Positions 1 to 64,000 of a DNA stretch of 64,000 bases are shown in pieces; position 1 is the stretch's first letter, and each line of letters starts with the position of its first letter. The translations under genes and the position numbers were made by a program. The notes beneath the pieces were generated by a model. That model had not been told where the DNA came from, made no database searches, and saw only the letters and a list, made by a program, of their open reading frames with translations. The stretch spans positions 1 through 64,000 of the forward strand of contig JAAYLX010000049.1 of assembly GCA_012521705.1 (NCBI GenBank). The letters are read 5' to 3'. This DNA comes from Clostridiaceae bacterium. Its GTDB lineage: Bacteria > Bacillota > Clostridia > DSM-8532.

Positions 1-1002
1 GGCTTGTCCGTTTTCCATACTGGATTCCAAACCGTTCTTAACTATAATGAGCTCACTGACCAGATTCATGAGTGTATCAAGTCTCTCAATATCAACCCTG
101 ACTGTTTTATTGGTCTTGTGAGCCTTTTTCAAAGGCTGATCGGAAAGAACTTTATTTGCGCCGTTCTCGTCCTCGGAAACTTCGTCCGATTCCTTGCTTT
201 CTGTCCGGACGGCACCTGCATCAAGGTGTTCATGCAGAATAGGCGTTACTTCGACTTTCTCAATCTCAGCAACACTATTTATTTCCTTAATAAAAAAGTC
301 ACTGCTTTTTTCTGTAATCGCAACAACTGTAAATTCGAAGTCAAACCTTTCGTCCTCAATATCTTCTATTTTAGGAACGGACTTAATAACCTCGGAGTTA
401 CCATCCAATACCTGGAATACTATAAATGCACGGGCAGCCTTAAGCAGGCAGCCTTTATCGAGCACAATATGTATCTCAAAAACATTCATTCCGGCATCAA
501 GGCCAGCCTTGATAACGTTAATATCATATTGGTTAAGCTCAACTCTTAATTTTCCTGGTTCAGTTGAGCCTGTCTCTTCAGTCTTTGGCGAAGTCTCTGT
601 TGACTTTGCCTGAACATTATTTCCTTTCAGTATACCAGCCAGGGCATCTGTTATATCCTGGAAAGCTTCGTGCCCCTCCTGTCCTGATAAAGAAACTGTG
701 TTCACATATGTTTCCAGAGCATCCAGACATCTGAACAGGATATCCACCATATTCGAATCAACAGTTATTTTATCGTTTCTAAGTGCATCCAGAACATCTT
801 CCATGTGGTGAGTCAAGGTCTGCATTTTGATATATCCCATGGTGCCGGCCATTCCTTTAAGAGTATGGGCGACACGGAATATTTCGTTCAGCACTTGCTT
901 GTCCGTGTTATTCTTCTCAAGCTGCAATAATGAAGAGTTAAGTTGCTGCAGATGTTCCTTCGACTCTTCGACGAATATATCCAGGTATTGATTCATATCC
1001 AT
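1..1002 (-). CDS. cheA: Chemotaxis histidine kinase CheA (N-terminal part, cut by window edge)
   Basis: Reading leftward from an ATG at 1002, the frame stays open for 334 codons to the window edge. The N-terminus is an HPt (P1) domain with the phosphorylatable His at about residue 46 in the context VAHTLKGMAG. A P2-like CheY/CheB-binding region follows, and then the start of the dimerisation helix (about residue 310, NLVSELIIVKN). The kinase and CheW-like domains must lie outside the window. CheA autophosphorylates in response to chemoreceptors and passes phosphate to CheY. The start codon overlaps the cheB stop by one base (TAATG), so the two genes are probably translationally coupled. Confidence 0.95.
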   Translation of the reverse strand, partial: MDMNQYLDIFVEESKEHLQQLNSSLLQLEKNNTDKQVLNEIFRVAHTLKGMAGTMGYIKMQTLTHHMEDVLDALRNDKITVDSNMVDILFRCLDALETYVNTVSLSGQEGHEAFQDITDALAGILKGNNVQAKSTETSPKTEETGSTEPGKLRVELNQYDINVIKAGLDAGMNVFEIHIVLDKGCLLKAARAFIVFQVLDGNSEVIKSVPKIEDIEDERFDFEFTVVAITEKSSDFFIKEINSVAEIEKVEVTPILHEHLDAGAVRTESKESDEVSEDENGANKVLSDQPLKKAHKTNKTVRVDIERLDTLMNLVSELIIVKNGLESSMENGQA

Positions 1003-1664
1003 TATTGGTGCACCCCCATGATATTCATGATACATGCTGGTATTTCTTCAAGCGGCACTGTTTTGTCTACTATCCCAAGCTCAATTGCTGTCCTGGGCAT
1101 TCCAAACACAGTACTGGTGCTTTCATCCTGAGCAATAATAATAGCATTCTTTTTTTCTTTTAATAAGAGTAAGCCCTTACTGCCATCACTGCCCATACCT
1201 GTCATAATTACTCCAATGATATTTTTTGCTTTGGATTCAGCAAGGGATGTCATCATAACATCAATATTAGGTCTTAATCCTCCTATGGCAGGTTCCTGGT
1301 TCAGCTTCAGAACAAGCTGCTGCCCGTTGTCGCTGACAGTCAGATGATAATTACCCGGAGCTATGTATGCGGTTCCTGCCTTAAGTTCCTCACCGTCTTC
1401 AGCTTCTTTTACATGTATTTTTGATAATTCATCCAGTCTCGCTGCAAGCAGTTTTGTAAACTTAGCGGGCATATGCTGCACTATCACAAATGCTGCCGGA
1501 ATATCTGCAGGAAATTCTGGCAAAATCTTTGCCAACGCTTTTGGCCCCCCGGTGGAAATACCTAATGCTATTACATATTTCAGTTCATTTAATACATTTT
1601 CTCTTTGTTTTTCTTGCTGTATCAAATCTGCATTTACTGAAAAATCATTTGATGCCATTTTCAA
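1002..1664 (-). CDS. cheB: Receptor methylesterase CheB, catalytic domain only
   Basis: About 220 residues match only the C-terminal methylesterase domain of CheB, which removes methyl groups from chemoreceptor glutamates. The catalytic triad is visible as Ser37 (GISTGGP), His64 (VQHMP) and Asp160 (MTGMGSDG). The usual N-terminal receiver domain is absent: only about 30 polar residues precede the first strand. The PilZ gene ends 18 bases upstream, so no receiver domain is hidden by a frameshift. The start is either TTG at 1664, which an AGGGG sequence places at good spacing, or ATG at 1658. It lies between the PilZ gene and cheA in the fla/che cluster. The lack of a receiver suggests that CheA phosphorylation does not control it directly. 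Confidence 0.92.
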   Translation of the reverse strand: MKMASNDFSVNADLIQQEKQRENVLNELKYVIALGISTGGPKALAKILPEFPADIPAAFVIVQHMPAKFTKLLAARLDELSKIHVKEAEDGEELKAGTAYIAPGNYHLTVSDNGQQLVLKLNQEPAIGGLRPNIDVMMTSLAESKAKNIIGVIMTGMGSDGSKGLLLLKEKKNAIIIAQDESTSTVFGMPRTAIELGIVDKTVPLEEIPACIMNIMGVHQ

Positions 1665-1682
1665 ACTCTTAACCCCTAAATC

Positions 1683-2357
1683 TCAATTGTAATACCAGCC
1701 TTTTTTTAGCAGTTTGCGCTGGTAATCAAATATGAAACTAATGACTTTTTCTCTCTCCTTATCAGCTATATCTATATACTCAATTCCTGCCGCATACTTG
1801 TAATCTCCTCTGTCGGCAGGTATTACTCTTCTCACTATGCCAATGAAACATATCTCCTGATCAAGCTGAATTTTTCCTTCAATGTAAGTGCCGGCATCAA
1901 TCTTTTCACGGGAAAACAGGCAAATGCCTCCACCACTGATGTCCCTCGTAATACTTTTTTTGAATTCCCCTCTTTCTTCAGCAGGAGTATTTTTTTCTTC
2001 AAACAGCCGGTACTCTATATCCAATACACACCTAAGCCTGAAAAAGTTCCTTCTCTGCAGGCGTTCTTCTTCTGAAATCTGCTCAATTCTGAGCATTGCA
2101 AGACCGCCCACATATTTGCTCTCATGTGCGATGGCCTTAAAACTAAACAGGTCATTGTTTTGTTCGTAAATAACATTCATTTTAGTATTCCGGCCGATGT
2201 ATAAAACTCTCCCCTTATAGATGGGAGAAAGTATTTGCATGGTGCCGTCTGGAAGCAGTGTTTCAAATTGGCTCACAAGTGGTTGGCTAATGTTGTAAAA
2301 TTCATTATCTATTTCGAGTTCAAGCTTATCTCCTAATTTAAGTCTGTTGCTTTTCAT
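1683..2357 (-). CDS. PilZ-domain c-di-GMP effector, YcgR-like flagellar brake
   Basis: This protein of about 224 residues has an N-terminal YcgR/YpfA-type beta domain (about 1-95) and a C-terminal PilZ domain. The two c-di-GMP-binding motifs are visible: RxxxR at about 104-108 (RRNFFRLR) and DxSxxG at about 140-145 (DISGGG). Such proteins slow or stop flagellar rotation when c-di-GMP is high. The location between flhG and cheB fits that role, and the window also encodes an HD-GYP phosphodiesterase (40.6-41.6 kb). ATG at 2357 is preferred over the TTG just before it, because AGGA lies at normal spacing. Confidence 0.9.
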   Translation of the reverse strand: MKSNRLKLGDKLELEIDNEFYNISQPLVSQFETLLPDGTMQILSPIYKGRVLYIGRNTKMNVIYEQNNDLFSFKAIAHESKYVGGLAMLRIEQISEEERLQRRNFFRLRCVLDIEYRLFEEKNTPAEERGEFKKSITRDISGGGICLFSREKIDAGTYIEGKIQLDQEICFIGIVRRVIPADRGDYKYAAGIEYIDIADKEREKVISFIFDYQRKLLKKGWYYN

Positions 2358-2427
2358 CAATATGTCCTCATGTAAAATAGTTTAGCACATATATTTCCGA
2401 ACTTCCACAAATTTTACCATACTTAGA

Positions 2428-3309
2428 CTAATTATGCCCAAAAAAAGACAATAATTTTGAAATAAACCCTTTTGCCCCCTGTACTTCTGTTTCCGGTCCG
2501 GAAGTCAGCTTGTCGGCAATTTCGCTGATACTTTTTGAAGCATGGCATTTAGGGTTATATAAACTCAAAGGGCGTTGTAGTTTGACACTTTTTGTTACAT
2601 TGTCATCATATAATATATACCCAAGTTTAGAAAGCTTTAATGATAAAAATTTTTCTGAAACCTGGCAAAGTTTGGTGGCGACATTTTCCGCTTCCTTTAC
2701 TGAATCAGCCTTGTTTACAAGAACATTAATCTTCTTTTTCTGATCTCTTCTGGAAACCATTTTAACCAGAGCATAGGCATCGGTGATTGCCGTCGGTTCT
2801 GGAGTAGTAACCAAAACTACTTCGTCCGCTGCCAGAATAAAGTTCATTACATTTCTTGAAACTCCCGCCCCTGTATCTATAAGAATTATGTCGAAAAGTT
2901 TATCAAGTATATTAATATTCGAGACGAATTTACGCAAACTTTTCCTGTCCAGTCTGACTAATTCTTCTACACCCGAACCCCCTGACAGGAATTTGATATT
3001 ATCTGGTCCGTCGGTCAAAACTTCCAATATATTTTTTTCACCTCTGATAACATCAAGAAGGGTGTATTTGGGAACAATTCCAAACAGTACATCAACATTT
3101 GCCAGCCCAAAATCCACATCAAGAATAACAACTTTAAGACCTCTCATGCTAAGCTGCAAAGCAAGATTTACGGTCAGACTGGTTTTCCCGACACCGCCCT
3201 TGCCACTTGTCACTGTGATGACTTTGGCTCTTTTTACGGGCTCTGACGTCGCAGGTTCCTGGTCATATGTATTTACAATCCTTCTGAGCATTTCTGCCTG
3301 GTCATTCAT
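2428..3309 (-). CDS. flhG: Flagellar number regulator FlhG (YlxH/MinD-like ATPase)
   Basis: This is a MinD/ParA-type ATPase with a deviant Walker A loop (TSGKGGVGKTS) and switch motifs VDFGLANVDV and DTGAGV. With FlhF it sets flagellar number and position. The open frame begins at 3354, overlapping the flhF stop by four bases. The ATG at 3309 has a much stronger ribosome site (GGAGGGG, about 6 bases upstream) and gives the typical family N-terminus MNDQAEMLRR, which includes the conserved DQA..LR motif that stimulates FlhF GTPase. The resulting length of about 293 aa is normal. Coupled start at 3354 is still possible. Confidence 0.93.
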   Translation of the reverse strand: MNDQAEMLRRIVNTYDQEPATSEPVKRAKVITVTSGKGGVGKTSLTVNLALQLSMRGLKVVILDVDFGLANVDVLFGIVPKYTLLDVIRGEKNILEVLTDGPDNIKFLSGGSGVEELVRLDRKSLRKFVSNINILDKLFDIILIDTGAGVSRNVMNFILAADEVVLVTTPEPTAITDAYALVKMVSRRDQKKKINVLVNKADSVKEAENVATKLCQVSEKFLSLKLSKLGYILYDDNVTKSVKLQRPLSLYNPKCHASKSISEIADKLTSGPETEVQGAKGFISKLLSFFGHN

Positions 3310-3350
3310 AGGACCCCTCCGGTATAAAGTAGACATTTCGCTTTCCCTGC

Positions 3351-4778
3351 TCATTTAAATATATCGGCTACCAATTCATTTGGATTCGCATTATCAAGAT
3401 CATCAGGGACACTTTGCCCCGCCGTGGTGTAGGAAAGCGGTTTGCCCGTCATGTATCGGGCATTGAAAATTACTCCTTTTGTAGGCGACTCATCCAACTT
3501 GGTGAAAATGAGCTTGAAATTCTTCAGGAACGCATAGTATTCCAAAGTTTCGTTTATTGCTCTGGGACTGGTATTGCAACTTAATACCAAAAATGTGTCA
3601 TCTGCATTTGTAAAGCTTACCAGTGTTTTAAGCTCATCGAAATGAGCCTTGTTCTTATAGCTTCGCCCTGCGGTATCAATCAGTATTAGATCTTTGTCCG
3701 CAAGCTGGGATATGGCATCTTTTATCTCATTGGGCGAGTACACAACTTTAAGAGGTATATTCAATATTTCGGCATAGGTCTTTAACTGTTCAATAGCCGC
3801 AATTCTGTATGTATCCGCAGTTATAAGGCCAACTTTTTTTTGCCGGTTAAGAGAGAATTCCGCCGCAATTTTCGCCAGCGTGGTAGTCTTGCCAACACCT
3901 GTGGGACCAATGAAAATTGCAATATGGGGCTGTTTTTCTTTTATCTCCAATGGTTCCGGCTTACCAAGCAGTATTGTAAGAATCCTCCGGGCGAGGTTAA
4001 TTGCCTCTTCTTCGCTTTTGACATCTTTCTCCCTGAGTTTATCCAGGACTTTTTCTATAAGTTTCGGATCCAGATCCTGCGTAAAAAGAAGTTTTTTCAA
4101 CTGGGAGAAAACGTCCTGACTTATTGGGGATTCGTCCGATTTATTTTCAGTGTTTACCGAAACTTCAAATTCAGGCTTTATATCCGGTTTTATGCCAATA
4201 CCCGGTTCAGTTTTAACTGCCTGATTACTGAGCGGTTCCCAGACATCCTTTTCGTTGATTTGATTCTGGTGTATATCGGGGTTTACCGAAGGTTCCGGGG
4301 TATTGTTCAAGGTATGGTTCAAATTATAGTTTTCAGAGATTTTATTCACTGACTCGGAAACAGGGATTTTTTCCTGTTTGCCCTGTAGTGCCTGGTATAT
4401 TTTTGTAAGAGTGTCCTCCATGCTTTTTACTTTTTTCTCAAGCTCTACAATTTGCCGGTCCGTCCCTGCCGGTTCCTGTTTAGTATAACCTTTCTGAGGA
4501 TGATAATTGTTTATCCCCGCCTCCTGGGTGTTGAGCTGGGTCAAACCGGCATTGGCAGTACTTGAGGTTTTTTTGTTTAACAAGTTTGTCAGGGAAGGCC
4601 TTACATAATCGTCATCAATGGCGGCAACTACTTCTATCATGGGTTTGGAAAACAGCCCCTTCAAGCCTTTGGGTTTGACTTTGCGGCTATTCATAATCAC
4701 AGCTTCACTGCCAAGATCCATTTTGACCTTCAACAAGGCCTCCTGCATATCCTTGCAGGTATACCTGCGTATTTTCAT
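3351..4778 (-). CDS. flhF: Flagellar biosynthesis GTPase FlhF
   Basis: FlhF is an SRP-family GTPase that places new flagella. The N-terminal B domain opens with MKIRRYTCKDMQEAL. A low-complexity linker of about 150 residues follows, rich in Asn, Pro, Glu and Lys. The NG GTPase domain covers about residues 230-475, with a P-loop (GPTGVGKTTT), DTAGRSYKN and TKLDES. Its stop overlaps the first possible flhG start by four bases. FlhA is encoded just upstream, the usual clostridial and bacillar order flhA-flhF-flhG. Confidence 0.96.
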   Translation of the reverse strand: MKIRRYTCKDMQEALLKVKMDLGSEAVIMNSRKVKPKGLKGLFSKPMIEVVAAIDDDYVRPSLTNLLNKKTSSTANAGLTQLNTQEAGINNYHPQKGYTKQEPAGTDRQIVELEKKVKSMEDTLTKIYQALQGKQEKIPVSESVNKISENYNLNHTLNNTPEPSVNPDIHQNQINEKDVWEPLSNQAVKTEPGIGIKPDIKPEFEVSVNTENKSDESPISQDVFSQLKKLLFTQDLDPKLIEKVLDKLREKDVKSEEEAINLARRILTILLGKPEPLEIKEKQPHIAIFIGPTGVGKTTTLAKIAAEFSLNRQKKVGLITADTYRIAAIEQLKTYAEILNIPLKVVYSPNEIKDAISQLADKDLILIDTAGRSYKNKAHFDELKTLVSFTNADDTFLVLSCNTSPRAINETLEYYAFLKNFKLIFTKLDESPTKGVIFNARYMTGKPLSYTTAGQSVPDDLDNANPNELVADIFK

Positions 4779-4831
4779 GCTCTGTAACGTCCTTCCTTCA
4801 ATAAATCTTATCTTTGTTCCTGTATCCTATG

Positions 4832-6853
4832 TTAAATGGTCACCATATCAACTGCATTAACGTCAATCGCCGGATCCAGTTCGTTGTAGGAAAGCACCAC
4901 CAGCCCGGGAATCGCATTCTCTGTAAGACGCTTGAAATACAATCTGACAACGGGCGATGCAAGAATGATGGGCTGTTTCCCCATTCTCGCAAGTTTTTCA
5001 CACAGGTTTGCAGCATTTGAAATAATTTTGTTGCTGATACTGGGATCCATTGTCATATACGAACCGGCCTCGGTCTTTTGGACAGAGTCCAGTATAATTT
5101 TCTCAATCTTGGGGTCAAGGGTTATGACATCCGAATTGCCATGGAGATAATGATTGGAGATTGCCCTGCCAAGGCTCTGCCTTACATATTCGGTGAGCAT
5201 GTCGGTATCCCTGGTAATCGGTGCATAATCCGCAAGGGTTTCAAGAATTGTACCCATATCTCTTATGGATACACCTTCCCGCAGCAAGTTGGCAAGTACT
5301 TTCTGTATCTCGCCAAGGCTCATTACCTTGGGCACAAGTTCATCCACAACGGCGGGATAATTGGTTTTCGCATTGTCTATTAAAGTCTGCACATCCTGTC
5401 TGTTCAAGAGTTCATGGATATGCCGTCTTACAATCTCAGTCATGTGTGTGGCTATTATTGACGGGGCATCAACAACAGTATATCCCATCATTTCAGCCCT
5501 GTCGCGCATGCTTTCAGGTATCCACAGGGCGGGCAATCCGAAGGCAGGTTCTTTGGTGGGTATTCCGTCTATTTCATCACGGGCGTTACCGGGGTTCATG
5601 GCCATATAGTGGTCGAGCATAAGCTCTCCCCTTGCCACTTCCACGCCCTTTATCTTAATAACATACTGGTTTGGTGCCAGCTGAATGTTATCCCTGAGGC
5701 GTATTATGGGGACAATAACTCCAAGTTCCAGGGCAAGCTGTCTTCTTATCATGACCACGCGATCCAAAAGGTCCCCGCCCTGATTCTTATCTGCAAGGGG
5801 GATTACAGCATATCCGAATTCAAGCTCTATGGGGTCTACCTGCAGAAGGGATACAACATTCTCGGGTTTGCGGATCTCTTCCACTTCCTGTTCCTCGACC
5901 TGGATTTCTTCCTGCTTGATAACTTCCTGAGCCTTGCTTTTAAGATGGGAAGCCAAAAATACCAGTCCTCCCGCTATAGCTATCAGGGACCATTGCTTTA
6001 GAATGGGCACCAATAAAAGACAGCCTCCGGCACTTATGTACAGCACCTGGGGGCTATTGAACAGTTGTTTTATTAAATCGCTTCCAAGGTCATCATCTGA
6101 AGCCGCACGGGTCACAATAATACCGGTCGCGACAGATATCAGAAGCGCAGGAATCTGACTCACAAGTCCATCCCCTATGGTGAGGATGGTATATTTGCTC
6201 AGGGCCTGTTCCAGGGTGTCACCGTGCCTCACCATTCCCATTACAATACCGCCGATTATGTTAACGGCTGTTGTAATAATACCGAAGATGGCATCATTCT
6301 TTACAAACTTGGAAGCACCGTCCATGGAACCATAGAAATCCGCTTCCCTCTGGATTCTCTTACGTCTCTCTTTTGCCTGATCCTCTGTAATAAGACCCGA
6401 ATTCAGATCTGCGTCTATGGCCATCTGTTTACCAGGCATGGCGTCCAGAGTAAATCTTGCAGATACTTCCGCAACGCGCTCGGCGCCTTTGGTAATAACT
6501 ATGAACTGGGCCAACATGATAATTATATAGACAATAAAACCTACTATGAGGTCATTTCCTCCGACAAACTTTCCGAAGCCCTGGATAACCGCTCCTGCTT
6601 CGCCTGAGCCCACAATCAGCCTTGTGGAAACGACGTTAAGTGACAGGCGGTAAAGAGTAGCGAACAAGAGCATGGTAGGGAAAGAAGCCATTGAAAGGGC
6701 ATCTGTTGCATAAATCGCGTTTATTAGAATCAAAAGGGATAAAGTGATGTTAACTACTAAAAGAACATCCAACAGAAAGTCCGGCATGGGCACAATGATA
6801 AATATCACTATGAAAACAACACATGCGGCAACCATCAGATTTCTGTTGTTCAT
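4832..6853 (-). CDS. flhA: Flagellar export gate protein FlhA
   Basis: The 673-residue length is normal for FlhA. About eight membrane segments fill residues 1-310, with the conserved FHIPEP-type loop region around 140-165 (DAMPGKQMAIDADLNSG). The cytoplasmic domain (about 340-673) forms the nonameric ring that docks chaperone-substrate complexes for the type III flagellar export apparatus. A GGGGGAG ribosome site precedes ATG 6853. A HAD phosphatase gene with its own promoter and terminator separates it from flhB, so transcription probably restarts at a promoter near 6943-6971. Confidence 0.97.
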   Translation of the reverse strand: MNNRNLMVAACVVFIVIFIIVPMPDFLLDVLLVVNITLSLLILINAIYATDALSMASFPTMLLFATLYRLSLNVVSTRLIVGSGEAGAVIQGFGKFVGGNDLIVGFIVYIIIMLAQFIVITKGAERVAEVSARFTLDAMPGKQMAIDADLNSGLITEDQAKERRKRIQREADFYGSMDGASKFVKNDAIFGIITTAVNIIGGIVMGMVRHGDTLEQALSKYTILTIGDGLVSQIPALLISVATGIIVTRAASDDDLGSDLIKQLFNSPQVLYISAGGCLLLVPILKQWSLIAIAGGLVFLASHLKSKAQEVIKQEEIQVEEQEVEEIRKPENVVSLLQVDPIELEFGYAVIPLADKNQGGDLLDRVVMIRRQLALELGVIVPIIRLRDNIQLAPNQYVIKIKGVEVARGELMLDHYMAMNPGNARDEIDGIPTKEPAFGLPALWIPESMRDRAEMMGYTVVDAPSIIATHMTEIVRRHIHELLNRQDVQTLIDNAKTNYPAVVDELVPKVMSLGEIQKVLANLLREGVSIRDMGTILETLADYAPITRDTDMLTEYVRQSLGRAISNHYLHGNSDVITLDPKIEKIILDSVQKTEAGSYMTMDPSISNKIISNAANLCEKLARMGKQPIILASPVVRLYFKRLTENAIPGLVVLSYNELDPAIDVNAVDMVTI

Positions 6854-6942
6854 CTTAACTCCCCCGGTAATGACACCATTTTCTTTAGTAACTTCAAAAA
6901 TCAGTTAATCTGTCGAATTTACTGGAAAATAGTTCTCATTTC

Positions 6943-6971
6943 ATTTTATAATAAGTTTACAGAGTAAGCAA
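6943..6971 (-). promoter_or_regulatory. Probable sigma-A promoter of flhA
   Basis: On the minus strand, TTGCTT (6971-6966) and TAAAAT (6948-6943) are separated by 17 bases. This lies about 90 bases upstream of flhA and downstream of the HAD gene terminator, so flhA-flhF-flhG-cheB-cheA would not depend wholly on the distal flgB promoter. Confidence 0.5.
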
Positions 6972-7118
6972 GCATTCGACATCTTGCGGATATTGTAAAA
7001 TTATTACAGGGGCTTTTTTAAAAATGGAAAGTGAAGAGAATAAAAAAATGAAAACGAATGTCCATTAAATGATATCAACTATTATTGTATAAACCAGTAT
7101 AACATCAGAAATAAATAA

Positions 7119-7148
7119 CCGCCGGTGAATTTATCTTTATCCCGGCGG
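7119..7148 (-). terminator. Rho-independent terminator after the HAD gene
   Basis: A perfect 7-bp GC stem (CCGCCGG with CCGGCGG) encloses a 16-base loop. On the minus strand it is followed by TTATTTATTT, and on the plus strand by GTTTTTG. It lies about 45 bases beyond the stop of the HAD gene. Confidence 0.7.
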
Positions 7149-7192
7149 AGTTTTTGCTTTCAATAAGTTTATATAAGCAGTTTTTTGATACT

Positions 7193-7990
7193 TTAGTTAA
7201 GGATAAACTTGTATATTACGTGGGCGACTCCATCTTCGTTATTGGTCAGGGTTACATAATCAGCCCTCTTTTTTATTTCATCGGGGGCATTACCCATGGC
7301 TACACCCAACCCGGCATACTCTATCATGGAAAGGTCATTGTATCCATCTCCGACCGCAATGGTTTCGCTTTTGTCAATTCCGTAATATTGACACAGGCTT
7401 TCAATGGCTATAGCCTTTGAAGCCGATTTGTCATTGAACTCCAAAAACCATGGCATGGAGGTATAATAATTTACATTCTCGCTTAAATATTGGCCCACTG
7501 TATGTTTAAGAGTGTTTATGGCTTCAGTGTCATGATACCAGAGCACTTTAGACACTCCGCCTTCCACAGTCTCATCAATATTCTCAATGAGAACGGGCTC
7601 GCACCTTCCTATTGCCTTGTAGCTGTCAACCCGCATATCCATTCTTGTAACATAAAGCTGGTTGTTCTTCCAGACCATTACCGACGCATCGCTTTTAATG
7701 CCCAGATCAATAATAATCCTGGCATCCTCGGCCGAAAGTTTGCGGTCGTATATTATCTCCCTGGATTTGCCTTTTACTACCATCGCTCCGTTATATGTAA
7801 TAAACGGCAGGTCGATGTCCAGTTCCTTAATAAGATGTTCGACCCCCGAGATCGGCCTTCCGGTGGCTATTGTAAATATAAGCCCGTTTGCGACAGCTTT
7901 CTGTATGGCTGTTTTGGTTTTTTCGGTCAATTCCCTGTTGTCATTTACAAGAGTTCCGTCAATATCAACCGCCATTAATTTATAAGCCAT
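7193..7990 (-). CDS. Cof-type HAD-superfamily phosphatase
   Basis: This 265-residue protein has HAD motif I (VDIDGTL, Asp9 and Asp11), motif II (ATGRP), the Cof C2 cap domain, a conserved Lys region (KASKAIA) and motif IV (VGDGYNDLSM). Cof-type enzymes hydrolyse sugar phosphates, nucleotides or flavin phosphates. The substrate cannot be read from sequence. It sits between flhB and flhA on the same strand but has its own promoter (TTGACA/TAGAAT) and terminator, so it looks like an independent insertion rather than a flagellar gene. The start is ATG 7990 with GGGAG upstream. Confidence 0.9.
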   Translation of the reverse strand: MAYKLMAVDIDGTLVNDNRELTEKTKTAIQKAVANGLIFTIATGRPISGVEHLIKELDIDLPFITYNGAMVVKGKSREIIYDRKLSAEDARIIIDLGIKSDASVMVWKNNQLYVTRMDMRVDSYKAIGRCEPVLIENIDETVEGGVSKVLWYHDTEAINTLKHTVGQYLSENVNYYTSMPWFLEFNDKSASKAIAIESLCQYYGIDKSETIAVGDGYNDLSMIEYAGLGVAMGNAPDEIKKRADYVTLTNNEDGVAHVIYKFILN

Positions 7991-8068
7991 TTTTATCTCC
8001 CTTCAATTCAATCAGGTAACCCTGCCTGTTAATAATCTTCATAGCCTTATTCCGTTAATCTCTCTTTC

Positions 8069-8097
8069 ATTCTAATTAAACGGCATGTTAATGTCAA
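8069..8097 (-). promoter_or_regulatory. Sigma-A promoter of the HAD gene
   Basis: A near-consensus pair, TTGACA (8097-8092) and TAGAAT (8074-8069), has a 17-base spacer about 80 bases upstream of the HAD start. This is one of the best vegetative promoters in the window. Confidence 0.75.
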
Positions 8098-8119
8098 GCG
8101 AGCCGGCCTGAACCAGTAA

Positions 8120-9331
8120 TTATTTATTTTGCAAGGGGTTTTTCCCTTCAAGGTTATATACGAAGGCAAGAACTTCAGCAACCGCTTTATAGAGTTCGGG
8201 AGGAACTGCTTTCCCCACGTCAACGGTGCTGAAAAGGGCCTGTGCCAAGGGTTTGTTTTCCATGATATGGACCTTGTTATCCATTGCTATTTGCTTGATA
8301 CGTTGAGCCATGTAGTCCGCGCCTTTTGCCACCACATAAGGTGCAGACATCTTCTCGGGCTCATATTTGATGGCAACGGCAAAATGGGTCGGGTTGGTGA
8401 TTACAACATCGGCCTTCGGCACCTCCTGCAGCATACGCCTCATGGAGATTTCCCTCTGCTTCTGTTTTATTCTGGACTTGATTTCCGGGTTTCCTTCCAG
8501 CTGTTTATACTCTTCCTTAATCTCCTGTTTGCTCATTCGGATATCTTTCTCATGCCTGCGCCACTGGAAGAAATAATCCGCAATTGATACGGCAAGGAGT
8601 GCAAAGCATATCTTTATGGCTATGTCCAGGGAAGTATTAATAATGTACATGATGAGGGGGCCTATTTCCAGATTCATTAGCTTCATCATGTCATTGAACT
8701 CTGATTTTATGGAAGACCATGCCACCCAGGAAATAATAATGACTTTAGCAATGGATTTAAGAAGTTCGAAAAAGGACCTGACCGAAAAAAGCCTCTTTAT
8801 CCCGTTTATGGGGTTAAGATTTGAGAATTTTGGCTTTAAAGTTTCAGTAGTGAATAAAAAACCTATCTGAACATAGCTTCCCAAAAACCCCATCAAAACA
8901 ACGATTATAAAAAACGGGGCGGTCATTTTCAATATTTTAAAGACCACAAAGGAAAAAATACGCATGGCTTCCGCAGGTTCCTGAAGGTTATACTGGGAAG
9001 TCCCGGTCAGAAAGACCCTGAAAACAGAACTTATTTCCTGGTACAGGAAGCTTCCGAAAACCCTGATAGCTATAAACGTTATAAGAAGGATCAGGTTGGA
9101 AGTAACCTCCCGGCTCTGCATCACCTGGCCTTTTTTCCTCAGCTCAGCTCTCTTTTTGGGCGTAGCTTTCTCAGTTTTATCCGATGTATCGGCAAAAAGC
9201 TGGAGATTTATTTTTTTAAGTCCCCGCGGTTCATTCTTACGCCTTAAAAGCGCAAAAAACAAAAAAGAGGATACCTGCCCCCTTACAAAACTTGTGAAGC
9301 TATTTAATTGAGGGTGTTCATTCCTCTTCAT
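8120..9331 (-). CDS. flhB: Flagellar export switch protein FlhB
   Basis: FlhB controls the switch from rod/hook to filament export. Four membrane segments lie between about residues 75 and 255. The cytoplasmic autocleavage motif NPTH is at about 313-316. The family start motif INLQLFA followed by EKATPKKR sits at about 41-62, so this protein carries about 39 extra N-terminal residues. No ATG, GTG or TTG falls at the usual start, while ATG 9331 has a good ribosome site (AGGGAGAAAGG). It follows fliR, and the HAD gene follows it. Confidence 0.95.
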   Translation of the reverse strand: MKRNEHPQLNSFTSFVRGQVSSFLFFALLRRKNEPRGLKKINLQLFADTSDKTEKATPKKRAELRKKGQVMQSREVTSNLILLITFIAIRVFGSFLYQEISSVFRVFLTGTSQYNLQEPAEAMRIFSFVVFKILKMTAPFFIIVVLMGFLGSYVQIGFLFTTETLKPKFSNLNPINGIKRLFSVRSFFELLKSIAKVIIISWVAWSSIKSEFNDMMKLMNLEIGPLIMYIINTSLDIAIKICFALLAVSIADYFFQWRRHEKDIRMSKQEIKEEYKQLEGNPEIKSRIKQKQREISMRRMLQEVPKADVVITNPTHFAVAIKYEPEKMSAPYVVAKGADYMAQRIKQIAMDNKVHIMENKPLAQALFSTVDVGKAVPPELYKAVAEVLAFVYNLEGKNPLQNK

Positions 9332-9397
9332 TATCCTTTCTCCCTAAATCCGGTTACTGAATACCCAGCTTCATTGGATTGCCATAACAAAGTCAGT

Positions 9398-10198
9398 TTA
9401 TGGTACCGCGCCTCTGGACTCCTGAAGAAACCTGTATATTTCTTCGATTGAGTTCATGATAATGTTATTGACAATCCCCTTGAAAGCCCCGATTGTTATT
9501 AATATGATACTCATTCCCAATATAAGCTTGACCGGAAGGCCAAGCATGAAAACATTCATTTGCGGCATACTCTTGGAAATTATACCAAGGGCGATGTCGG
9601 TAATCAATATAGTGGCGGTTACAGGAGCAGCAATCTTAAAACCAATGACAAAGACCTTGCCGAACATGTCGACGACCTGGTTTATAAGCTCTCCGTCAAA
9701 AAATACCTGCCCGGCGGGAATAAGGGTATAGCTGTCCGCCAATGCTTTTATCAGAAGATGGTGGGAATCTGTAACCAGCATGTACAATGTAGCAAATATG
9801 ACGTAAAAATCAGCAGAAATTGGTATCTGTGCGCTGCCGATAGGGTCAAGTACCGACACCATTCCAAAACCAATTCTCATATCTATAAGCTGTCCCGCAA
9901 TATAAATACTTGAAAAAAAGGCGTAGGAAATAAATCCGAGCATTAATCCTATTATGAGTTCCTTTGCTATAAGGACAGCGTATGATAAAAGCGTATTATA
10001 TGCCGAAAGATCCGGAACAGGTATTGTATATGAAACAATTATTGAAAAGAAAAAACAGAATCCTGCTTTGAAATAATTAGGGATATTGCGTCTGCCAAAG
10101 ATGGGTGAAAGATAGAACATACCCGAAACCCGAACCAGGACGAGCAAAAAAATATTCCAGATATCAGTAACAAAATCCAAAGGGATGGTTGTTGACAT
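9398..10198 (-). CDS. fliR: Flagellar export gate protein FliR
   Basis: This 266-residue, very hydrophobic protein has about six membrane segments and typical FliR features (RVSGMFYLSPIFGRRNIP near the N-terminus, RIGFGMVSVLDP in the middle). FliR forms the export-gate core with FliP and FliQ. The ATG at 10198 has a strong AGGAGAG ribosome site. The gene lies directly downstream of fliQ and upstream of flhB. Confidence 0.95.
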   Translation of the reverse strand: MSTTIPLDFVTDIWNIFLLVLVRVSGMFYLSPIFGRRNIPNYFKAGFCFFFSIIVSYTIPVPDLSAYNTLLSYAVLIAKELIIGLMLGFISYAFFSSIYIAGQLIDMRIGFGMVSVLDPIGSAQIPISADFYVIFATLYMLVTDSHHLLIKALADSYTLIPAGQVFFDGELINQVVDMFGKVFVIGFKIAAPVTATILITDIALGIISKSMPQMNVFMLGLPVKLILGMSIILITIGAFKGIVNNIIMNSIEEIYRFLQESRGAVP

Positions 10199-10219
10199 TT
10201 GCTCTCCTCATTCCCTAAT

Positions 10220-10489
10220 CTACATTCCGATAAAGCGCAGCATCCCGTCATACATTCTCAGGGTAAATTCCTTCATAACAGTCATCATCCATGAGCCCAA
10301 AAGAACCAGCGCAATGAACATGGCAAGAATCTTGGGAACAAAATGAAGGGACTGTTCCTGAATCTGAGTAGTAGCCTGGAATATGCTTACAATCAGCCCC
10401 ACTATCAGACCTATCAATAGCACCGGGACAGAGATTTTAAGAGTTGTGAGAATGGCGTCACGGGCTGTATCCAGCAAGAACTGTTCCAA
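10220..10489 (-). CDS. fliQ: Flagellar export gate protein FliQ (TTG start proposed)
   Basis: FliQ is a small export-gate protein with two membrane segments (VPVLLIGLIVGLIVSIFQA and a second around KILAMFIALVLLG). The open frame runs upstream into fliP, but family length (89 aa) and alignment point to TTG at 10489, giving an N-terminus equivalent to MEQFLLDTARDA. The alternative is GTG at 10525, which would give 101 aa and has no obvious ribosome site. The sequence before the TTG (GTGGGGT) is a weak site, so translation may be coupled to fliP, which ends about 60 bases upstream. Confidence 0.9.
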   Translation of the reverse strand: MEQFLLDTARDAILTTLKISVPVLLIGLIVGLIVSIFQATTQIQEQSLHFVPKILAMFIALVLLGSWMMTVMKEFTLRMYDGMLRFIGM

Positions 10490-10548
10490 ATTGTTCCGAC
10501 CCCACTTTCTTTTCTGTGTAATCACATTTTGCGGATTTGTTATCACAT

Positions 10549-11319
10549 CTATCGGACGAAGGATTTGATAATGGTCTCTGCAAGAAGGTTCCATCCGTCA
10601 ACAAGGAGGAAAAGCAGTATTTTGAACGGAGTGGATATCATTACAGGAGGAAGCATCATCATCCCCATTGCCATCAAGGTGCTCGCCACTACCATATCGA
10701 TAACAATAAACGGTATATATAGCATGAAACCCATACGGAATGCGGTGTTAAGTTCGCTTATCATAAAGGATGGTACGACCACTGTCAATGGAAGGTCATT
10801 AAGGTTTTCAGGTGGTTCAATATCTGCAATGCTTACGAAAAGAGCCAGGTCTTTGTCCCTGGTATGAGTGAGCATAAAATCCTTAATACTGTCACCGGAA
10901 CGGTCCATGGCTTCCTCAAGACTTATCTCGTTGTTGGTAAATGGCTGAAGAGCATTTTCGTTTATATCGGTCAAAACCGGACTCATAATAAAAAAGGTCA
11001 GAAATAAAGCCAATCCGATAACAACCTGATTGGGTGGTATCTGTTGTGTTCCCATCGAGTTTCTTAAAAAAGAAAGGACAATGACGATTCTGATAAAAGA
11101 AGTCATCATTATCAGAATGGACGGAAGAAGAGAAAGGACAGTCAATAAAATCAGGAGCTTGATACTTGTGCTAATCTCCTGAGGCTCTTCAGTCGAATTA
11201 ATGGTAATTCCATCTTCAGAAATGGAAATGCCCGGTTCAGCAAATGCTGCCGAGCTTGTCAACCAGATAAATAAAGCTGCCAAAATAAAAACAATTAAAA
11301 TTTTACTCCTCTTTGGCAT
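10549..11319 (-). CDS. fliP: Flagellar export gate protein FliP
   Basis: FliP has a cleavable-type signal sequence (about 20 hydrophobic residues ending TSSAAFAE) and then the conserved core: FIRIVIVLSFLRNSMGTQQ, PPNQVVIGLALFLTFF and a C-terminal pair of membrane segments. It seeds assembly of the FliPQR gate. ATG 11319 has GGTGGTG upstream and is preferred over the longer TTG-started frame at 11349, which overlaps fliO. Confidence 0.95.
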   Translation of the reverse strand: MPKRSKILIVFILAALFIWLTSSAAFAEPGISISEDGITINSTEEPQEISTSIKLLILLTVLSLLPSILIMMTSFIRIVIVLSFLRNSMGTQQIPPNQVVIGLALFLTFFIMSPVLTDINENALQPFTNNEISLEEAMDRSGDSIKDFMLTHTRDKDLALFVSIADIEPPENLNDLPLTVVVPSFMISELNTAFRMGFMLYIPFIVIDMVVASTLMAMGMMMLPPVMISTPFKILLFLLVDGWNLLAETIIKSFVR

Positions 11320-11345
11320 AGCACCACCATAAAGTTCTTCTGTCG

Positions 11346-11789
11346 TCAATCTCTCTTGGAATTTATCTTCCGGAGTCGTTGAATACTATTGGCAAGTAAT
11401 GATTCTTGTTTGTTTTCTTTCTTTTCGGTCGTGCTTTCATCGGATTGCCTGTCAATAAGTCCGGAGTAATTTTCAAAAATACTTCGGAAACTAAATCTGT
11501 TTTCAGATTGGTCCGGGCCTTCGGTATTATCTGAAGTCATCGTTTCTTCATCCACTTCAATTTCCGTTAAATACTCCAGCCCTTTTTTGCTTGAACAGAA
11601 CAAATAATGTTTTTTACCTGCACGAATTACATAAAGACATCTGTCAAATCCCAATGGCAATGTTTCTACAATATTCATTACTTTGTTTTTTACAGAGCCG
11701 GAAAATTTCTTCCCCAGCAATCTGGTAGTATAATAACAAAGTAACAGCACCAGTCCAAAAACAATTAAAATGCCTATGTACTCCCACAT
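11346..11789 (-). CDS. fliO: FliO-like flagellar biosynthesis protein
   Basis: This 147-residue protein has a single N-terminal membrane segment (about residues 4-22), then a short basic FliO-type domain with the pattern PLGFDRCLYVIRAGKKHYLF, and a polar, charged C-terminal tail. FliO assists FliP assembly. The open frame extends to 11849, but ATG 11789 has a clear GGAAGGA ribosome site and avoids running into cheY. Position between cheY and fliP supports the call. Confidence 0.85.
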   Translation of the reverse strand: MWEYIGILIVFGLVLLLCYYTTRLLGKKFSGSVKNKVMNIVETLPLGFDRCLYVIRAGKKHYLFCSSKKGLEYLTEIEVDEETMTSDNTEGPDQSENRFSFRSIFENYSGLIDRQSDESTTEKKENKQESLLANSIQRLRKINSKRD

Positions 11790-11820
11790 GCGAGCTTTCC
11801 TTCCCGGATGAGGAACAGGA

Positions 11821-12180
11821 TTAACCCACAGCCTTTTTGACTGCTTCAATTACCCGTTCAGCCTGGAATGGCTTTACAATAAAATCCTTTGCTCCTGCCT
11901 GAATGGATTCAATTACCATTGCCTGCTGGCCCATTGCTGAACACATGATAATCCTGGCAGAAGGATCCAGCGTCTTAATCTGCTTTACAGCCTGAATCCC
12001 ATCCATCTCGGGCATGGTTATGTCCATTATAACCAGATCAGGATTCAGTTCCTTATATTTCTCAACAGCCCTTAATCCGTTTTCAGCCTCTCCGACAACT
12101 GAAAAGCCATTTTTTGAAAGGATGTCTTTGATCATCATACGCATAAAAGCCGCATCATCAACGATGAGTATACTTGCCAT
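11821..12180 (-). CDS. cheY: Chemotaxis response regulator CheY
   Basis: This is a single receiver domain of 119 aa with all key residues: Asp8 and Asp9, phosphoacceptor Asp53 (IMDITMPEMDG), Ser81 in the Thr/Ser position and Lys103 (VKPF). CheY-P binds the switch proteins FliM and FliY. It sits just after fliY in the transcription order, as in Bacillus. About 150 bases separate it from fliY and may contain a promoter. Confidence 0.95.
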   Translation of the reverse strand: MASILIVDDAAFMRMMIKDILSKNGFSVVGEAENGLRAVEKYKELNPDLVIMDITMPEMDGIQAVKQIKTLDPSARIIMCSAMGQQAMVIESIQAGAKDFIVKPFQAERVIEAVKKAVG

Positions 12181-12288
12181 AGGTCATATCCTCTCCCTGT
12201 AAAAATTCATTCAGTATAAATCCTAAGGCTTAGCCTTTAAAATAAAATCAGTCTAATATAACTTTACCACTATGAACTATTATCTACC

Positions 12289-12317
12289 ATTATATTAAAT
12301 TATCCGACAAAATAAAA
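12289..12317 (-). promoter_or_regulatory. Possible promoter upstream of cheY
   Basis: On the minus strand a perfect TATAAT (12294-12289) has a weak -35 (TTTTAT) 17 bases upstream. A Spo0A-box-like sequence (TTTGTCGGA, 12311-12303) occupies the spacer. This would give cheY and the export genes an extra promoter. The weak -35 makes it tentative. Confidence 0.3.
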
Positions 12318-12331
12318 GTATTTTTGCTATG

Positions 12332-13591
12332 TTAAATTCTTTTTGACGGATGTATTATGTCGGTTATTCTGACACCGAAGCTTTCATCGATGACTACAAC
12401 CTCGCCTTTGGCAATCACTTTGCCGTTGACCAGAATATCAACAGGTTCTCCTGCCAGCTTGTCAAGTTCAATAATGGAGCCCTGTCCGAATTCCAGGATT
12501 TCTCTGATTTTCTTGGAAGTACGCCCCAATTCCACTGCAATTTGAAGGGGAACGTCCATCAGAAGCCCTATATTCTGTTGATTTACTCCATAGAGAGAAT
12601 CATCAAATGCCTGGAACTGTACCGGCTGGACATTGACCGGATTCTGATTGTTAAATTGCTGCGGCTGAGATTGCGGATACGGTCCCATATAAGGCGCGCC
12701 TCCCTGGCCATAGAGATTCTGCTGCATCATCTGAGGCTGCGGGTATGGCTGCGAATACTGAGGCGGTGGCGGAACATGCTGTGGCTGTTCATAGGCCGGA
12801 GCCTCAGGCATGGGCGGGGCACTGTGTGCAGGAGCCTGCTGTGACGGAGGTTCCGGTTCGCCATTATTTACTGCCTGTCCATATTTAAGCAGGTTTTCCA
12901 CCAATTCTTTGGAGAAGGATACCGGCATAATCTGCATAATTTCACTGTCTATAAGATCTCCTACCTTAAGTGAAAATCTTACCGCGACAACAGTAGCACT
13001 GTTGTCAATTCTTATCCTGTCCACGTCCTGACCCGAACCAACAATGGATGACTCGGGAGGTGATATATCCACCCTCTTTTCAAACATGGAAGACAACGAT
13101 GTGGCGGCAGAACCAACCATCTGGTTCATAGCTTCACTAATTGCGCTCAGATGAAGCTCATTCAATTCACCTTCCAGATTTCCATGTCCATCTCCGCCCA
13201 TCATAAGGTCGGTAATGATCTTGACATCTTCTTCTTTCATAATAAGAAGATTCATGCCTTCCAAACCCTTTGTAAACTGAACTCTGACAGCCACATAAGG
13301 TTTTACAAAAAGTTTGGACAGCTCTTCCCATGTTGTTTCCTGAACCTGGGGAGTAGTAATTGTTACTTTCTGGCCCAAAAGTGCGTAAAGAGTGGTTGCG
13401 GAAGTACCCATGCTGATATTCCCGATTTCCCCTAACGCATCTTTTTCCTCAGCACTTAAATTTTGAATTATTTCAGCAGGTTCAGTTCCACTAATATCTG
13501 AACCGTTTTCCTGAGATGAACTCTCATCATCAAAGCTTACACCTTTTAAGAGGGCATCTATTTCGGCCTGGGACAGCATGTCTCCCATCAT
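12332..13591 (-). CDS. fliY: Flagellar switch protein and CheY-P phosphatase FliY (FliN fusion)
   Basis: This 419-residue protein has three parts. The N-terminal EIDALL motif (about 10-14) matches the CheY-P-binding motif of FliM. The CheC-like domain (about 45-235) has two full phosphatase sites of the form D/S-x3-E-x2-N-x22-P: Asp51/Glu55/Asn58/Pro81 and Ser149/Glu153/Asn156/Pro179. After a Pro/Gln/Tyr-rich linker of about 85 residues comes the SpoA/FliN domain (about 335-419). It is a C-ring component that also dephosphorylates CheY-P. The start overlaps the fliM stop by four bases. Confidence 0.96.
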   Translation of the reverse strand: MMGDMLSQAEIDALLKGVSFDDESSSQENGSDISGTEPAEIIQNLSAEEKDALGEIGNISMGTSATTLYALLGQKVTITTPQVQETTWEELSKLFVKPYVAVRVQFTKGLEGMNLLIMKEEDVKIITDLMMGGDGHGNLEGELNELHLSAISEAMNQMVGSAATSLSSMFEKRVDISPPESSIVGSGQDVDRIRIDNSATVVAVRFSLKVGDLIDSEIMQIMPVSFSKELVENLLKYGQAVNNGEPEPPSQQAPAHSAPPMPEAPAYEQPQHVPPPPQYSQPYPQPQMMQQNLYGQGGAPYMGPYPQSQPQQFNNQNPVNVQPVQFQAFDDSLYGVNQQNIGLLMDVPLQIAVELGRTSKKIREILEFGQGSIIELDKLAGEPVDILVNGKVIAKGEVVVIDESFGVRITDIIHPSKRI

Positions 13592-14574
13592 TCTTCCTCC
13601 TCTTTAATGATATCGGTAATTTTTACTGACAGTTTCTTGTTGCGCACTCCCGGAAGTCCTTTAAACTTCAGTAAATCTCCTACCAGTACTTCAACCTTTC
13701 CATCCACACTGGTATTTAATGTAAGGACATCCCCTGTCTGAAGCATGAGAAAATCACTTACAGAGATTTGGGTCCTGCCCAATACTGCTTTGACAGGGAC
13801 CTTTGTTTCATTAATCTTCTCTTTTATTGCTGCTATGTTTTCTTCTGTAGTCTCCTTCTCAATAAGGGAGAACCACAATCTGGTTGATAGCTTCTCAATT
13901 ACTGGTTCCAGCGTCATGTGCGGCAGACACAGGTTCATAAGCCCTTCAACTTCGCCTATTTTCGCTGTAAAGGTTATAAGGACAACCATTTCGTTAGGCG
14001 ACATGACCTGCGCAAACTGGGCGTTGGTTTCAATCCGGTCCAGATGAGGCTTGACACTTATTACATTCTCCCAGGGCTCCTTCATAAGATTCAGCATCTG
14101 GGATATAAGCCTCATAAGGATGGCAATCTCTATTTCGGTAAAGCCTCTGACCCTTTCCACAGTTATGCCCTTGCCGCCCAGTATTCTGTCAATCAGGGCA
14201 TAGGCAATACTCGGGTTGACTTCCATGATTATTGATCCTGGTAAAGGATTGAAATTGACAATGCCAAGCACCGCCGGGTTTGCGATTGAGTTTGTAAATT
14301 CGGAGTATTGCAGAGCCTGGACTGTTTGCACGTCAACCTGGACCAATGTTCTCAGGTAACCTGAAAGGAAGTTGGTCAGAAGTCTTGAGTAGTTCTCATT
14401 AATAATCTGAAGAGTACGGATATGGTCTTTGGCGAATTTACTGGGTCGTCTGAAATCATGAACACGGACTTTCTTCTCGGAAGACTCCCTTGTAAAGTCC
14501 TTGACATCAAGCTCACCCGCACTCAATTGCTCAAGCAGGCTGTCTATTTCATTTTGGGAAAGTATGTCTCCCAC
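13588..14574 (-). CDS. fliM: Flagellar motor switch protein FliM
   Basis: This 328-residue FliM has the N-terminal CheY-P-binding motif EIDSLL (9-14), the middle CheC-like domain with GGKG (about 130) and a C-terminal SpoA domain. It joins FliG to the lower C-ring. The start is GTG at 14574, with AGGAGGA about 8 bases upstream. It overlaps fliY by four bases, so the two are probably coupled. Confidence 0.96.
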   Translation of the reverse strand: MGDILSQNEIDSLLEQLSAGELDVKDFTRESSEKKVRVHDFRRPSKFAKDHIRTLQIINENYSRLLTNFLSGYLRTLVQVDVQTVQALQYSEFTNSIANPAVLGIVNFNPLPGSIIMEVNPSIAYALIDRILGGKGITVERVRGFTEIEIAILMRLISQMLNLMKEPWENVISVKPHLDRIETNAQFAQVMSPNEMVVLITFTAKIGEVEGLMNLCLPHMTLEPVIEKLSTRLWFSLIEKETTEENIAAIKEKINETKVPVKAVLGRTQISVSDFLMLQTGDVLTLNTSVDGKVEVLVGDLLKFKGLPGVRNKKLSVKITDIIKEEEE

Positions 14575-14589
14575 TTTATATCCTCCTGT

Positions 14590-15123
14590 TTACTGTATTA
14601 TCCACTTATCAAAGACAACTTTGATGATAAACGGTTCCTCTGTTCCTTCGTTGCTTAATATATTGTTAAAGGTTTCCATAAGGTTTTTTCTTGCGTCTTC
14701 CATAGCGTCGGATTCCTGAAGTTCATCAAAGGTCTTTCCCCTGAAATATTCTATAGTCGCCTGTTTTAGCTGGCTTAAATAAACCCTTTCAATCAGTTCG
14801 GTCCTCTTTTCAAGGTGTTTATTCCTTTTTCCGCCGTCATAAATTATTGAAATGGATGCCATTATAAAGCTGTTGGGGTGTTTGTCGTCATTCTTGATAT
14901 TAAAAACAGCGTCATTCGAACCATTTCCCTCTGAGCTTCCATATAGCCTGAATACTGCCTGTTCTTCCGGAGGAACGGTTCTCTGGACATTCTGCTTCAC
15001 CGGCAAAGTCTTTCCGGCATTATAAGTAAACAGAATGACAATAAGAACAGCAAGTGCCAGCGTAAGAACGGCAATTATTGAAAGTAAAATAGTGTACAAA
15101 GTCTTTCCCTGCAAGAGTGCCAC
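14590..15123 (-). CDS. fliL: Flagellar basal body-associated protein FliL
   Basis: One membrane segment near the N-terminus (about residues 10-32) is followed by an extracytoplasmic FliL domain with the typical C-terminal region (LRKNLMETFNNIL-like, EEPFIIKVVFDKWIIQ). FliL associates with stators around the motor. The frame starts with GTG 15123, but its AGGA lies too close. TTG at 15114 has better spacing from the same site, so the exact start is uncertain. It lies between flbD and fliM. Confidence 0.88.
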   Translation of the reverse strand: MALLQGKTLYTILLSIIAVLTLALAVLIVILFTYNAGKTLPVKQNVQRTVPPEEQAVFRLYGSSEGNGSNDAVFNIKNDDKHPNSFIMASISIIYDGGKRNKHLEKRTELIERVYLSQLKQATIEYFRGKTFDELQESDAMEDARKNLMETFNNILSNEGTEEPFIIKVVFDKWIIQ

Positions 15124-15148
15124 ATCCTATTCTTTGTTACATTCTATA

Positions 15149-15373
15149 TCAATTATCGTCATTTTTCGGGCATGTATTAATTAATCTGTCAAGAAAAATA
15201 GTCTTATGTTTATATTTTATTACCAAATCTATTACCTCTTCAACCGTTTCGGCGACAACAAACTTTTTGCCGTTGGTCAGGGTAATAACAGTGTCGGGAG
15301 TGGATTCCACGGTTTCAATCCAATCCGCGTTTATTACAAATTGGGTTTTGTTGAATCTGGTGACAGTAATCAT
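15149..15373 (-). CDS. flbD: FlbD family protein
   Basis: This small protein (74 aa) begins MITVTRFNKTQFVINADWIE and has the TLTNGKKFVV core of the FlbD family, which is found in the flagellar clusters of Gram-positive bacteria and spirochaetes. Its molecular role is not settled. It lies in the usual place between the hook gene and the motor genes. It is preceded by a GGGGGT ribosome site. Confidence 0.9.
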   Translation of the reverse strand: MITVTRFNKTQFVINADWIETVESTPDTVITLTNGKKFVVAETVEEVIDLVIKYKHKTIFLDRLINTCPKNDDN

Positions 15374-15448
15374 TCCGATACCCCCTTAAGGACATATTCG
15401 TACTTGGGTTAAGGATAAAATTTTGACGGGTTATATTTCAATCAAAGG

Positions 15449-15471
15449 GGGCAGGTTTTTAAGCCCTGCCC
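15449..15471 (-). other. GC-rich hairpin between flgE and flbD
   Basis: GGGCAGG and CCTGCCC form a perfect 7-bp stem about 30 bases beyond the flgE stop. On the minus strand the right arm is followed by CCTTTGATT rather than a clean T-run. It could act as a partial terminator or an mRNA-stabilising end for the hook transcript. Confidence 0.5.
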
Positions 15472-15502
15472 TCTCTTATTAGTGTACTTCAGAATGTGTC
15501 AA

Positions 15503-16849
15503 TTAACGCTTAATATTTGCAAGTTCCTGGAGTATCTCATCGGATGCGGTCATAACACGGCTGTTTGCCTGGTATCCTCTCTGGGTGATTATCATTTCTG
15601 TGAACTGTTTTGCAAGATCCACGTTGGACATCTCAAGTGTTCCGGGAATAAGTACGCCAGCTCCGTCCTTGCCGGGAATCTTGCCTACTGAGAAATCACC
15701 GGAGTTGGTGGTCTGTGCAAACTGGTTGGCTCCAACCTTTTCAAGACCGGCCGGGTTTTCAAATGTGGCAAGTGCGATTTGTCCAAGGGGCTGCTGGCGG
15801 CCGTTGTCATACACACCGGTAATAACACCGTCTCCGCCAATGCTAAAGGTAACAAGGGTACCCGGAGCATAACCGTCAACTCTTACTGACTTTACAGATG
15901 AGTCGTCAGCATACATTGAAAGCTGCTCAAAATTAAATTCTACGTCAAATTCACTGGCTCCAGATGCTGGATTCGGTTGGATCGTAACAGTATTTTTCAC
16001 ATCAAATCCAGTTTCATTAATAATTCTTCCGGACGAATCGAATTTTATAAATCCTGATGCGCCAATTGTGGCATTGGTCCCGCCATCAATTTCATAATAC
16101 CAGGAAGTTTCCGGGGAACTACCGGAAGTGTCCACATAGTTCTTCCAAAATTTAATATTTATCTTATATTCATTCCCAAGTTTGTCAAATACTTTTACAG
16201 GAACAGTGAATTGAGGGTCTATATTGGTTACATCCGGAGCAGTACCTAAAGCAGTACCAATTGCCGGTTCAGTGGCATCCAGATTGCCTGCAAAAACTGC
16301 TTCAGTTGTCACCTGAGCGGCTATAATACGCTTGTTCATGTTATAGATATCCTGGTACAGATTAATTGGCTGCAGGGGCTCCTGAGTGTCAAATTCATAG
16401 CCGTTGTCGCCGTAAGTGTATTTCATCCAGCCATAGACATTCTGTCCGGATGAGGTAACCAGGTTTCCAAGCTTGTCAATGGTAAAGTTTCCTGCTCTGG
16501 TAAAGCGGTATTCTCCTTCGTTTCCTCCACGCACTATAAAGAATCCTTCACCCTCTATTGAAAGGTCTGTGGGGCTTTCAGTCCTTTGGACACTGCCTCT
16601 TTCCATCTGTATATCAATAGCATCCACGTTCATACCAAGACCAACCTGAACAGGGTTGACGCCTCCGCGGCCTGACAAGGCGTCCGGTGAACTTGCGGAA
16701 GCAAGTGTCTGTGAGAAAATTTCCTGAAATGTGGCTCGGCTGGCTTTAAAGCCGATTGTATTGACGTTAGCGATATTATTACCTATAACGTCCATTTTGG
16801 TCTGATGAGCTTTCAAGCCTGATACGCTTGAAAACATAGACATCATCAT
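15503..16849 (-). CDS. flgE: Flagellar hook protein FlgE
   Basis: This 448-residue protein has the rod/hook signature near the N-terminus (GNNIANVNTIGFK, about 23-35) and the matching C-terminal coiled segment (VDLAKQFTEMIITQRGYQAN). The TGERLG-type core and the D1/D2 beta-rich centre fit hook protein rather than distal rod. The first of three closely spaced ATGs is taken as the start, about 10 bases after GGGAGG. It lies downstream of flgD and the TIGR02530-type gene, as in Bacillus. Confidence 0.94.
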   Translation of the reverse strand: MMMSMFSSVSGLKAHQTKMDVIGNNIANVNTIGFKASRATFQEIFSQTLASASSPDALSGRGGVNPVQVGLGMNVDAIDIQMERGSVQRTESPTDLSIEGEGFFIVRGGNEGEYRFTRAGNFTIDKLGNLVTSSGQNVYGWMKYTYGDNGYEFDTQEPLQPINLYQDIYNMNKRIIAAQVTTEAVFAGNLDATEPAIGTALGTAPDVTNIDPQFTVPVKVFDKLGNEYKINIKFWKNYVDTSGSSPETSWYYEIDGGTNATIGASGFIKFDSSGRIINETGFDVKNTVTIQPNPASGASEFDVEFNFEQLSMYADDSSVKSVRVDGYAPGTLVTFSIGGDGVITGVYDNGRQQPLGQIALATFENPAGLEKVGANQFAQTTNSGDFSVGKIPGKDGAGVLIPGTLEMSNVDLAKQFTEMIITQRGYQANSRVMTASDEILQELANIKR

Positions 16850-16865
16850 AATTAATCAACCTCCC

Positions 16866-16923
16866 AAAAGTTTTCGTTCCGTCTGTCGTTCAGGAACGAA
16901 CAGCCTCCCGGTGGGTCCGGCTG
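16866..16923 (-). other. Two hairpins in the flgE leader
   Basis: On the minus strand, ACAGCC...GGCTGT with an inner CCGG/CCGG pair is followed by CGTTCC...GGAACG just before the flgE ribosome site. There is no T-run, so these are not simple terminators. They may stabilise the mRNA or adjust translation of the abundant hook protein. Confidence 0.45.
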
Positions 16924-16959
16924 TAAATTTTAGTTTTTGGTTATCTTTAAGTAACATCC

Positions 16960-17343
16960 TTATGTAAACACAGCTCCATCGATATTAGTAAAAACGTTCT
17001 CCTTCAGTTCTCCCTGATTAACTGCAGTTATGACTGTTCTTGCATTTACGTTGACAACGAAGGCCACTTCATCCATGACTATCAGCGTGTCTTTAATGCC
17101 TTTGGAATATGCCTTGTCAACTGCGTTTTTGAGCCTTTGCACCTGTTCGTTGGTCAGGTTGATATTTCTGGCTTCCAGTCTTGCCGCAGCGTGCTTGGAT
17201 ATTTTAATATCCCTGCCTTCAGAGAGTTTCTGGCTGAGTATTGAAGCGAACTCGTTATTGCTTTGTACAGGTCTTTCCTGGGTTAATCCTTTGCCTGAGA
17301 CTACCTGATGAATGCTCGTAATGGGGCGATTGTTAATGTTCAT
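16960..17343 (-). CDS. Flagellar operon protein, TIGR02530 family
   Basis: This 127-residue protein fits the small family of flagellar operon proteins seen between flgD and flgE in Firmicutes. It has an N-terminal FASILSQKL segment and the conserved core ISKHAAARLEARNI followed by DTLIVMDEVAFVVNVNARTVITAV. Its function is not established, and a role in hook assembly is inferred from position only. No signal peptide or membrane segment is seen. Confidence 0.88.
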   Translation of the reverse strand: MNINNRPITSIHQVVSGKGLTQERPVQSNNEFASILSQKLSEGRDIKISKHAAARLEARNINLTNEQVQRLKNAVDKAYSKGIKDTLIVMDEVAFVVNVNARTVITAVNQGELKENVFTNIDGAVFT

Positions 17344-17357
17344 GCCTCAAGCCCCCT

Positions 17358-18314
17358 TTACAGATCAGTTTCCGGATCCGGCTCTTCCACTTCAGCGTCT
17401 TCCTGAGGATTTTCCTCATCTTGTCCTGGATTATTCTGTTTTTGAAGCTCCTTCAGGATTTCACTCAGCAGAAGTTGTTCAGTTGAGAGCAAGTCAACCT
17501 TTTTGGTTGAGGTTATGCTGCTTGCGGGAACGCTGACCTCATCGAGAATGAGTCTCAGTTTACCGTCCTTCCCATAATAGCCGTCACGCAATATACCGGT
17601 TACCTTGAAGATTTCTCCTGTAGTATTGTCCTTGAATTTCAGGGTTACTTCTTTGTTGACCATTCCTTTTACGTATTCTTCTTCATTCTCGAAAGCACCG
17701 ATATCAAGGTCATGGGGCACTATTTCCACTTCGTCAAGTATTGCGAAGATTCCGCCTTTTTCCTTGGAAATTGAAGCAATTATTCCTTCAATATAAGAAG
17801 AATAGCCATTATCGTTATATACGGTGGATTTGCCCATCATTCCAACTATTGAACTGTATTCCTTGATGTTCTCGTTGTTGAAAGCGTTGGTATCGGATAC
17901 ACTGAGAATCTTATTGACCGGTACGTCATAATCGCCGACTACTGCATAAACCTCTCCGTTCATGACACGGACGGATTGGACAATCCCTTCAACAAGTTTT
18001 GCATTGCCTGTTGCCTCATCAGTTACCTCGCCTGATACATATTTACCCATCAGCGCAAATCCCATGGTATATGAGAAGGACTTGTTGAGGTTCTGCATTT
18101 GTTCAAGAGCACTGAACTGCGCCAACTGGGCGATAAATTCTGTATCGGTCGAAGGGTTCAAAGGATCCTGATGCTGAACCTGAGTGATGAGTAACTGAAG
18201 AAAGTCGTTTTTGCCCAATTCACCGGTATTTCTTTTTTCTCCCGTGCTTGTTGCCTGAGAATTAATTATCTCTTCTATTGTCTTTTGATTGCCTGATATT
18301 GAAATATCACTCAT
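17358..18314 (-). CDS. flgD: Hook-capping protein FlgD
   Basis: The N-terminal FlgD motif (GKNDFLQLLITQVQHQDPLNP, followed by FIAQLAQFSALEQM) is clear. The protein is longer (318 aa) than typical Bacillus FlgD. Extra beta-rich modules fill the middle, and a very acidic tail (DEENPQEDAEVEEPDPETDL) closes it. FlgD caps the growing hook and is itself exported. It lies between fliK and the TIGR02530-type gene. Confidence 0.93.
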   Translation of the reverse strand: MSDISISGNQKTIEEIINSQATSTGEKRNTGELGKNDFLQLLITQVQHQDPLNPSTDTEFIAQLAQFSALEQMQNLNKSFSYTMGFALMGKYVSGEVTDEATGNAKLVEGIVQSVRVMNGEVYAVVGDYDVPVNKILSVSDTNAFNNENIKEYSSIVGMMGKSTVYNDNGYSSYIEGIIASISKEKGGIFAILDEVEIVPHDLDIGAFENEEEYVKGMVNKEVTLKFKDNTTGEIFKVTGILRDGYYGKDGKLRLILDEVSVPASSITSTKKVDLLSTEQLLLSEILKELQKQNNPGQDEENPQEDAEVEEPDPETDL

Positions 18315-18344
18315 TTGTTCACTTCCTTTCTTCTCGGAATAATG

Positions 18345-19877
18345 CTACGCAGTCAGGTTAATCTGCGAGTCCCCATAGAAGTAATCACGGTTTACCGGTG
18401 AATAGATAGTTTCTGTCGGTGCAACAAACTCAGGTTTTCTTCCGGAAATTCTTCTTATGTTGTAATTAGACTCCGGCCCGGTCTGTTGTTGCTGTTGGGA
18501 TTCTTCTTTCCTTCCGTTTCCTACCGAAACGCTCAGGCTTTGGACAAAGTATCCGTTTTTCTCAAGGGAATCTTTCAGCATCTGCATATTGGATTCAAGG
18601 ATTTGTTTTACCTGTTCGCTCTCGGCAGTAATCTTAGCAAGGATTTCTCCTTTTTCGTGGATAATCTTCAGTGACAGTTTGCCCAATGTGTCAGGCTCAA
18701 GGTGCATCTCCATCTCCTGTTTGTTTTCCCCGGCCATGAGTTTGACTTTCATCATGACCTGGTTGGTCACTGACTGGGACATCAGTTTTTCAGTTAATGG
18801 AAGCTGCATTTTACCAAGAGCTTCTGAAACCGGATGGCGATTTGCATCTGCCACACCCTGTCCTTGCTGCAAATCATTCCTGCCCAGATCACCGAAATTC
18901 ACCTGCTGGTTCAGATCAGGGGCTGTGCCGTCAGACACTTCAGCTTCATTCTTCATATTGCTGTTATCGTGCCTTTCTTTCCGTTGTCCGGCTTTTGCCT
19001 CGTTCCGATTATCAAGCTCAGTCTTTCCGGTGATTGTACTTCCAGGTAACTCCTCCTGAACAGGTTCAGCTTCAACTTCTGTCGATACTGTTTCTTTTCC
19101 CTGGAGCGCTTCATCTTCTGCGGGGAGTTCTCCTGCTTTGTCAATCAGTGCTTCATCTGCAGATATCTCGTTTTCATCCGTAGAAGCAATATACTTCTGG
19201 AGTTTTTGAATTAATTCACTGCACTGAGCCTTAAGCTGATCTGCCAGCTCTGTAAGCTCGGGCGCAATCTTTTCAACAGTTGCTGTAAGGTCATGTTCCA
19301 AATTCCCCGTTCTGTCTGTAAGCTCACCTAAAACTTTCAGGATATCGGTAAATTCATTGGCAAGCTCTGTGTTCGGAAGCTCCTCAACCAGGTTCTTTAG
19401 GGTCGCAAGTCTTCCTAAAACATCCTGAAGCTGATTAAGCTGTGTCTCTGAAATTGAAACGGTTGCCTCAACAGAATCCGGATTGTCGGTATTGATTGGT
19501 GTTACATTGAGGGAAGACATGAGGTCTTGCAGGAATTGCAGAAGCATATTGAGATTCTCTTTCTTTACCGGGTCTTTCTCCTTCTTCCTCTTTGATTCAG
19601 CGGAACTTACCTTGTCTGTCTTATCTGAAGGCACTTTTTCAGAAGTACTTTTATTGTTTTTCAGTATTTTGTCCGTGCCCTGCGAAGACACCAATGATTT
19701 TCTTCTGCCCGGGGAAGAAGGGACTGCCTTGGAAAGTCTCGAACTCTCGTCCTGCATTTTGCTGCTTAGGATGTCCATAAAGGATGTGTCATTTCTGCCT
19801 TCATTGACAATGGAATTGGACCGGGCTGAAGAAACATTCACGTCCCGTAGCAGAACTCCTACCATTAACTCATTCAT
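18345..19877 (-). CDS. fliK: Flagellar hook-length control protein FliK
   Basis: The protein is about 510 aa. It has a long polar, low-complexity N-terminal half rich in Ser, Lys and Glu, with coiled-coil-prone stretches. The C-terminal Flg_hook domain is recognisable by MEMHLEPDTLGKLSLKI and the following KQILESNMQMLKDSL. FliK measures hook length and triggers the FlhB switch. ATG 19877 with GGGGGTG upstream is preferred over the longer frame from 19898. The poorly conserved N-terminal half is normal for the family. Confidence 0.92.
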   Translation of the reverse strand: MNELMVGVLLRDVNVSSARSNSIVNEGRNDTSFMDILSSKMQDESSRLSKAVPSSPGRRKSLVSSQGTDKILKNNKSTSEKVPSDKTDKVSSAESKRKKEKDPVKKENLNMLLQFLQDLMSSLNVTPINTDNPDSVEATVSISETQLNQLQDVLGRLATLKNLVEELPNTELANEFTDILKVLGELTDRTGNLEHDLTATVEKIAPELTELADQLKAQCSELIQKLQKYIASTDENEISADEALIDKAGELPAEDEALQGKETVSTEVEAEPVQEELPGSTITGKTELDNRNEAKAGQRKERHDNSNMKNEAEVSDGTAPDLNQQVNFGDLGRNDLQQGQGVADANRHPVSEALGKMQLPLTEKLMSQSVTNQVMMKVKLMAGENKQEMEMHLEPDTLGKLSLKIIHEKGEILAKITAESEQVKQILESNMQMLKDSLEKNGYFVQSLSVSVGNGRKEESQQQQQTGPESNYNIRRISGRKPEFVAPTETIYSPVNRDYFYGDSQINLTA

Positions 19878-19955
19878 CTTTTCACCCCCTTTCTCCAATT
19901 ATTCAATTTCGGTTTTCTGTCCGAAGTCCTAATGCGACTTTACAGATTCCGAAAT

Positions 19956-20786
19956 TTAATCTATGCTCAACCGATCCAGTCTCCTGTCGGTTAGCATCTT
20001 AGTTATTTCAGCTGCAGTTTGGGGTTCCATGGATTCAAAGATCTGACCCCTTACATCTGCTTTTAAACCCTCAAAAATATCAACGGCATTTTCTTTGTCT
20101 TTCTTATACAATTCTGTAAGAACATCTGCCGCACTCTTAGGATCCATGGAGGCAAATGGCTTTGCCAGTTCTTTTTTCTCCGCTTCTTTGGCGTCTTCAA
20201 CAAGTACTTTCTTGAATAATTCTTCTGCAAGTGCCTTGTCAATTTTCTGGAAGTATTCTTTAAACCCTTGCTTGTCATTATTGGCGATCATCTCGGAGAT
20301 TGCTTTTTTTTCAGCTTCAAGATCCGCTTTCTCCTTCTGGATGCTTTCGAGAGTCGCTCTGTTTTCAGCAAGTACTTTCTCGTTGCCTGCGAAATTTTCT
20401 ATTTCTTTGGTCAGTTCAGCAATTTTATCGTTTGCTTCCTTCAGGCTTTCTTCCAGCTCTTTCACTTTATTGCGGTATTCATCGTATCTCTTTCTGAGCT
20501 CTGTTTGAGAAAGGTTTTTGGGATCGTCAAGATCTATAGTCTCAGGGTCTTTGGGCAAAAAATGCTTAAAAACGGGATGACCGACAAAATGGGGCCTTAA
20601 AGAGTCCGCAACCCCATTTATGTTGTTTTTTACTGTAAAATAAAAAACCCCGGTAGATACCAGCAATACAACCAATAACGCCAAAAATACTACTATGACT
20701 GTATGCAATACCCCACCCTGGCTTTTTGGATGGAAATCACCCTGAGGTTCAGGCGATTGATTATCTGTCTTAGGGTTATTGTCCAT
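19956..20786 (-). CDS. YlxF/MotE-like flagellar locus protein with MgtE-N-type domain
   Basis: This 276-residue protein has a cytoplasmic polar start, one membrane segment (about residues 27-50), a coiled coil (about 95-165) and a C-terminal helical repeat domain like the MgtE intracellular N-domain (FASMDPKSAADVLTEL, FESMEPQTAAEITKML). It matches Bacillus YlxF and alpha-proteobacterial MotE, which are encoded between fliJ and fliK. MotE chaperones a periplasmic stator partner. Whether this one does so is unknown. Confidence 0.85.
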   Translation of the reverse strand: MDNNPKTDNQSPEPQGDFHPKSQGGVLHTVIVVFLALLVVLLVSTGVFYFTVKNNINGVADSLRPHFVGHPVFKHFLPKDPETIDLDDPKNLSQTELRKRYDEYRNKVKELEESLKEANDKIAELTKEIENFAGNEKVLAENRATLESIQKEKADLEAEKKAISEMIANNDKQGFKEYFQKIDKALAEELFKKVLVEDAKEAEKKELAKPFASMDPKSAADVLTELYKKDKENAVDIFEGLKADVRGQIFESMEPQTAAEITKMLTDRRLDRLSID

Positions 20787-20797
20787 TAAATTTCTCC

Positions 20798-21259
20798 TCA
20801 GTCTTGTCTGTTCTCGATATTTTTGGCAGCTCCTTTATAGCTGACAAGCTCATCTACTCTCTGCTGTTCGCTTCTTTCTTCTTCTTTCTTGTATTCCTCA
20901 AATTTGTGTTCCCGAAGTTTTTCAAGAACCTTTTTTTCTTTCATTATTTCGATGAGCTTTTCTCTTTTTTTATCGACATTTTCCTGGGCTTTCTTAACAT
21001 TGAGCAATTGGATTTGTTTCCTGTGATCGAGGTGTTCAAGATATGTTTTGATTTCATTGATTTTGGCAGGTTGAATCTGGCCTGTGCAGGCCTTTCTGAA
21101 TTTATCGGTATAAAGATCTATGCAATCTACAATATTTTTCAGTTTCTCCTTCTCCTGCTGGAGTTTGATGGTTGCAAGGCCAAGTTCATTCCTGGCATCT
21201 TTCTCCAGCTGGATTTTAAGGTTCAGATATGTCTGCAGTCGAAACTTGAATTTTGCCAT
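20798..21259 (-). CDS. fliJ: Flagellar export chaperone-escort protein FliJ
   Basis: This protein of about 153 aa is almost entirely coiled coil and rich in Lys, Glu and Gln. The N-terminus MAKFKFRLQTYLNLK is typical of FliJ. FliJ bridges the FliI ATPase ring and FlhA. ATG 21259 follows an AAGG site by about 11 bases. A longer TTG-started frame from 21280 is less likely. It is located directly after fliI. Confidence 0.9.
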   Translation of the reverse strand: MAKFKFRLQTYLNLKIQLEKDARNELGLATIKLQQEKEKLKNIVDCIDLYTDKFRKACTGQIQPAKINEIKTYLEHLDHRKQIQLLNVKKAQENVDKKREKLIEIMKEKKVLEKLREHKFEEYKKEEERSEQQRVDELVSYKGAAKNIENRQD

Positions 21260-21327
21260 AAATGTATACCTTTCCAGCAATTATAGCTGATTGGAAGAAT
21301 TGCAGAAGGATAAAGTTTCTATGATTG

Positions 21328-22662
21328 TCATTCGGTTTGCTGGTGGTCTTCTTCCACCGATTGTTTCATTAATTTGATGGTTTCCTTGAAGCTGAACCGC
21401 TCATTTGTCTCCTGGGTCAGAAACTCATTTATACCCGGATAAAGGTTAATGGCTTTGTCAATATCAGGATTGCTGCCTTTTACGTAGGCGCCTACATTTA
21501 TAAGGTCCTCGGCGTCAGTATACACGGCAAGATTTTTTCTAAGTTCGGACGCGATTTTTTTATGGTTGTCATCCACTATATCGTTCATTACACGGCTTAT
21601 GGATGCAAGGACATCTATGGCGGGGTAATGATTGCGGTGGGCAAGTTTCCTTGAAAGCACAATATGCCCGTCCAGAATACCTCTGGCTGTGTCCGCTATG
21701 GGTTCGTTCATATCGTCACCATCAACAAGCACTGTGTACAGACCTGTAATTGAACCTTTTTCAGAAGTGCCGGACCGTTCAAGAAGTTTTGGCATAATGG
21801 CATAAACCGAAGGCGTATATCCCCTTGAAACGGGAGGTTCTCCAACAGCAAGCCCTATCTCCCTCTGCGCCATTGAGAAACGGGTCAAAGAGTCCATTAA
21901 AAGAATAACATCCTTGCCGCAGTCTCTGAAATACTCTGCAATGGAAGTAGCCACCAGGGCCCCTTTAAGCCTTATCAGGGCAGGCTGGTCGGAGGTCGCA
22001 ATAACAACCACAGATCTTTTCAGGCCTTCTTCTCCAAGATCCTTTTCCAGGAAGTCTCTTACTTCTCTTCCACGCTCTCCTATAAGAGCAATGACGTTTA
22101 TGTCCGACTTTGAATTGCGGGCTATCATACCTATAAGAGTGCTTTTCCCAACTCCGCTTCCGGCGAAAATTCCAAGACGCTGGCCTTTTCCCACAGTCAG
22201 AAGACCATCAATGCATTTCACCCCAAGAGGAATTACCTGGTTTATTCTGGGGCGTTTCATGGGATTTGGAGGAGTGTTTTCCACCGGATAATATTTTTCA
22301 ATGTTTATTGGGCCTTTCCCGTCCATGGGCCTTCCCAGGCCGTCCAAAACACGACCAAGGAGGTCCTGTCCCACTCCTACCTCAAGATTTTTTCTCGCAG
22401 CCACAACGGTGCTGTCAGGTCCTATTCCGCTCATATCCCCTATAGGCATAAGGAGAACTTTTTTGTCCCTGAAACCCACTACTTCTGCAAGAACATCCCT
22501 GCCCATCCGGGATTTTATATGACATAAAGCCCCGACATGTGTTTCGGGGCCTTCAGCTTCTATGGTAAGACCTACAACCTTTGTGACTCTGCCTGTATAC
22601 TTGAAAAAAACTCTGTCATTCAAAAGCTTTTTATATTTCTCCAGACTTATTCTATCATTCAT
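21328..22662 (-). CDS. fliI: Flagellar export ATPase FliI
   Basis: This is an F1-beta-like ATPase with a P-loop (FAGSGVGKSTLIG), a Walker B segment (VILLMDSLTRFSMAQRE) and the export-specific VARKNLEVGVGQDLLGRVLDGLG region. The ATG at 22662 overlaps the fliH stop by eight bases (ATGAATGA). A nearby ATG at 22671 is possible but sits too close to the GGAG site. FliI, FliH and FliJ form the soluble part of the export machine. Confidence 0.96.
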   Translation of the reverse strand: MNDRISLEKYKKLLNDRVFFKYTGRVTKVVGLTIEAEGPETHVGALCHIKSRMGRDVLAEVVGFRDKKVLLMPIGDMSGIGPDSTVVAARKNLEVGVGQDLLGRVLDGLGRPMDGKGPINIEKYYPVENTPPNPMKRPRINQVIPLGVKCIDGLLTVGKGQRLGIFAGSGVGKSTLIGMIARNSKSDINVIALIGERGREVRDFLEKDLGEEGLKRSVVVIATSDQPALIRLKGALVATSIAEYFRDCGKDVILLMDSLTRFSMAQREIGLAVGEPPVSRGYTPSVYAIMPKLLERSGTSEKGSITGLYTVLVDGDDMNEPIADTARGILDGHIVLSRKLAHRNHYPAIDVLASISRVMNDIVDDNHKKIASELRKNLAVYTDAEDLINVGAYVKGSNPDIDKAINLYPGINEFLTQETNERFSFKETIKLMKQSVEEDHQQTE

Positions 22663-23440
22663 TGTCGCCATTTTCTCCCATAATATCATAAAAAGCTTGT
22701 TTTATGTTTTCCAGACGCGTATCTGCGCTTCCGTCCACAGCTCCGATACCCGACTCCACAATGCAGGAGCCTTTGGTCAGGCTGCTGTCTTTTTTGATTT
22801 CTAAAGTGTTTATATCGCCTGACATGGACAACAATACTTCCTGATTTTGAACAACATAATCGTAATCTTCATTAGATACTTTTAAAACGATATGTTCAGG
22901 GTTGCTGCATGATCTGATTGTATCCCTTACAATGTTCAGAATAACATCTTTATTGTTCCGTATCTCCTCCCCGACAACTTTGGAGGCTATACCCAGAACC
23001 AGTTCAACAATATCCGCTTCAAGACCGGCTATGGTCTCTTCATATTCCTCTTTGCACCTGTTTTTGAATTCCTCTGCCTCCGCAAGCAATCTGTTGTAAT
23101 GCTGCTGAGCCAGTTCCTCACCTTTTCTGTAGCCTTCTTCCTTTGCCGTTTGTTCTGTTTCGGCTTTGATTAATTCAGCTTCTTCTTTTGCCGCGTTCAG
23201 TATTTTTTCAGCCTCGAGTTCCGCCTCCCTTTTTATGGTTGCAGCCTCTTCCTTTGCCTTATATATAATGTCCTGCGCAATCGCAAGCTCTTCATCCGGG
23301 TCCGGTGCAGCAGAGGCAGCTTCTTCATAGGCCTCTTCAATAATTTTGGATTCTTCCTTCCGCGGCTTAATCTTATATGGATTTCCTATATTAACCTGAT
23401 TGCGTTTGTAGACGCCATAACCAAAAGTACCGCTATACAA
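22655..23440 (-). CDS. fliH: Flagellar export ATPase regulator FliH (TTG start)
   Basis: This 261-residue protein has a long charged, Ala/Glu/Lys-rich coiled coil in the middle and a FliH/V-ATPase-E-like C-terminal domain (IVELVLGIASKVVGEEI onward). It negatively regulates FliI and links it to the C-ring. TTG at 23440 overlaps the fliG stop by eight bases and is supported by a strong GGAGGAG about 9 bases upstream. Confidence 0.93.
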   Translation of the reverse strand: MYSGTFGYGVYKRNQVNIGNPYKIKPRKEESKIIEEAYEEAASAAPDPDEELAIAQDIIYKAKEEAATIKREAELEAEKILNAAKEEAELIKAETEQTAKEEGYRKGEELAQQHYNRLLAEAEEFKNRCKEEYEETIAGLEADIVELVLGIASKVVGEEIRNNKDVILNIVRDTIRSCSNPEHIVLKVSNEDYDYVVQNQEVLLSMSGDINTLEIKKDSSLTKGSCIVESGIGAVDGSADTRLENIKQAFYDIMGENGDNE

Positions 23441-24455
23441 CTATTTCGTCTCCTCCACCGCGTGAAATAATAATTTCTCCGGCATCCTCAAGTTTTCTGA
23501 TAATATTTACAATCTTCTGCTGAGCCTCTTCAACATCCTTCAGGCGTACAGGTCCCATAAATTCAATGTCTTCCTTGATCATTTCACTGAGACGCTTGGA
23601 CATATTATTGTAAATAACAGTTTGGACTTCCTCTGTCGCACCTTTGAGGGCCAGTGCCAGTTCGTTGTTGTCAACTTCACGCAGGAATCTCTGAATTGAA
23701 CGATTATCAAGCTGCAAGATATCTTCGAAAACGAACATGCGCTTTCTGATCTCTTCTGCCAGGTCTGTATCTTCAACCTCAAGAGTATCCATAATAAATT
23801 TCTCTGTACCACGATCAACCGAGTTAAGGACGTCAACAATAGCCTGAATTCCACCCACAGCTGTAAAGTCCTCGGTAACGAGGGAGGAAATCTTCTTTTC
23901 AAGGACACGCTCCACATCTTTTATGATTTCAGGGGAAGTCCTGTCCATGGTAGCTATTCTTTTTGCAACATCCGCCTGTTTCTCCTGTGGAAGGGCGGAT
24001 AATACAGCTGCGACCTGTCCGGGTTTCAGATAGCACAAAATAAGGGCTATGGTCTGTGGGTGCTCGCTCTGGATAAAGTTAAGTATCTGGGAAGGATCTG
24101 CTTTTCTGACAAAGTCGAAGGGTCTGACCTGCAAGGAAACAGTCAGTTTGTTTATTATCTCCACCGCTTTATCAGCACCCATTGCTTTCTCCAGAATTTC
24201 CTTGGCGTAACTAATACCGCCTTCGGTTATGTATTGCTGGGCCAGACAGAGCTGATAGAATTCACTTAAGACATTTTCCCTTTCAGCGGGGGAAACTGTC
24301 CTTATATTTGCAATCTCTAAAGTGAGTTGTTCTATTTCTTCTTCTTTCAAATGTTTGAAGATTTGGGCGGATCTTTCGGGACCTAACGTAATAAGCAGCA
24401 TCGCCGCTTTTTCTTTCCCTGTCAAATCCCTTATTTGATCAGATCTGACGGCCAC
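23433..24455 (-). CDS. fliG: Flagellar motor switch protein FliG
   Basis: This 340-residue FliG has the EHPQTIALILCYL motif in the middle domain and a C-terminal torque-generating domain with the charged helix (IRKRMFVFEDILQLDNRSIQRFLREVD). It sits between the MS-ring (FliF) and FliM, and interacts with stators. The start is GTG 24455, with GGAGGTG at 8 bases spacing. Confidence 0.97.
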   Translation of the reverse strand: MAVRSDQIRDLTGKEKAAMLLITLGPERSAQIFKHLKEEEIEQLTLEIANIRTVSPAERENVLSEFYQLCLAQQYITEGGISYAKEILEKAMGADKAVEIINKLTVSLQVRPFDFVRKADPSQILNFIQSEHPQTIALILCYLKPGQVAAVLSALPQEKQADVAKRIATMDRTSPEIIKDVERVLEKKISSLVTEDFTAVGGIQAIVDVLNSVDRGTEKFIMDTLEVEDTDLAEEIRKRMFVFEDILQLDNRSIQRFLREVDNNELALALKGATEEVQTVIYNNMSKRLSEMIKEDIEFMGPVRLKDVEEAQQKIVNIIRKLEDAGEIIISRGGGDEIVV

Positions 24456-24493
24456 TTATCAAACACCTCCAACAAATAAAGAATACCCACGGC

Positions 24494-26065
24494 TTAATCC
24501 CAATCATCGGCAATCCAGTTCCTAAGTAATTGTGCAACAGCATCGGGATTCTCTTTTGCGAATTTATCAATTTGCTTCTTAAGTTCGGATTGTTCCTCAA
24601 TATTAATATCAATTATTTCTGAGGAAGCGGCATCAACCTGGCCCGGAACGCCGGCAGCAGCTTCCAAGGCGGCTGTCTGGAGTTCAGCAGGAACAGATTC
24701 CTTCCTTGGGATGGCAACAATCGTCATGACAATTAGCAGTACCAGCATCAGAGCATAGAAACCATACCTGTCAAACAGCTCGTTAAGAGTATCGCCAAAT
24801 GTCTTTTGTGCAGGCTGCTGTGCTGCAAGCTTCTGTATACTTACCGAGATATTGTTTACAGGGATTCCTGTTGCGGCATAAGCGGTATTTTTAATTTGTT
24901 CTATATATTCCGCCGTCAAACCTTCATCTGAGAGTACCCTGTCACCATACCACAATGAAATGGACATGGTTGACTGATCAGGCACAAGTTTTCCAACAGC
25001 TTTTTCCGACTGTTCCGTGGTTTCATTGTACAGTCTTTCTTCAATAGTATGGTTTTTATTATATTGTGAATTGGTGTCACCGCCAATTTGGTAGCTTGGG
25101 GCAGTCTGAGGATTTGCATCGGTACCGGGTGCGTTGCCGCCGGTTCCGTTTTCAATGGTCTCAGTAAGTGTCTCCTTGTTTTTGATAAATCCTTCCCCAT
25201 CCTCATCAGGAGCAGTATATTTTACCGAAGAACTCTTCAGGGTGTCGAAATCCAATACCGCATTTGCGGAAACGCTTAAAGTATCGAAATGTTCATTCTC
25301 AGCAACACCAATTTTGAAGAAATCGTATACTTTCTGTTCCAGCTCCATTTCCCTCTGCCGGCGCATTTCTTCCTGGGTATTGGCTCTGTCCAGTTCAGGT
25401 TGATTGCTGTGCCGTGAAAGGGGATTCAATTTTTCATCCACTATGGTAATCCGGTCAGCGGGAATTCCAAGTGAAGCGGCCACAACATTGGCTGCCGCAT
25501 CAACCTGGTCGGGAGTCAATGGCTGCTTGGTCTTGAGCATTACATAAGCGCTGCCTTCCTGGTCCTCGCCGGGTTTAACCCAGAAGGTTTTTTCCGGTTT
25601 GGAATACTGAACTGTGGCATTTTCAACGTTTTCGAATTTCTTTAATTTATAGACAAGATCATTGGTAAGATAGTTCTTCCACAGATTCTCCTTATCTTTT
25701 TCAGTAGCTGTGAGGGAAAGCTGACTCCAGGTGTCGGCAAAAGCTACTTCCGGAGAAACAATGCCCTGTGTTGTCAAATCGAACTCAATATCAGCCTTCT
25801 TCCTGCTGTCAACAAAAACCTGGTTGACGCCTTTCTTGAATTTTATATTGTTTTCAGTAAGATAATTTACGACAGGCTGAAGATCGATTTCATCAGTACT
25901 GCTGAAAAGTGGTACATACTCGACTCTTAGCGTTAAAACCAATGTAACCGCTATAGCGATAACCAGTATTGCTGCAGTAAGATAAATCCTGATTCTCTGA
26001 CCTTTGTCAAGATCTGTCCAGAATTTTTTGATTTTCTCGAATATCTTTGTCAGTGCTTCCGGCAT
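24494..26065 (-). CDS. fliF: Flagellar MS-ring protein FliF
   Basis: FliF is an inner-membrane ring protein with two membrane segments (about residues 25-45 and 430-450 of about 523) and a YscJ/FliF ring-building domain between. The FliG-binding C-terminal tail (PDAVAQLLRNWIADDWD) is intact. ATG 26065 is preferred over an in-frame upstream start because GAGGTGG lies about 6 bases before it. FliF nucleates basal-body assembly. Confidence 0.96.
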   Translation of the reverse strand: MPEALTKIFEKIKKFWTDLDKGQRIRIYLTAAILVIAIAVTLVLTLRVEYVPLFSSTDEIDLQPVVNYLTENNIKFKKGVNQVFVDSRKKADIEFDLTTQGIVSPEVAFADTWSQLSLTATEKDKENLWKNYLTNDLVYKLKKFENVENATVQYSKPEKTFWVKPGEDQEGSAYVMLKTKQPLTPDQVDAAANVVAASLGIPADRITIVDEKLNPLSRHSNQPELDRANTQEEMRRQREMELEQKVYDFFKIGVAENEHFDTLSVSANAVLDFDTLKSSSVKYTAPDEDGEGFIKNKETLTETIENGTGGNAPGTDANPQTAPSYQIGGDTNSQYNKNHTIEERLYNETTEQSEKAVGKLVPDQSTMSISLWYGDRVLSDEGLTAEYIEQIKNTAYAATGIPVNNISVSIQKLAAQQPAQKTFGDTLNELFDRYGFYALMLVLLIVMTIVAIPRKESVPAELQTAALEAAAGVPGQVDAASSEIIDINIEEQSELKKQIDKFAKENPDAVAQLLRNWIADDWD

Positions 26066-26147
26066 TTTTTCCCACCTCATCAGAGGATTCTCTATTGTAT
26101 TTCAGATTTCAGGTTATCATAAGTACAAAATATTAAATCCAAATATG

Positions 26148-26447
26148 CTATACCTGCATTCTCATGATTTCCTGGTAAGCTTCAATAACTTTGTTTCTCA
26201 CTTCCATGACAAACTGAAGCGATATGGACGCTTTTTCGCTTGCAATCATCACAGAATGAATATTGTCAGTTCGTCCTGCTATAAAATCCTCAGTGATTTT
26301 GGCCGATTCCTGTTCAAGGGCGTTTACATTGTTGAGGGCATCCATTATTAAATCTTTAAAACTTGAATTCTCATTATTTTCTGCCGCTTTGGCCGCCCCT
26401 GAGGTATTGGCCGTATTGTTAACCATTCCTATCTGGTATACATTCAT
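26148..26447 (-). CDS. fliE: Flagellar MS-ring/rod junction protein FliE
   Basis: This 99-residue protein ends in the FliE motif (SISLQFVMEVRNKVIEAYQEIMRMQV), and the rest fits the family length. FliE connects the MS-ring to the rod and is the first rod protein exported. It is encoded between flgC and fliF, as in Bacillus. Confidence 0.94.
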   Translation of the reverse strand: MNVYQIGMVNNTANTSGAAKAAENNENSSFKDLIMDALNNVNALEQESAKITEDFIAGRTDNIHSVMIASEKASISLQFVMEVRNKVIEAYQEIMRMQV

Positions 26448-26465
26448 TTACTTGCACCCCCAACC

Positions 26466-26912
26466 TTATCGACCTATTTCCAGAGCCTTCATCGCCATGG
26501 ATTTTGACGCATTAAGGGCTGTAACGTTTGCTTCATAGGCGCGTGTAGCAGATATCATGTTAACCATTTCGGTTACAATTTCCACGTTGGGCATCCTGAC
26601 AATACCGTTTTCATCAGCGTCGGGATGGGACGGATCATAAACCTCCTTAAACGGGGTCGGATCCTCAACAATACCTGAAACACGGACTCCGCTGCCGGTA
26701 AGGTATCTGTTCCTGCTTTCTTCGGACAAATACTGAGAGAAAGGCGCTGCTTCCTTTTTCTCCTGGAACAATACAACTTTGCGCCTGTAGGGAGTACCAT
26801 CTTCTGTGCGTGTAGTATTGACATTCGCAATATTCTGCGAAATAATATCCATTCTAAGCCGCTGGGCAGAGAGTGCTGATGCGCTTATATTGAAAGAATT
26901 AAATAAACCCAT
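26466..26912 (-). CDS. flgC: Proximal rod protein FlgC
   Basis: This 148-residue rod protein has the N-terminal signature (ALSAQRLRMDIISQNIANVNT) and the C-terminal partner segment (VNMISATRAYEANVTALNAS). Both are typical of FlgC. It lies four bases downstream of flgB. Confidence 0.96.
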   Translation of the reverse strand: MGLFNSFNISASALSAQRLRMDIISQNIANVNTTRTEDGTPYRRKVVLFQEKKEAAPFSQYLSEESRNRYLTGSGVRVSGIVEDPTPFKEVYDPSHPDADENGIVRMPNVEIVTEMVNMISATRAYEANVTALNASKSMAMKALEIGR

Positions 26913-26915
26913 TTA

Positions 26916-27296
26916 TTAACGACCTCCCCGAATTACATTTCTCAGCTTCTGAAAATCACCGCTGATTCTCTGGATCAGAGTGTTATATCGTATACTGTTT
27001 GCTGCCAGAAGTGCCATTTCATTTTCAATATCCACATTGTTTCCGTCACTTCTGTAAGAGGATTCAGATGGGTCTTCAACTATTTTCATCGATTGACCTG
27101 CAATCCTGGATTTACCCTGTGAAATACGCCCGGACTTCATTTCACTATTGAGAAATTCCTCAAATTGGACTGTTTTTCTTTTATAGTTCGGAGTATCAAC
27201 GTTTGCGATATTCTGTGAGATAACCTCATTGCGGAGCCATGCGGCATCCAGAGCCTGCTCGAGGTTATTTTTTGTGAAAAGAAGTTTAGACAGCAC
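26916..27296 (-). CDS. flgB: Proximal rod protein FlgB (GTG start proposed)
   Basis: The rod signature LRNEVISQNIANVDTPNYKRK identifies FlgB. The open frame begins at 27389, but GTG 27296 has an ideal AAAAGGAG site about 9 bases upstream and gives the normal family length (126 aa, starting equivalent to MLSKLLFTKNN). Starting upstream would also run into the -10 region of the promoter. It heads the fla/che cluster. Confidence 0.94.
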   Translation of the reverse strand: MLSKLLFTKNNLEQALDAAWLRNEVISQNIANVDTPNYKRKTVQFEEFLNSEMKSGRISQGKSRIAGQSMKIVEDPSESSYRSDGNNVDIENEMALLAANSIRYNTLIQRISGDFQKLRNVIRGGR

Positions 27297-27379
27297 AGAA
27301 TCATCTCCTTTTGACTGCAAGAATGCAATCTCCTTTATCATTTGTTCCAAATAACCACATTTACATGTATCCAACTTAG

Positions 27380-27408
27380 AATATACCACAATTTATAGCG
27401 TGTGACAA
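27380..27408 (-). promoter_or_regulatory. Probable sigma-A promoter of the fla/che operon
   Basis: On the minus strand, TTGTCA (27408-27403) and TATATT (27385-27380) are 17 bases apart, about 85 bases before flgB. A second, poorer pair (TTGACA at 27422-27417 with TATAAA, 19-base spacer) overlaps it. No clear sigma-D/FliA site is seen, which fits an early flagellar operon. Confidence 0.6.
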
Positions 27409-27572
27409 TAAAGTTATGTCAATCCGGATATTAATATGTATAATTTTATCATTTTTTTACGAAATTTGTCTGAATGAAATCAAATTGAAAAGCAACTTAT
27501 AGAAGGGCGTAATGAAGGCAAAAATCTCTTTGTGGTCCAAAACTTTCTACTTATAAACAAAAAGTGTTCAGC

Positions 27573-27579
27573 CATAATA
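27573..27579 (+). promoter_or_regulatory. Possible sigma-G -10 element of the SASP gene
   Basis: CATAATA resembles the sigma-G -10 consensus CATACTA. The sequence 17 bases upstream (CTTATA) is only a partial -35 match. It would give a very short leader before the GAGGAGGTG ribosome site. SASP genes are sigma-G dependent in Bacillus, so this is plausible but weak. Confidence 0.3.
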
Positions 27580-27600
27580 AGTATTGAGGAGGTGAGAAGA

Positions 27601-27813
27601 ATGGCAACCAACAACAGATCAAGCCGCACTCAGTTTGACAATATGAAGTATGAGATTGCCAGCCAGCTTGGTATTAACTTAAAACAGGGCTACAATGGAG
27701 ATCTTACTTCTCGTGAAGCCGGTACTATCGGCGGTAACATTGTCAAAAAGGTATTCCAGTCCTACACCGGCAATCAGTATCCTCAATATGACACAAATCA
27801 GCAGAGCAAATAA
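27601..27813 (+). CDS. Small acid-soluble spore protein, alpha/beta type
   Basis: This 70-residue protein has both SASP family blocks: the N-terminal half with the GPR protease cleavage region (MKYEIASQLGI, cut after Glu) and the C-terminal LTSREAGTIGGNIVKK. It coats and protects DNA in dormant spores, and the protease encoded at 44.7-45.7 kb degrades it on germination. ATG 27601 has a near-perfect AGGAGGTG ribosome site. The open frame further upstream is not coding. The gene is divergent from flgB and stands alone. Confidence 0.96.
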   Translation: MATNNRSSRTQFDNMKYEIASQLGINLKQGYNGDLTSREAGTIGGNIVKKVFQSYTGNQYPQYDTNQQSK

Positions 27814-27830
27814 TTTAATCCTGTAGAATA

Positions 27831-27867
27831 AAGGGACTGTTTCGATAATTCGACGCAGTCCCTTTCT
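27831..27867 (+). terminator. Terminator of the SASP gene
   Basis: AAGGGACTG and CAGTCCCTT form a perfect 9-bp stem with a 16-base loop, 17 bases after the SASP stop. Only a short T-rich tail (TTTCTT) follows. Confidence 0.75.
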
Positions 27868-27968
27868 TAATTTCATTCCTGTTTTGTTATCAAATATTCA
27901 CGCTTTTTTACTTCAGTTATCAGAATTCCAGCAAAAAGCTTATCCGGTTCAGGCTTTATTAAAGAATA

Positions 27969-28484
27969 CTAAAGTCCAGAATCATCATGTTTTACAGAAG
28001 ATGTGTCTTCCTTTTTTTCATTATTTTTATCCTGGCCTTTGTCTTTTTCTTTATCTTTTACTTCTTCTTTTTCCTGGTCCCGCTTTTTGCATTCTTTCCC
28101 GGATTTGTCTCCGGAATCAAAGGCTTTCCTGATTTGTTCGATTATCCCGGGGATATTGCCCAAAGCGCGGTCCAGAGCTGCGTTAGGAGATGCTGAAATC
28201 ATTCTTACAGAATTATTCCTGCCTACTATCAGGAAGGCCACCGGATTGATGCTCACTCCGGCTCCGCTTCCTCCCGCAAAAGGATAGCTTGGATTTTCAT
28301 TTTTGCTGTTTTTTGAGAATTCGCCTCCGCCTGCGGCAAAGCCAAAGCAAACTTTTGAGACAGGAATAATAACCGTTCCGTCAATGGTCTGAACCGCATC
28401 ACCGACAATGGTGTTGACATCAACCATCTCTTTTATGCTTTCCATGGCGGTTCTCATAAGTTCTTCAATAGGATGCTGTCCCAT
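27969..28484 (-). CDS. gerW: GerW/YtfJ family spore protein
   Basis: The N-terminal domain (about 1-125) matches GerW/YtfJ (MGQHPIEELMRTAMESIKEM, GTVIIPVSKVCFGFAAGGGEF, the glycine-rich GGSGAGVSINPVAFLIV). In Bacillus, GerW is a spore protein needed for cortex-lytic enzyme activity. The C-terminal 40 or so residues form an extremely charged Lys/Glu/Asp/Gln tail. ATG 28484 is chosen because GGGAGGAG lies at normal distance, while the GTG at 28493 would lie directly on the site. Overlaps the DUF2953 gene by 20 bases. Confidence 0.9.
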   Translation of the reverse strand: MGQHPIEELMRTAMESIKEMVDVNTIVGDAVQTIDGTVIIPVSKVCFGFAAGGGEFSKNSKNENPSYPFAGGSGAGVSINPVAFLIVGRNNSVRMISASPNAALDRALGNIPGIIEQIRKAFDSGDKSGKECKKRDQEKEEVKDKEKDKGQDKNNEKKEDTSSVKHDDSGL

Positions 28485-29055
28485 AATTTTCACTCCTCCC
28501 TTTCCTGGATTTTTTTCGTTTGTGATTCACTATCAAAACTATAATATGACTAATTTTCGCCCGTAATATGCAGATCACTTGAAAATCGGGAGTATCTTTC
28601 TGAAAATCGGGATAAAAATCAAGAAACAGCTTTTTTTGCGGAATATATGGCATCAATATTCCCAGAAGGCTCCAGATGCTTCCAAAAATGAGGGCGGTAT
28701 TTGCAGCATCTTTGGATGCGATTCTGCCCTTTACGGCAATATCAAAAACTTCAAGGTCATTTTTGACATGCCGGAAAGTATCTTCTGAAAATAGAATTTT
28801 CAGGGTACCGGACAGCCTGCCTTTTTCTTTTTTTAATTTTTCAGGAACCTGCTTTTTCTTTTTGGCAAGGAAAGAGAAGCCATCCTCTTTCAAACTCCAT
28901 TTATAGAGGGTTAAAAGTCTGTAGAACATCACCTTCACTTCCATATTGAAGCCGCACTCATCAAAAGTGAGCTTCAGCATGAAAGAAATCTTCAGAAACA
29001 GCAAGATTACCAATAATATCAACAGCAAAATAAAAAAAGCCAGAATAATCATCAA
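28465..29055 (-). CDS. DUF2953 membrane protein
   Basis: This 196-residue protein has one strong N-terminal membrane segment (residues 2-24, almost all Ile and Leu), a basic middle and a C-terminal domain ending in a Lys/Arg-rich stretch. It matches DUF2953 (B. subtilis YtfI), which is encoded immediately upstream of gerW/ytfJ. Conserved pairing with gerW suggests a spore-related role. No molecular function is known to me. Confidence 0.8.
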   Translation of the reverse strand: MMIILAFFILLLILLVILLFLKISFMLKLTFDECGFNMEVKVMFYRLLTLYKWSLKEDGFSFLAKKKKQVPEKLKKEKGRLSGTLKILFSEDTFRHVKNDLEVFDIAVKGRIASKDAANTALIFGSIWSLLGILMPYIPQKKLFLDFYPDFQKDTPDFQVICILRAKISHIIVLIVNHKRKKSRKGRSENYGTASY

Positions 29056-29109
29056 GGTACCTCCGCACCTTTATGTTTTCCGGCTCTTAGTAAATTATTC
29101 CACCAATTA

Positions 29110-29661
29110 TTAATCTATCGGAATGTTTTCCATGACTTCCTGGATTTCATTGAGCTGAATAACAGGCAATTCTTTAATGGATGAAAAACCAAAGACCCTT
29201 AAGAATTCCTCGGTAGTCTCATACAGTTTTGGCCTTCCCGGGGTTTCGTCACGGCCAGCTTCCCTGATCAGGTTTCTGTCAAGCAATGTTGAGATGGCGC
29301 TGTCGCTGTTAACTCCCCTGATTTTTTCTATGTATGCCTTTGTAACAGGCTGGTTATATGCAATAATTGACAGCACCTCGTATGCAGCCGGAGTCAGACC
29401 CTGTTTTTTTCTGATTTGTCCAAGTTTCGCAATATAATCATTATACTCAGGCTTGGTGCACATCTGGTAGCCATTGTCGATTTCACGAACCATTATGCCT
29501 CTGCTGGCATTCTTATACTTGAAAATCAGATCGGTCATAATTGCTTTGGTTGTCTTTTTGTCATGCTCTATTATTTCAGACAGTTTGTCCAGGGAAACCG
29601 GGTCCCCGGCGGCAAACAAAACCGACTCTATTATCGCTTCAAGATCTTTTATGGAATCCAT
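29110..29661 (-). CDS. scpB: Segregation and condensation protein ScpB
   Basis: This protein of about 183 aa has tandem winged-helix domains (LEAIIESVLFAAGDPVS; LTPAAYEVLSIIAYNQPVT). ScpB is part of the SMC-ScpA-ScpB condensin that organises and segregates chromosomes. ATG 29661 has AGGTG at suitable spacing. The GTG at 29670 overlaps the scpA stop by eight bases and is the alternative. Confidence 0.95.
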   Translation of the reverse strand: MDSIKDLEAIIESVLFAAGDPVSLDKLSEIIEHDKKTTKAIMTDLIFKYKNASRGIMVREIDNGYQMCTKPEYNDYIAKLGQIRKKQGLTPAAYEVLSIIAYNQPVTKAYIEKIRGVNSDSAISTLLDRNLIREAGRDETPGRPKLYETTEEFLRVFGFSSIKELPVIQLNEIQEVMENIPID

Positions 29662-29662
29662 A

Positions 29663-30421
29663 TCATTCACCTGTTTGTTTCGGAGTTACGTATATCTCGC
29701 CGAAATCTGTTTCCTGTTCAACATTCGCACGGCCTATCTTAACTACTTCCAGAACAGCCAGGAAACCCGTGGCTACTTCCAGCCTGCTCCTTACTGCCGT
29801 GTTATACAACTGGGAAAAGCACACTTTTATGCCTTTTGAGATTATACCAAGAAGCTCTTTGATCTTGGCTCTCAAAGATACCTTCTCCTGACCAAGAATC
29901 CGTTTCATCTTGTTGGATACGTCATTCATCCTGCTTTTATAACGAACCATGACATTTATGAAACAGTTGCGAAGAGCCTCAGAAGAGACATCCAGCTCTT
30001 CTTCCAGAACAATATCCGGGATGGCTTCGGGCAATTTGTAATGCACAAGCTGCCATTTTTCCTCACGCTCTTTCAGATACTCTGAAAACTCTTTGTATTT
30101 CTTGTATTCTATAAGTTTAATAATGAGTTCTTCTCGAGGATCAATACCTTCTTCCTCATCACCCTCACTGGTGCGGACGCTTGGGAGCAGCATTTTGGAT
30201 TTTATGTGAAGCAGGGTAGCCGCCATCACCAGGAATTCCGAAGCAATTTCAAGATCCAGTTGTTGCATTGCGCTCAGATAGTCCATGTATTGCTCGGTTA
30301 TTTCTGCAATAGGAATATCGTAAATGTCTATTTTGTTCTTCTCTATCAGGTAAAAGAGAAGATCAAAAGGACCTTCAAAATTATTCAGTTTAAGTGTACA
30401 GGCATTGGACAAGCTACTCAT
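29663..30421 (-). CDS. scpA: Segregation and condensation protein ScpA
   Basis: ScpA is the kleisin subunit of SMC condensin. The N-terminal motif (LKLNNFEGPFDLLFYLIEKNKIDIYDIPI) and the C-terminal winged-helix end (VATGFLAVLEVVKIGRANVEQ) are both present. ATG 30421 is preferred. The longer TTG-started frame to 30445 would overlap trpS. It is located between trpS and scpB, so trpS-scpA-scpB probably share a transcript. Confidence 0.95.
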   Translation of the reverse strand: MSSLSNACTLKLNNFEGPFDLLFYLIEKNKIDIYDIPIAEITEQYMDYLSAMQQLDLEIASEFLVMAATLLHIKSKMLLPSVRTSEGDEEEGIDPREELIIKLIEYKKYKEFSEYLKEREEKWQLVHYKLPEAIPDIVLEEELDVSSEALRNCFINVMVRYKSRMNDVSNKMKRILGQEKVSLRAKIKELLGIISKGIKVCFSQLYNTAVRSRLEVATGFLAVLEVVKIGRANVEQETDFGEIYVTPKQTGE

Positions 30422-30431
30422 AACTACCCCG

Positions 30432-31427
30432 TCAGATCCAGTCAATCTTCATGGCTTTTCTGACTTCTGCCATGGTTTTTGATGCTATTGATGAAGCTTT
30501 TTCGTTTCCTTTTTTAATGATGTCCATAATATCGCCAGTGCGCTTCAGCCAATCCTGGCGGCGTTCATATATGGGTGTCATGAATTTTTCTATATTTTCG
30601 GCCAGTTTCTTCTTGCACGCTACACAGCCTATTTCGCCGTTTCTGCATACATGCTCAATTTCATCCACTTCTTCCGGGGAGAATAATTTGTGATATGCAA
30701 AAACAGAACAAACTTCCGGATGTCCCGGATCGGTTTTATGGATCCTCTGGGGATCGGTTACCATGCTCATCACCTTTTTTCTGACAACATCGGGGCTGTC
30801 GGAAAGGGCAATGGTATTATTGTAGCTCTTGCTCATTTTTCTGCCGTCAAGCCCAGGCAGCACCTTTGCTTTGGTGAGCAGTGGCTGTGGCTCCGGGAAT
30901 ACCTCGCAGTTATAAAGGAAGTTAAAGCGTCTTGCGATTTCACGGGTCAGTTCAAGATGCGGAAGCTGATCCTCGCCAACGGGCACATAAGCCGCCTTGT
31001 ACAAAAGGATATCAGCAGACATGAGGCAAGGATATCCCAAAAATCCGTAGGTTGAAATATTCTTGTCCTTGAGCTGGTTAATCTGATCCTTGTAAGTCGG
31101 GCATCTGTACAGCCATGAAAGCGGCAGGTTCATGGAGAACAGAAGATTGAGCTCCGCATGTTCCCTGACATTGCTCTGTATAAAAATAGTGCATTTTTCA
31201 GGATCCAGACCCGCTGCGAGCCAGTCAATCAACGCATTTGTAATATTGTTCTTAAAATCGTCTGTATTGTCATAGCCTGTGGTTAAGGCATGGTAATCGG
31301 CAACAAAATAATAGCACTCATATTCATCCTGGAGTCTGATCCAGTTTTCAAGAGCTCCCAAATAGTTGCCCAGATGCAGTGCTCCGGTAGGTCTCATTCC
31401 GCTTACAATAATTCCTTTTTTCTGCAT
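30432..31427 (-). CDS. trpS: Tryptophanyl-tRNA synthetase
   Basis: This 331-residue class I synthetase has the HIGH-type motif HLGN (18-21) and KMSKS (197-201), and it is normal in length for a bacterial TrpRS. It charges tRNA-Trp. ATG 31427 has CAGGGAG upstream. I found no T-box signature in the 275-base upstream region, which instead holds an unusual hairpin set (31580-31653). Confidence 0.97.
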   Translation of the reverse strand: MQKKGIIVSGMRPTGALHLGNYLGALENWIRLQDEYECYYFVADYHALTTGYDNTDDFKNNITNALIDWLAAGLDPEKCTIFIQSNVREHAELNLLFSMNLPLSWLYRCPTYKDQINQLKDKNISTYGFLGYPCLMSADILLYKAAYVPVGEDQLPHLELTREIARRFNFLYNCEVFPEPQPLLTKAKVLPGLDGRKMSKSYNNTIALSDSPDVVRKKVMSMVTDPQRIHKTDPGHPEVCSVFAYHKLFSPEEVDEIEHVCRNGEIGCVACKKKLAENIEKFMTPIYERRQDWLKRTGDIMDIIKKGNEKASSIASKTMAEVRKAMKIDWI

Positions 31428-31579
31428 TTATTTCACTCCCTGGAGTATAAATCATAGTTATTATTCACACTTTATGTTACAACAAACCCTGCATGATTGT
31501 CCAGCAAAAGCAATATTGCGCATAAGAGGCTGTTTCTGTCCGAAAATTTCGTGAATTAATCTGATCGAAAAGTTATCAC

Positions 31580-31653
31580 GTGCAAAGGCTCTGCCGTTTG
31601 CACAGCAAACCGTTCCCGAGCTGAGGGCACGAGAAAATCAGAGCTGTTTGCAC
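31580..31653. ncRNA. Unidentified structured element with competing hairpins
   Basis: GTGCAAA (31580-31586) can pair with TTTGCAC at 31597-31603, giving a short hairpin. The same GTGCAAA, extended by GCTCTG (31588-31593), can instead pair with CAGAGC-TG-TTTGCAC (31639-31653). A third perfect hairpin, GTTTGC-ACA-GCAAAC (31596-31610), overlaps both. It lies between the M50 protease gene and trpS. The arrangement resembles a switch or a decayed repeat. No known riboswitch family was recognised. Confidence 0.4.
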
Positions 31654-31702
31654 ATCATTATTTTCTTAATCAAAAGAAACAATAAGGTGAAGCCTACCCC
31701 TA

Positions 31703-32380
31703 TTAAAGTCTCAAAACCAGTTGAACAACCCGTGCCATGCTGTTGAATATCGGATTTGCAAAGAAATAGATGAATTCACTGAAAAGGTTGCTCGGAAGCA
31801 CTACTACCAGCAAAAGGAAGGCAAGGCCGATGTACTGCTCATAGCGGGCAAAACGATAATAGCTCTCTTCAGGAATAAAGGCTGAAATCAGTCTTGAGCC
31901 GTCAAGGGGCGGCACAGGGATGAGATTGAATACCGCAAGACTGATATTAACAATGATCAGGGTCTGGAAAAATTCAATGATGGTTTCAACAATATAAACA
32001 GCCTTATCAGATTCAATGGGAATTGTTCCAATGCTGATAAGTTTAAGCAGGATGCCCCACAGGAAGAAAGTAATAAAGCTGACCAGTATATTGGAAAGCG
32101 GTCCTGCCATCGAAACAAGAATAATACCTTTCCTGCGGTCTCTAAAATAGCTGGAATTGACCGGTACGGGCTTAGCCCAGCCCACACCTGCCAGATACAT
32201 CATTAAAACACCCATTAAATCAAGATGTTTGAAAGGGTTCAATGTCAGGCGACCTGCATACTTGGCAGTAGGGTCCCCCATTCTATAAGCAACCCATCCA
32301 TGGGCAAATTCATGGACGGGAAGAGCAATCAGCAGTATAGGAGTCATCATCAATATACTTTTTATAGAAAGTAATTCCAT
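31703..32380 (-). CDS. Site-2-type (M50) membrane metalloprotease
   Basis: This 225-residue protein with about five or six membrane segments has the zinc motif HEFAH (23-27) and a second metal-ligand region PPLDGSR, as in small M50/rhomboid-like S2P proteases (FtsH-independent YwhC type). These cleave within membranes. The substrate is unknown. It follows dgkA closely, and about 275 bases separate it from trpS. Confidence 0.9.
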   Translation of the reverse strand: MELLSIKSILMMTPILLIALPVHEFAHGWVAYRMGDPTAKYAGRLTLNPFKHLDLMGVLMMYLAGVGWAKPVPVNSSYFRDRRKGIILVSMAGPLSNILVSFITFFLWGILLKLISIGTIPIESDKAVYIVETIIEFFQTLIIVNISLAVFNLIPVPPLDGSRLISAFIPEESYYRFARYEQYIGLAFLLLVVVLPSNLFSEFIYFFANPIFNSMARVVQLVLRL

Positions 32381-32400
32381 ATAATATACCTCTTTGCGAA

Positions 32401-32778
32401 TTAAAAGAAAAAATCTTTCAGCGGCCTGAAGAATATCAAAATGCCCACAATAACAGAAACAATGGCACTGACAAGAACGGCTGCCGCTCCAATATCCTTG
32501 ATCTTTTTGGCTTCTTCCGAATACTCGCCGGTTACCATGTCGGTGAGTTTTTCTATGGCGGTATTAAGTAGTTCACTTATCAAAACCAGTCCTATCACAA
32601 GCGCCAGGCTTATCCAGCGAACAAGGTCTATCCGAAGGATTATCCCTGCCAGAACGACAAGGACCGAAGCCAAAAGATGAACTATCATGTTCCTTTCAGA
32701 ATGAATACTTGCACGAATGCCGTTAAAGGCATTTTTAAAACTATCAGCAAATGTTTTGTTCTTAAACTGAGATTCCAT
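32401..32778 (-). CDS. dgkA: Diacylglycerol/undecaprenol kinase DgkA
   Basis: This 125-residue, three-helix membrane kinase has the family signature ELLNTAIEKLTD and an N-terminal ERNMIVHL segment. In Gram-positive bacteria these mostly phosphorylate undecaprenol for envelope lipid recycling. It lies two bases after ybeY, the conserved order phoH-pgpH-ybeY-dgkA. Confidence 0.94.
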   Translation of the reverse strand: MESQFKNKTFADSFKNAFNGIRASIHSERNMIVHLLASVLVVLAGIILRIDLVRWISLALVIGLVLISELLNTAIEKLTDMVTGEYSEEAKKIKDIGAAAVLVSAIVSVIVGILIFFRPLKDFFF

Positions 32779-32780
32779 AA

Positions 32781-33269
32781 TTATTCCCTTTTAAGGCCCA
32801 TTTCTTCAAGCACTTTCTCCTGCTTTTCAAACATGACCTTTTCTTCCTGACTGCTTTCATGGTCATATCCCAAAAGGTGGAGCATTCCGTGAACAGTCAG
32901 AAAAGCAAACTCTCTTTCTGTTGAATGACCATATTTCTGTGCCTGTTCTTCCGCTTTTTCAACAGATATTATTATATCCCCCAAAGGAAGCAGGTTCGTC
33001 TCCGGATCAATATCGCCCGGCATTACCTGGGGCTCACCGTCAAAATATTGAATCAACGGAAAGGACAATACATCGGTGGGTTTGTCCATCCCCCTGTATT
33101 CTCTGTTTATTTCCTGTATCGAATTGTTGTCGGTAAGTGTTATATATACCTGGCAGGAATAAGGAAAAGCTTCTTTTTCAGCACATGTCCTTGCTGCTTT
33201 CTCAATAAGCTTTTTAATGTCACTGCCAATCTTTCGAACCTTTTGTCTGTTATAAACAGTAACTTTCAA
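32781..33269 (-). CDS. ybeY: Endoribonuclease YbeY (TTG start)
   Basis: This 162-residue metal-dependent RNase involved in 16S rRNA 3' maturation and ribosome quality control has zinc ligands His127, His131 and His137 in HGMLHLLGYDH. The start is TTG 33269, with AGGAG about 9 bases upstream. No ATG is available nearby at the right place. Confidence 0.95.
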   Translation of the reverse strand: MKVTVYNRQKVRKIGSDIKKLIEKAARTCAEKEAFPYSCQVYITLTDNNSIQEINREYRGMDKPTDVLSFPLIQYFDGEPQVMPGDIDPETNLLPLGDIIISVEKAEEQAQKYGHSTEREFAFLTVHGMLHLLGYDHESSQEEKVMFEKQEKVLEEMGLKRE

Positions 33270-33391
33270 ATCTTCATACTCCTTTATACACAGTTACAGC
33301 TTATACTGCTCTGAATTTTCAAATCAGCTTCGGCGTTCTCGGGTAAGGTATATTTGCAAAGCTCTTCAGCTGTTGAAATCTATTATGGAAT

Positions 33392-35560
33392 TCATTTGTC
33401 GGCAGTTGTTCCATTTTGAATTCCGTCAAGCTCTGAAAGATTATTTTTCTTCTCCAATTCGGGATAGACGGGTCTTTCATGGAACACGCCGCTTAAGCCC
33501 TGAACAAAACAGTCGGCAATCGTGCCCAAATCTTTCAAAGTAAGATCGCATCCGTTAAGCTGACCGTCATCCAGCTTATCTTTAATTATTTTATGTATCA
33601 GCCCCTCAATTTTCCCCTGGGTCTTTTCAGGCATTGAACGGACAGCAGCTTCAACAGCGTCAGCCAGCATGACAACCGCAGCTTCCTTGGAATCGGGTAT
33701 GGGACCTTCGTATCTGAAGTTCTCTTCTTTTATCTCTTCGGCTTTTTCGCCCTGCATCGCCTTGTGATAGAAATATGCAGCCAGAGAAGTTCCGTGGTGC
33801 TGTACTATAATATCCCGGATAATTTTGGGGAGCCGGTACTTAATAGCAAGCTCTTCTCCGTCCTTGGTATGGGATGTAATGACAAGGGTGCTCAAATTCG
33901 GTGTCAGTTTATCATGGGGATTCTCAGACATCTGGTTTTCCTTGAAGAAGTTCGGACGCTTTAATTTGCCCACATCGTGGTAATATGCGCCCACCCTTGC
34001 CAATAAGGGATTTCCGCCGATCTCACGGGTAGCTACCTCAGCAAGGTTTCCCACCATGAGACTGTGGTGATAAGTGCCCGGAGCTTCCATGAGAAGGCGC
34101 TTTAAGAGCGGGTGATTGGGGTCTGCATACTCAAGAAGCTTCAATGGGGTTACCACATTGAATGAGCTTTCAAGGAAGGGCATAATACCCATGGCAAGTA
34201 TAATGGAGAATATTCCGTTTATAAAAGCAAGGCCGCCGTCAAACAAAAGATTGCGGAAACTCTCCTTGTCAATTATTCCTGTGAGTATAATTATTCCGGC
34301 ATTTATAAGGCCCAATACAACTCCTATAAGGGAGATCTTCCTCCTGTGGGCAGCATTGACGGCGAAATGTGCCGCAAATGATCCACCAATCAGAGCCATC
34401 AGCATGAATCTGTGGTCCCCTCCCCACATTAAGTTATAGGAGAGGGCAAGAAGGATATTAACTGTTATGGCTGGTTGTACACCAAGGAAAACGGCCATCA
34501 ATACCGGGGCTATGAATATGGGAGAGAGCAGGTATGATAATTCCGGAATGAACTCCCTGAAGGCCCATGCAAACAGCGTGTTAATGAGAATGATGACGCA
34601 CATCAGCATTATGGAGTTTTTATCATAGTAAAGTTTCGAATGAAAATGCCTTATATAAAGCATTGACATGAAGATTAAAGCCAGTATTATAAGGAACACT
34701 GCCATGTACAACAGGTAGTCAGGCTTTCCTTCATTGTCTATGTAATTGAGCTCTTTCAATACGTTATAAATATCCTCGGTTACAACATCATCCTTGCTGA
34801 TGATTCTTTCGCCTTTATAAATAATAATTGGATTTTCGTTGATATAATTCTCTATAAAAGCATCTTTATTGGCCTGGGTCGCAAGTTCGTCAATCCTGCT
34901 GTTGGGCTTGAGAACTTTTGTCAGCACATCACGGGCTATCAAATTCAGGCCGGGATTCGTAATCTTCATTTCAAGAGCTGAAATGGTCTGCATTCTTTCA
35001 GTCATCAGGTTTTCATTGGTCAGCTTCTTTGAAGTCAGTTCAGGCAGTATTCCCTTGGTAATCAAATTTCTAAGTTCAATGAGGTCATCCGAACCTTCTT
35101 CGGTAAAAATAAACTGCCTGTCTTCCTCTTCCATATCAAAGAGAACCGAATACTCTTCTTCGGCATCATATTTTTTTATTTTTTCGTCCAGTGGCCACGC
35201 TGTTTTGTCGGCAGTAACATTTAATATCAGCAGGTTAAGGCCGTCAAAATACTCATAAGCGCCATTGAACATGTCACTGTTGGCGTTGTATATGGATATC
35301 AAAACCGGCTCCAGCTCAGCCGCCTTCTCCTCGGCATTCTGCCTGGTTTTCATAGTGTTTTCAATATCGCTTGGAGCCTGAATATCAATTTTTGAAACAT
35401 CGCCCACTGAGAGCATGTACTTTCTGGGAGCAGCTTCATAAGCCACAACAGCAGAAAGCACAAGCCAGGTTACAATTAAGGTCATAATTCTTTGGAAAGA
35501 CGAACTTCTTAAATACCGTTGAAACTTGATGTCGGCGTTTTTCCTTTGTTTTTTATTCAT
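33392..35560 (-). CDS. pgpH: 7TM-HD c-di-AMP phosphodiesterase PgpH
   Basis: This protein of about 722 aa has an N-terminal membrane segment, an extracellular 7TMR-HDED domain (to about residue 275), seven membrane segments (about 285-480) and a cytoplasmic HD phosphohydrolase domain (PGTYHHSLMVGNLAE, YYHDVGKLKRPNFF). Characterised homologues hydrolyse c-di-AMP. ATG 35560 has GGGAG upstream and overlaps the phoH stop by eight bases (ATGAATAA). Confidence 0.95.
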   Translation of the reverse strand: MNKKQRKNADIKFQRYLRSSSFQRIMTLIVTWLVLSAVVAYEAAPRKYMLSVGDVSKIDIQAPSDIENTMKTRQNAEEKAAELEPVLISIYNANSDMFNGAYEYFDGLNLLILNVTADKTAWPLDEKIKKYDAEEEYSVLFDMEEEDRQFIFTEEGSDDLIELRNLITKGILPELTSKKLTNENLMTERMQTISALEMKITNPGLNLIARDVLTKVLKPNSRIDELATQANKDAFIENYINENPIIIYKGERIISKDDVVTEDIYNVLKELNYIDNEGKPDYLLYMAVFLIILALIFMSMLYIRHFHSKLYYDKNSIMLMCVIILINTLFAWAFREFIPELSYLLSPIFIAPVLMAVFLGVQPAITVNILLALSYNLMWGGDHRFMLMALIGGSFAAHFAVNAAHRRKISLIGVVLGLINAGIIILTGIIDKESFRNLLFDGGLAFINGIFSIILAMGIMPFLESSFNVVTPLKLLEYADPNHPLLKRLLMEAPGTYHHSLMVGNLAEVATREIGGNPLLARVGAYYHDVGKLKRPNFFKENQMSENPHDKLTPNLSTLVITSHTKDGEELAIKYRLPKIIRDIIVQHHGTSLAAYFYHKAMQGEKAEEIKEENFRYEGPIPDSKEAAVVMLADAVEAAVRSMPEKTQGKIEGLIHKIIKDKLDDGQLNGCDLTLKDLGTIADCFVQGLSGVFHERPVYPELEKKNNLSELDGIQNGTTADK

Positions 35561-36527
35561 CTGTTCTCCCGCCTTTGTCATCATTTTCATAGGCTTTTAC
35601 AATTTTCTGAACCAGTTCATGTCTTACAACATCCCTCTCAGAGAGGTATATGAATGCAAGCCCTTCAACTTCCGCAAGGACTCTTCTTGCTTCAACAAGC
35701 CCGGATTTTTTGTCCCTGGGAAGGTCAATCTGAGTAATGTCTCCGGTTATTACCATCCTTGAACCTATACCCATACGGGTCAGAAACATTTTCATCTGCT
35801 CAGGGGTTGTATTCTGGGCTTCATCAAGAATAATAAACGAATCATCCAGAGTCCTTCCCCTCATATATGCAAGAGGAGCAACCTCAATGACTCCTTTTTC
35901 CAGGTTGCTTTGGTATGTTTCGGGCCCCATTATATGGTACAGCGCGTCGTACAGAGGACGAAGATACGGATCTACCTTGTTCTGAAGATCACCCGGCAGG
36001 AAACCAAGTCTTTCGCCGGCTTCAACAGCAGGACGGGTAAGAATGATACGATTGACAAGTTTTTCCCTGAAAGCTTTAACAGCCATAGCCACTGCAAGGA
36101 AAGTCTTTCCTGTTCCGGCAGGACCTATCCCGAATACAATGGGATACTTGCGCATGGCTTCGACATATCGTTTCTGGCTGTAGGTTTTGGACTTTATTGG
36201 TTTTCCCCTGTATGTCAAACAAACCAGATCAATTGGAATCTCGTCGGCATTTATCCTTTCCTCATCTGTAAGTTCCAGCAGATAACGGACATTCTGCTCG
36301 GTAATATTGTTTCCCTGAGCAGAAATGATAAATAGTTTTTTCAATATGTCCACTGCCGTATCCGCTCTGCTTTCAAAACCGGAAATATGCAATTCGTTGT
36401 TCCGGGCAGTGATTTTCACACCCAGTCTGTCCTCTATAAGTTTAATGTTTGAATCATTTGTCCCGAAAATATTTGCCAGCTGGTGGGCATCAGGCAATTC
36501 CATGAATCTTTCTACAACAGTTCCCAA
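35553..36527 (-). CDS. phoH: PhoH-family ATPase (TTG start)
   Basis: This 324-residue protein is of the PhoH/YbeZ type, with a KH-like N-terminal part and a P-loop ATPase domain (GIGPAGTGKTFLAVA, LDDSFIILDEAQNTTPEQMK). It is thought to act in RNA metabolism with YbeY, which is encoded two genes downstream. TTG 36527 is supported by GAAGGAAGGA at 9 bases. An internal ATG at 36503 is the alternative. Confidence 0.95.
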   Translation of the reverse strand: MGTVVERFMELPDAHQLANIFGTNDSNIKLIEDRLGVKITARNNELHISGFESRADTAVDILKKLFIISAQGNNITEQNVRYLLELTDEERINADEIPIDLVCLTYRGKPIKSKTYSQKRYVEAMRKYPIVFGIGPAGTGKTFLAVAMAVKAFREKLVNRIILTRPAVEAGERLGFLPGDLQNKVDPYLRPLYDALYHIMGPETYQSNLEKGVIEVAPLAYMRGRTLDDSFIILDEAQNTTPEQMKMFLTRMGIGSRMVITGDITQIDLPRDKKSGLVEARRVLAEVEGLAFIYLSERDVVRHELVQKIVKAYENDDKGGRTDE

Positions 36528-36542
36528 ATATTTATCCTTCCT

Positions 36543-37745
36543 TCACTCAATAACTGGCTCAAGACCTGCTATATCCTCTTCGCATTCCAATACTATCTGC
36601 ACGTATCTGCGCCCGTTCTCCCCCTCCACATGATTGACTTTCTCATCTAGTACTTTGCAGTCGGGTGGCAATCTTTCAGCAAGCTGAGCCCGTGCTGTTT
36701 CTTCGGTTATACTTATAGCTTCTTCCAAAGTCAAATCCATCTTTTTTTCAGTAACTTCATAGCTTTTTTCAACAGTCAGTCCAAATGGCAGTTCTACTCC
36801 AAAAGGACCTCTCAAATTCTTGTCATAGGTACTTGTCTCATATACCTCAAAGGGCACTTTGCCTGTGGGAAGCTTAATCTTGCTGTCAAATATCCTTAGG
36901 TATAAGGTATTATGTTCCTTGCCGGTTCTGACCTTTTTTATATATTCCATTGAGACAGGCAGAGAACATTCATACCAGGTCCTCGCAATTATTCTTCCCA
37001 GGGCGTGGACATCCTTGGTCCCAAAATCTCCGAGCTCCGGTCTCTGGCTGTGGAGCCTTCCTGAGACCAATATTTGTCCCTCTTTTACGGTATCCCCTTT
37101 TTTCACCAGCGCTGTTCCGGCGTATACTTCCATCTGGGTTATGAGCCCGTCTCGTTCGGCCACAATATTGAACGCCTGGTTGTTCTTTATAAGTCTGGGC
37201 GCTGTAATTCCATCTTCTATTGTTACAATGAGCCTTACGCCCTTTAGTTCAACTCCTGCCCAGGCTATACCGTCTACCTGAAGCACAATTTCCTGAGCGA
37301 TTTTTTTTGGATTGATACCTAATTTAAGACTTCCCCTATGTATATTCTCCATTTTCAGAACATTCATAACCTTTTGGAAATGCTCAGGTTTGCATCCGGT
37401 TATTTCAATGTCCCAGACTATGGATGTAGAAAGCATAATAAGCAGTACAAAAATCAGGAAGCCTAATTTAAAGCCCCTTCGTTTCCGATATCTTGCAAGG
37501 AAAAACGGAAATCCGCATTTTTTAAGGATATGTACCCTGCATTCGGATTTCCTTGCAACCGGCCTTAAAAGTCTGAAGCCCCGAAGGCTCATCTTCATAA
37601 CAGCCGATTCATTATCCCTCCGCTCGATATCCCACAAAAGTATCTGGCGCTTTGAGCAGATATTTATAAAACGCTCCACACTTTTGCCTGTTACAACAAT
37701 AATAACATATCCTCTTATATAATTCCATAAATGCAACAGAAACAT
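36543..37745 (-). CDS. yqfD: Sporulation protein YqfD
   Basis: This protein of about 400 aa has a cytoplasmic N-terminal domain, one membrane segment (about residues 90-110; FLIFVLLIMLSTSIVWDIEI) and a long extracytoplasmic part. It matches YqfD (SpoIV-type family), which is made under sigma-E in Bacillus and needed for efficient sporulation. The start is ATG 37745 or GTG 37754, and neither has a strong ribosome site. Four genes of this block have the same order as in Bacillus. Confidence 0.92.
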   Translation of the reverse strand: MFLLHLWNYIRGYVIIVVTGKSVERFINICSKRQILLWDIERRDNESAVMKMSLRGFRLLRPVARKSECRVHILKKCGFPFFLARYRKRRGFKLGFLIFVLLIMLSTSIVWDIEITGCKPEHFQKVMNVLKMENIHRGSLKLGINPKKIAQEIVLQVDGIAWAGVELKGVRLIVTIEDGITAPRLIKNNQAFNIVAERDGLITQMEVYAGTALVKKGDTVKEGQILVSGRLHSQRPELGDFGTKDVHALGRIIARTWYECSLPVSMEYIKKVRTGKEHNTLYLRIFDSKIKLPTGKVPFEVYETSTYDKNLRGPFGVELPFGLTVEKSYEVTEKKMDLTLEEAISITEETARAQLAERLPPDCKVLDEKVNHVEGENGRRYVQIVLECEEDIAGLEPVIE

Positions 37746-37760
37746 AATCTTCACTCACTT

Positions 37761-38075
37761 CTACGCATCATAGTCGATATTGGAAATCTTTCCTCCAATA
37801 ATTATCTCTTCACTTGTAATTTCACGAATTTTAAGATCCTGGCCGGTGATTTTGATAATGCCGTTGTTTGAATTGATGCGTATCATCCCGTCCTTAAAAT
37901 CCAGGATTCCCTTAAAGTTCTCAATAAGAACTTCCCCCCTGCCAATGGCCGTAACCTTCGGGCTGCCTCCTATAACATCACCGGGAATTTCAAAGGCCCT
38001 GGCAAGTTTTTCACTCAGACTTGGGGCGGATTCTTCTCCGGTCTTTGGTTTTATTCTGAAAAGTCTTTTCTTCAT
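37761..38075 (-). CDS. yqfC: Sporulation protein YqfC
   Basis: This 104-residue protein has the YabP/YqfC fold (IPGDVIGGSPKVTAIGRGEVLIENFKGI). It is paired with yqfD, as usual. The start overlaps the pdaA stop by four bases, so it is coupled to a gene normally expressed under a different sporulation sigma factor. Confidence 0.93.
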   Translation of the reverse strand: MKKRLFRIKPKTGEESAPSLSEKLARAFEIPGDVIGGSPKVTAIGRGEVLIENFKGILDFKDGMIRINSNNGIIKITGQDLKIREITSEEIIIGGKISNIDYDA

Positions 38076-38980
38076 TCTTTTCCACCCCTTGCAAGTTCCT
38101 GAAGTTCAAAAACATCACCAAATTCATACCCGTTGGCTTCCGCGTATTCGATTATTTTGTCAAGAGCATCAGCGTTGTCCTTTGACACTGCATGAAGCAG
38201 AAGAATGGCGCCATTGTGCAGGTTCTGGGTTACCTTGTCATAGGCGTATTGCCAGCCTCTTTGCCGGTTTACCATCCAGTCGTCGTATGCAAAACTCCAG
38301 AAGACATTTACATATCCAAGCCGGGAGGTAATCTCCAGGGACCTTTCACTGTACTCTCCCTTCGGGGGCCTTAAAAAGACCATATTCTTTCCGTACTTCT
38401 GGCTGAATTTCCTGTCGAGCCCGACCACTTCCTCTTCAAGTTCCCTGTCATTTAAACGAGGCAGGCTCTTGTGATTGACGGTGTGGTTACCAACCGCATG
38501 GCCCTCGTCAATCATTCTCCTTATCAGCTCTTTCTGCTGTTCAAGGTAAGGACCTGTAACAAAGAATATTGCATTTACCTTGTGTTCAAATAGCACGTCC
38601 AGTATCTTGGCAGTGTACCCGTTTTCATATCCCTCATCAAAAGTCAGATATATTTTTTTCTTATTTGTATCCCCAAGGTAGAGACCATTATATTTTGAGA
38701 GGAGTTCCGGCGCTCCCGGATCAGCAGAAGGCAGTGACCCGTTTTTTCCCCGCTTGATGCCCCAGCTCCGAAGACCTGTATAACTGTCGTTGATACCCGA
38801 GGCAAAATACTGCGGTTCAATATCAATATTCTCGTTTCCTTCGCTCAATGAACCAGTCAGCTCTTCCGAAAATACCAGGACAGTCGAATCCGGAAGCCTT
38901 GGTGTGAAAAAGAGCACCACAGCAACTGCACCAAGCAGGACTATAATAAGTAGTAAGAAATGTTGTCCGAGCTTTCTCAT
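38072..38980 (-). CDS. pdaA: Delta-lactam-forming polysaccharide deacetylase PdaA
   Basis: This 302-residue protein has an N-terminal membrane anchor/signal (about 8-26) and a NodB deacetylase domain with metal/catalytic residues Asp115 (TFDEGYENG), His166 and His170 (GNHTVNH). RPPKGEYSE, WSFAYDDW and LLHAVSKDNADALD closely fit PdaA. PdaA deacetylates muramic acid in spore cortex, leading to muramic-delta-lactam, the germination recognition mark. It is the first gene of the yqfC-yqfD-phoH-pgpH-ybeY-dgkA series. Confidence 0.93.
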   Translation of the reverse strand: MRKLGQHFLLLIIVLLGAVAVVLFFTPRLPDSTVLVFSEELTGSLSEGNENIDIEPQYFASGINDSYTGLRSWGIKRGKNGSLPSADPGAPELLSKYNGLYLGDTNKKKIYLTFDEGYENGYTAKILDVLFEHKVNAIFFVTGPYLEQQKELIRRMIDEGHAVGNHTVNHKSLPRLNDRELEEEVVGLDRKFSQKYGKNMVFLRPPKGEYSERSLEITSRLGYVNVFWSFAYDDWMVNRQRGWQYAYDKVTQNLHNGAILLLHAVSKDNADALDKIIEYAEANGYEFGDVFELQELARGGKE

Positions 38981-39059
38981 CCTAACACCTTCCCGTTAAG
39001 AACTACCGCTTAATTCCTGCACACATTCTGCTTCAAAAGCACAATGGTACCAAGAGATG

Positions 39060-39092
39060 AAAAAGAGCCATTGTTATTCAATGACTCTTTTT
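39060..39092 (-). terminator. Terminator after the DUF881 genes
   Basis: A stem of 13 pairs with one mismatch (AAAAAGAG-C-CATTG with CAATG-A-CTCTTTTT) has a 5-base loop. The T-run is present on both strands. It closes the DUF881/HD-GYP transcript before pdaA. Confidence 0.75.
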
Positions 39093-39155
39093 CTCCTATT
39101 ATCATTATATTTATGTTTTATTCAGTAATTCCTACGGGATCATAGAAAAGAGAAA

Positions 39156-39842
39156 TTACTGCTCAACCGGAGTCAGCATATCGATGGGAACATCCCGTAC
39201 AGCCGGTATTATTACATTTTTCTCTTCCCTTATATCAACTTCAAACTCATAGTATTCGAATTTATCGAGAACTCCTGCCAAAAGGTTCAGGGAATTCTTC
39301 ATCTTTTCGGCATCGCCTATTGCCTTTATTGTATATGGAGGTACCAATTGCCGGGCATTAATCATAATATATCCCCCGGCATTTCTGATTTCGCTCATTG
39401 CTACAATTCTTTCATCATTAACGCTGATTGCCTGGACATCCGAAGCTTTGAGCTCATTTACCAGTTCCTCTATGTGCCTGTCCTCAACTTCAATCAGGCC
39501 TCCGGATTTAACGGTAATGACCAGGCCTTCACCTTTTACAGTCTCAAGTCCGGCCATTATGCGTGCATTGAGCACCGATTGCTTAAGTTCCTGTATATAT
39601 TGTTTATCAGTATTTTCGTCGTTCTGAAAAGCGTCCACTTCTCTTTGCAGTTCCTGAAGTCTCGCTTTGAGATTTTCATTATTGTTTTTTTCCTGAAGAA
39701 GCTGTTCTATTAATTCGTTTATATCTTCCTTTTCATACTGGGCCAAAATCTGATTGGTTTTAACGCTGTTGAACTGCCATGCAATAGTGATGCCCAGCAA
39801 CAAACAAACCAATGTCAGGGAAACTACTTTAAAGGTCTTCAC
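39156..39842 (-). CDS. DUF881 (YlxX/YlxW-like) protein, copy 2
   Basis: This 228-residue protein has an N-terminal membrane segment, a coiled coil (about 35-85) and a DUF881 domain (GEGLVITVKSGG, QAISVNDERIVAMSEIRNAGG, PPYTIKAIGDAEKM). It is presumably anchored outside the membrane. It is a clear paralogue of the preceding gene, which it overlaps by 14 bases. The start is GTG 39842 with GGAGGTG upstream. The function is unknown. Family members sit near division genes in Bacillus. Confidence 0.88.
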   Translation of the reverse strand: MKTFKVVSLTLVCLLLGITIAWQFNSVKTNQILAQYEKEDINELIEQLLQEKNNNENLKARLQELQREVDAFQNDENTDKQYIQELKQSVLNARIMAGLETVKGEGLVITVKSGGLIEVEDRHIEELVNELKASDVQAISVNDERIVAMSEIRNAGGYIMINARQLVPPYTIKAIGDAEKMKNSLNLLAGVLDKFEYYEFEVDIREEKNVIIPAVRDVPIDMLTPVEQ

Positions 39843-40557
39843 TTGTTACCACCTCCAAATCGTCAAATATTGCATCCAGGGATTCAATAGGATGGTAACG
39901 GTCAATAAGTATCTCATCCTGCATTACAATATCAACCCGAATCCCTGCAAGTCGCATAAAGGCTACCGTAGACATGCTGTTGACAGCATCAAATAAAGCA
40001 TATGGGTCACCGATGGCCTTTATTACATATGGCGGCGGATATCTGTTATTATTGACAATAATAGTAGGACCGGCACACACGGGCTTTGTGGTGGAAATCA
40101 CACGTTCCCCGTTTACGGAAATTGCCTGTGCGCCGTATGCCTTTAATTCATCCAGAATAGCGTTTACCTGGCTGTCATGGATGATATAATCATTAATATT
40201 CAGTTCCCCTATCGCAGGAGCATCTTCGAGGGTAATAACAATTCCACTGCCTTTTACAGGAGCCAGACCGGCTCTTAAATATTCGAAATCACGTTTCTTT
40301 AAAAGGGAATTTATCTCTTCATTATTCAATGTTTCGCCGAAATTTTTCAGGAGCTGCTCACGCTTTGCCTCAATACTGGTCAGTTGTTCCATGAGCAGAG
40401 CTTTCTCGTTTCTTTCTTTTTCCAGTTCTTCGGTCAACTCTTTTATGGAAATGGCATCACCAGTTTCACTTTGGACGATGCTTCTGAATTGGACACTTAT
40501 CAATATGCCAAATACTACAAAAATCAGGAACAGCATGCCTGCATGCCCTTTGTTCAT
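39829..40557 (-). CDS. DUF881 (YlxX/YlxW-like) protein, copy 1
   Basis: This 242-residue paralogue of the next gene has the same layout: one membrane segment, a coiled coil (about 38-90), then DUF881 (GSGIVITLEDAP, QAISVNGERVISTTKPVCAGP, PPYVIKAIGDPYAL). It lies directly downstream of an HD-GYP gene, 24 bases apart. Confidence 0.88.
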   Translation of the reverse strand: MNKGHAGMLFLIFVVFGILISVQFRSIVQSETGDAISIKELTEELEKERNEKALLMEQLTSIEAKREQLLKNFGETLNNEEINSLLKKRDFEYLRAGLAPVKGSGIVITLEDAPAIGELNINDYIIHDSQVNAILDELKAYGAQAISVNGERVISTTKPVCAGPTIIVNNNRYPPPYVIKAIGDPYALFDAVNSMSTVAFMRLAGIRVDIVMQDEILIDRYHPIESLDAIFDDLEVVTSEDL

Positions 40558-40581
40558 TTCTACCTGCCTTTCAATAATGAG

Positions 40582-41646
40582 CTATAAGAACTCCACAATC
40601 TCCTCAGTTTTAGACGTCATTGTATCAACGTACCTGTTATTTACCATCACCACGGGCTTGGAAAAGTCTCTGCTGTTCATAAATACGACTTCTCCGATTT
40701 CTCCTGTATTTAATCTTACCTTTGATCCAATATAGTAGTTTGTGATATTTTTTAAAAAAGCATTGAGAACTATCGGGTCAAGCTTTCCGAAGCTGCCATG
40801 CTGCATTAATTCAAATACTTTGAAAGGAGTATCTTTATCACGGTATGCCCGGCTTGCCGTCATAGCGTCAAATATGTCCGCCACTGTTAATATCTTGGCG
40901 AAAAGGCCGATTTTATCCCCTGTAAGTCCCAAAGGATACCCGCTTCCGTCCTCCTTTTCATGGTGGGTCAGAATAGCAGTACAAATTCTCTCATTGATTC
41001 CCTTTATGCCCACTACTATATTATACCCATATTCCGAGTGGCGCTTCATTATTTCAAATTCTTCATCAGTTAATTTCCCGGGTTTGTTGAGAATTTCATC
41101 CGGCACCTGAGTTTTTCCTATATCATGAAGAATACCGGCAACTGTAAGATCCTGAACGTCTTGCTTGCTGAGTTTAAGCCATTTCCCCATGACCATTGCC
41201 AGCAAGGACACATTTAAGCTGTGATAATAAGTATACTCATCAGCATTTCTGACCTGCATTACCGCATCAATTACAAATCTGTTACTCTCTGTATGGTAAA
41301 CTTCAGACTGTATGATAGGGCATATCTCATTCACTTCAACATGTCTGCCGGCTGAAATTTTCCGGAATATATCCTTGGTCTTCTCAACATTCTGCTGGTA
41401 ATCAATTTTAAATTTCAGCTCGGTCATTGTTTTGGGGATGTTTATGTAGGTTTTAAAGTCCTGCTCCCGCTTTTCATATACGGCAACAGTGTAGACCCCC
41501 ATATTCCGAAGATGCTGTATCATGCTTTCGTTAAGCTCAGTGTTGTCCCACAATAATACATTCCCAAACCTGTTGAAGATAACCTCTGCAGTAATCATTC
41601 CCGGCTTGAGTGCATCCACTGACAGAAACAGCTTTTTGTCGCTCAT
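40582..41646 (-). CDS. HD-GYP domain phosphodiesterase
   Basis: This 354-residue cytoplasmic protein has an N-terminal DUF3391-like region (about 1-100) and an HD-GYP domain: His174-Asp175 (ILHDIGK), HHE (228-230) and the GYP signature (236-238, DGSGYPLGL). HD-GYP enzymes degrade c-di-GMP. With the PilZ brake protein in the fla cluster it suggests c-di-GMP control of motility, but no direct link is shown here. The C-terminal extra domain of about 50 residues ([16 protein letters not shown]) is common in the family. Confidence 0.92.
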
Positions 41647-41743
41647 ACAAACTGACCCCCGGGTTTAAATTAATAAAAACTTACGCCTCTATCTAATTTA
41701 TCGCCTATTTAAACTGTCAACTTAAGCTGTCTCTTCAAAATAA

Positions 41744-44622
<2,879 letters not shown>

Positions 44623-44741
44623 TGATGCACTCCCTCATGTCTCTGAAACTTGTCAGTACCTTGTCTGTAAATAATATAATACACTAATTTATACGCAAAG
44701 AACAGAAGAATTACGTAAGAAAATAAAGGCGCGTACGTTTA

Positions 44742-45743
44742 TTATTGCAGGAAGCGGTCAACATCATCAGGACCGATGTTTTCATGGAGAGCCATGTTTA
44801 TACCGTTTACCACCAGTCTTGAAAGATAGTCAACAACATCATCAGTGTCTTTGGGAGTGACAACAAGGTTGCCCGAATAGGGTTCCAGAAGCTCAATTAT
44901 CATCTGATACTTCTCATCACGGTTAATCTGCGACAGCATCCTGTAAAAATCACTTCCGGCCCCTGCCTGTTCCATCATGCTGTCTATTATAAGGTCCAGA
45001 GTATCACTTACCATGGTCGCAGCATCCACAACCGTGGGAATTCCTATGGCAATTACAGGCACTCCCAGTGTCTCTCGGGTCAGGGCGGTTCTTCTGTTGC
45101 CGACACCCGAACCCGGCGCTATTCCTGTGTTGGCAATTTGAATGGAAGAATTCACTCTGTTGACATTGCGGGAAGCAAGGGCGTCAATTGCTATTACGAG
45201 GGAAGGTTTTATGTTGTCCACAATTCCCTTTATTATGTGTCCGGTTTCTATTCCGGTAATTCCCAATACTCCCGGGGAAATTGCGCAGACCGGTCTTGTA
45301 GTTTCATCAACCTCTTTGGGGAGATATTCGTATATGTGTCTTGTGACGAGCACCGACTGGGCTACTTTCGGTCCCAAAGCATCGGCAGTCACATTCCAGT
45401 TTCCCAATCCGACTATCAGTACAGTATCTTTTTTATCCAGGTGGATAAGCCTTTCCAGTTCCCTTGCCAGCATCCTACAGGCCTTTTCATACAAATCCCT
45501 GCTCCTGCCATGTATTCCGGGAATGTCAAGTGTTATATAACTTCCTATTGGTTTTCCCACCTTCTGTTCACCCTGCTGGTTGTTTACATGGACCCTGGTT
45601 ATGGATACTTCCTCATCCCCGTCTCTTTCAATCTCTATACCTTCACCCATTCCTCCATGATCCACCCGTGCCTGTGTGCCCGCTCCAACCACGCGGGATT
45701 CATCTGCCATGTCCGTACGTATTGAACGAATAATCTCTGCCAT
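44742..45743 (-). CDS. gpr: Germination protease GPR
   Basis: GPR cleaves alpha/beta SASPs during germination. The N-terminal propeptide has IRTDMADES, close to the self-cleavage region of the zymogen. The core shows LIVGLGNWNVTADALGP, GVLGITGIETG, IDALASRNVNRVNSSIQI and GVGNRRTALT. ATG 45743 has GGAGGG at proper spacing. The upstream in-frame ATG (45764) is unlikely. Its likely substrate is encoded at 27601-27813. Confidence 0.95.
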   Translation of the reverse strand: MAEIIRSIRTDMADESRVVGAGTQARVDHGGMGEGIEIERDGDEEVSITRVHVNNQQGEQKVGKPIGSYITLDIPGIHGRSRDLYEKACRMLARELERLIHLDKKDTVLIVGLGNWNVTADALGPKVAQSVLVTRHIYEYLPKEVDETTRPVCAISPGVLGITGIETGHIIKGIVDNIKPSLVIAIDALASRNVNRVNSSIQIANTGIAPGSGVGNRRTALTRETLGVPVIAIGIPTVVDAATMVSDTLDLIIDSMMEQAGAGSDFYRMLSQINRDEKYQMIIELLEPYSGNLVVTPKDTDDVVDYLSRLVVNGINMALHENIGPDDVDRFLQ

Positions 45744-45934
45744 ATTAATCCCTCCGTATTCCAATTTTTAAAGCATGATTGTATTATTTTCAAATAGGGG
45801 ATTTTCATGCAGCCGTTATTCTATAGGTGCTGACCAAACAAGGATATTTGCTGCATATAACTGCTTCTATTGGAGATAATGTCTTATGCTGTCGTAATAC
45901 AGACAGAAAAATTAAAGGCAAGCTATAAAAATCC

Positions 45935-45963
45935 TTGCAATAGAAAAAACTTCATGATAATAT
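45935..45963 (+). promoter_or_regulatory. Sigma-A promoter of rpsT
   Basis: TTGCAA (45935-45940) and TAATAT (45958-45963) with a 17-base spacer lie about 40 bases before the rpsT start. Confidence 0.75.
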
Positions 45964-46001
45964 ATTTGGTGTTGCACGAAAATCATAGGAGGTGAATTTA
46001 C

Positions 46002-46271
46002 ATGCCGAATATTAAGTCTGCAGTCAAAAGAGTGAAAACATCAAATGCGAAGAAGCTTGTTAATCGTATGAAGAAATCCGAGCTCAAGACAACTCTTCGT
46101 ACCTTCAGAGCAGCTGTGGAAGCAAAATCTCCCGAGTTGCCCGAGATTCTGAAGAAGACAATCAAGAAAGTAGATCAGGCTGCTGCAAAGAATCTTATTC
46201 ATAAAAATGCCGCCTCCAGAAAGAAAGCACAGCTTCAAAAAGCATTTAATAACGCTGTTTCTGCAAAATAA
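46002..46271 (+). CDS. rpsT: 30S ribosomal protein S20
   Basis: This 89-residue basic protein starts MPNIKSAVKRVKTSNAKK and has the S20 helical pattern ending IHKNAASRKKAQLQKAFN. It binds 16S rRNA. A strong AGGAGGTG site precedes the ATG, and promoter and terminator bracket it as a single-gene unit, divergent from gpr. Confidence 0.98.
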   Translation: MPNIKSAVKRVKTSNAKKLVNRMKKSELKTTLRTFRAAVEAKSPELPEILKKTIKKVDQAAAKNLIHKNAASRKKAQLQKAFNNAVSAK

Positions 46272-46291
46272 TATAAACAGTAATTAAGGAT

Positions 46292-46317
46292 AAAACGTAC
46301 CGATGGTACGTTTTTTG
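46292..46317 (+). terminator. Terminator of rpsT
   Basis: AAACGTACC-GAT-GGTACGTTT, a 9-bp stem with a 3-base loop, is followed by TTT. It lies 22 bases after rpsT. Confidence 0.85.
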
Positions 46318-46404
46318 CTTTTATAGAGCCGAAAACAAAACACTGTAAATAGCTTAGAGGTAACAGGAACATTTCTGTTTTTTGGAACCGAACTCTAAAC
46401 ATAT

Positions 46405-46433
46405 AAAAAAGCCGTTTTTTGCAAAACGGCTTT
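46405..46433 (-). terminator. Terminator of the spoIIIA operon
   Basis: AAAGCCGTTTT and AAAACGGCTTT form an 11-bp stem. On the minus strand it runs into TTTTTTATA. It lies about 40 bases beyond spoIIIAH. Confidence 0.8.
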
Positions 46434-46473
46434 AATAATTTATACAGGCTTGATATTGAATGCGTGATAATTT

Positions 46474-47079
46474 TCAGTTTACATTCTTAACAGTGATATT
46501 CTCCATTTCGGCGTTGGTATGGCGGACAACGATATCGCTGATGTTAGCAACCTCTATCGCAGTAAGGCTTTCTGCCTTTACAATGACATCCACACTGCCC
46601 GTGTCGCTCATATATGCCAGAGCATCCTCAAAACCTCTTTGCTTAATCAAAGTTTCTATTGTTGCTTCAGCTTCGCTTCTTCTGATTATATTCACAAGCT
46701 GTTCCTGGGCTTCTGCGGCAGTGAGGTCAAACGAAGCTTCGGCTGCTTCACTTGCTCCATCCACTATGGCTTTAAGCTCCTCTTTCTGTCTGCTTCTGAC
46801 TCTGTCCCTTTCCATGCGGGCCTGGGCAAAATACCCTGATGTCTGTTGAATCTGATCCCCTGATTCCGCATCTACATTTGCAGTGTCGGAACTTCCGTCC
46901 ACATATACCGCTGCGCCGGGAATATCTTCATATCCCTTACCCGAAGCTTCAGTCAGAGGAAGTTTGCCATAAGTTTCCTCATTGTATGATTCACCCACAC
47001 CCCCATAATTATATTGCAAAATTCCTACGGCAATAATTACGAGAACAAGACCCAGAACAATTATCTGCTTTCTTTTCAT
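46474..47079 (-). CDS. spoIIIAH: Stage III sporulation protein AH
   Basis: This 201-residue protein has one N-terminal membrane segment (about 7-24) and a C-terminal ring-building domain (TAAEAQEQLVNIIRRSEAEATIETLIKQRGFEDALAYM). It is the mother-cell partner of SpoIIQ in the feeding-tube channel. It lies 151 bases after spoIIIAG, a wider gap than elsewhere in the operon, with no promoter that I can assign. Confidence 0.95.
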   Translation of the reverse strand: MKRKQIIVLGLVLVIIAVGILQYNYGGVGESYNEETYGKLPLTEASGKGYEDIPGAAVYVDGSSDTANVDAESGDQIQQTSGYFAQARMERDRVRSRQKEELKAIVDGASEAAEASFDLTAAEAQEQLVNIIRRSEAEATIETLIKQRGFEDALAYMSDTGSVDVIVKAESLTAIEVANISDIVVRHTNAEMENITVKNVN

Positions 47080-47230
47080 AACTTTCCCTCCATGTAAGGC
47101 TGTTTAGACAGGCAAGAATATACGGTCAATATGTATTTTTTGCTTTGCATGCAATATGTCTTGAAAATTATTCAATGGCCATGTTTTTTGTCAGCTAATT
47201 TGCCCATTAAATTATATTTAAGATACCGTC

Positions 47231-47821
47231 CTATTTATGCTTCAATATCTGGACCCGATGCTCGGGAATTCCCAAAAGCGTACAGACAGCATTGTTCAAT
47301 TGCTCCCTTATCAGTATATCATCCGCGCCCTGGGCCACTACCACCACGCCCTTTATTTGGGGAACAATTACTTTCAGTATCACCGGAGTATCATTTCCGG
47401 ACAATGCAAGCTGGCGTGTCTCGCTGATGACAGAGGATTTCCCGCTGGCACCTTCATCACTCCGGGTATCCTGTTCATTATTGTAGGCAGGGACCTGCTC
47501 ACTGCTGGAATCGGCGAAAATCATAACATCCACCTCTCCCGCCCCCTCCACTTTGGACAGAAGCTCGGACATCCTCTTTTCAAGGGCAGTGATTATCTCC
47601 TGACCGTTCATTGATTCCTGGGCTGAGTTTTTTTCCTCACTTGAAATGTTGCTTATGCTCATAGTATCTTTTGTGTCATTGGGCGGAGAGAAAAAGCTTG
47701 CGGCAATAATTATTATCGCTCCTGCAATCACTATGATTACAAGGTTTTCAAAAGGCGACGCCTTGGGATTTCCGTCCTTGCCCTTTTTTCTGGTGAAAAA
47801 TCCTGAGAATACTTTGAACAT
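47231..47821 (-). CDS. spoIIIAG: Stage III sporulation protein AG
   Basis: This 196-residue protein has a membrane segment at about 27-44 and an extracellular domain with EKRMSELLSKVEGAGEVDVMIFADSS and VVAQGADDILIREQLNNAVCTLLGI. It forms the large 30-mer ring of the SpoIIIA channel. GGAGGAG lies before the ATG. Confidence 0.95.
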   Translation of the reverse strand: MFKVFSGFFTRKKGKDGNPKASPFENLVIIVIAGAIIIIAASFFSPPNDTKDTMSISNISSEEKNSAQESMNGQEIITALEKRMSELLSKVEGAGEVDVMIFADSSSEQVPAYNNEQDTRSDEGASGKSSVISETRQLALSGNDTPVILKVIVPQIKGVVVVAQGADDILIREQLNNAVCTLLGIPEHRVQILKHK

Positions 47822-47823
47822 AA

Positions 47824-48384
47824 TTACTCTCCTCCATTAAAAGAGCTTAAGTCGATAATAATGTTTTCCTTATCAACTGAGAAAACCTGCGCCAATTCAT
47901 CCTTAATCCTTGCAACGGTTTCGCTGCTTATAACACCCGGACGGTTTTCCGCACCGGGTTTAAGTTTCAGATACAATGCCCTGATCATCCCGAAAGTATC
48001 CTCTTTTGAGTTTTCATAAAGAACAGCGTCAACATCAGTCACCATGAATTCACCCTCTCCCATGAATCGGCTTTTAATGTCAGAAATAAGCGATTGCCGA
48101 TAGATTTCAAGTATCTGTCTGGAATCTTCCTGCTGAAGCTTTTCAATTCTGCCATAAAGTTCAGCTTCGGATATTTTTATGTAGTCATTCCAGGCAAAGG
48201 CTTCTATCTTCAATCCCCGGTTAAAAAAGCTTAAAAGTGGCATGGATATTACCAGAGTTACCGCAAGCCCGCAGACCAACTGGACATATTTGTTAAGGTT
48301 GCCCTGGGGAGCGAATTTCTCAACAATGGTGCAAAGAACTACAATTGTCACAAGAGTTATAATCCACGAACGAAGCCCATCCAT
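47824..48384 (-). CDS. spoIIIAF: Stage III sporulation protein AF
   Basis: This protein of about 186 aa has two N-terminal membrane helices (about 5-50) and a soluble ring-type C-terminal domain (LKPGAENRPGVIS onward). ATG 48384 suits the GGAG site. The frame from GTG 48396 begins too near it. It lies two bases from spoIIIAG. Confidence 0.93.
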   Translation of the reverse strand: MDGLRSWIITLVTIVVLCTIVEKFAPQGNLNKYVQLVCGLAVTLVISMPLLSFFNRGLKIEAFAWNDYIKISEAELYGRIEKLQQEDSRQILEIYRQSLISDIKSRFMGEGEFMVTDVDAVLYENSKEDTFGMIRALYLKLKPGAENRPGVISSETVARIKDELAQVFSVDKENIIIDLSSFNGGE

Positions 48385-48423
48385 ATATTTACTCACTCCG
48401 TGTACAAGCTATTACTGTTTTTT

Positions 48424-49620
48424 CTACCTCAAAAGTCCCCCTAAATTCATAAGGGCTCCCGTAAGCAATACAAGTACGAACAGTGACGCCCCCATTATTC
48501 CCAGCATTGCGGTCATACACCCCGAAGCATCTTCCAGTGCGTCACAGATACTTTCATCACAGACCGGCGCGCCAAATGCTGCGGCAAGTCTGAAGGAAAG
48601 CATAATAATAAACACCTTGATGAACGGAATTATGCATATTAGTATCAAACCTGCCGCCGTCAGGATACCTGCGGCATTACGGACAGCAGAAGCGCACAGG
48701 ATAATGGTATCTGCAGCTTCAGCCATATATTTCCCCGCTACGGGCACGAAAGTGCCGATGGCAAATTTGGTGGTCCGGAGTGCGACGGCATCCACCGATG
48801 AACTCGCGATCTTCTGTATTGTAACCGCTATGGAGAATAGCAGGGTTACAAGCCCGGTTACCCAGGTGGTGCAGCTCTTGAACAATTTGGCTATGGTATT
48901 TAGATTGAACCTCTCTGAAACTCCATCTATCAGAAACAGAATCCCTGCCGAAACAGTGAGTGGCAACAGAACATTTTTAAACAACTGGCATGCCATGTTC
49001 ACCCCTACCAGCAACAATGGCTGTATTGCGCTTACCGATACAATCTGGCCCGATGATGCCATAAAAGCGATAAGAGCCGGCATTGCCATGGACGCGACAT
49101 TTTGCATTGACTCAATGGCATTGGAAGCATAGGTTGCCATGCTCCCGAAACTGACCGAGGCAATTAGTATGATAACCCCGTTAATACCCAACTTCGCCGC
49201 CTCATTGGGTATTCCTGACTGTAAAGGCTGAAGAGAGCGGATGAGCGCCCCTAAAAGCATTATTGCAAAAAGTCTCAGTATCAATGTAACGTTGGTCTTA
49301 AGTTCGTTGCCGAAGACATGCATGATTAATTTGGACAATCCCCTGAAATTCTTCATAAGGGTTCCCTCTGAAGCACCTTTCAGGATATCCTCGGCAGTGA
49401 TATTGTATTTCCTGTATATATCCGTGTCCTGCAGCGATTCATCTATTGCTTCTTCCACTTTTTTGATCTCATCATTATTAAGTCTTTCCTGTACAATAAA
49501 ATTCTCAGCAATACTATTGCCCTGCTCAGCCATGGCATTCACAGGATTTGCCATAAAAAAGAAAACTGCCAATATAAAAAGTATGTATTTTCTTGTATTT
49601 CCGGCATATGCAGCTTCCAT
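48424..49620 (-). CDS. spoIIIAE: Stage III sporulation protein AE
   Basis: This 398-residue polytopic protein has a signal-like N-terminus (about 10-32), a soluble stretch and about seven or eight membrane segments. It is the probable membrane core of the SpoIIIA channel. Motifs KNVLLPLTVSAGILFLIDGVS and KFAIGTFVPVAGKYMAEA fit the family. Confidence 0.95.
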   Translation of the reverse strand: MEAAYAGNTRKYILFILAVFFFMANPVNAMAEQGNSIAENFIVQERLNNDEIKKVEEAIDESLQDTDIYRKYNITAEDILKGASEGTLMKNFRGLSKLIMHVFGNELKTNVTLILRLFAIMLLGALIRSLQPLQSGIPNEAAKLGINGVIILIASVSFGSMATYASNAIESMQNVASMAMPALIAFMASSGQIVSVSAIQPLLLVGVNMACQLFKNVLLPLTVSAGILFLIDGVSERFNLNTIAKLFKSCTTWVTGLVTLLFSIAVTIQKIASSSVDAVALRTTKFAIGTFVPVAGKYMAEAADTIILCASAVRNAAGILTAAGLILICIIPFIKVFIIMLSFRLAAAFGAPVCDESICDALEDASGCMTAMLGIMGASLFVLVLLTGALMNLGGLLR

Positions 49621-49670
49621 TTCAACACGCCTTTCTCGATTATCCTGTTATTACAAGCCTTCGCAAATCA

Positions 49671-50060
49671 TCACAATATGCTTGCAATCATCTGAATCAG
49701 GGAAGTTGCTATGGGTACTGAAACCGCAAGCATCATAATCTTTCCGGCGGTTTCAATTTTGGAGGCTATGGCATTTTGTCCGGCATCCTTGCATATATCA
49801 ACAGCAAACTGTGTTATATAGGCCATTCCCGTCACTTTCAGAACCGGCACCAGAAGCTTTGAATCAATCCCTGCCCGGTCTATGTTTTCCTGCAGAACAC
49901 CAATTATTGCCCCTGCTTTGCTGAAGGCGACAATAAGCGTTATTGCGCCAAAGGCAAGACCAAGGACTACTCCCATCTCCGGTCTGTGCATTTTAATCAG
50001 CAGGGCAATAACAGCGGTTATAATTCCTATGCCGGCAATTCTGATAAGTTCGGTTTCCAT
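49671..50060 (-). CDS. spoIIIAD: Stage III sporulation protein AD
   Basis: This 129-residue, four-helix membrane protein starts METELIRIAGIGIIT. The open frame continues upstream into spoIIIAC, but ATG 50060 gives the normal family length and has GAGGGA about 11 bases before it. Confidence 0.94.
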   Translation of the reverse strand: METELIRIAGIGIITAVIALLIKMHRPEMGVVLGLAFGAITLIVAFSKAGAIIGVLQENIDRAGIDSKLLVPVLKVTGMAYITQFAVDICKDAGQNAIASKIETAGKIMMLAVSVPIATSLIQMIASIL

Positions 50061-50115
50061 AGCAGACTTGTCCCTCTTAAAAATTGGTTTAAATAAACTG
50101 GCTGGTGGGTTATTT

Positions 50116-50310
50116 TTAAAACCCAAACAAGGCTTTGACTGTATCAAACAGATTGGCTATTTCCCTGACAACAATAAGCAGCACTACAACCAGTCCGGCA
50201 ATTGTCGTCAGCATAGCAATCTCGTCCCTGTTTGACTGTCGCAATACAATATTGAGAATGGATACCAGAATACCTATGGCCGCAATTTTGAAAATCAAAT
50301 CCACATTCAT
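50116..50310 (-). CDS. spoIIIAC: Stage III sporulation protein AC
   Basis: This 64-residue protein has two membrane helices and ends LFDTVKALFGF. Together with SpoIIIAD it forms part of the membrane platform. It lies 10 bases after spoIIIAB. Confidence 0.94.
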   Translation of the reverse strand: MNVDLIFKIAAIGILVSILNIVLRQSNRDEIAMLTTIAGLVVVLLIVVREIANLFDTVKALFGF

Positions 50311-50320
50311 GTCCTTCTCC

Positions 50321-50857
50321 TCATATCAAAAGAATAACCACCGCCGCACCGGTCAAGGCTCCAAGGTTCCTGTAAAGCTTGCCTCTGACTTCCAGGGCCT
50401 CCCTCGCCTTTGACTCCAGGGCGGAAAGCTTCTCCTTTTCCAGTTCCAGAACTTCTTCCTGGTTGAATCTGTCGGATTTACCAAGCATTTCGCCGAAGTC
50501 GTACAAATCCATATAATCAGAATCTTCCAAAGGGAGACTGTTATTTTCGCTTAATACCCTCCGCCAGGCTGCTCCGCAGCTTAAATGCTCTTCTTTCATA
50601 ATTCTGCTGCATTCCAAAAATATCTCTGACCAGACACCGCTTTGAGTTTCTTTCCCAATATTTTCGAAAGCAGCTGTAAGAGGAATCCCCAAACCGCACA
50701 TTTGACCTTTAAGATTCAGGGTTATCTCCACTAATTTTTGAAGAGCACGCTGCCTCTCCGCCAGCCTTCCCGACAACTTTAAGCCCATGGCAGTGCAACC
50801 TGAAAAAACCATCAGACATCCTGCCATTTTGATCCAGAAAACTGAGTTCATTATCAT
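50321..50857 (-). CDS. spoIIIAB: Stage III sporulation protein AB
   Basis: The protein is about 178 aa with one N-terminal membrane segment, a GspF-like helical domain (RLAERQRALQKLVEITLNLKG, GIPLTAAFENIGKE) and a C-terminal membrane segment. ATG 50857 is best placed relative to AAAGGTG (ATGs at 50863 and 50851 are alternatives). Its first 150 bases overlap the 3' end of spoIIIAA in a different frame. Confidence 0.93.
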   Translation of the reverse strand: MIMNSVFWIKMAGCLMVFSGCTAMGLKLSGRLAERQRALQKLVEITLNLKGQMCGLGIPLTAAFENIGKETQSGVWSEIFLECSRIMKEEHLSCGAAWRRVLSENNSLPLEDSDYMDLYDFGEMLGKSDRFNQEEVLELEKEKLSALESKAREALEVRGKLYRNLGALTGAAVVILLI

Positions 50858-51815
50858 CGGCATCCAACACCTTTGCCCATCTTTTTCCGTTGTTCATCCC
50901 AAGCAGAATAATTCTTTCGAAACCTTCGCCACCGCAGGCAAGCTGGCCCACGCCCAACCTTCCTTTAAAGTCTTTCAGATTGAATGCATGGGCAGTGGCA
51001 ATAATGCGGACTCCCGCGTTCCATGCCATTTTTACAGCTTCCGCATCATACTGGCCGCCCAATTCATCCATAATAATTACCTGAGGGGCCATACCTCTTA
51101 ACATAATCTCAATACCGTCTTTTTTCCGGCAGCCGTCCAGAATATCGGTTCTTGGCCCTAAATCGTTCTGGGGTATTCCCCCGAAACTTGCGGCAAGTTC
51201 TGAGCGTTCATCTATTACGGCAGTTCGAAGGCCTCTGAAATTCAGGCTTTCCATCCCCTGGCTGATAAGTCTGCATATATCCCGGAGAAGGGTTGTTTTC
51301 CCGCACCTTGGCGGCGAGAGTATGAGGGTGTTGTAGATATCCTGATTTCCGCGGATAATACTCTTAACCACTTCTCCCGCACAGCCTTTCATCTGTTTTG
51401 ACAGCCTGATGCACACCGAGGAGATGTCTTTCATGCCTGTTATCCGGCCATCCTGATACACCACAGTTCCGCATATACCTGCACGATGCCCTCCCCTCAA
51501 AGTGATGAAACCCCGGCAAATATCCTCCTGGTAGGCATATACCGAATGCTCGCATAACAGGTAAAACAGATTTCTTAGTTCCTGGGCGGAGACTATAAGG
51601 CCATTCCCCGGATTGTCCGAGAGTACCCCATTAGGCCCTATAAACCGGTCATATCCTGAAAAGACTCCCATTAAAGGCAACCCTGCACGTACTCTTATCT
51701 CTTCCATTTCCCTGATGAATCTTATGTCCATACCCTTAATGGCTAATTTAATTCTGTCGGGCAGGTAATCATTGATAAGCTCCTCAAGGTTAGCGCAGGA
51801 AGTTGCCTTGTTCAA
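50709..51815 (-). CDS. spoIIIAA: Stage III sporulation ATPase AA (TTG start, extended tail)
   Basis: SpoIIIAA is a secretion-type ATPase with Walker A PPRCGKTTLLRD and Walker B VIIMDELGG that powers or assembles the SpoIIIA channel. TTG 51815 is supported by GAGGGGG at 9 bases. The open frame further upstream (to 51899) passes through the promoter and is not used. The family normally ends near the segment VLDADDNEL. Here the frame continues about 43 residues more, across the start of spoIIIAB. Confidence 0.93.
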   Translation of the reverse strand: MNKATSCANLEELINDYLPDRIKLAIKGMDIRFIREMEEIRVRAGLPLMGVFSGYDRFIGPNGVLSDNPGNGLIVSAQELRNLFYLLCEHSVYAYQEDICRGFITLRGGHRAGICGTVVYQDGRITGMKDISSVCIRLSKQMKGCAGEVVKSIIRGNQDIYNTLILSPPRCGKTTLLRDICRLISQGMESLNFRGLRTAVIDERSELAASFGGIPQNDLGPRTDILDGCRKKDGIEIMLRGMAPQVIIMDELGGQYDAEAVKMAWNAGVRIIATAHAFNLKDFKGRLGVGQLACGGEGFERIILLGMNNGKRWAKVLDADDNELSFLDQNGRMSDGFFRLHCHGLKVVGKAGGEAACSSKISGDNPES

Positions 51816-51855
51816 AACGGTATTCCCCCTCAATAGAATAATTGGGACATGCTTA

Positions 51856-51885
51856 AATGTATGCCTTTTCCTGTGCCTATATGAA
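51856..51885 (-). promoter_or_regulatory. Sigma-E promoter of the spoIIIA operon
   Basis: On the minus strand TTCATATA (51885-51878) and CATACATT (51863-51856) are 14 bases apart. This matches the sigma-E consensus, with a perfect CATACAnT -10. The predicted start lies about 35 bases upstream of the spoIIIAA TTG. The spoIIIA operon is sigma-E dependent in Bacillus, which supports the call. Confidence 0.7.
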
Positions 51886-51929
51886 TAAAAAAAGGCCAAA
51901 CCTTGATTTCAATTCATGGTTTGGCCTTT
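51885..51929 (-). terminator. Terminator of the foldase gene
   Basis: AAAGGCCAAACC and GGTTTGGCCTTT form a perfect 12-bp stem followed on the minus strand by TTTT and more T-rich sequence. It lies about 40 bases after the foldase stop and abuts the sigma-E promoter. Confidence 0.9.
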
Positions 51930-51965
51930 AATGCCTTAATAGTATTAAGCTTTGATTCTTGATTA

Positions 51966-53114
51966 TTATTTGTAGGTTATTGAATCATATACCTTGTCGT
52001 TCTTGATAATATTGTACCTGGGTTCGAGGCTCCATTCATTGAGAACTTCTTCATAGAACTTTTCCTTTGCCTCATTTTCCATAGTAGTCTTTACTTTATC
52101 CCTGACCTCGGTATATTCGGTACGGTCATCAACTTTTAATACATAGATTACATATTCGGTATCCACAATGCCTGCTTCCCCGGGTTGATGATCGAAAGCC
52201 CATTCTGACAATTCATTGCCTTCGCTGTATTGGAGTGTTGATTTTCCGGGAGCAGTTGTCTCTTCTTCAGATTTCTCTCCGGTATTATCAGAATCATCTT
52301 CTTCAACATCCTCCGAATATTTCGCGATGAGTTCGTCCATGTTCTGGCCTTCCTCAATCAGGCGCAGCACTTCTTCGGCAGTTTTCATTTTTTCATTTAT
52401 TTCATCCTCGGACAGAGTGTTGAAATCTTCGTCATATTTATAGAGGCTAATATAACTTACATCCACAGTGTCAAACTTCTTGGGATCCTCATCGTACCTT
52501 GCTTTAATTTCCTGTTCACTTAATTCTTCCTGTTTGTAGTTTTTCTCAAGGTAATCATCCTTGAATTTTTCTATTACACTATAGTTTTCCCAAATCTTTT
52601 GGAGTTGTGCAGGACTTACATTATACGTTCCCCGAATATACTGGTTGAACTGTTTGTTGGACATCTGGCCCTGCATTGAAGCCATCAAAAAGTATACCTG
52701 GTTTTTGATTGCGCTGTCGGTTTTAAAGCCTGCTTCTTTTGCCTTTATTAATTGTATTGAATATTCCTTCGCCAGATCCAGGGCTTTTATTTTGGCTTCC
52801 TCCCAAGGATCCTTGCCGTCGGCAGGCGTTGTCCAGAACTTTCTTTTATCAACGGCATTGGTAAGCCCTTCTTCATACTCGGTATATGCCACCTGCTGGC
52901 TTAAGAAAAACATGAATTCGGGTTTGGAAATACGGTCTGAGGCCACTTTCGCCACATAACTCCGTGAGTCGATAAGATAATAGGAAACAATTAGAATTGC
53001 CAGAATGACAATTACCGAAATTATTTTTATTGTTGCAACTTCCTTCTTGGTCCTTATAAGCTTTTTCTTTTCGTTAGATTTTTTAGCATTGTTTTTTAGC
53101 GTTTTCTCACTCAT
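51966..53114 (-). CDS. PrsA/SurA-like peptidyl-prolyl isomerase foldase
   Basis: This 382-residue protein has a basic cytoplasmic start (about 1-28), one membrane anchor (about 29-48), a SurA-N-like helical region and a parvulin-type rotamase domain (about 215-350) interrupted by an acidic insert (EDVEEDDSDNTGEKSEEETT). ELSEWAFDHQPGE and YVIYVLKVDDRTE are typical of parvulins. It probably folds exported proteins at the outer face of the membrane. It has no lipobox, unlike PrsA. Confidence 0.85.
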   Translation of the reverse strand: MSEKTLKNNAKKSNEKKKLIRTKKEVATIKIISVIVILAILIVSYYLIDSRSYVAKVASDRISKPEFMFFLSQQVAYTEYEEGLTNAVDKRKFWTTPADGKDPWEEAKIKALDLAKEYSIQLIKAKEAGFKTDSAIKNQVYFLMASMQGQMSNKQFNQYIRGTYNVSPAQLQKIWENYSVIEKFKDDYLEKNYKQEELSEQEIKARYDEDPKKFDTVDVSYISLYKYDEDFNTLSEDEINEKMKTAEEVLRLIEEGQNMDELIAKYSEDVEEDDSDNTGEKSEEETTAPGKSTLQYSEGNELSEWAFDHQPGEAGIVDTEYVIYVLKVDDRTEYTEVRDKVKTTMENEAKEKFYEEVLNEWSLEPRYNIIKNDKVYDSITYK

Positions 53115-53172
53115 ATTTTTTCATCCTTTTTCAGACAAATAAAACACCCTCATCCCACAGGGGTATAACCAT

Positions 53173-53201
53173 ATTATAATCAATCAAACCTGCGACTTCA
53201 A
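53173..53201 (-). promoter_or_regulatory. Probable sigma-A promoter of the foldase gene
   Basis: TTGAAG (53201-53196) and TATAAT (53178-53173), with a 17-base spacer, overlap the last codons of mfd. A weak hairpin (about 53143-53166) followed by TTTTATTT lies in the leader and could end mfd transcripts. Confidence 0.55.
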
Positions 53202-56200
53202 TTTTTGCAAGTCTTGTAATAGAATCTTAATATTTTTTAGCATTTCACCAGTATCCATCCCTTTTGTACGAAGGGAAAGATAAGGCTGCCTTCCTGCGCT
53301 GAACATAAGTTTTCCCCGCCATTTCCCCATTAATTCGCCTATCTTGTCCAAATCTATGCCTTGTTCGGAGAAATAGAGCAATACCGAGTCGTCCTTTTCC
53401 TTTATTGCTGAGAAACCGGTATGTCCCGCCAGGTTTTTAATATAGGCAATATCAATCAGATACAGGGTTTCCTGAGGAATATCGCCATAGCGGTCAATAA
53501 GCTCATCCTGAATATCCGATATTTCCTCTTCGGATTCGACGCCGGCAATGAGCCTGTACATATCAATGCGCTGCTCTTCGTCGGAAATATAATTGGAATC
53601 AATATAGGCGTTTGTTTTAAGTTCCACGGTCACTTCAGCTGCCGTAACAGCGACTGGTTCGCCTTTCAGCTCTGCCACAGTCTCATCCAGAAGTTTAAGA
53701 TACATGTCATAACCTACTGATTCCATGTGTCCATGCTGTTCGGAACCTAAAAGATTTCCCGCGCCTCTTATCTGAAGATCCCTCATGGCTATTTTGAAGC
53801 CAGAACCAAATTCGGTGTAATCCTTGATTGCCTTTAAGCGCTTTTCAGCAACTTCATTGAGGGCTTTATCCCTTTTATAGGTCAGGTAGGCATAAGCCAG
53901 CCTGTTGGATCTTCCGACCCTTCCCCGAAGCTGGTAGAGCTGCGCAAGCCCCAGACGGTCCGAATCCTCCACAATTATAGTATTCACATTGGGCATGTCA
54001 ATACCTGATTCAATTATGGTTGTGCATACCAGAACATCGAATTCCTTGTCAAGGAAAGACTGGATGACTCTTTCAAGTTCTCCTTCGTTCATCTGGCCAT
54101 GGGCATAATTGACTTTTGCATCGGGTATCAGATGCTGAATCTGTAATACTTTTGTCTGGATGCCGCGCACCCTGTTATATAGGTAGAATACCTGTCCTCC
54201 TCTGGACAATTCACGGTTAATGGCATCCCTGATAATGTCTTCCCTGTGTTCCACCATATAAGTCTGAACAGGATATCTGTCTTCAGGCGGGTCCTCAAGA
54301 ATACTTATATCCCTGAGTCCCGACAGGGACATATTTAGAGTTCTGGGAATGGGTGTCGCGGAAAGTGTCAGTATGTCAACTTTCGGGTACCGTGCTTTTA
54401 TAGTCTCCTTATGCTCAACCCCGAACCTCTGCTCTTCATCAATGACCAAAAGGCCAAGATCCTTAAATTTCACCGATTCCGCAAGCATCATGTGTGTTCC
54501 GACCAGCACATCAATCTTACCTGTTTTCAGGTCCCTAATAATTGCTTTTTGCTCGGCATCAGACTTAAATCTGCTTAACATTTCCACATTTATGGGAAAT
54601 CCCGAGAAACGTGCCTTAAAGTTCTCATAGTGCTGCGCTGCCAGTACTGTAGTGGGAACCAAAAATGCTGTCTGCTTTCCGTCCATCGCAGCCTTGAATG
54701 CAGCCCTCAAGGCCACTTCGGTTTTTCCGTATCCCACGTCCCCGCAAAGCAGGCGATCCATGACCTTGGTCGATTCCATGTCTCTTTTAATCTCTTCAAT
54801 GCAGCGGAGCTGGTCGGGAGTCTCCTCATAGGGAAATGCTTCTTCAAACTGTTTCTGCCAGACTGTATCGGGCGAAAAGGCATGCCCTTCAATGCTCTGG
54901 CGCTCGGCATGTATGCGTATGAGGTTTTCTGCGAGCACCCGCAAGGACTCTTTTACCTTGGTCTTGGCTTTTGCCCATTCAGTTCCGCCCAATTTGTTGA
55001 GTTTGGGCTTTTTGCCTTCGGCGCCGATATACTTCTGAATGAGGTCCATATTGGTGGTAGGGATATAAAGAGAGCCACCGTCTTTATAGGATATTTTAAG
55101 GTAATCCTTTCTGACGCCCTCAACAACCAGCTGCTCAATGCCGTTGTAAACTCCTATACCATGAGCCTGATGAACAACATAGTCCCCCACTTTCAGATCT
55201 GTGAAAGACGATATTCGCCTTCCTTTTACAGGGGATCTGGGTTTATGCCTGGGGCGGCTTATGCTTATGTCACTTTCAGCCACCACTATCAATTTTTCAT
55301 CTTTATATATAAAACCTGAACTGAGGCTTCCCTTTTCGACAACCACTGATATCCCCTGAGGCCAGGAGTCGTCCTTTTCTCCGGTAACAGCAGCTATACC
55401 GTTGTCCCTGATTTCCGATATATATCTTTCAACCCGTTCGCCGGCAGCGCACAGGATTGAAATACGATAACCCTCGGCAGTCCATTTTTTGATATCTTCA
55501 ATAAGCAGGTCGAATTTGCCGTTATAAGGGCTAATGGTAGTTCCGGCAATATTTATGGCGGCTCCGCCTTCACCTTTGACAGACTCTCCTCCCTCAAAGG
55601 GGACAAATGTTACTGTCGGGTTACTGCCAGTTTTCCCCACAATATCATTTATGTCGTACAGCATTGAGAAGGTTCCCTTAAGGATGATACCTTTCTCCAA
55701 AAGGGTCTCGCACAGGTTGTTCAGGTCATACTGAACATTTTCCGCCCTCTCACGGGTTCTTTTCGGCTCTTCAAAGAATACGGCATGCCTGCCGTCAAGA
55801 TAGTCAAAGACACTTGATTTTTCCTCCAAAAGGTACGGGATAAACTTATCCACGCCGGTAAAATAATGGCTGTCATTGAGTTTTTCTATATATCGGGAAA
55901 TATTCTTTTTAAGAAGTTCCTTTACGTCTTCGGGAACTGCCTTCAGAGTTTCTTTAAGGCCATCCTCTATTCTTTTGGAAATGGATTTTGTTTCACCAAG
56001 GGAATAGACTATCTCCCTGGCAGGATAAATTTCAAGGGCTTCGCAGTTGCCCACTGAACGCTGGTTTTCTGTTGAGAACCAACGCATTGAATCTACTTCA
56101 ATATCAAAGAATTCAATTCTGCAGGGCATTTCGGTATTTACAGGGTAAATGTCCAGAATTCCGCCTCGTCTTGCATACTGGCCTCTTCCTTCTACTTTTT

Positions 56201-56690
56201 CCTCCCTGCTATACCCCATTTCAAGCAGTTTCTGTTCCAGGATGTCATTTTCAAACATGTCCCCGGGCTTTATCTGCAAAAGCCTGGACTTATATTCCTC
56301 CGGAGGCATCAGAAAATGCATAAGCGCTTCTATGGAAGTGACAATGAACCTGTAATCTCCCTTTAGGATTCTGATTAACGAAGTAATCCTCTCATAGGTC
56401 TGCTGGTAGCTTCGTGCCTCCACGTCATAAAGCATTATTTCACGATTGGGAAGAAAGACGGTTCTGTCCCCCGTCAGGAATTTGAAATCCTCGTAGGCTT
56501 TTTTTGCCTGCATTTCGTTCCATGCAATATAAAGCCCCTTCAAATCAGAAAGCTCGGACAGGATATGCGCAACATGGTGTTTCTGAGAATCAGAAACACC
56601 ACTTATTATCGTATCCGAACCCTGTTTTACCAGGCCGGCAGCCTGTTTGATTTTTTGAGTATTAGCCAATACCTTGGAAATATATTTCAT
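53184..56690 (-). CDS. mfd: Transcription-repair coupling factor Mfd
   Basis: This protein is full-length, about 1168 aa. It has an N-terminal UvrB-like region, an RNAP-interaction (CarD-like) domain (KVGDYVVHQAHGIGVYNGIE), RecG-like helicase motifs (GDVGYGKTEVALRAAF, VIDEEQRFGVEHKE) and a C-terminal TRCF domain. Mfd removes stalled RNA polymerase and recruits UvrA. ATG 56690 has AGAGGT at 7 bases. It lies downstream of uvrC, a functional partner. Confidence 0.97.
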   Translation of the reverse strand: MKYISKVLANTQKIKQAAGLVKQGSDTIISGVSDSQKHHVAHILSELSDLKGLYIAWNEMQAKKAYEDFKFLTGDRTVFLPNREIMLYDVEARSYQQTYERITSLIRILKGDYRFIVTSIEALMHFLMPPEEYKSRLLQIKPGDMFENDILEQKLLEMGYSREEKVEGRGQYARRGGILDIYPVNTEMPCRIEFFDIEVDSMRWFSTENQRSVGNCEALEIYPAREIVYSLGETKSISKRIEDGLKETLKAVPEDVKELLKKNISRYIEKLNDSHYFTGVDKFIPYLLEEKSSVFDYLDGRHAVFFEEPKRTRERAENVQYDLNNLCETLLEKGIILKGTFSMLYDINDIVGKTGSNPTVTFVPFEGGESVKGEGGAAINIAGTTISPYNGKFDLLIEDIKKWTAEGYRISILCAAGERVERYISEIRDNGIAAVTGEKDDSWPQGISVVVEKGSLSSGFIYKDEKLIVVAESDISISRPRHKPRSPVKGRRISSFTDLKVGDYVVHQAHGIGVYNGIEQLVVEGVRKDYLKISYKDGGSLYIPTTNMDLIQKYIGAEGKKPKLNKLGGTEWAKAKTKVKESLRVLAENLIRIHAERQSIEGHAFSPDTVWQKQFEEAFPYEETPDQLRCIEEIKRDMESTKVMDRLLCGDVGYGKTEVALRAAFKAAMDGKQTAFLVPTTVLAAQHYENFKARFSGFPINVEMLSRFKSDAEQKAIIRDLKTGKIDVLVGTHMMLAESVKFKDLGLLVIDEEQRFGVEHKETIKARYPKVDILTLSATPIPRTLNMSLSGLRDISILEDPPEDRYPVQTYMVEHREDIIRDAINRELSRGGQVFYLYNRVRGIQTKVLQIQHLIPDAKVNYAHGQMNEGELERVIQSFLDKEFDVLVCTTIIESGIDMPNVNTIIVEDSDRLGLAQLYQLRGRVGRSNRLAYAYLTYKRDKALNEVAEKRLKAIKDYTEFGSGFKIAMRDLQIRGAGNLLGSEQHGHMESVGYDMYLKLLDETVAELKGEPVAVTAAEVTVELKTNAYIDSNYISDEEQRIDMYRLIAGVESEEEISDIQDELIDRYGDIPQETLYLIDIAYIKNLAGHTGFSAIKEKDDSVLLYFSEQGIDLDKIGELMGKWRGKLMFSAGRQPYLSLRTKGMDTGEMLKNIKILLQDLQKLKSQV

Positions 56691-56832
56691 CAATTACCTC
56701 TGTTATTTTGCAAGTTCTAAGCATTCAAGAAGTGTTTGGACAGGAATTATGTTTTCCCTAATAATGTTTTCCATATTAATACAATAATTATAACATTCCT
56801 TAAGGCAAGTGCCGTCGGATGTTGGAGTCGTT

Positions 56833-58677
56833 TTAAGGCTCCTTGTCATTCGAATTCAGGTATGCCTTTATTTGCTCCGCAAGTTTTGGGCCTATGCCCT
56901 TTACTTTGGCAATATCCTCAATCGGTGCCTCTTTAATTTTCTTTACAGAGCCGAAGACCTTCATAAGAATCTTTTTGCGGGAAGAACCCACACCGGGGAT
57001 TTCGTCGAGGGCGGAACTTTGCATCCGTTTTCTCCGGAGATTCCTGTTATATGCCAGGGCGTAGCGATGGGCCTCATTTTGTACCGATGAAATAAAGCGC
57101 AGAATATCCCTGTCCTTGTTGAGGTAGAAGCCCGTTTCACCGTTTACCAGGCGGTGGGATCTGTGCTTGTCATCCTTTGCCATACCCCAGACCGGAACAT
57201 TAATGCCCAGATCCTCAAGAACTTCCTTTGCAGCATTGACATGCTGGGCTCCGCCGTCCACCAGTATAAGATCGGGCAAATCGGAAAAGGCCTCATCATT
57301 GGAGCCTGACAGATAGCGGTTAAACCTTCTCAACAGAGTTTCCTGCATGCTTGCATAATCATTCTGTTCTGTCGCTGCCTTCATTTTAAACCTTCTGTAA
57401 TGCTGGGTTTCAGGTTTCCCGTCTATAAATACCACCATGGAAGCAACAATCTCGGTACTTCCCGTGTTGGAAATATCATAGGCCTCAATTACCGAAGGCA
57501 ACTTGTCCAGCCGTAGAATATCCTGAAGCTTTCCAAGGACCTCCCGGGATTTCGCCTGATTTGCAAGAACCTTTCTGTTAAACAGCTCAAGTTCTTCTTT
57601 AGCATTTTGCTCCGCCATATCTATGAGATCCGCCTTGATTCCCCTTTTTGGAACCAATAGTGTTACCTTGCTTCCCCTTTTTTCAGACAATATTTTAGAT
57701 ATGCCTTCCATGTATTCTGGTTCATACTGGAGGGCTATTTCTTTCGGTATCTTTGCTCCGTCGTCATAGAACTGTATCATAAAAGTTTCTATAACTTCGC
57801 CCGGAGGGGATGACCCAAAGCCCTCAAGAACAAATGATTTTTTCCCTGTAAGCCTTCCGTCGCGAACTGAAAGAACACTGACCGCACAATGATAATCATT
57901 GGCATAGGTCGCAATAATATCTCGCTCTTCAAATTTGAGAGAATAAACAGCCTGTTTCTTGTAGAGCTCATTGACGCTCTTTATGCGGTCTCTTAATACT
58001 GCCGCCTTTTCGAATTTCAACTCTTCCGCAAGCTTTTCCATTTCCTCTTTCAGTTTTTTGATAACCTCATCGTGTCTGCCTTCCAAAAACGCAATGGCAT
58101 TCTTGACCAGATCATTGTATTCTTCCCTGGATATCATACCTGCGCACGGAGCAGAGCAGAGCCCCAGATGATAATACAGGCAAGGCCTTTGCTTTTTGTC
58201 GGGTGTTATCTGCCGGCGGCATGTCCGTATGGGGAACAGGCGCCTTAGTAACTCCATTGATTCTTTTACAGCATTGACTTTGACAAAGGACCCGAAATAT
58301 CTTGACCCGTCATTTTCTATCTTTCTGGTCATTTCCACTCTGGGAAATTCTTCCTGGGTGGTTATTCTGATATATGGATATGTTTTGTCGTCCTTAAGAA
58401 GAATGTTGTACTTGGGTTTATGTTTCTTGATAAGGGTATTTTCCAATATAAGAGCTTCTTCTTCGGTACGTGTCACAATATATTCAAGGAATCTGACGTT
58501 TGATACAAGTCTTGTGGTCTTTGCGTCCCGATCCTCACGGTGCTGGAAATAAGATCTGACCCTGTTTTTGAGGATCCTTGCCTTACCGACATATATTATT
58601 TTTCCGTCCTCGTCCCTCATAATATAGACTCCGGGCAATTCAGGAAGGTTTTTTAATGTTTCGGACAATTCATTCAC
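56833..58677 (-). CDS. uvrC: Excinuclease ABC subunit C
   Basis: This protein of about 614 aa has an N-terminal GIY-YIG nuclease (GVYIMRDEDGKIIYVGKA), a Cys-rich clamp (CRRQITPDKKQRPCLYYHLGLCSAPC), a UVR domain, an RNase-H-like endonuclease domain (IEAYDISNTG, LILVDGGAQHV) and C-terminal helix-hairpin-helix motifs. It makes both incisions in nucleotide excision repair. GTG 58677 has the best spacing from GGAGGTG. TTG 58683 is too close. Confidence 0.96.
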   Translation of the reverse strand: MNELSETLKNLPELPGVYIMRDEDGKIIYVGKARILKNRVRSYFQHREDRDAKTTRLVSNVRFLEYIVTRTEEEALILENTLIKKHKPKYNILLKDDKTYPYIRITTQEEFPRVEMTRKIENDGSRYFGSFVKVNAVKESMELLRRLFPIRTCRRQITPDKKQRPCLYYHLGLCSAPCAGMISREEYNDLVKNAIAFLEGRHDEVIKKLKEEMEKLAEELKFEKAAVLRDRIKSVNELYKKQAVYSLKFEERDIIATYANDYHCAVSVLSVRDGRLTGKKSFVLEGFGSSPPGEVIETFMIQFYDDGAKIPKEIALQYEPEYMEGISKILSEKRGSKVTLLVPKRGIKADLIDMAEQNAKEELELFNRKVLANQAKSREVLGKLQDILRLDKLPSVIEAYDISNTGSTEIVASMVVFIDGKPETQHYRRFKMKAATEQNDYASMQETLLRRFNRYLSGSNDEAFSDLPDLILVDGGAQHVNAAKEVLEDLGINVPVWGMAKDDKHRSHRLVNGETGFYLNKDRDILRFISSVQNEAHRYALAYNRNLRRKRMQSSALDEIPGVGSSRKKILMKVFGSVKKIKEAPIEDIAKVKGIGPKLAEQIKAYLNSNDKEP

Positions 58678-58714
58678 TACCAATCACCTCCATTTTCCCT
58701 CCCGGCACACGAAC

Positions 58715-58742
58715 AACAAAAAGCCGGCTTAAAAAGCCGGCT
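58715..58742 (-). terminator. Terminator of the HPr-like gene
   Basis: AGCCGGC and GCCGGCT form a 7-bp GC stem with a T-rich loop, followed on the minus strand by TTTTTG. It separates the HPr-like gene from uvrC. Confidence 0.85.
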
Positions 58743-58759
58743 CCAATTATTTTGTAATT

Positions 58760-59023
58760 CTATTCGGTCATTCCATTGTTTGCAAATACCTCAAGTTCTG
58801 CCAAAGCTGTTGTCTCGTCCCTTCCGTCGGTGATGATGGTTATTGTATCACCCGGGCTTATCCCCAGGGACAGAAGACCCAAAAGACTTTTTGCATTGGC
58901 TTTTCTTTCACCTTTTTGCACCCAGATATTTGACTCATAGCTTGATGCCTTTTGAATCAGTCGAGCGGCCATTTTGGATTCCAAATCTGTTTTTGTCGAT
59001 ATAGTAACTTCTTTTGATATCAT
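58760..59023 (-). CDS. HPr-like protein with His15 replaced by Glu (Crh-like)
   Basis: This 87-residue protein aligns over its full length with HPr. In HPr numbering the PTS phosphoacceptor His15 is Glu15 (TDLESKMAA instead of TGLHARPAA), and Arg17 is Lys. The HPr-kinase site Ser46 is kept in NAKSLLGLLSLG. It therefore cannot relay PTS phosphate at residue 15 but could still be phosphorylated at Ser46 and act with CcpA, like Bacillus Crh, whose residue 15 is Gln. ATG 59023 has GGAGG at 10 bases. The longer frame to 59191 crosses the promoter. It lies upstream of uvrC. Confidence 0.92.
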   Translation of the reverse strand: MISKEVTISTKTDLESKMAARLIQKASSYESNIWVQKGERKANAKSLLGLLSLGISPGDTITIITDGRDETTALAELEVFANNGMTE

Positions 59024-59069
59024 AATGAACATTCCTCCATAGCGGTTACCCTGTGTAACTGCAATTTGT

Positions 59070-59098
59070 ATTATACTATATAAGATTAAAAATTGAAA
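59070..59098 (-). promoter_or_regulatory. Probable promoter of the HPr-like gene
   Basis: On the minus strand, a perfect TATAAT (59075-59070) lies 17 bases from TTTCAA (59098-59093), in a very AT-rich stretch about 50 bases upstream of the start. The -35 is weak. I saw no clear cre box. Confidence 0.45.
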
Positions 59099-59249
59099 GG
59101 GGATTTTGAGCATATAATTTTCCATCAAAAATGCATAAATCTTGTATAAATAATGTATAAAATCAAAAAAGGTCCCATATTTATGCAACAAATGTCCTAT
59201 TTTACTTTTTGTAAACTCAAGTTATTCTTTATTCTGGGTGAATATTGTA

Positions 59250-59591
59250 ATGTCTATACAAATTTATAAATATGTTTCGCCTTGTGGAAGGGTTATACCT
59301 GTCAAGGCTGCAAATACATTTATTAAAAGATTTTTTGGGTTAATGGGAAAAAAAGAGGGAAATTACGGTATTCTTCTTGAATCCTGCAAGCGTATGCACA
59401 CCTTCTTTATGAGATATCCATTGGATTTAGTCTACCTGGATAAAGATAACTGCGTTGTCTTAACAAAAAGGATCATCATGCCCTTCAGAATCGCCCCCCA
59501 TGTGAATAATGCTGCCAGGATCCTCGCATTTCCATCCTCGCTCAACGCCATGGCTTTTCTGAAACAGGGAGATAAAATCACCCTTGAATAG
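59250..59591 (+). CDS. DUF192 family protein
   Basis: This 113-residue protein matches DUF192 (RFFGLMGKKEGNYGILLESCKRMHTFFMRYPLDLVYLDKD, then NAARILAFPSSLNAM). Many members have a signal peptide, and this one has none. The function is unknown. It starts at ATG 59250, or at the GTG four codons earlier, with only a weak ribosome site (CTGGGTG). It is alone on the plus strand. Confidence 0.85.
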   Translation: MSIQIYKYVSPCGRVIPVKAANTFIKRFFGLMGKKEGNYGILLESCKRMHTFFMRYPLDLVYLDKDNCVVLTKRIIMPFRIAPHVNNAARILAFPSSLNAMAFLKQGDKITLE

Positions 59592-59914
59592 AATCTATCC
59601 TTAACAATCATACGACCATTTATGCGAAGTACAGTATCCAGGAAACCCTTTTCGACAGTTGTATGAAGTGAAAAGGGTTTACTTCTGCCGAATTTTTTTG
59701 TATGAATCAGAACGATGCAGATCAAGTCTAAAAAATCCCGAAAAGAGTGCTGACTAAATTTATATTTGGTATCAAAGAAGGTCATTTTGACAATACTTCA
59801 AGATAGCTTACGGCGCATGCAATATTTACATACCCATGGAATTGTTTTTTACCACTTTGACGTAAGGTTTTAATATGGTACAATGTCGAGTGGACAGTTT
59901 TGGCGGAGGTAAGT
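59592..59914. other. Intergenic region between the DUF192 and FAD-protein genes
   Basis: These 323 bases hold no convincing gene. They contain a perfect 11-bp inverted repeat (59643-59653 with 59670-59680; AAACCCTTTTC and GAAAAGGGTTT), which may end the DUF192 transcript although no T-run follows directly. The promoter of the FAD-protein gene is at 59857-59884. Confidence 0.55.
59857..59884 (+). promoter_or_regulatory. Sigma-A promoter of the FAD-protein gene
   Basis: TTGACG (59857-59862) and TACAAT (59879-59884), with a 16-base spacer, lie 31 bases before the start codon. Confidence 0.65.
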
Positions 59915-61303
59915 ATGAAAAAAACAAATTATGATGTAATAATTATTGGCTGCGGAACCGCAGGAATTTTTGCCGGTTATGAACTTAACAAGCTTATTCC
60001 CAACGCTGATATATTGATGCTTGAACAGGGCAGTGATATATATCACAGAAATTGTCCCATCGTTGAGAAGAAAGTGAAAACATGTATCAGTTGTAATTCA
60101 TGCGGCATTATGAACGGTTTCGGCGGAGCCGGCGCTTACTCGGACGGTAAGTACAACTTTACCACCCAGTTCGGAGGCTGGCTGAACGAATATCTTGACA
60201 ATGAATACATAATGGATCTCATTGAATATGTAGACACTGTCAATATAGACTTTGGCGCAACATTGCAGCGTTATTCCACCAACACACCTGAAGCGCGTGA
60301 GATTGCGAGAAAGGCGCTTTCCCATGATCTCCACCTTCTGGACGCGGAAGTAAAGCACCTGGGGACCGAGAACAATAAGCAGATTCTTGCAAGAATGTTC
60401 GATTTCCTCAATGAGCGTGTTGAACTTTGCTGCAGGGCTCAGGTTGTAAATATTGAACCTGTTGACGGTGGATACAGAATCGCCCTTGCCAATGGTGAGG
60501 AAGCAACAAGCAAATATCTCATAGCTGCACCCGGGCGTTCGGGAGCAGAGTGGTTCGCGTCCCAATGCCGTAAATTAAATCTGCAGCTTATTAACAACCA
60601 GGTTGATATAGGCGTCAGAGTTGAATTGCCTGCCCGTATTTTTGAGGGCATAACCGATGTTGTCTATGAGTCAAAATTCCTCTACAGAACCAAGCAATAC
60701 GGCGATCTGGTTCGTACCTTCTGCATGAATCCCTATGGGCATGTTGTAAGTGAAAACGTGGACGGAATAATAACTGTAAACGGCCATAGTTACACTGACC
60801 CTAAACTTAGAAGTGAAAACACCAACTTTGCAATACTTGTCAGCAACCGCTTTACAAAGCCCTTTAATGAGCCGTATCAGTATGGCAAGCGCATTGCTTC
60901 CCTCTCCAACATGTTGGGAGGAGGCATACTTGTCCAAAGGTTCGGAGACCTGATCAAAGGCAAGCGCACCAATGAACACAGGCTTTCACAGAGCTTCACC
61001 AAGCCTACCCTGAAGGCTACTCCGGGTGATTTGAGCCTGGTTCTGACAAAGAGGCATCTGGATAATATTATTGAAATGGTATATGCCCTGGACAAGATTG
61101 CACCGGGAACAGCAAACTATGATACCCTGCTTTACGGTGTGGAAGTAAAATTCTACAGTTCAAGGCTAATATTGAACGAAAAACTCGAAACAGAACTGCC
61201 CAACTTCTTTGCAATCGGCGACGGCGCGGGCATTACCCGAGGTCTTTCACAGGCTGCCGCAAGCGGTGTGCACGTGGCAAGAGTGGTTGCTTCAAGAGAA
61301 TAA
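59915..61303 (+). CDS. FAD-dependent dehydrogenase-like protein (COG2509 type)
   Basis: This 462-residue protein has an N-terminal FAD-binding Rossmann fold (VIIIGCGTAGIFAGYE), then a Cys cluster Cys47, Cys57-x2-Cys60-x2-Cys63, the FGGAGAYSDGK motif and a C-terminal FAD contact (FFAIGDGAGITRGLSQAAASG). It resembles the NAD(FAD)-utilising dehydrogenases of COG2509, whose substrate is unknown. The ATG at 59915 follows GGAGGT by 5 bases. It is a single-gene unit with promoter and terminator. The Cys cluster could bind a metal or Fe-S centre (inference). Confidence 0.85.
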   Translation: MKKTNYDVIIIGCGTAGIFAGYELNKLIPNADILMLEQGSDIYHRNCPIVEKKVKTCISCNSCGIMNGFGGAGAYSDGKYNFTTQFGGWLNEYLDNEYIMDLIEYVDTVNIDFGATLQRYSTNTPEAREIARKALSHDLHLLDAEVKHLGTENNKQILARMFDFLNERVELCCRAQVVNIEPVDGGYRIALANGEEATSKYLIAAPGRSGAEWFASQCRKLNLQLINNQVDIGVRVELPARIFEGITDVVYESKFLYRTKQYGDLVRTFCMNPYGHVVSENVDGIITVNGHSYTDPKLRSENTNFAILVSNRFTKPFNEPYQYGKRIASLSNMLGGGILVQRFGDLIKGKRTNEHRLSQSFTKPTLKATPGDLSLVLTKRHLDNIIEMVYALDKIAPGTANYDTLLYGVEVKFYSSRLILNEKLETELPNFFAIGDGAGITRGLSQAAASGVHVARVVASRE

Positions 61304-61346
61304 ACAGATTTGGATGACTTAAATTAAATATTATTGTAATAGAGTG

Positions 61347-61394
61347 AATATCGGATAATAAGTATTTTATATGCTTATTTTCCGATATTTTTTA
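61347..61394 (+). terminator. Terminator of the FAD-protein gene
   Basis: AATATCGGATAATAAG and CTTATTTTCCGATATT form a long stem with minor mismatches, followed by TTTTT. It lies about 45 bases after the stop. Confidence 0.85.
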
Positions 61395-61506
61395 TTTAAC
61401 AAATCAAGATTTGCAAGCAGTAAAAAGATCTGTCGGTTGATATCAAAGGTTTTCTTAAGTTTTTCAGGAAGGTTAAAGAACAGATTTGGTAATCAGTTTT
61501 CCACAA

Positions 61507-61541
61507 CAAAAGAGGACATATTTTAATAATATATCCTCTCT
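61507..61541 (-). terminator. Terminator of spoVT
   Basis: On the minus strand AGAGGA-TATATT pairs with AATATG-TCCTCT, followed by TTTTG. It lies about 85 bases beyond spoVT. Confidence 0.65.
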
Positions 61542-61623
61542 TCTTCCCTTTAAGATAAGTTCCGGAAAATCAGGTCATGATAAGCCATTTTCCTGGTAAC
61601 AAAAAGTTTGTGTATGGGATAAA

Positions 61624-62178
61624 TTATTGCTCCATATGCCGGCCAAGGAAACCTGCCGCCGACTGAACGAGTTTTGTCTCCACATCTCCCATCTTGGCTT
61701 CGGGATCTGTAGACAGCATTATTACCGCTCCTATTGCGTCACCTTCGGCAATGATTGGGGAAATCACCTGGCAGGTATATTTATTTCCGCCTTTATCATC
61801 GGCTATGACAGGAATTTTGTTGTTATCCGTCGATTGCGCGATAAAGATTTCCCTGCTCTCAATTATTCTTTCTACCTCAGGACTAAGTGGCTTATCCAAC
61901 AGTTCTTTTTTGGAGCCGCCTGAAACAGCTATTATTGAATCTCTATCTGCTACCGCAATTATGTGACCGCTTGTATTATGAAGGGATTCAGCATAAGCTT
62001 CAGCAAAATCTCCCAGCTCACCGATGGGTGAGTACTTCTTCAATATAACTTCGCCTTCCCTGTCAGTGTAGATTTCCAAAGGGTCACCTTCTCTGATTCT
62101 CAGAGTACGCCTGATTTCCTTCGGTATTACTACTCTGCCAAGGTCATCAATCCTTCTAACTATACCGGTTGCCTTCAA
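61624..62178 (-). CDS. spoVT: Stage V sporulation regulator SpoVT (TTG start)
   Basis: This 184-residue protein has an N-terminal AbrB-type swapped-hairpin DNA-binding domain (KATGIVRRIDDLGRVVIPKEIRRTLRIREGD) and a C-terminal GAF domain. It tunes sigma-G-dependent genes in the forespore. TTG 62178 is supported by AAAGGAGG and gives the exact family N-terminus. The upstream part of the open frame lies in the promoter region. A sigma-G-type promoter precedes it. Confidence 0.95.
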   Translation of the reverse strand: MKATGIVRRIDDLGRVVIPKEIRRTLRIREGDPLEIYTDREGEVILKKYSPIGELGDFAEAYAESLHNTSGHIIAVADRDSIIAVSGGSKKELLDKPLSPEVERIIESREIFIAQSTDNNKIPVIADDKGGNKYTCQVISPIIAEGDAIGAVIMLSTDPEAKMGDVETKLVQSAAGFLGRHMEQ

Positions 62179-62222
62179 ATAAATGCCTCCTTTCAAACCC
62201 GTTATCTGTGTTGTTTCATTCA

Positions 62223-62252
62223 TAGTATTGGATAAATTCCTTAATTTATGCA
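62223..62252 (-). promoter_or_regulatory. Sigma-G promoter of spoVT
   Basis: On the minus strand TGCATA (62252-62247) and AATACTA (62229-62223) have a 17-base spacer, close to the sigma-G consensus TGAATA/CATACTA. In Bacillus spoVT is transcribed by sigma-G. It lies about 45 bases upstream of the TTG start, just beyond the efp terminator. Confidence 0.65.
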
Positions 62253-62255
62253 AAT

Positions 62256-62285
62256 GAAAAGGAGAGCTTTTATTTAGCTCTCCTT
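62256..62285 (-). terminator. Terminator of efp
   Basis: AAGGAGAGCT and AGCTCTCCTT form a perfect 10-bp stem with a 7-base loop, followed on the minus strand by TTC. It lies 27 bases after efp. Confidence 0.75.
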
Positions 62286-62311
62286 AATAATTTTTTTCAG
62301 AAATATACTAT

Positions 62312-62869
62312 TTATGCTCGTCCTAAATATTCACCGGTTCTGGTGTCAATCTGAATTTTCTCACCTATCTCGATAAACAGAGGAACCTTTACCTGAGCTC
62401 CGGTTTCAACTGTAGCAGGTTTTGTGGCACCGGTAGCGGTGTCTCCCTTAAATCCGGGTTCGGTAGCTATAACTTCCAGTTCAACAAACATAGGTGGTTC
62501 AATTCCAAACACATTGTCCTTATATGACAGTACTTTACACACTGTGTTTTCCTTTACAAACTGCAGAGCATCTTTAACCTGGGACATATTGAGGGGCAAC
62601 TGCTCGTAAGTTTCTGTATCCATGAAATAAGCCAGGTCCCCGTCGTTATAGAGGTATTCCATATCTCTGCGGTTAATCTGGGCTTTTTCAAACTTGTCGG
62701 TAGGGTTGAATGTACGTTCAACTGTAGCACCAGTAATAACATTTCTGATTTTTGTTCTTACAAATGCAGCTCCCTTACCTGGTTTTACGTGTTGGAATTC
62801 AATTATCTGGTAAACTTGTCCATCCATTTCAAATGTTGTACCGTTTTTAAAATCACCAGCGACTATCAT
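62312..62869 (-). CDS. efp: Translation elongation factor P
   Basis: This 185-residue, three-domain beta-barrel protein relieves ribosome stalling at polyproline. The loop carries the conserved lysine (Lys32 in KPGKGAAF), which is the modified residue in many species. The C-terminal signature [17 protein letters not shown] is intact. No modification enzyme gene is in the window. Confidence 0.97.
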
Positions 62870-62919
62870 AGATTTTGAACCTCTCTCTCAAAACTTTTCT
62901 CTCTGATATTTCACATTTT

Positions 62920-62948
62920 ATATTAAGCTAAAAAATGGTTACGCGCAA
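62920..62948 (-). promoter_or_regulatory. Probable sigma-A promoter of efp
   Basis: TTGCGC (62948-62943) and TAATAT (62925-62920) with a 17-base spacer lie about 50 bases before efp. The -35 lies just inside the end of the gap after the peptidase gene. Confidence 0.5.
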
Positions 62949-62955
62949 GTATTTG

Positions 62956-64000
62956 TTAAATGATAATCATATCTTTGGTGCTTGTGGTAAGATTTCTGGG
63001 CCTATTGTCAACAAGAACAACCATGTCCTCAATTCTTACACCGCCCAGCCCCTCAACATAAATTCCCGGTTCAACACTGAAAACCATACCATTGGCAAGA
63101 ATGTCTTTACTCTTCATTGAAAGCCGTGGCTCTTCATGGATTTCTATGCCCACTCCATGTCCAAGGCTATGACCGAAATTCCTGCCATACCCTGCCTCAG
63201 AAATAATATCCCGGGCTATTTTGTCAGCATCAAACCCCGACATTCCTGATTTCAATGAATCAAGGGCTGTTTGTTGCGTTTCTCTTACTATGTTGTAAAT
63301 TTTCTTCAATTGGTCATTCGGTTCCCCTATAAATATTGTTCTCGTCATATCGGAACAATAATTGCGGTAAATAACACCAAAATCCAAAACAAGGGCGTCC
63401 CCTTTTTTAATTGCATAGTCCGATGCTGTTCCGTGGCACATGGCAGATCTTGGGCCTCCGGCCACAATTGTGTCAAAGGACGGGCCTTTTGCCCCTAATT
63501 TTTTCATCTGGTATTCCATTTCGGCAGCTATTTCATATTCTTTCATTCCAGGTTTAATAAATTTAATAATATGGTCAAAAATCCTGTCGCCAATAAGGAC
63601 GGCCTGCTGAAGTCTTTCTATTTCATCCTCTTCCTTGACCATGCGAATCCGCTCAAGGATGTTGCCAATATTCTTAAGAACTTTTGCCTTTGTGAGTTTT
63701 TCTTTAAAGTTTTCATATTCGGTCAGGGTTAGTTTGTCTCCCTCAACGCCTACTTTTTCTATTTTATTTTGTGATAATAGTTCATTGATAGTCTGTGCAA
63801 AGCTTTCCTTGTATTCAACTATCTCAATTCCTTTCGCAGCCTCTTCCTTTGCCTGGATGGTAAAACGGAAATCGACAATGAGCCATACTTTATCCATGCC
63901 TACCAGCATAAATGACGTATCGCCTGTAAACCCCGAAAGGTAAAAAGTATTTGCTCTGCCCGATATTATGGCTGCATCAAGGTCCATTTTGGACAGGGCT
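62956..64000 (-). CDS. Xaa-Pro aminopeptidase/dipeptidase (M24B), 5' end outside window
   Basis: The frame is open to the right edge (ALSK precedes the first internal Met), so the true start is beyond the window. It has an N-terminal creatinase-like domain (ANTFYLSGFTGDTSFML) and a pita-bread catalytic domain with metal ligands Asp (VLDFGV), Asp (SDMTRT), His (GHSLGHGVGIEIHEEP), Glu (SVEPGIY) and Glu (RIEDM). It cleaves X-Pro bonds in peptides. It is upstream of efp, a common gene pair in Firmicutes. Confidence 0.93.
   Translation of the reverse strand, partial: ALSKMDLDAAIISGRANTFYLSGFTGDTSFMLVGMDKVWLIVDFRFTIQAKEEAAKGIEIVEYKESFAQTINELLSQNKIEKVGVEGDKLTLTEYENFKEKLTKAKVLKNIGNILERIRMVKEEDEIERLQQAVLIGDRIFDHIIKFIKPGMKEYEIAAEMEYQMKKLGAKGPSFDTIVAGGPRSAMCHGTASDYAIKKGDALVLDFGVIYRNYCSDMTRTIFIGEPNDQLKKIYNIVRETQQTALDSLKSGMSGFDADKIARDIISEAGYGRNFGHSLGHGVGIEIHEEPRLSMKSKDILANGMVFSVEPGIYVEGLGGVRIEDMVVLVDNRPRNLTTSTKDMIII

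Follow-up and report, generated by a model that had tools for sequence, protein, structure and literature searches.

The HPr-family gene located at positions 58,760–59,023 of the minus strand of the window (the whole 64,000-nucleotide stretch that was analysed) raises the question of what role is left for an HPr homologue that lacks the phosphoacceptor histidine. The encoded protein (87 aa) contains Glu in position 15, where the PTS phosphocarrier HPr has this His, and retains Ser in position 46, the target position of HprK. An earlier sequence-only reading placed both residues in the HPr register and gave no strand for the gene, which is encoded on the minus strand. Translation and the alignment of 31 copies from the same family confirmed the register and, with it, the loss of the PTS phosphoacceptor.

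The gene, its product and its locus

The amino-acid-coding part of the gene occupies positions 58,763–59,023 of the minus strand and is closed by a TAG stop codon (58,760–58,762), while the plus-strand reading of 58,760–59,023 contains internal stops. According to the translation and the family alignment, codon 15 (58,979–58,981, minus strand) is GAA and codon 46 (58,886–58,888, minus strand) is AGT. A ribosome-binding site of its own, the Shine-Dalgarno sequence GGAGG (59,034–59,038, minus strand), precedes the ATG by 10 bases. The next gene downstream is uvrC (56,833–58,683, minus strand; TIGR00194, 602.6 bits), a conserved neighbour of the HPr locus. A terminator-like stem-loop of 11 pairs, recognised by its match to the consensus, is located between the two genes (58,720–58,744, minus strand).

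Just before the Shine-Dalgarno sequence, the leader contains the inverted repeat GCAGTTACACAGGGTAACCGC (59,042–59,062, minus strand), the pattern of which occurs once in the window versus 0.08 expected. A related GTTAC-CTTGG-TAAC element occupies the corresponding position in relatives from two genera (loci L041–L058) but does not occur there in other genera. A conserved RNA hairpin was unsupported, the consensus fold having an energy of −0.63 kcal/mol and four other pairs; since RNA folding gives no consensus hairpin, the repeat may be a DNA operator. The Rfam search of positions 58,600–59,300 gave five matches, all below the gathering score.

Analysis using Pfam assigned the protein to the HPr family (PF00381, PTS-HPr; 86.6 bits versus the cut-off of 23). 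The AlphaFold model (mean pLDDT 92.9) has the HPr fold with helix A formed by residues 16–26 and helix B by residues 47–52, residues 15 and 46 each directly preceding a helix. Its best match in the PDB is 7FF5 (rmsd 0.8, 57% identity over 84 columns). The protein has Glu where a PTS phosphocarrier HPr has His15 and, with the Ser46 block NAKSLLG intact, corresponds to the definition of Crh as an HPr homologue without His15 and with Ser46. Its score with NF010354 (PRK13782), which we take to be the Crh model, was 80.1 bits and did not reach the curated cut-off of 123.

As for the identity of the locus, uvrC was found near the HPr gene in 54 of the 77 named loci of the genome collection. The genome from which the window originates (G000) possesses the cluster hprK-murB-rapZ-yvcK-whiA without an HPr gene; Bacillus crh presumably follows whiA. 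Since the whiA cluster contains no HPr gene and uvrC is the neighbour, the Glu15 gene represents a separate HPr locus, namely, the clostridial uvrC-linked locus and not the whiA-linked crh of the Bacillus type.

Conservation of the protein and its kinase, EI and second HPr proteins

A relative of the Glu15 protein was present in 54 of the 61 genomes searched. The protein itself was found in 31 of the 32 family genomes, the exception (G021) being 75% complete. Residues Glu15, Ser16, Lys17 and Ser46 and the Asn43–Gly49 block were invariant in all 31 copies. The number of invariant columns was 36 of 87, and Glu15 is thus unexceptional within the family. Codon 15 is GAA in 20 copies and GAG in 11; silent changes were seen at the sites looked at (codons 15, 16, 17, 46 and 48), and internal stops were absent from the family copies. 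Chance and a sequence error at residue 15 are both ruled out, because all 31 copies contain Glu with silent codon change. Judging from these alignments, the protein is under purifying selection in the family. Codon 13 (58,985–58,987, minus strand) encodes Asp in the window copy alone among the 31 family copies and Gly in all the others.

The kinase sought in line with the sequence-only reading was detected: G000 contains one HprK gene (TIGR00679, 378 bits versus the cut-off of 240). HprK was found in 30 of the 32 family genomes and in all 24 with a completeness of 90% or more and a contamination of 5% or less. Together with the intact serine block, this agrees with the Crh-like regulatory role proposed by that reading, and the joint absence of HprK and CcpA, which it regarded as fatal to its proposal, does not occur here. 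In a few family genomes, the C-terminal model of HprK gave short additional hits within open frames some 300 aa long (G022, contig C83; G029, C24; G019, C51), perhaps HprK-related kinases of another kind.

Full EI, recognised by the EI N-domain, was identified in six of the 32 family genomes, all of one genus (G000, G004, G006, G011, G012 and G013); in a seventh genome, the match was a fragment containing a stop. Exactly these six contained a second full-length HPr; EI and the second HPr were both missing from the others, with the absences of EI, as of HprK and CcpA, resting on draft genomes, several of which were less than 90% complete. In G000, EI is located beside its own His15 HPr, the second copy that had been proposed for search, and the two belong to a mannitol-PTS cluster that also includes IIA- and IIB-like genes and mannitol-1-phosphate dehydrogenase; most genomes with the Glu15 protein have no EI.

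All seven second HPrs of the family (two in G006) contain His15. Position 46 is Ser in three of them and another residue in four, namely, Arg in G004 (L255) and G012 (L250), Lys in G011 (L259) and Asn in one of the two G006 proteins (L251). In G004, G011 and G012, no full-length HPr other than the Glu15 protein has Ser46; since the second His15 HPrs of these genomes lack this residue, transport and regulation there appear to be split over two proteins.

G000 contains three HPr-family genes in all. The third encodes a truncated HPr-like protein (L003 1393–1686, contig C49) which lacks the beginning of the HPr model and keeps a DAKSIMG serine block. A similar partial match was found in 28 of the 32 family genomes, and this protein is a possible second substrate of HprK.

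Among the 54 genomes with a match, a His15 HPr was present in 15 of 15 with EI versus eight of 39 without EI, where G036 and G038, with EI found only as pieces at contig ends, were counted among the 15, and fragments in G017 and G056 were scored as no EI. The link was strong among the family genomes but weak among the others (9/9 versus 8/14; p = 0.048 in the Fisher test, which ignores kinship). The rule that the loss of EI entails the loss of His15 holds only partly: His15 can outlast EI. A His15 HPr-like protein without detected EI was found in the class genomes G035, G039, G040, G048, G049, G052, G054 and G055.

Because HprK is nearly universal in the family, EI is rare there, residues 15–17 and 43–49 are invariant and the fold is that of HPr, the Glu15 protein is probably a PTS-inactive, Crh-like signalling protein. 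The eight of 39 EI-less genomes that keep His15 count against this assignment, as does the composition of the LacI-family proteins considered below.

CcpA-like repressors and related systems

The most familiar role for such a protein is that of classic Crh, in which the form phosphorylated at Ser46 brings about carbon catabolite repression by binding to a CcpA-like LacI repressor. HprK is available for this purpose, and six LacI-family proteins are encoded by G000, one of which is 41% identical to CcpA of B. megaterium. The ccpA model TIGR01481 (cut-off of 442 bits) gave a best score of 260 bits in G000 and 282 bits in the family, and none of the 32 family genomes exceeded the cut-off. The same cut-off was reached by none of the 118 sampled Clostridia genomes and was dropped as proof of the absence of CcpA; for this reason, contact residues are the better test.

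Residues of the LacI proteins were read at the positions aligned to residues 295, 296, 303 and 307 of B. megaterium CcpA. Of these, Arg303 and Lys307 are assumed here to contact phospho-Ser46, and Asp296 presumably lies near residue 15. The sample comprised 34 proteins of 26 family genomes, that is, 31 of the 78 CcpA-like matches plus three additional LacI proteins of G000, with the other 47 matches outside it. The Arg303–Lys307 pair was present in none of the 34 proteins, including all six of G000, versus eight of the 13 top matches from other Clostridia. The best CcpA-like protein of G000 has Glu and Arg at the two positions. In addition, six family genomes yielded no CcpA-like match at E ≤ 1e-50, and Arg17 of HPr is replaced by Lys in the Glu15 protein. 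No canonical CcpA was thus seen among the 34 LacI proteins examined, although a diverged one is possible in the family. Since none of these proteins has the contact pair, action of the Glu15 protein on CcpA appears doubtful from the residues compared; the search for CcpA suggested by the earlier reading left the Crh/CcpA pair in question, and the classic Crh role is a possibility to which we give limited credence.

The same role has been proposed for a relative. PMC3656788 describes the Crh-like protein Ccel_0806 in Ruminiclostridium (Clostridium) cellulolyticum, a species without an HPr orthologue or cognate EII, and proposes a model of catabolite repression by the P-Ser46 Crh-like protein with CcpA homologues. 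PDB entry 7FF5 is a phosphocarrier of R. cellulolyticum with Asp15 in the alignment and is probably Ccel_0806. It has the same fold as the Glu15 protein, no His15 and a conserved Ser46 block, differs in having Asp15 instead of Glu15, and represents the closest known system. According to PMC3656788, a Crh-like protein without HPr is therefore already in print for a relative. Among openly licensed papers, none was found that reports the Glu15 form, its family-wide fixation or the absence of the CcpA contact pair, and none on 7FF5, which, for a search of openly licensed papers only, is weak evidence.

B. subtilis Crh (PDB 1ZVV, 1MU4) likewise has the HPr fold without His15, a conserved Ser46 and HprK in its genome. 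However, it combines Gln15 with a preserved Ala16-Arg17-Pro18 sequence, whereas the window protein has Glu15-Ser16-Lys17-x; the Bacillus gene occupies another locus, the window gene being linked to uvrC; and canonical CcpA is present in Bacillus, unlike among the LacI proteins examined in the family.

Residue 15 and the remaining explanations

In relatives, the uvrC-linked locus encodes Asp, Gln, Asn, Gly or Ala at residue 15. Acetivibrio has Glu15, most Ruminiclostridium have Asp15 and some Asn. The conservation of Glu15, which the sequence-only reading had proposed to examine by alignment, is thus complete within the family (31/31) and gives way to variation in other relatives. That reading had also held that His15 in relatives at this locus would reveal a sequence error; His15 is indeed still found there, only in distant families, and reflects evolution, not an error. 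A quick UvrC tree was made from 72 loci, after rows with UvrC pieces shorter than 270 residues had been dropped; the His15 rows have long branches in it. On this tree, residue 15 undergoes no fewer than 15 changes over nine states, with at least five changes for His versus the rest and at least five for Glu versus the rest. The family forms one clade, all with Glu15. The idea of Glu15 as a unique state was rejected, since relatives carry several other replacements at the same locus; on the aligned sequences, several residues have replaced His15, and Glu15 is the one fixed in the family. Some copies in other class members, with no uvrC at the locus and with leaders resembling the end of whiA (an adjacency judged by eye), also have no His15 (Tyr in L240, Gln in L243, Asn in L244 and Glu in L245); the loss of His15 therefore probably occurred at two or more loci.

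These data bear on the suggestion of the earlier reading that Glu15 follows a different logic, being a true phosphomimetic. The protein would then resemble an HPr permanently phosphorylated at His and hold one binding mode, which Ser46 modulates. An acidic residue 15 in all 31 family copies, in Acetivibrio and in most Ruminiclostridium is consistent with this, as are laboratory mutants with an acidic residue 15 and Ser46 kept. According to PMC3526391, His15Asp in HPr relieves repression in T. saccharolyticum, and the in vitro work cited there indicates that such HPr can still be phosphorylated on serine; a study of His15Glu HPr is also cited. However, these mutants are single changes in PTS-active HPrs, whereas the window protein carries an old natural change in which the whole loop is altered and residues 16–18 change together with residue 15. 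Moreover, relatives of the sister group (Acetivibrio/Ruminiclostridium) have Gln, Asn, Gly and Ala at the same locus, and separating acidic residues from the rest requires eight changes on the UvrC tree. Residue 15 of HPr directly precedes helix A, as also stated in the abstract of PMC8509676, and Glu, Asp, Asn, Gln and Gly are structurally plausible in this position of the model; the replacement can therefore be explained without phosphomimicry, which is not needed to account for Glu15. We consider a phosphomimetic role unlikely, and the new logic was not borne out. The authors of PMC3526391 expect His15Asp to disrupt CcpA binding; if this effect held here, the Glu15 protein would fit canonical CcpA poorly, in line with the finding of no canonical CcpA.

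Instead of a repressor, the main target might be an enzyme such as methylglyoxal synthase. Unphosphorylated Crh of B. subtilis reportedly targets the methylglyoxal synthase MgsA, and a similar protein is encoded in 31 of the 32 family genomes and in all 24 of the more complete ones. However, only nine of the 32 exceed the curated cut-off for methylglyoxal synthase, and the enzyme is common anyway, which makes this target quite improbable. Finally, a decaying former HPr without function, as the loss of His15 and the failure to find EI in most of the family might suggest, is scarcely credible, being contradicted by the invariant columns, silent codon changes and stop-free frames of the family copies.

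For the PTS-inactive, Crh-like protein, the following scheme may be proposed. The lineage would have lost the general PTS, and the uvrC-linked HPr its phosphotransfer loop, with His15-Ala16-Arg17-Pro18 replaced by Glu-Ser-Lys-x. In the simplest case, the replacement by Glu15 would have been tolerated because of its position directly in front of helix A and would later have become fixed. The Ser46 switch would remain, with HprK adding or removing phosphate according to the metabolic state and the two forms binding partners differently; the output partner is probably not a canonical CcpA. In the six EI genomes, including G000, transport by a separate His15 HPr and regulation would reside on two proteins. 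Somewhat tentatively, HprK and the Glu15 protein may constitute a stand-alone metabolic sensor that works without the general PTS or canonical CcpA and, where a PTS is present, leaves transport to a His15 protein, often one lacking Ser46, and regulation to a separate protein with Ser46 and no His15.

The role for which Crh is chiefly known is to assist CcpA alongside a functional PTS. Most members of the family appear to have lost the PTS for sugar uptake, and the Glu15 protein, as far as its sequence allows us to judge, is a real but largely recognisable regulator. The findings suggest more than one origin of Crh-like proteins. In these relatives of industrially interesting cellulose-degrading clostridia, the Ser46 arm of HPr appears to persist in the absence of both the PTS and a recognisable CcpA, which makes the genomes of the family well suited to studying how HprK and P-Ser-HPr act by themselves. 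The main point is an HprK switch that apparently operates with neither EI nor canonical CcpA.
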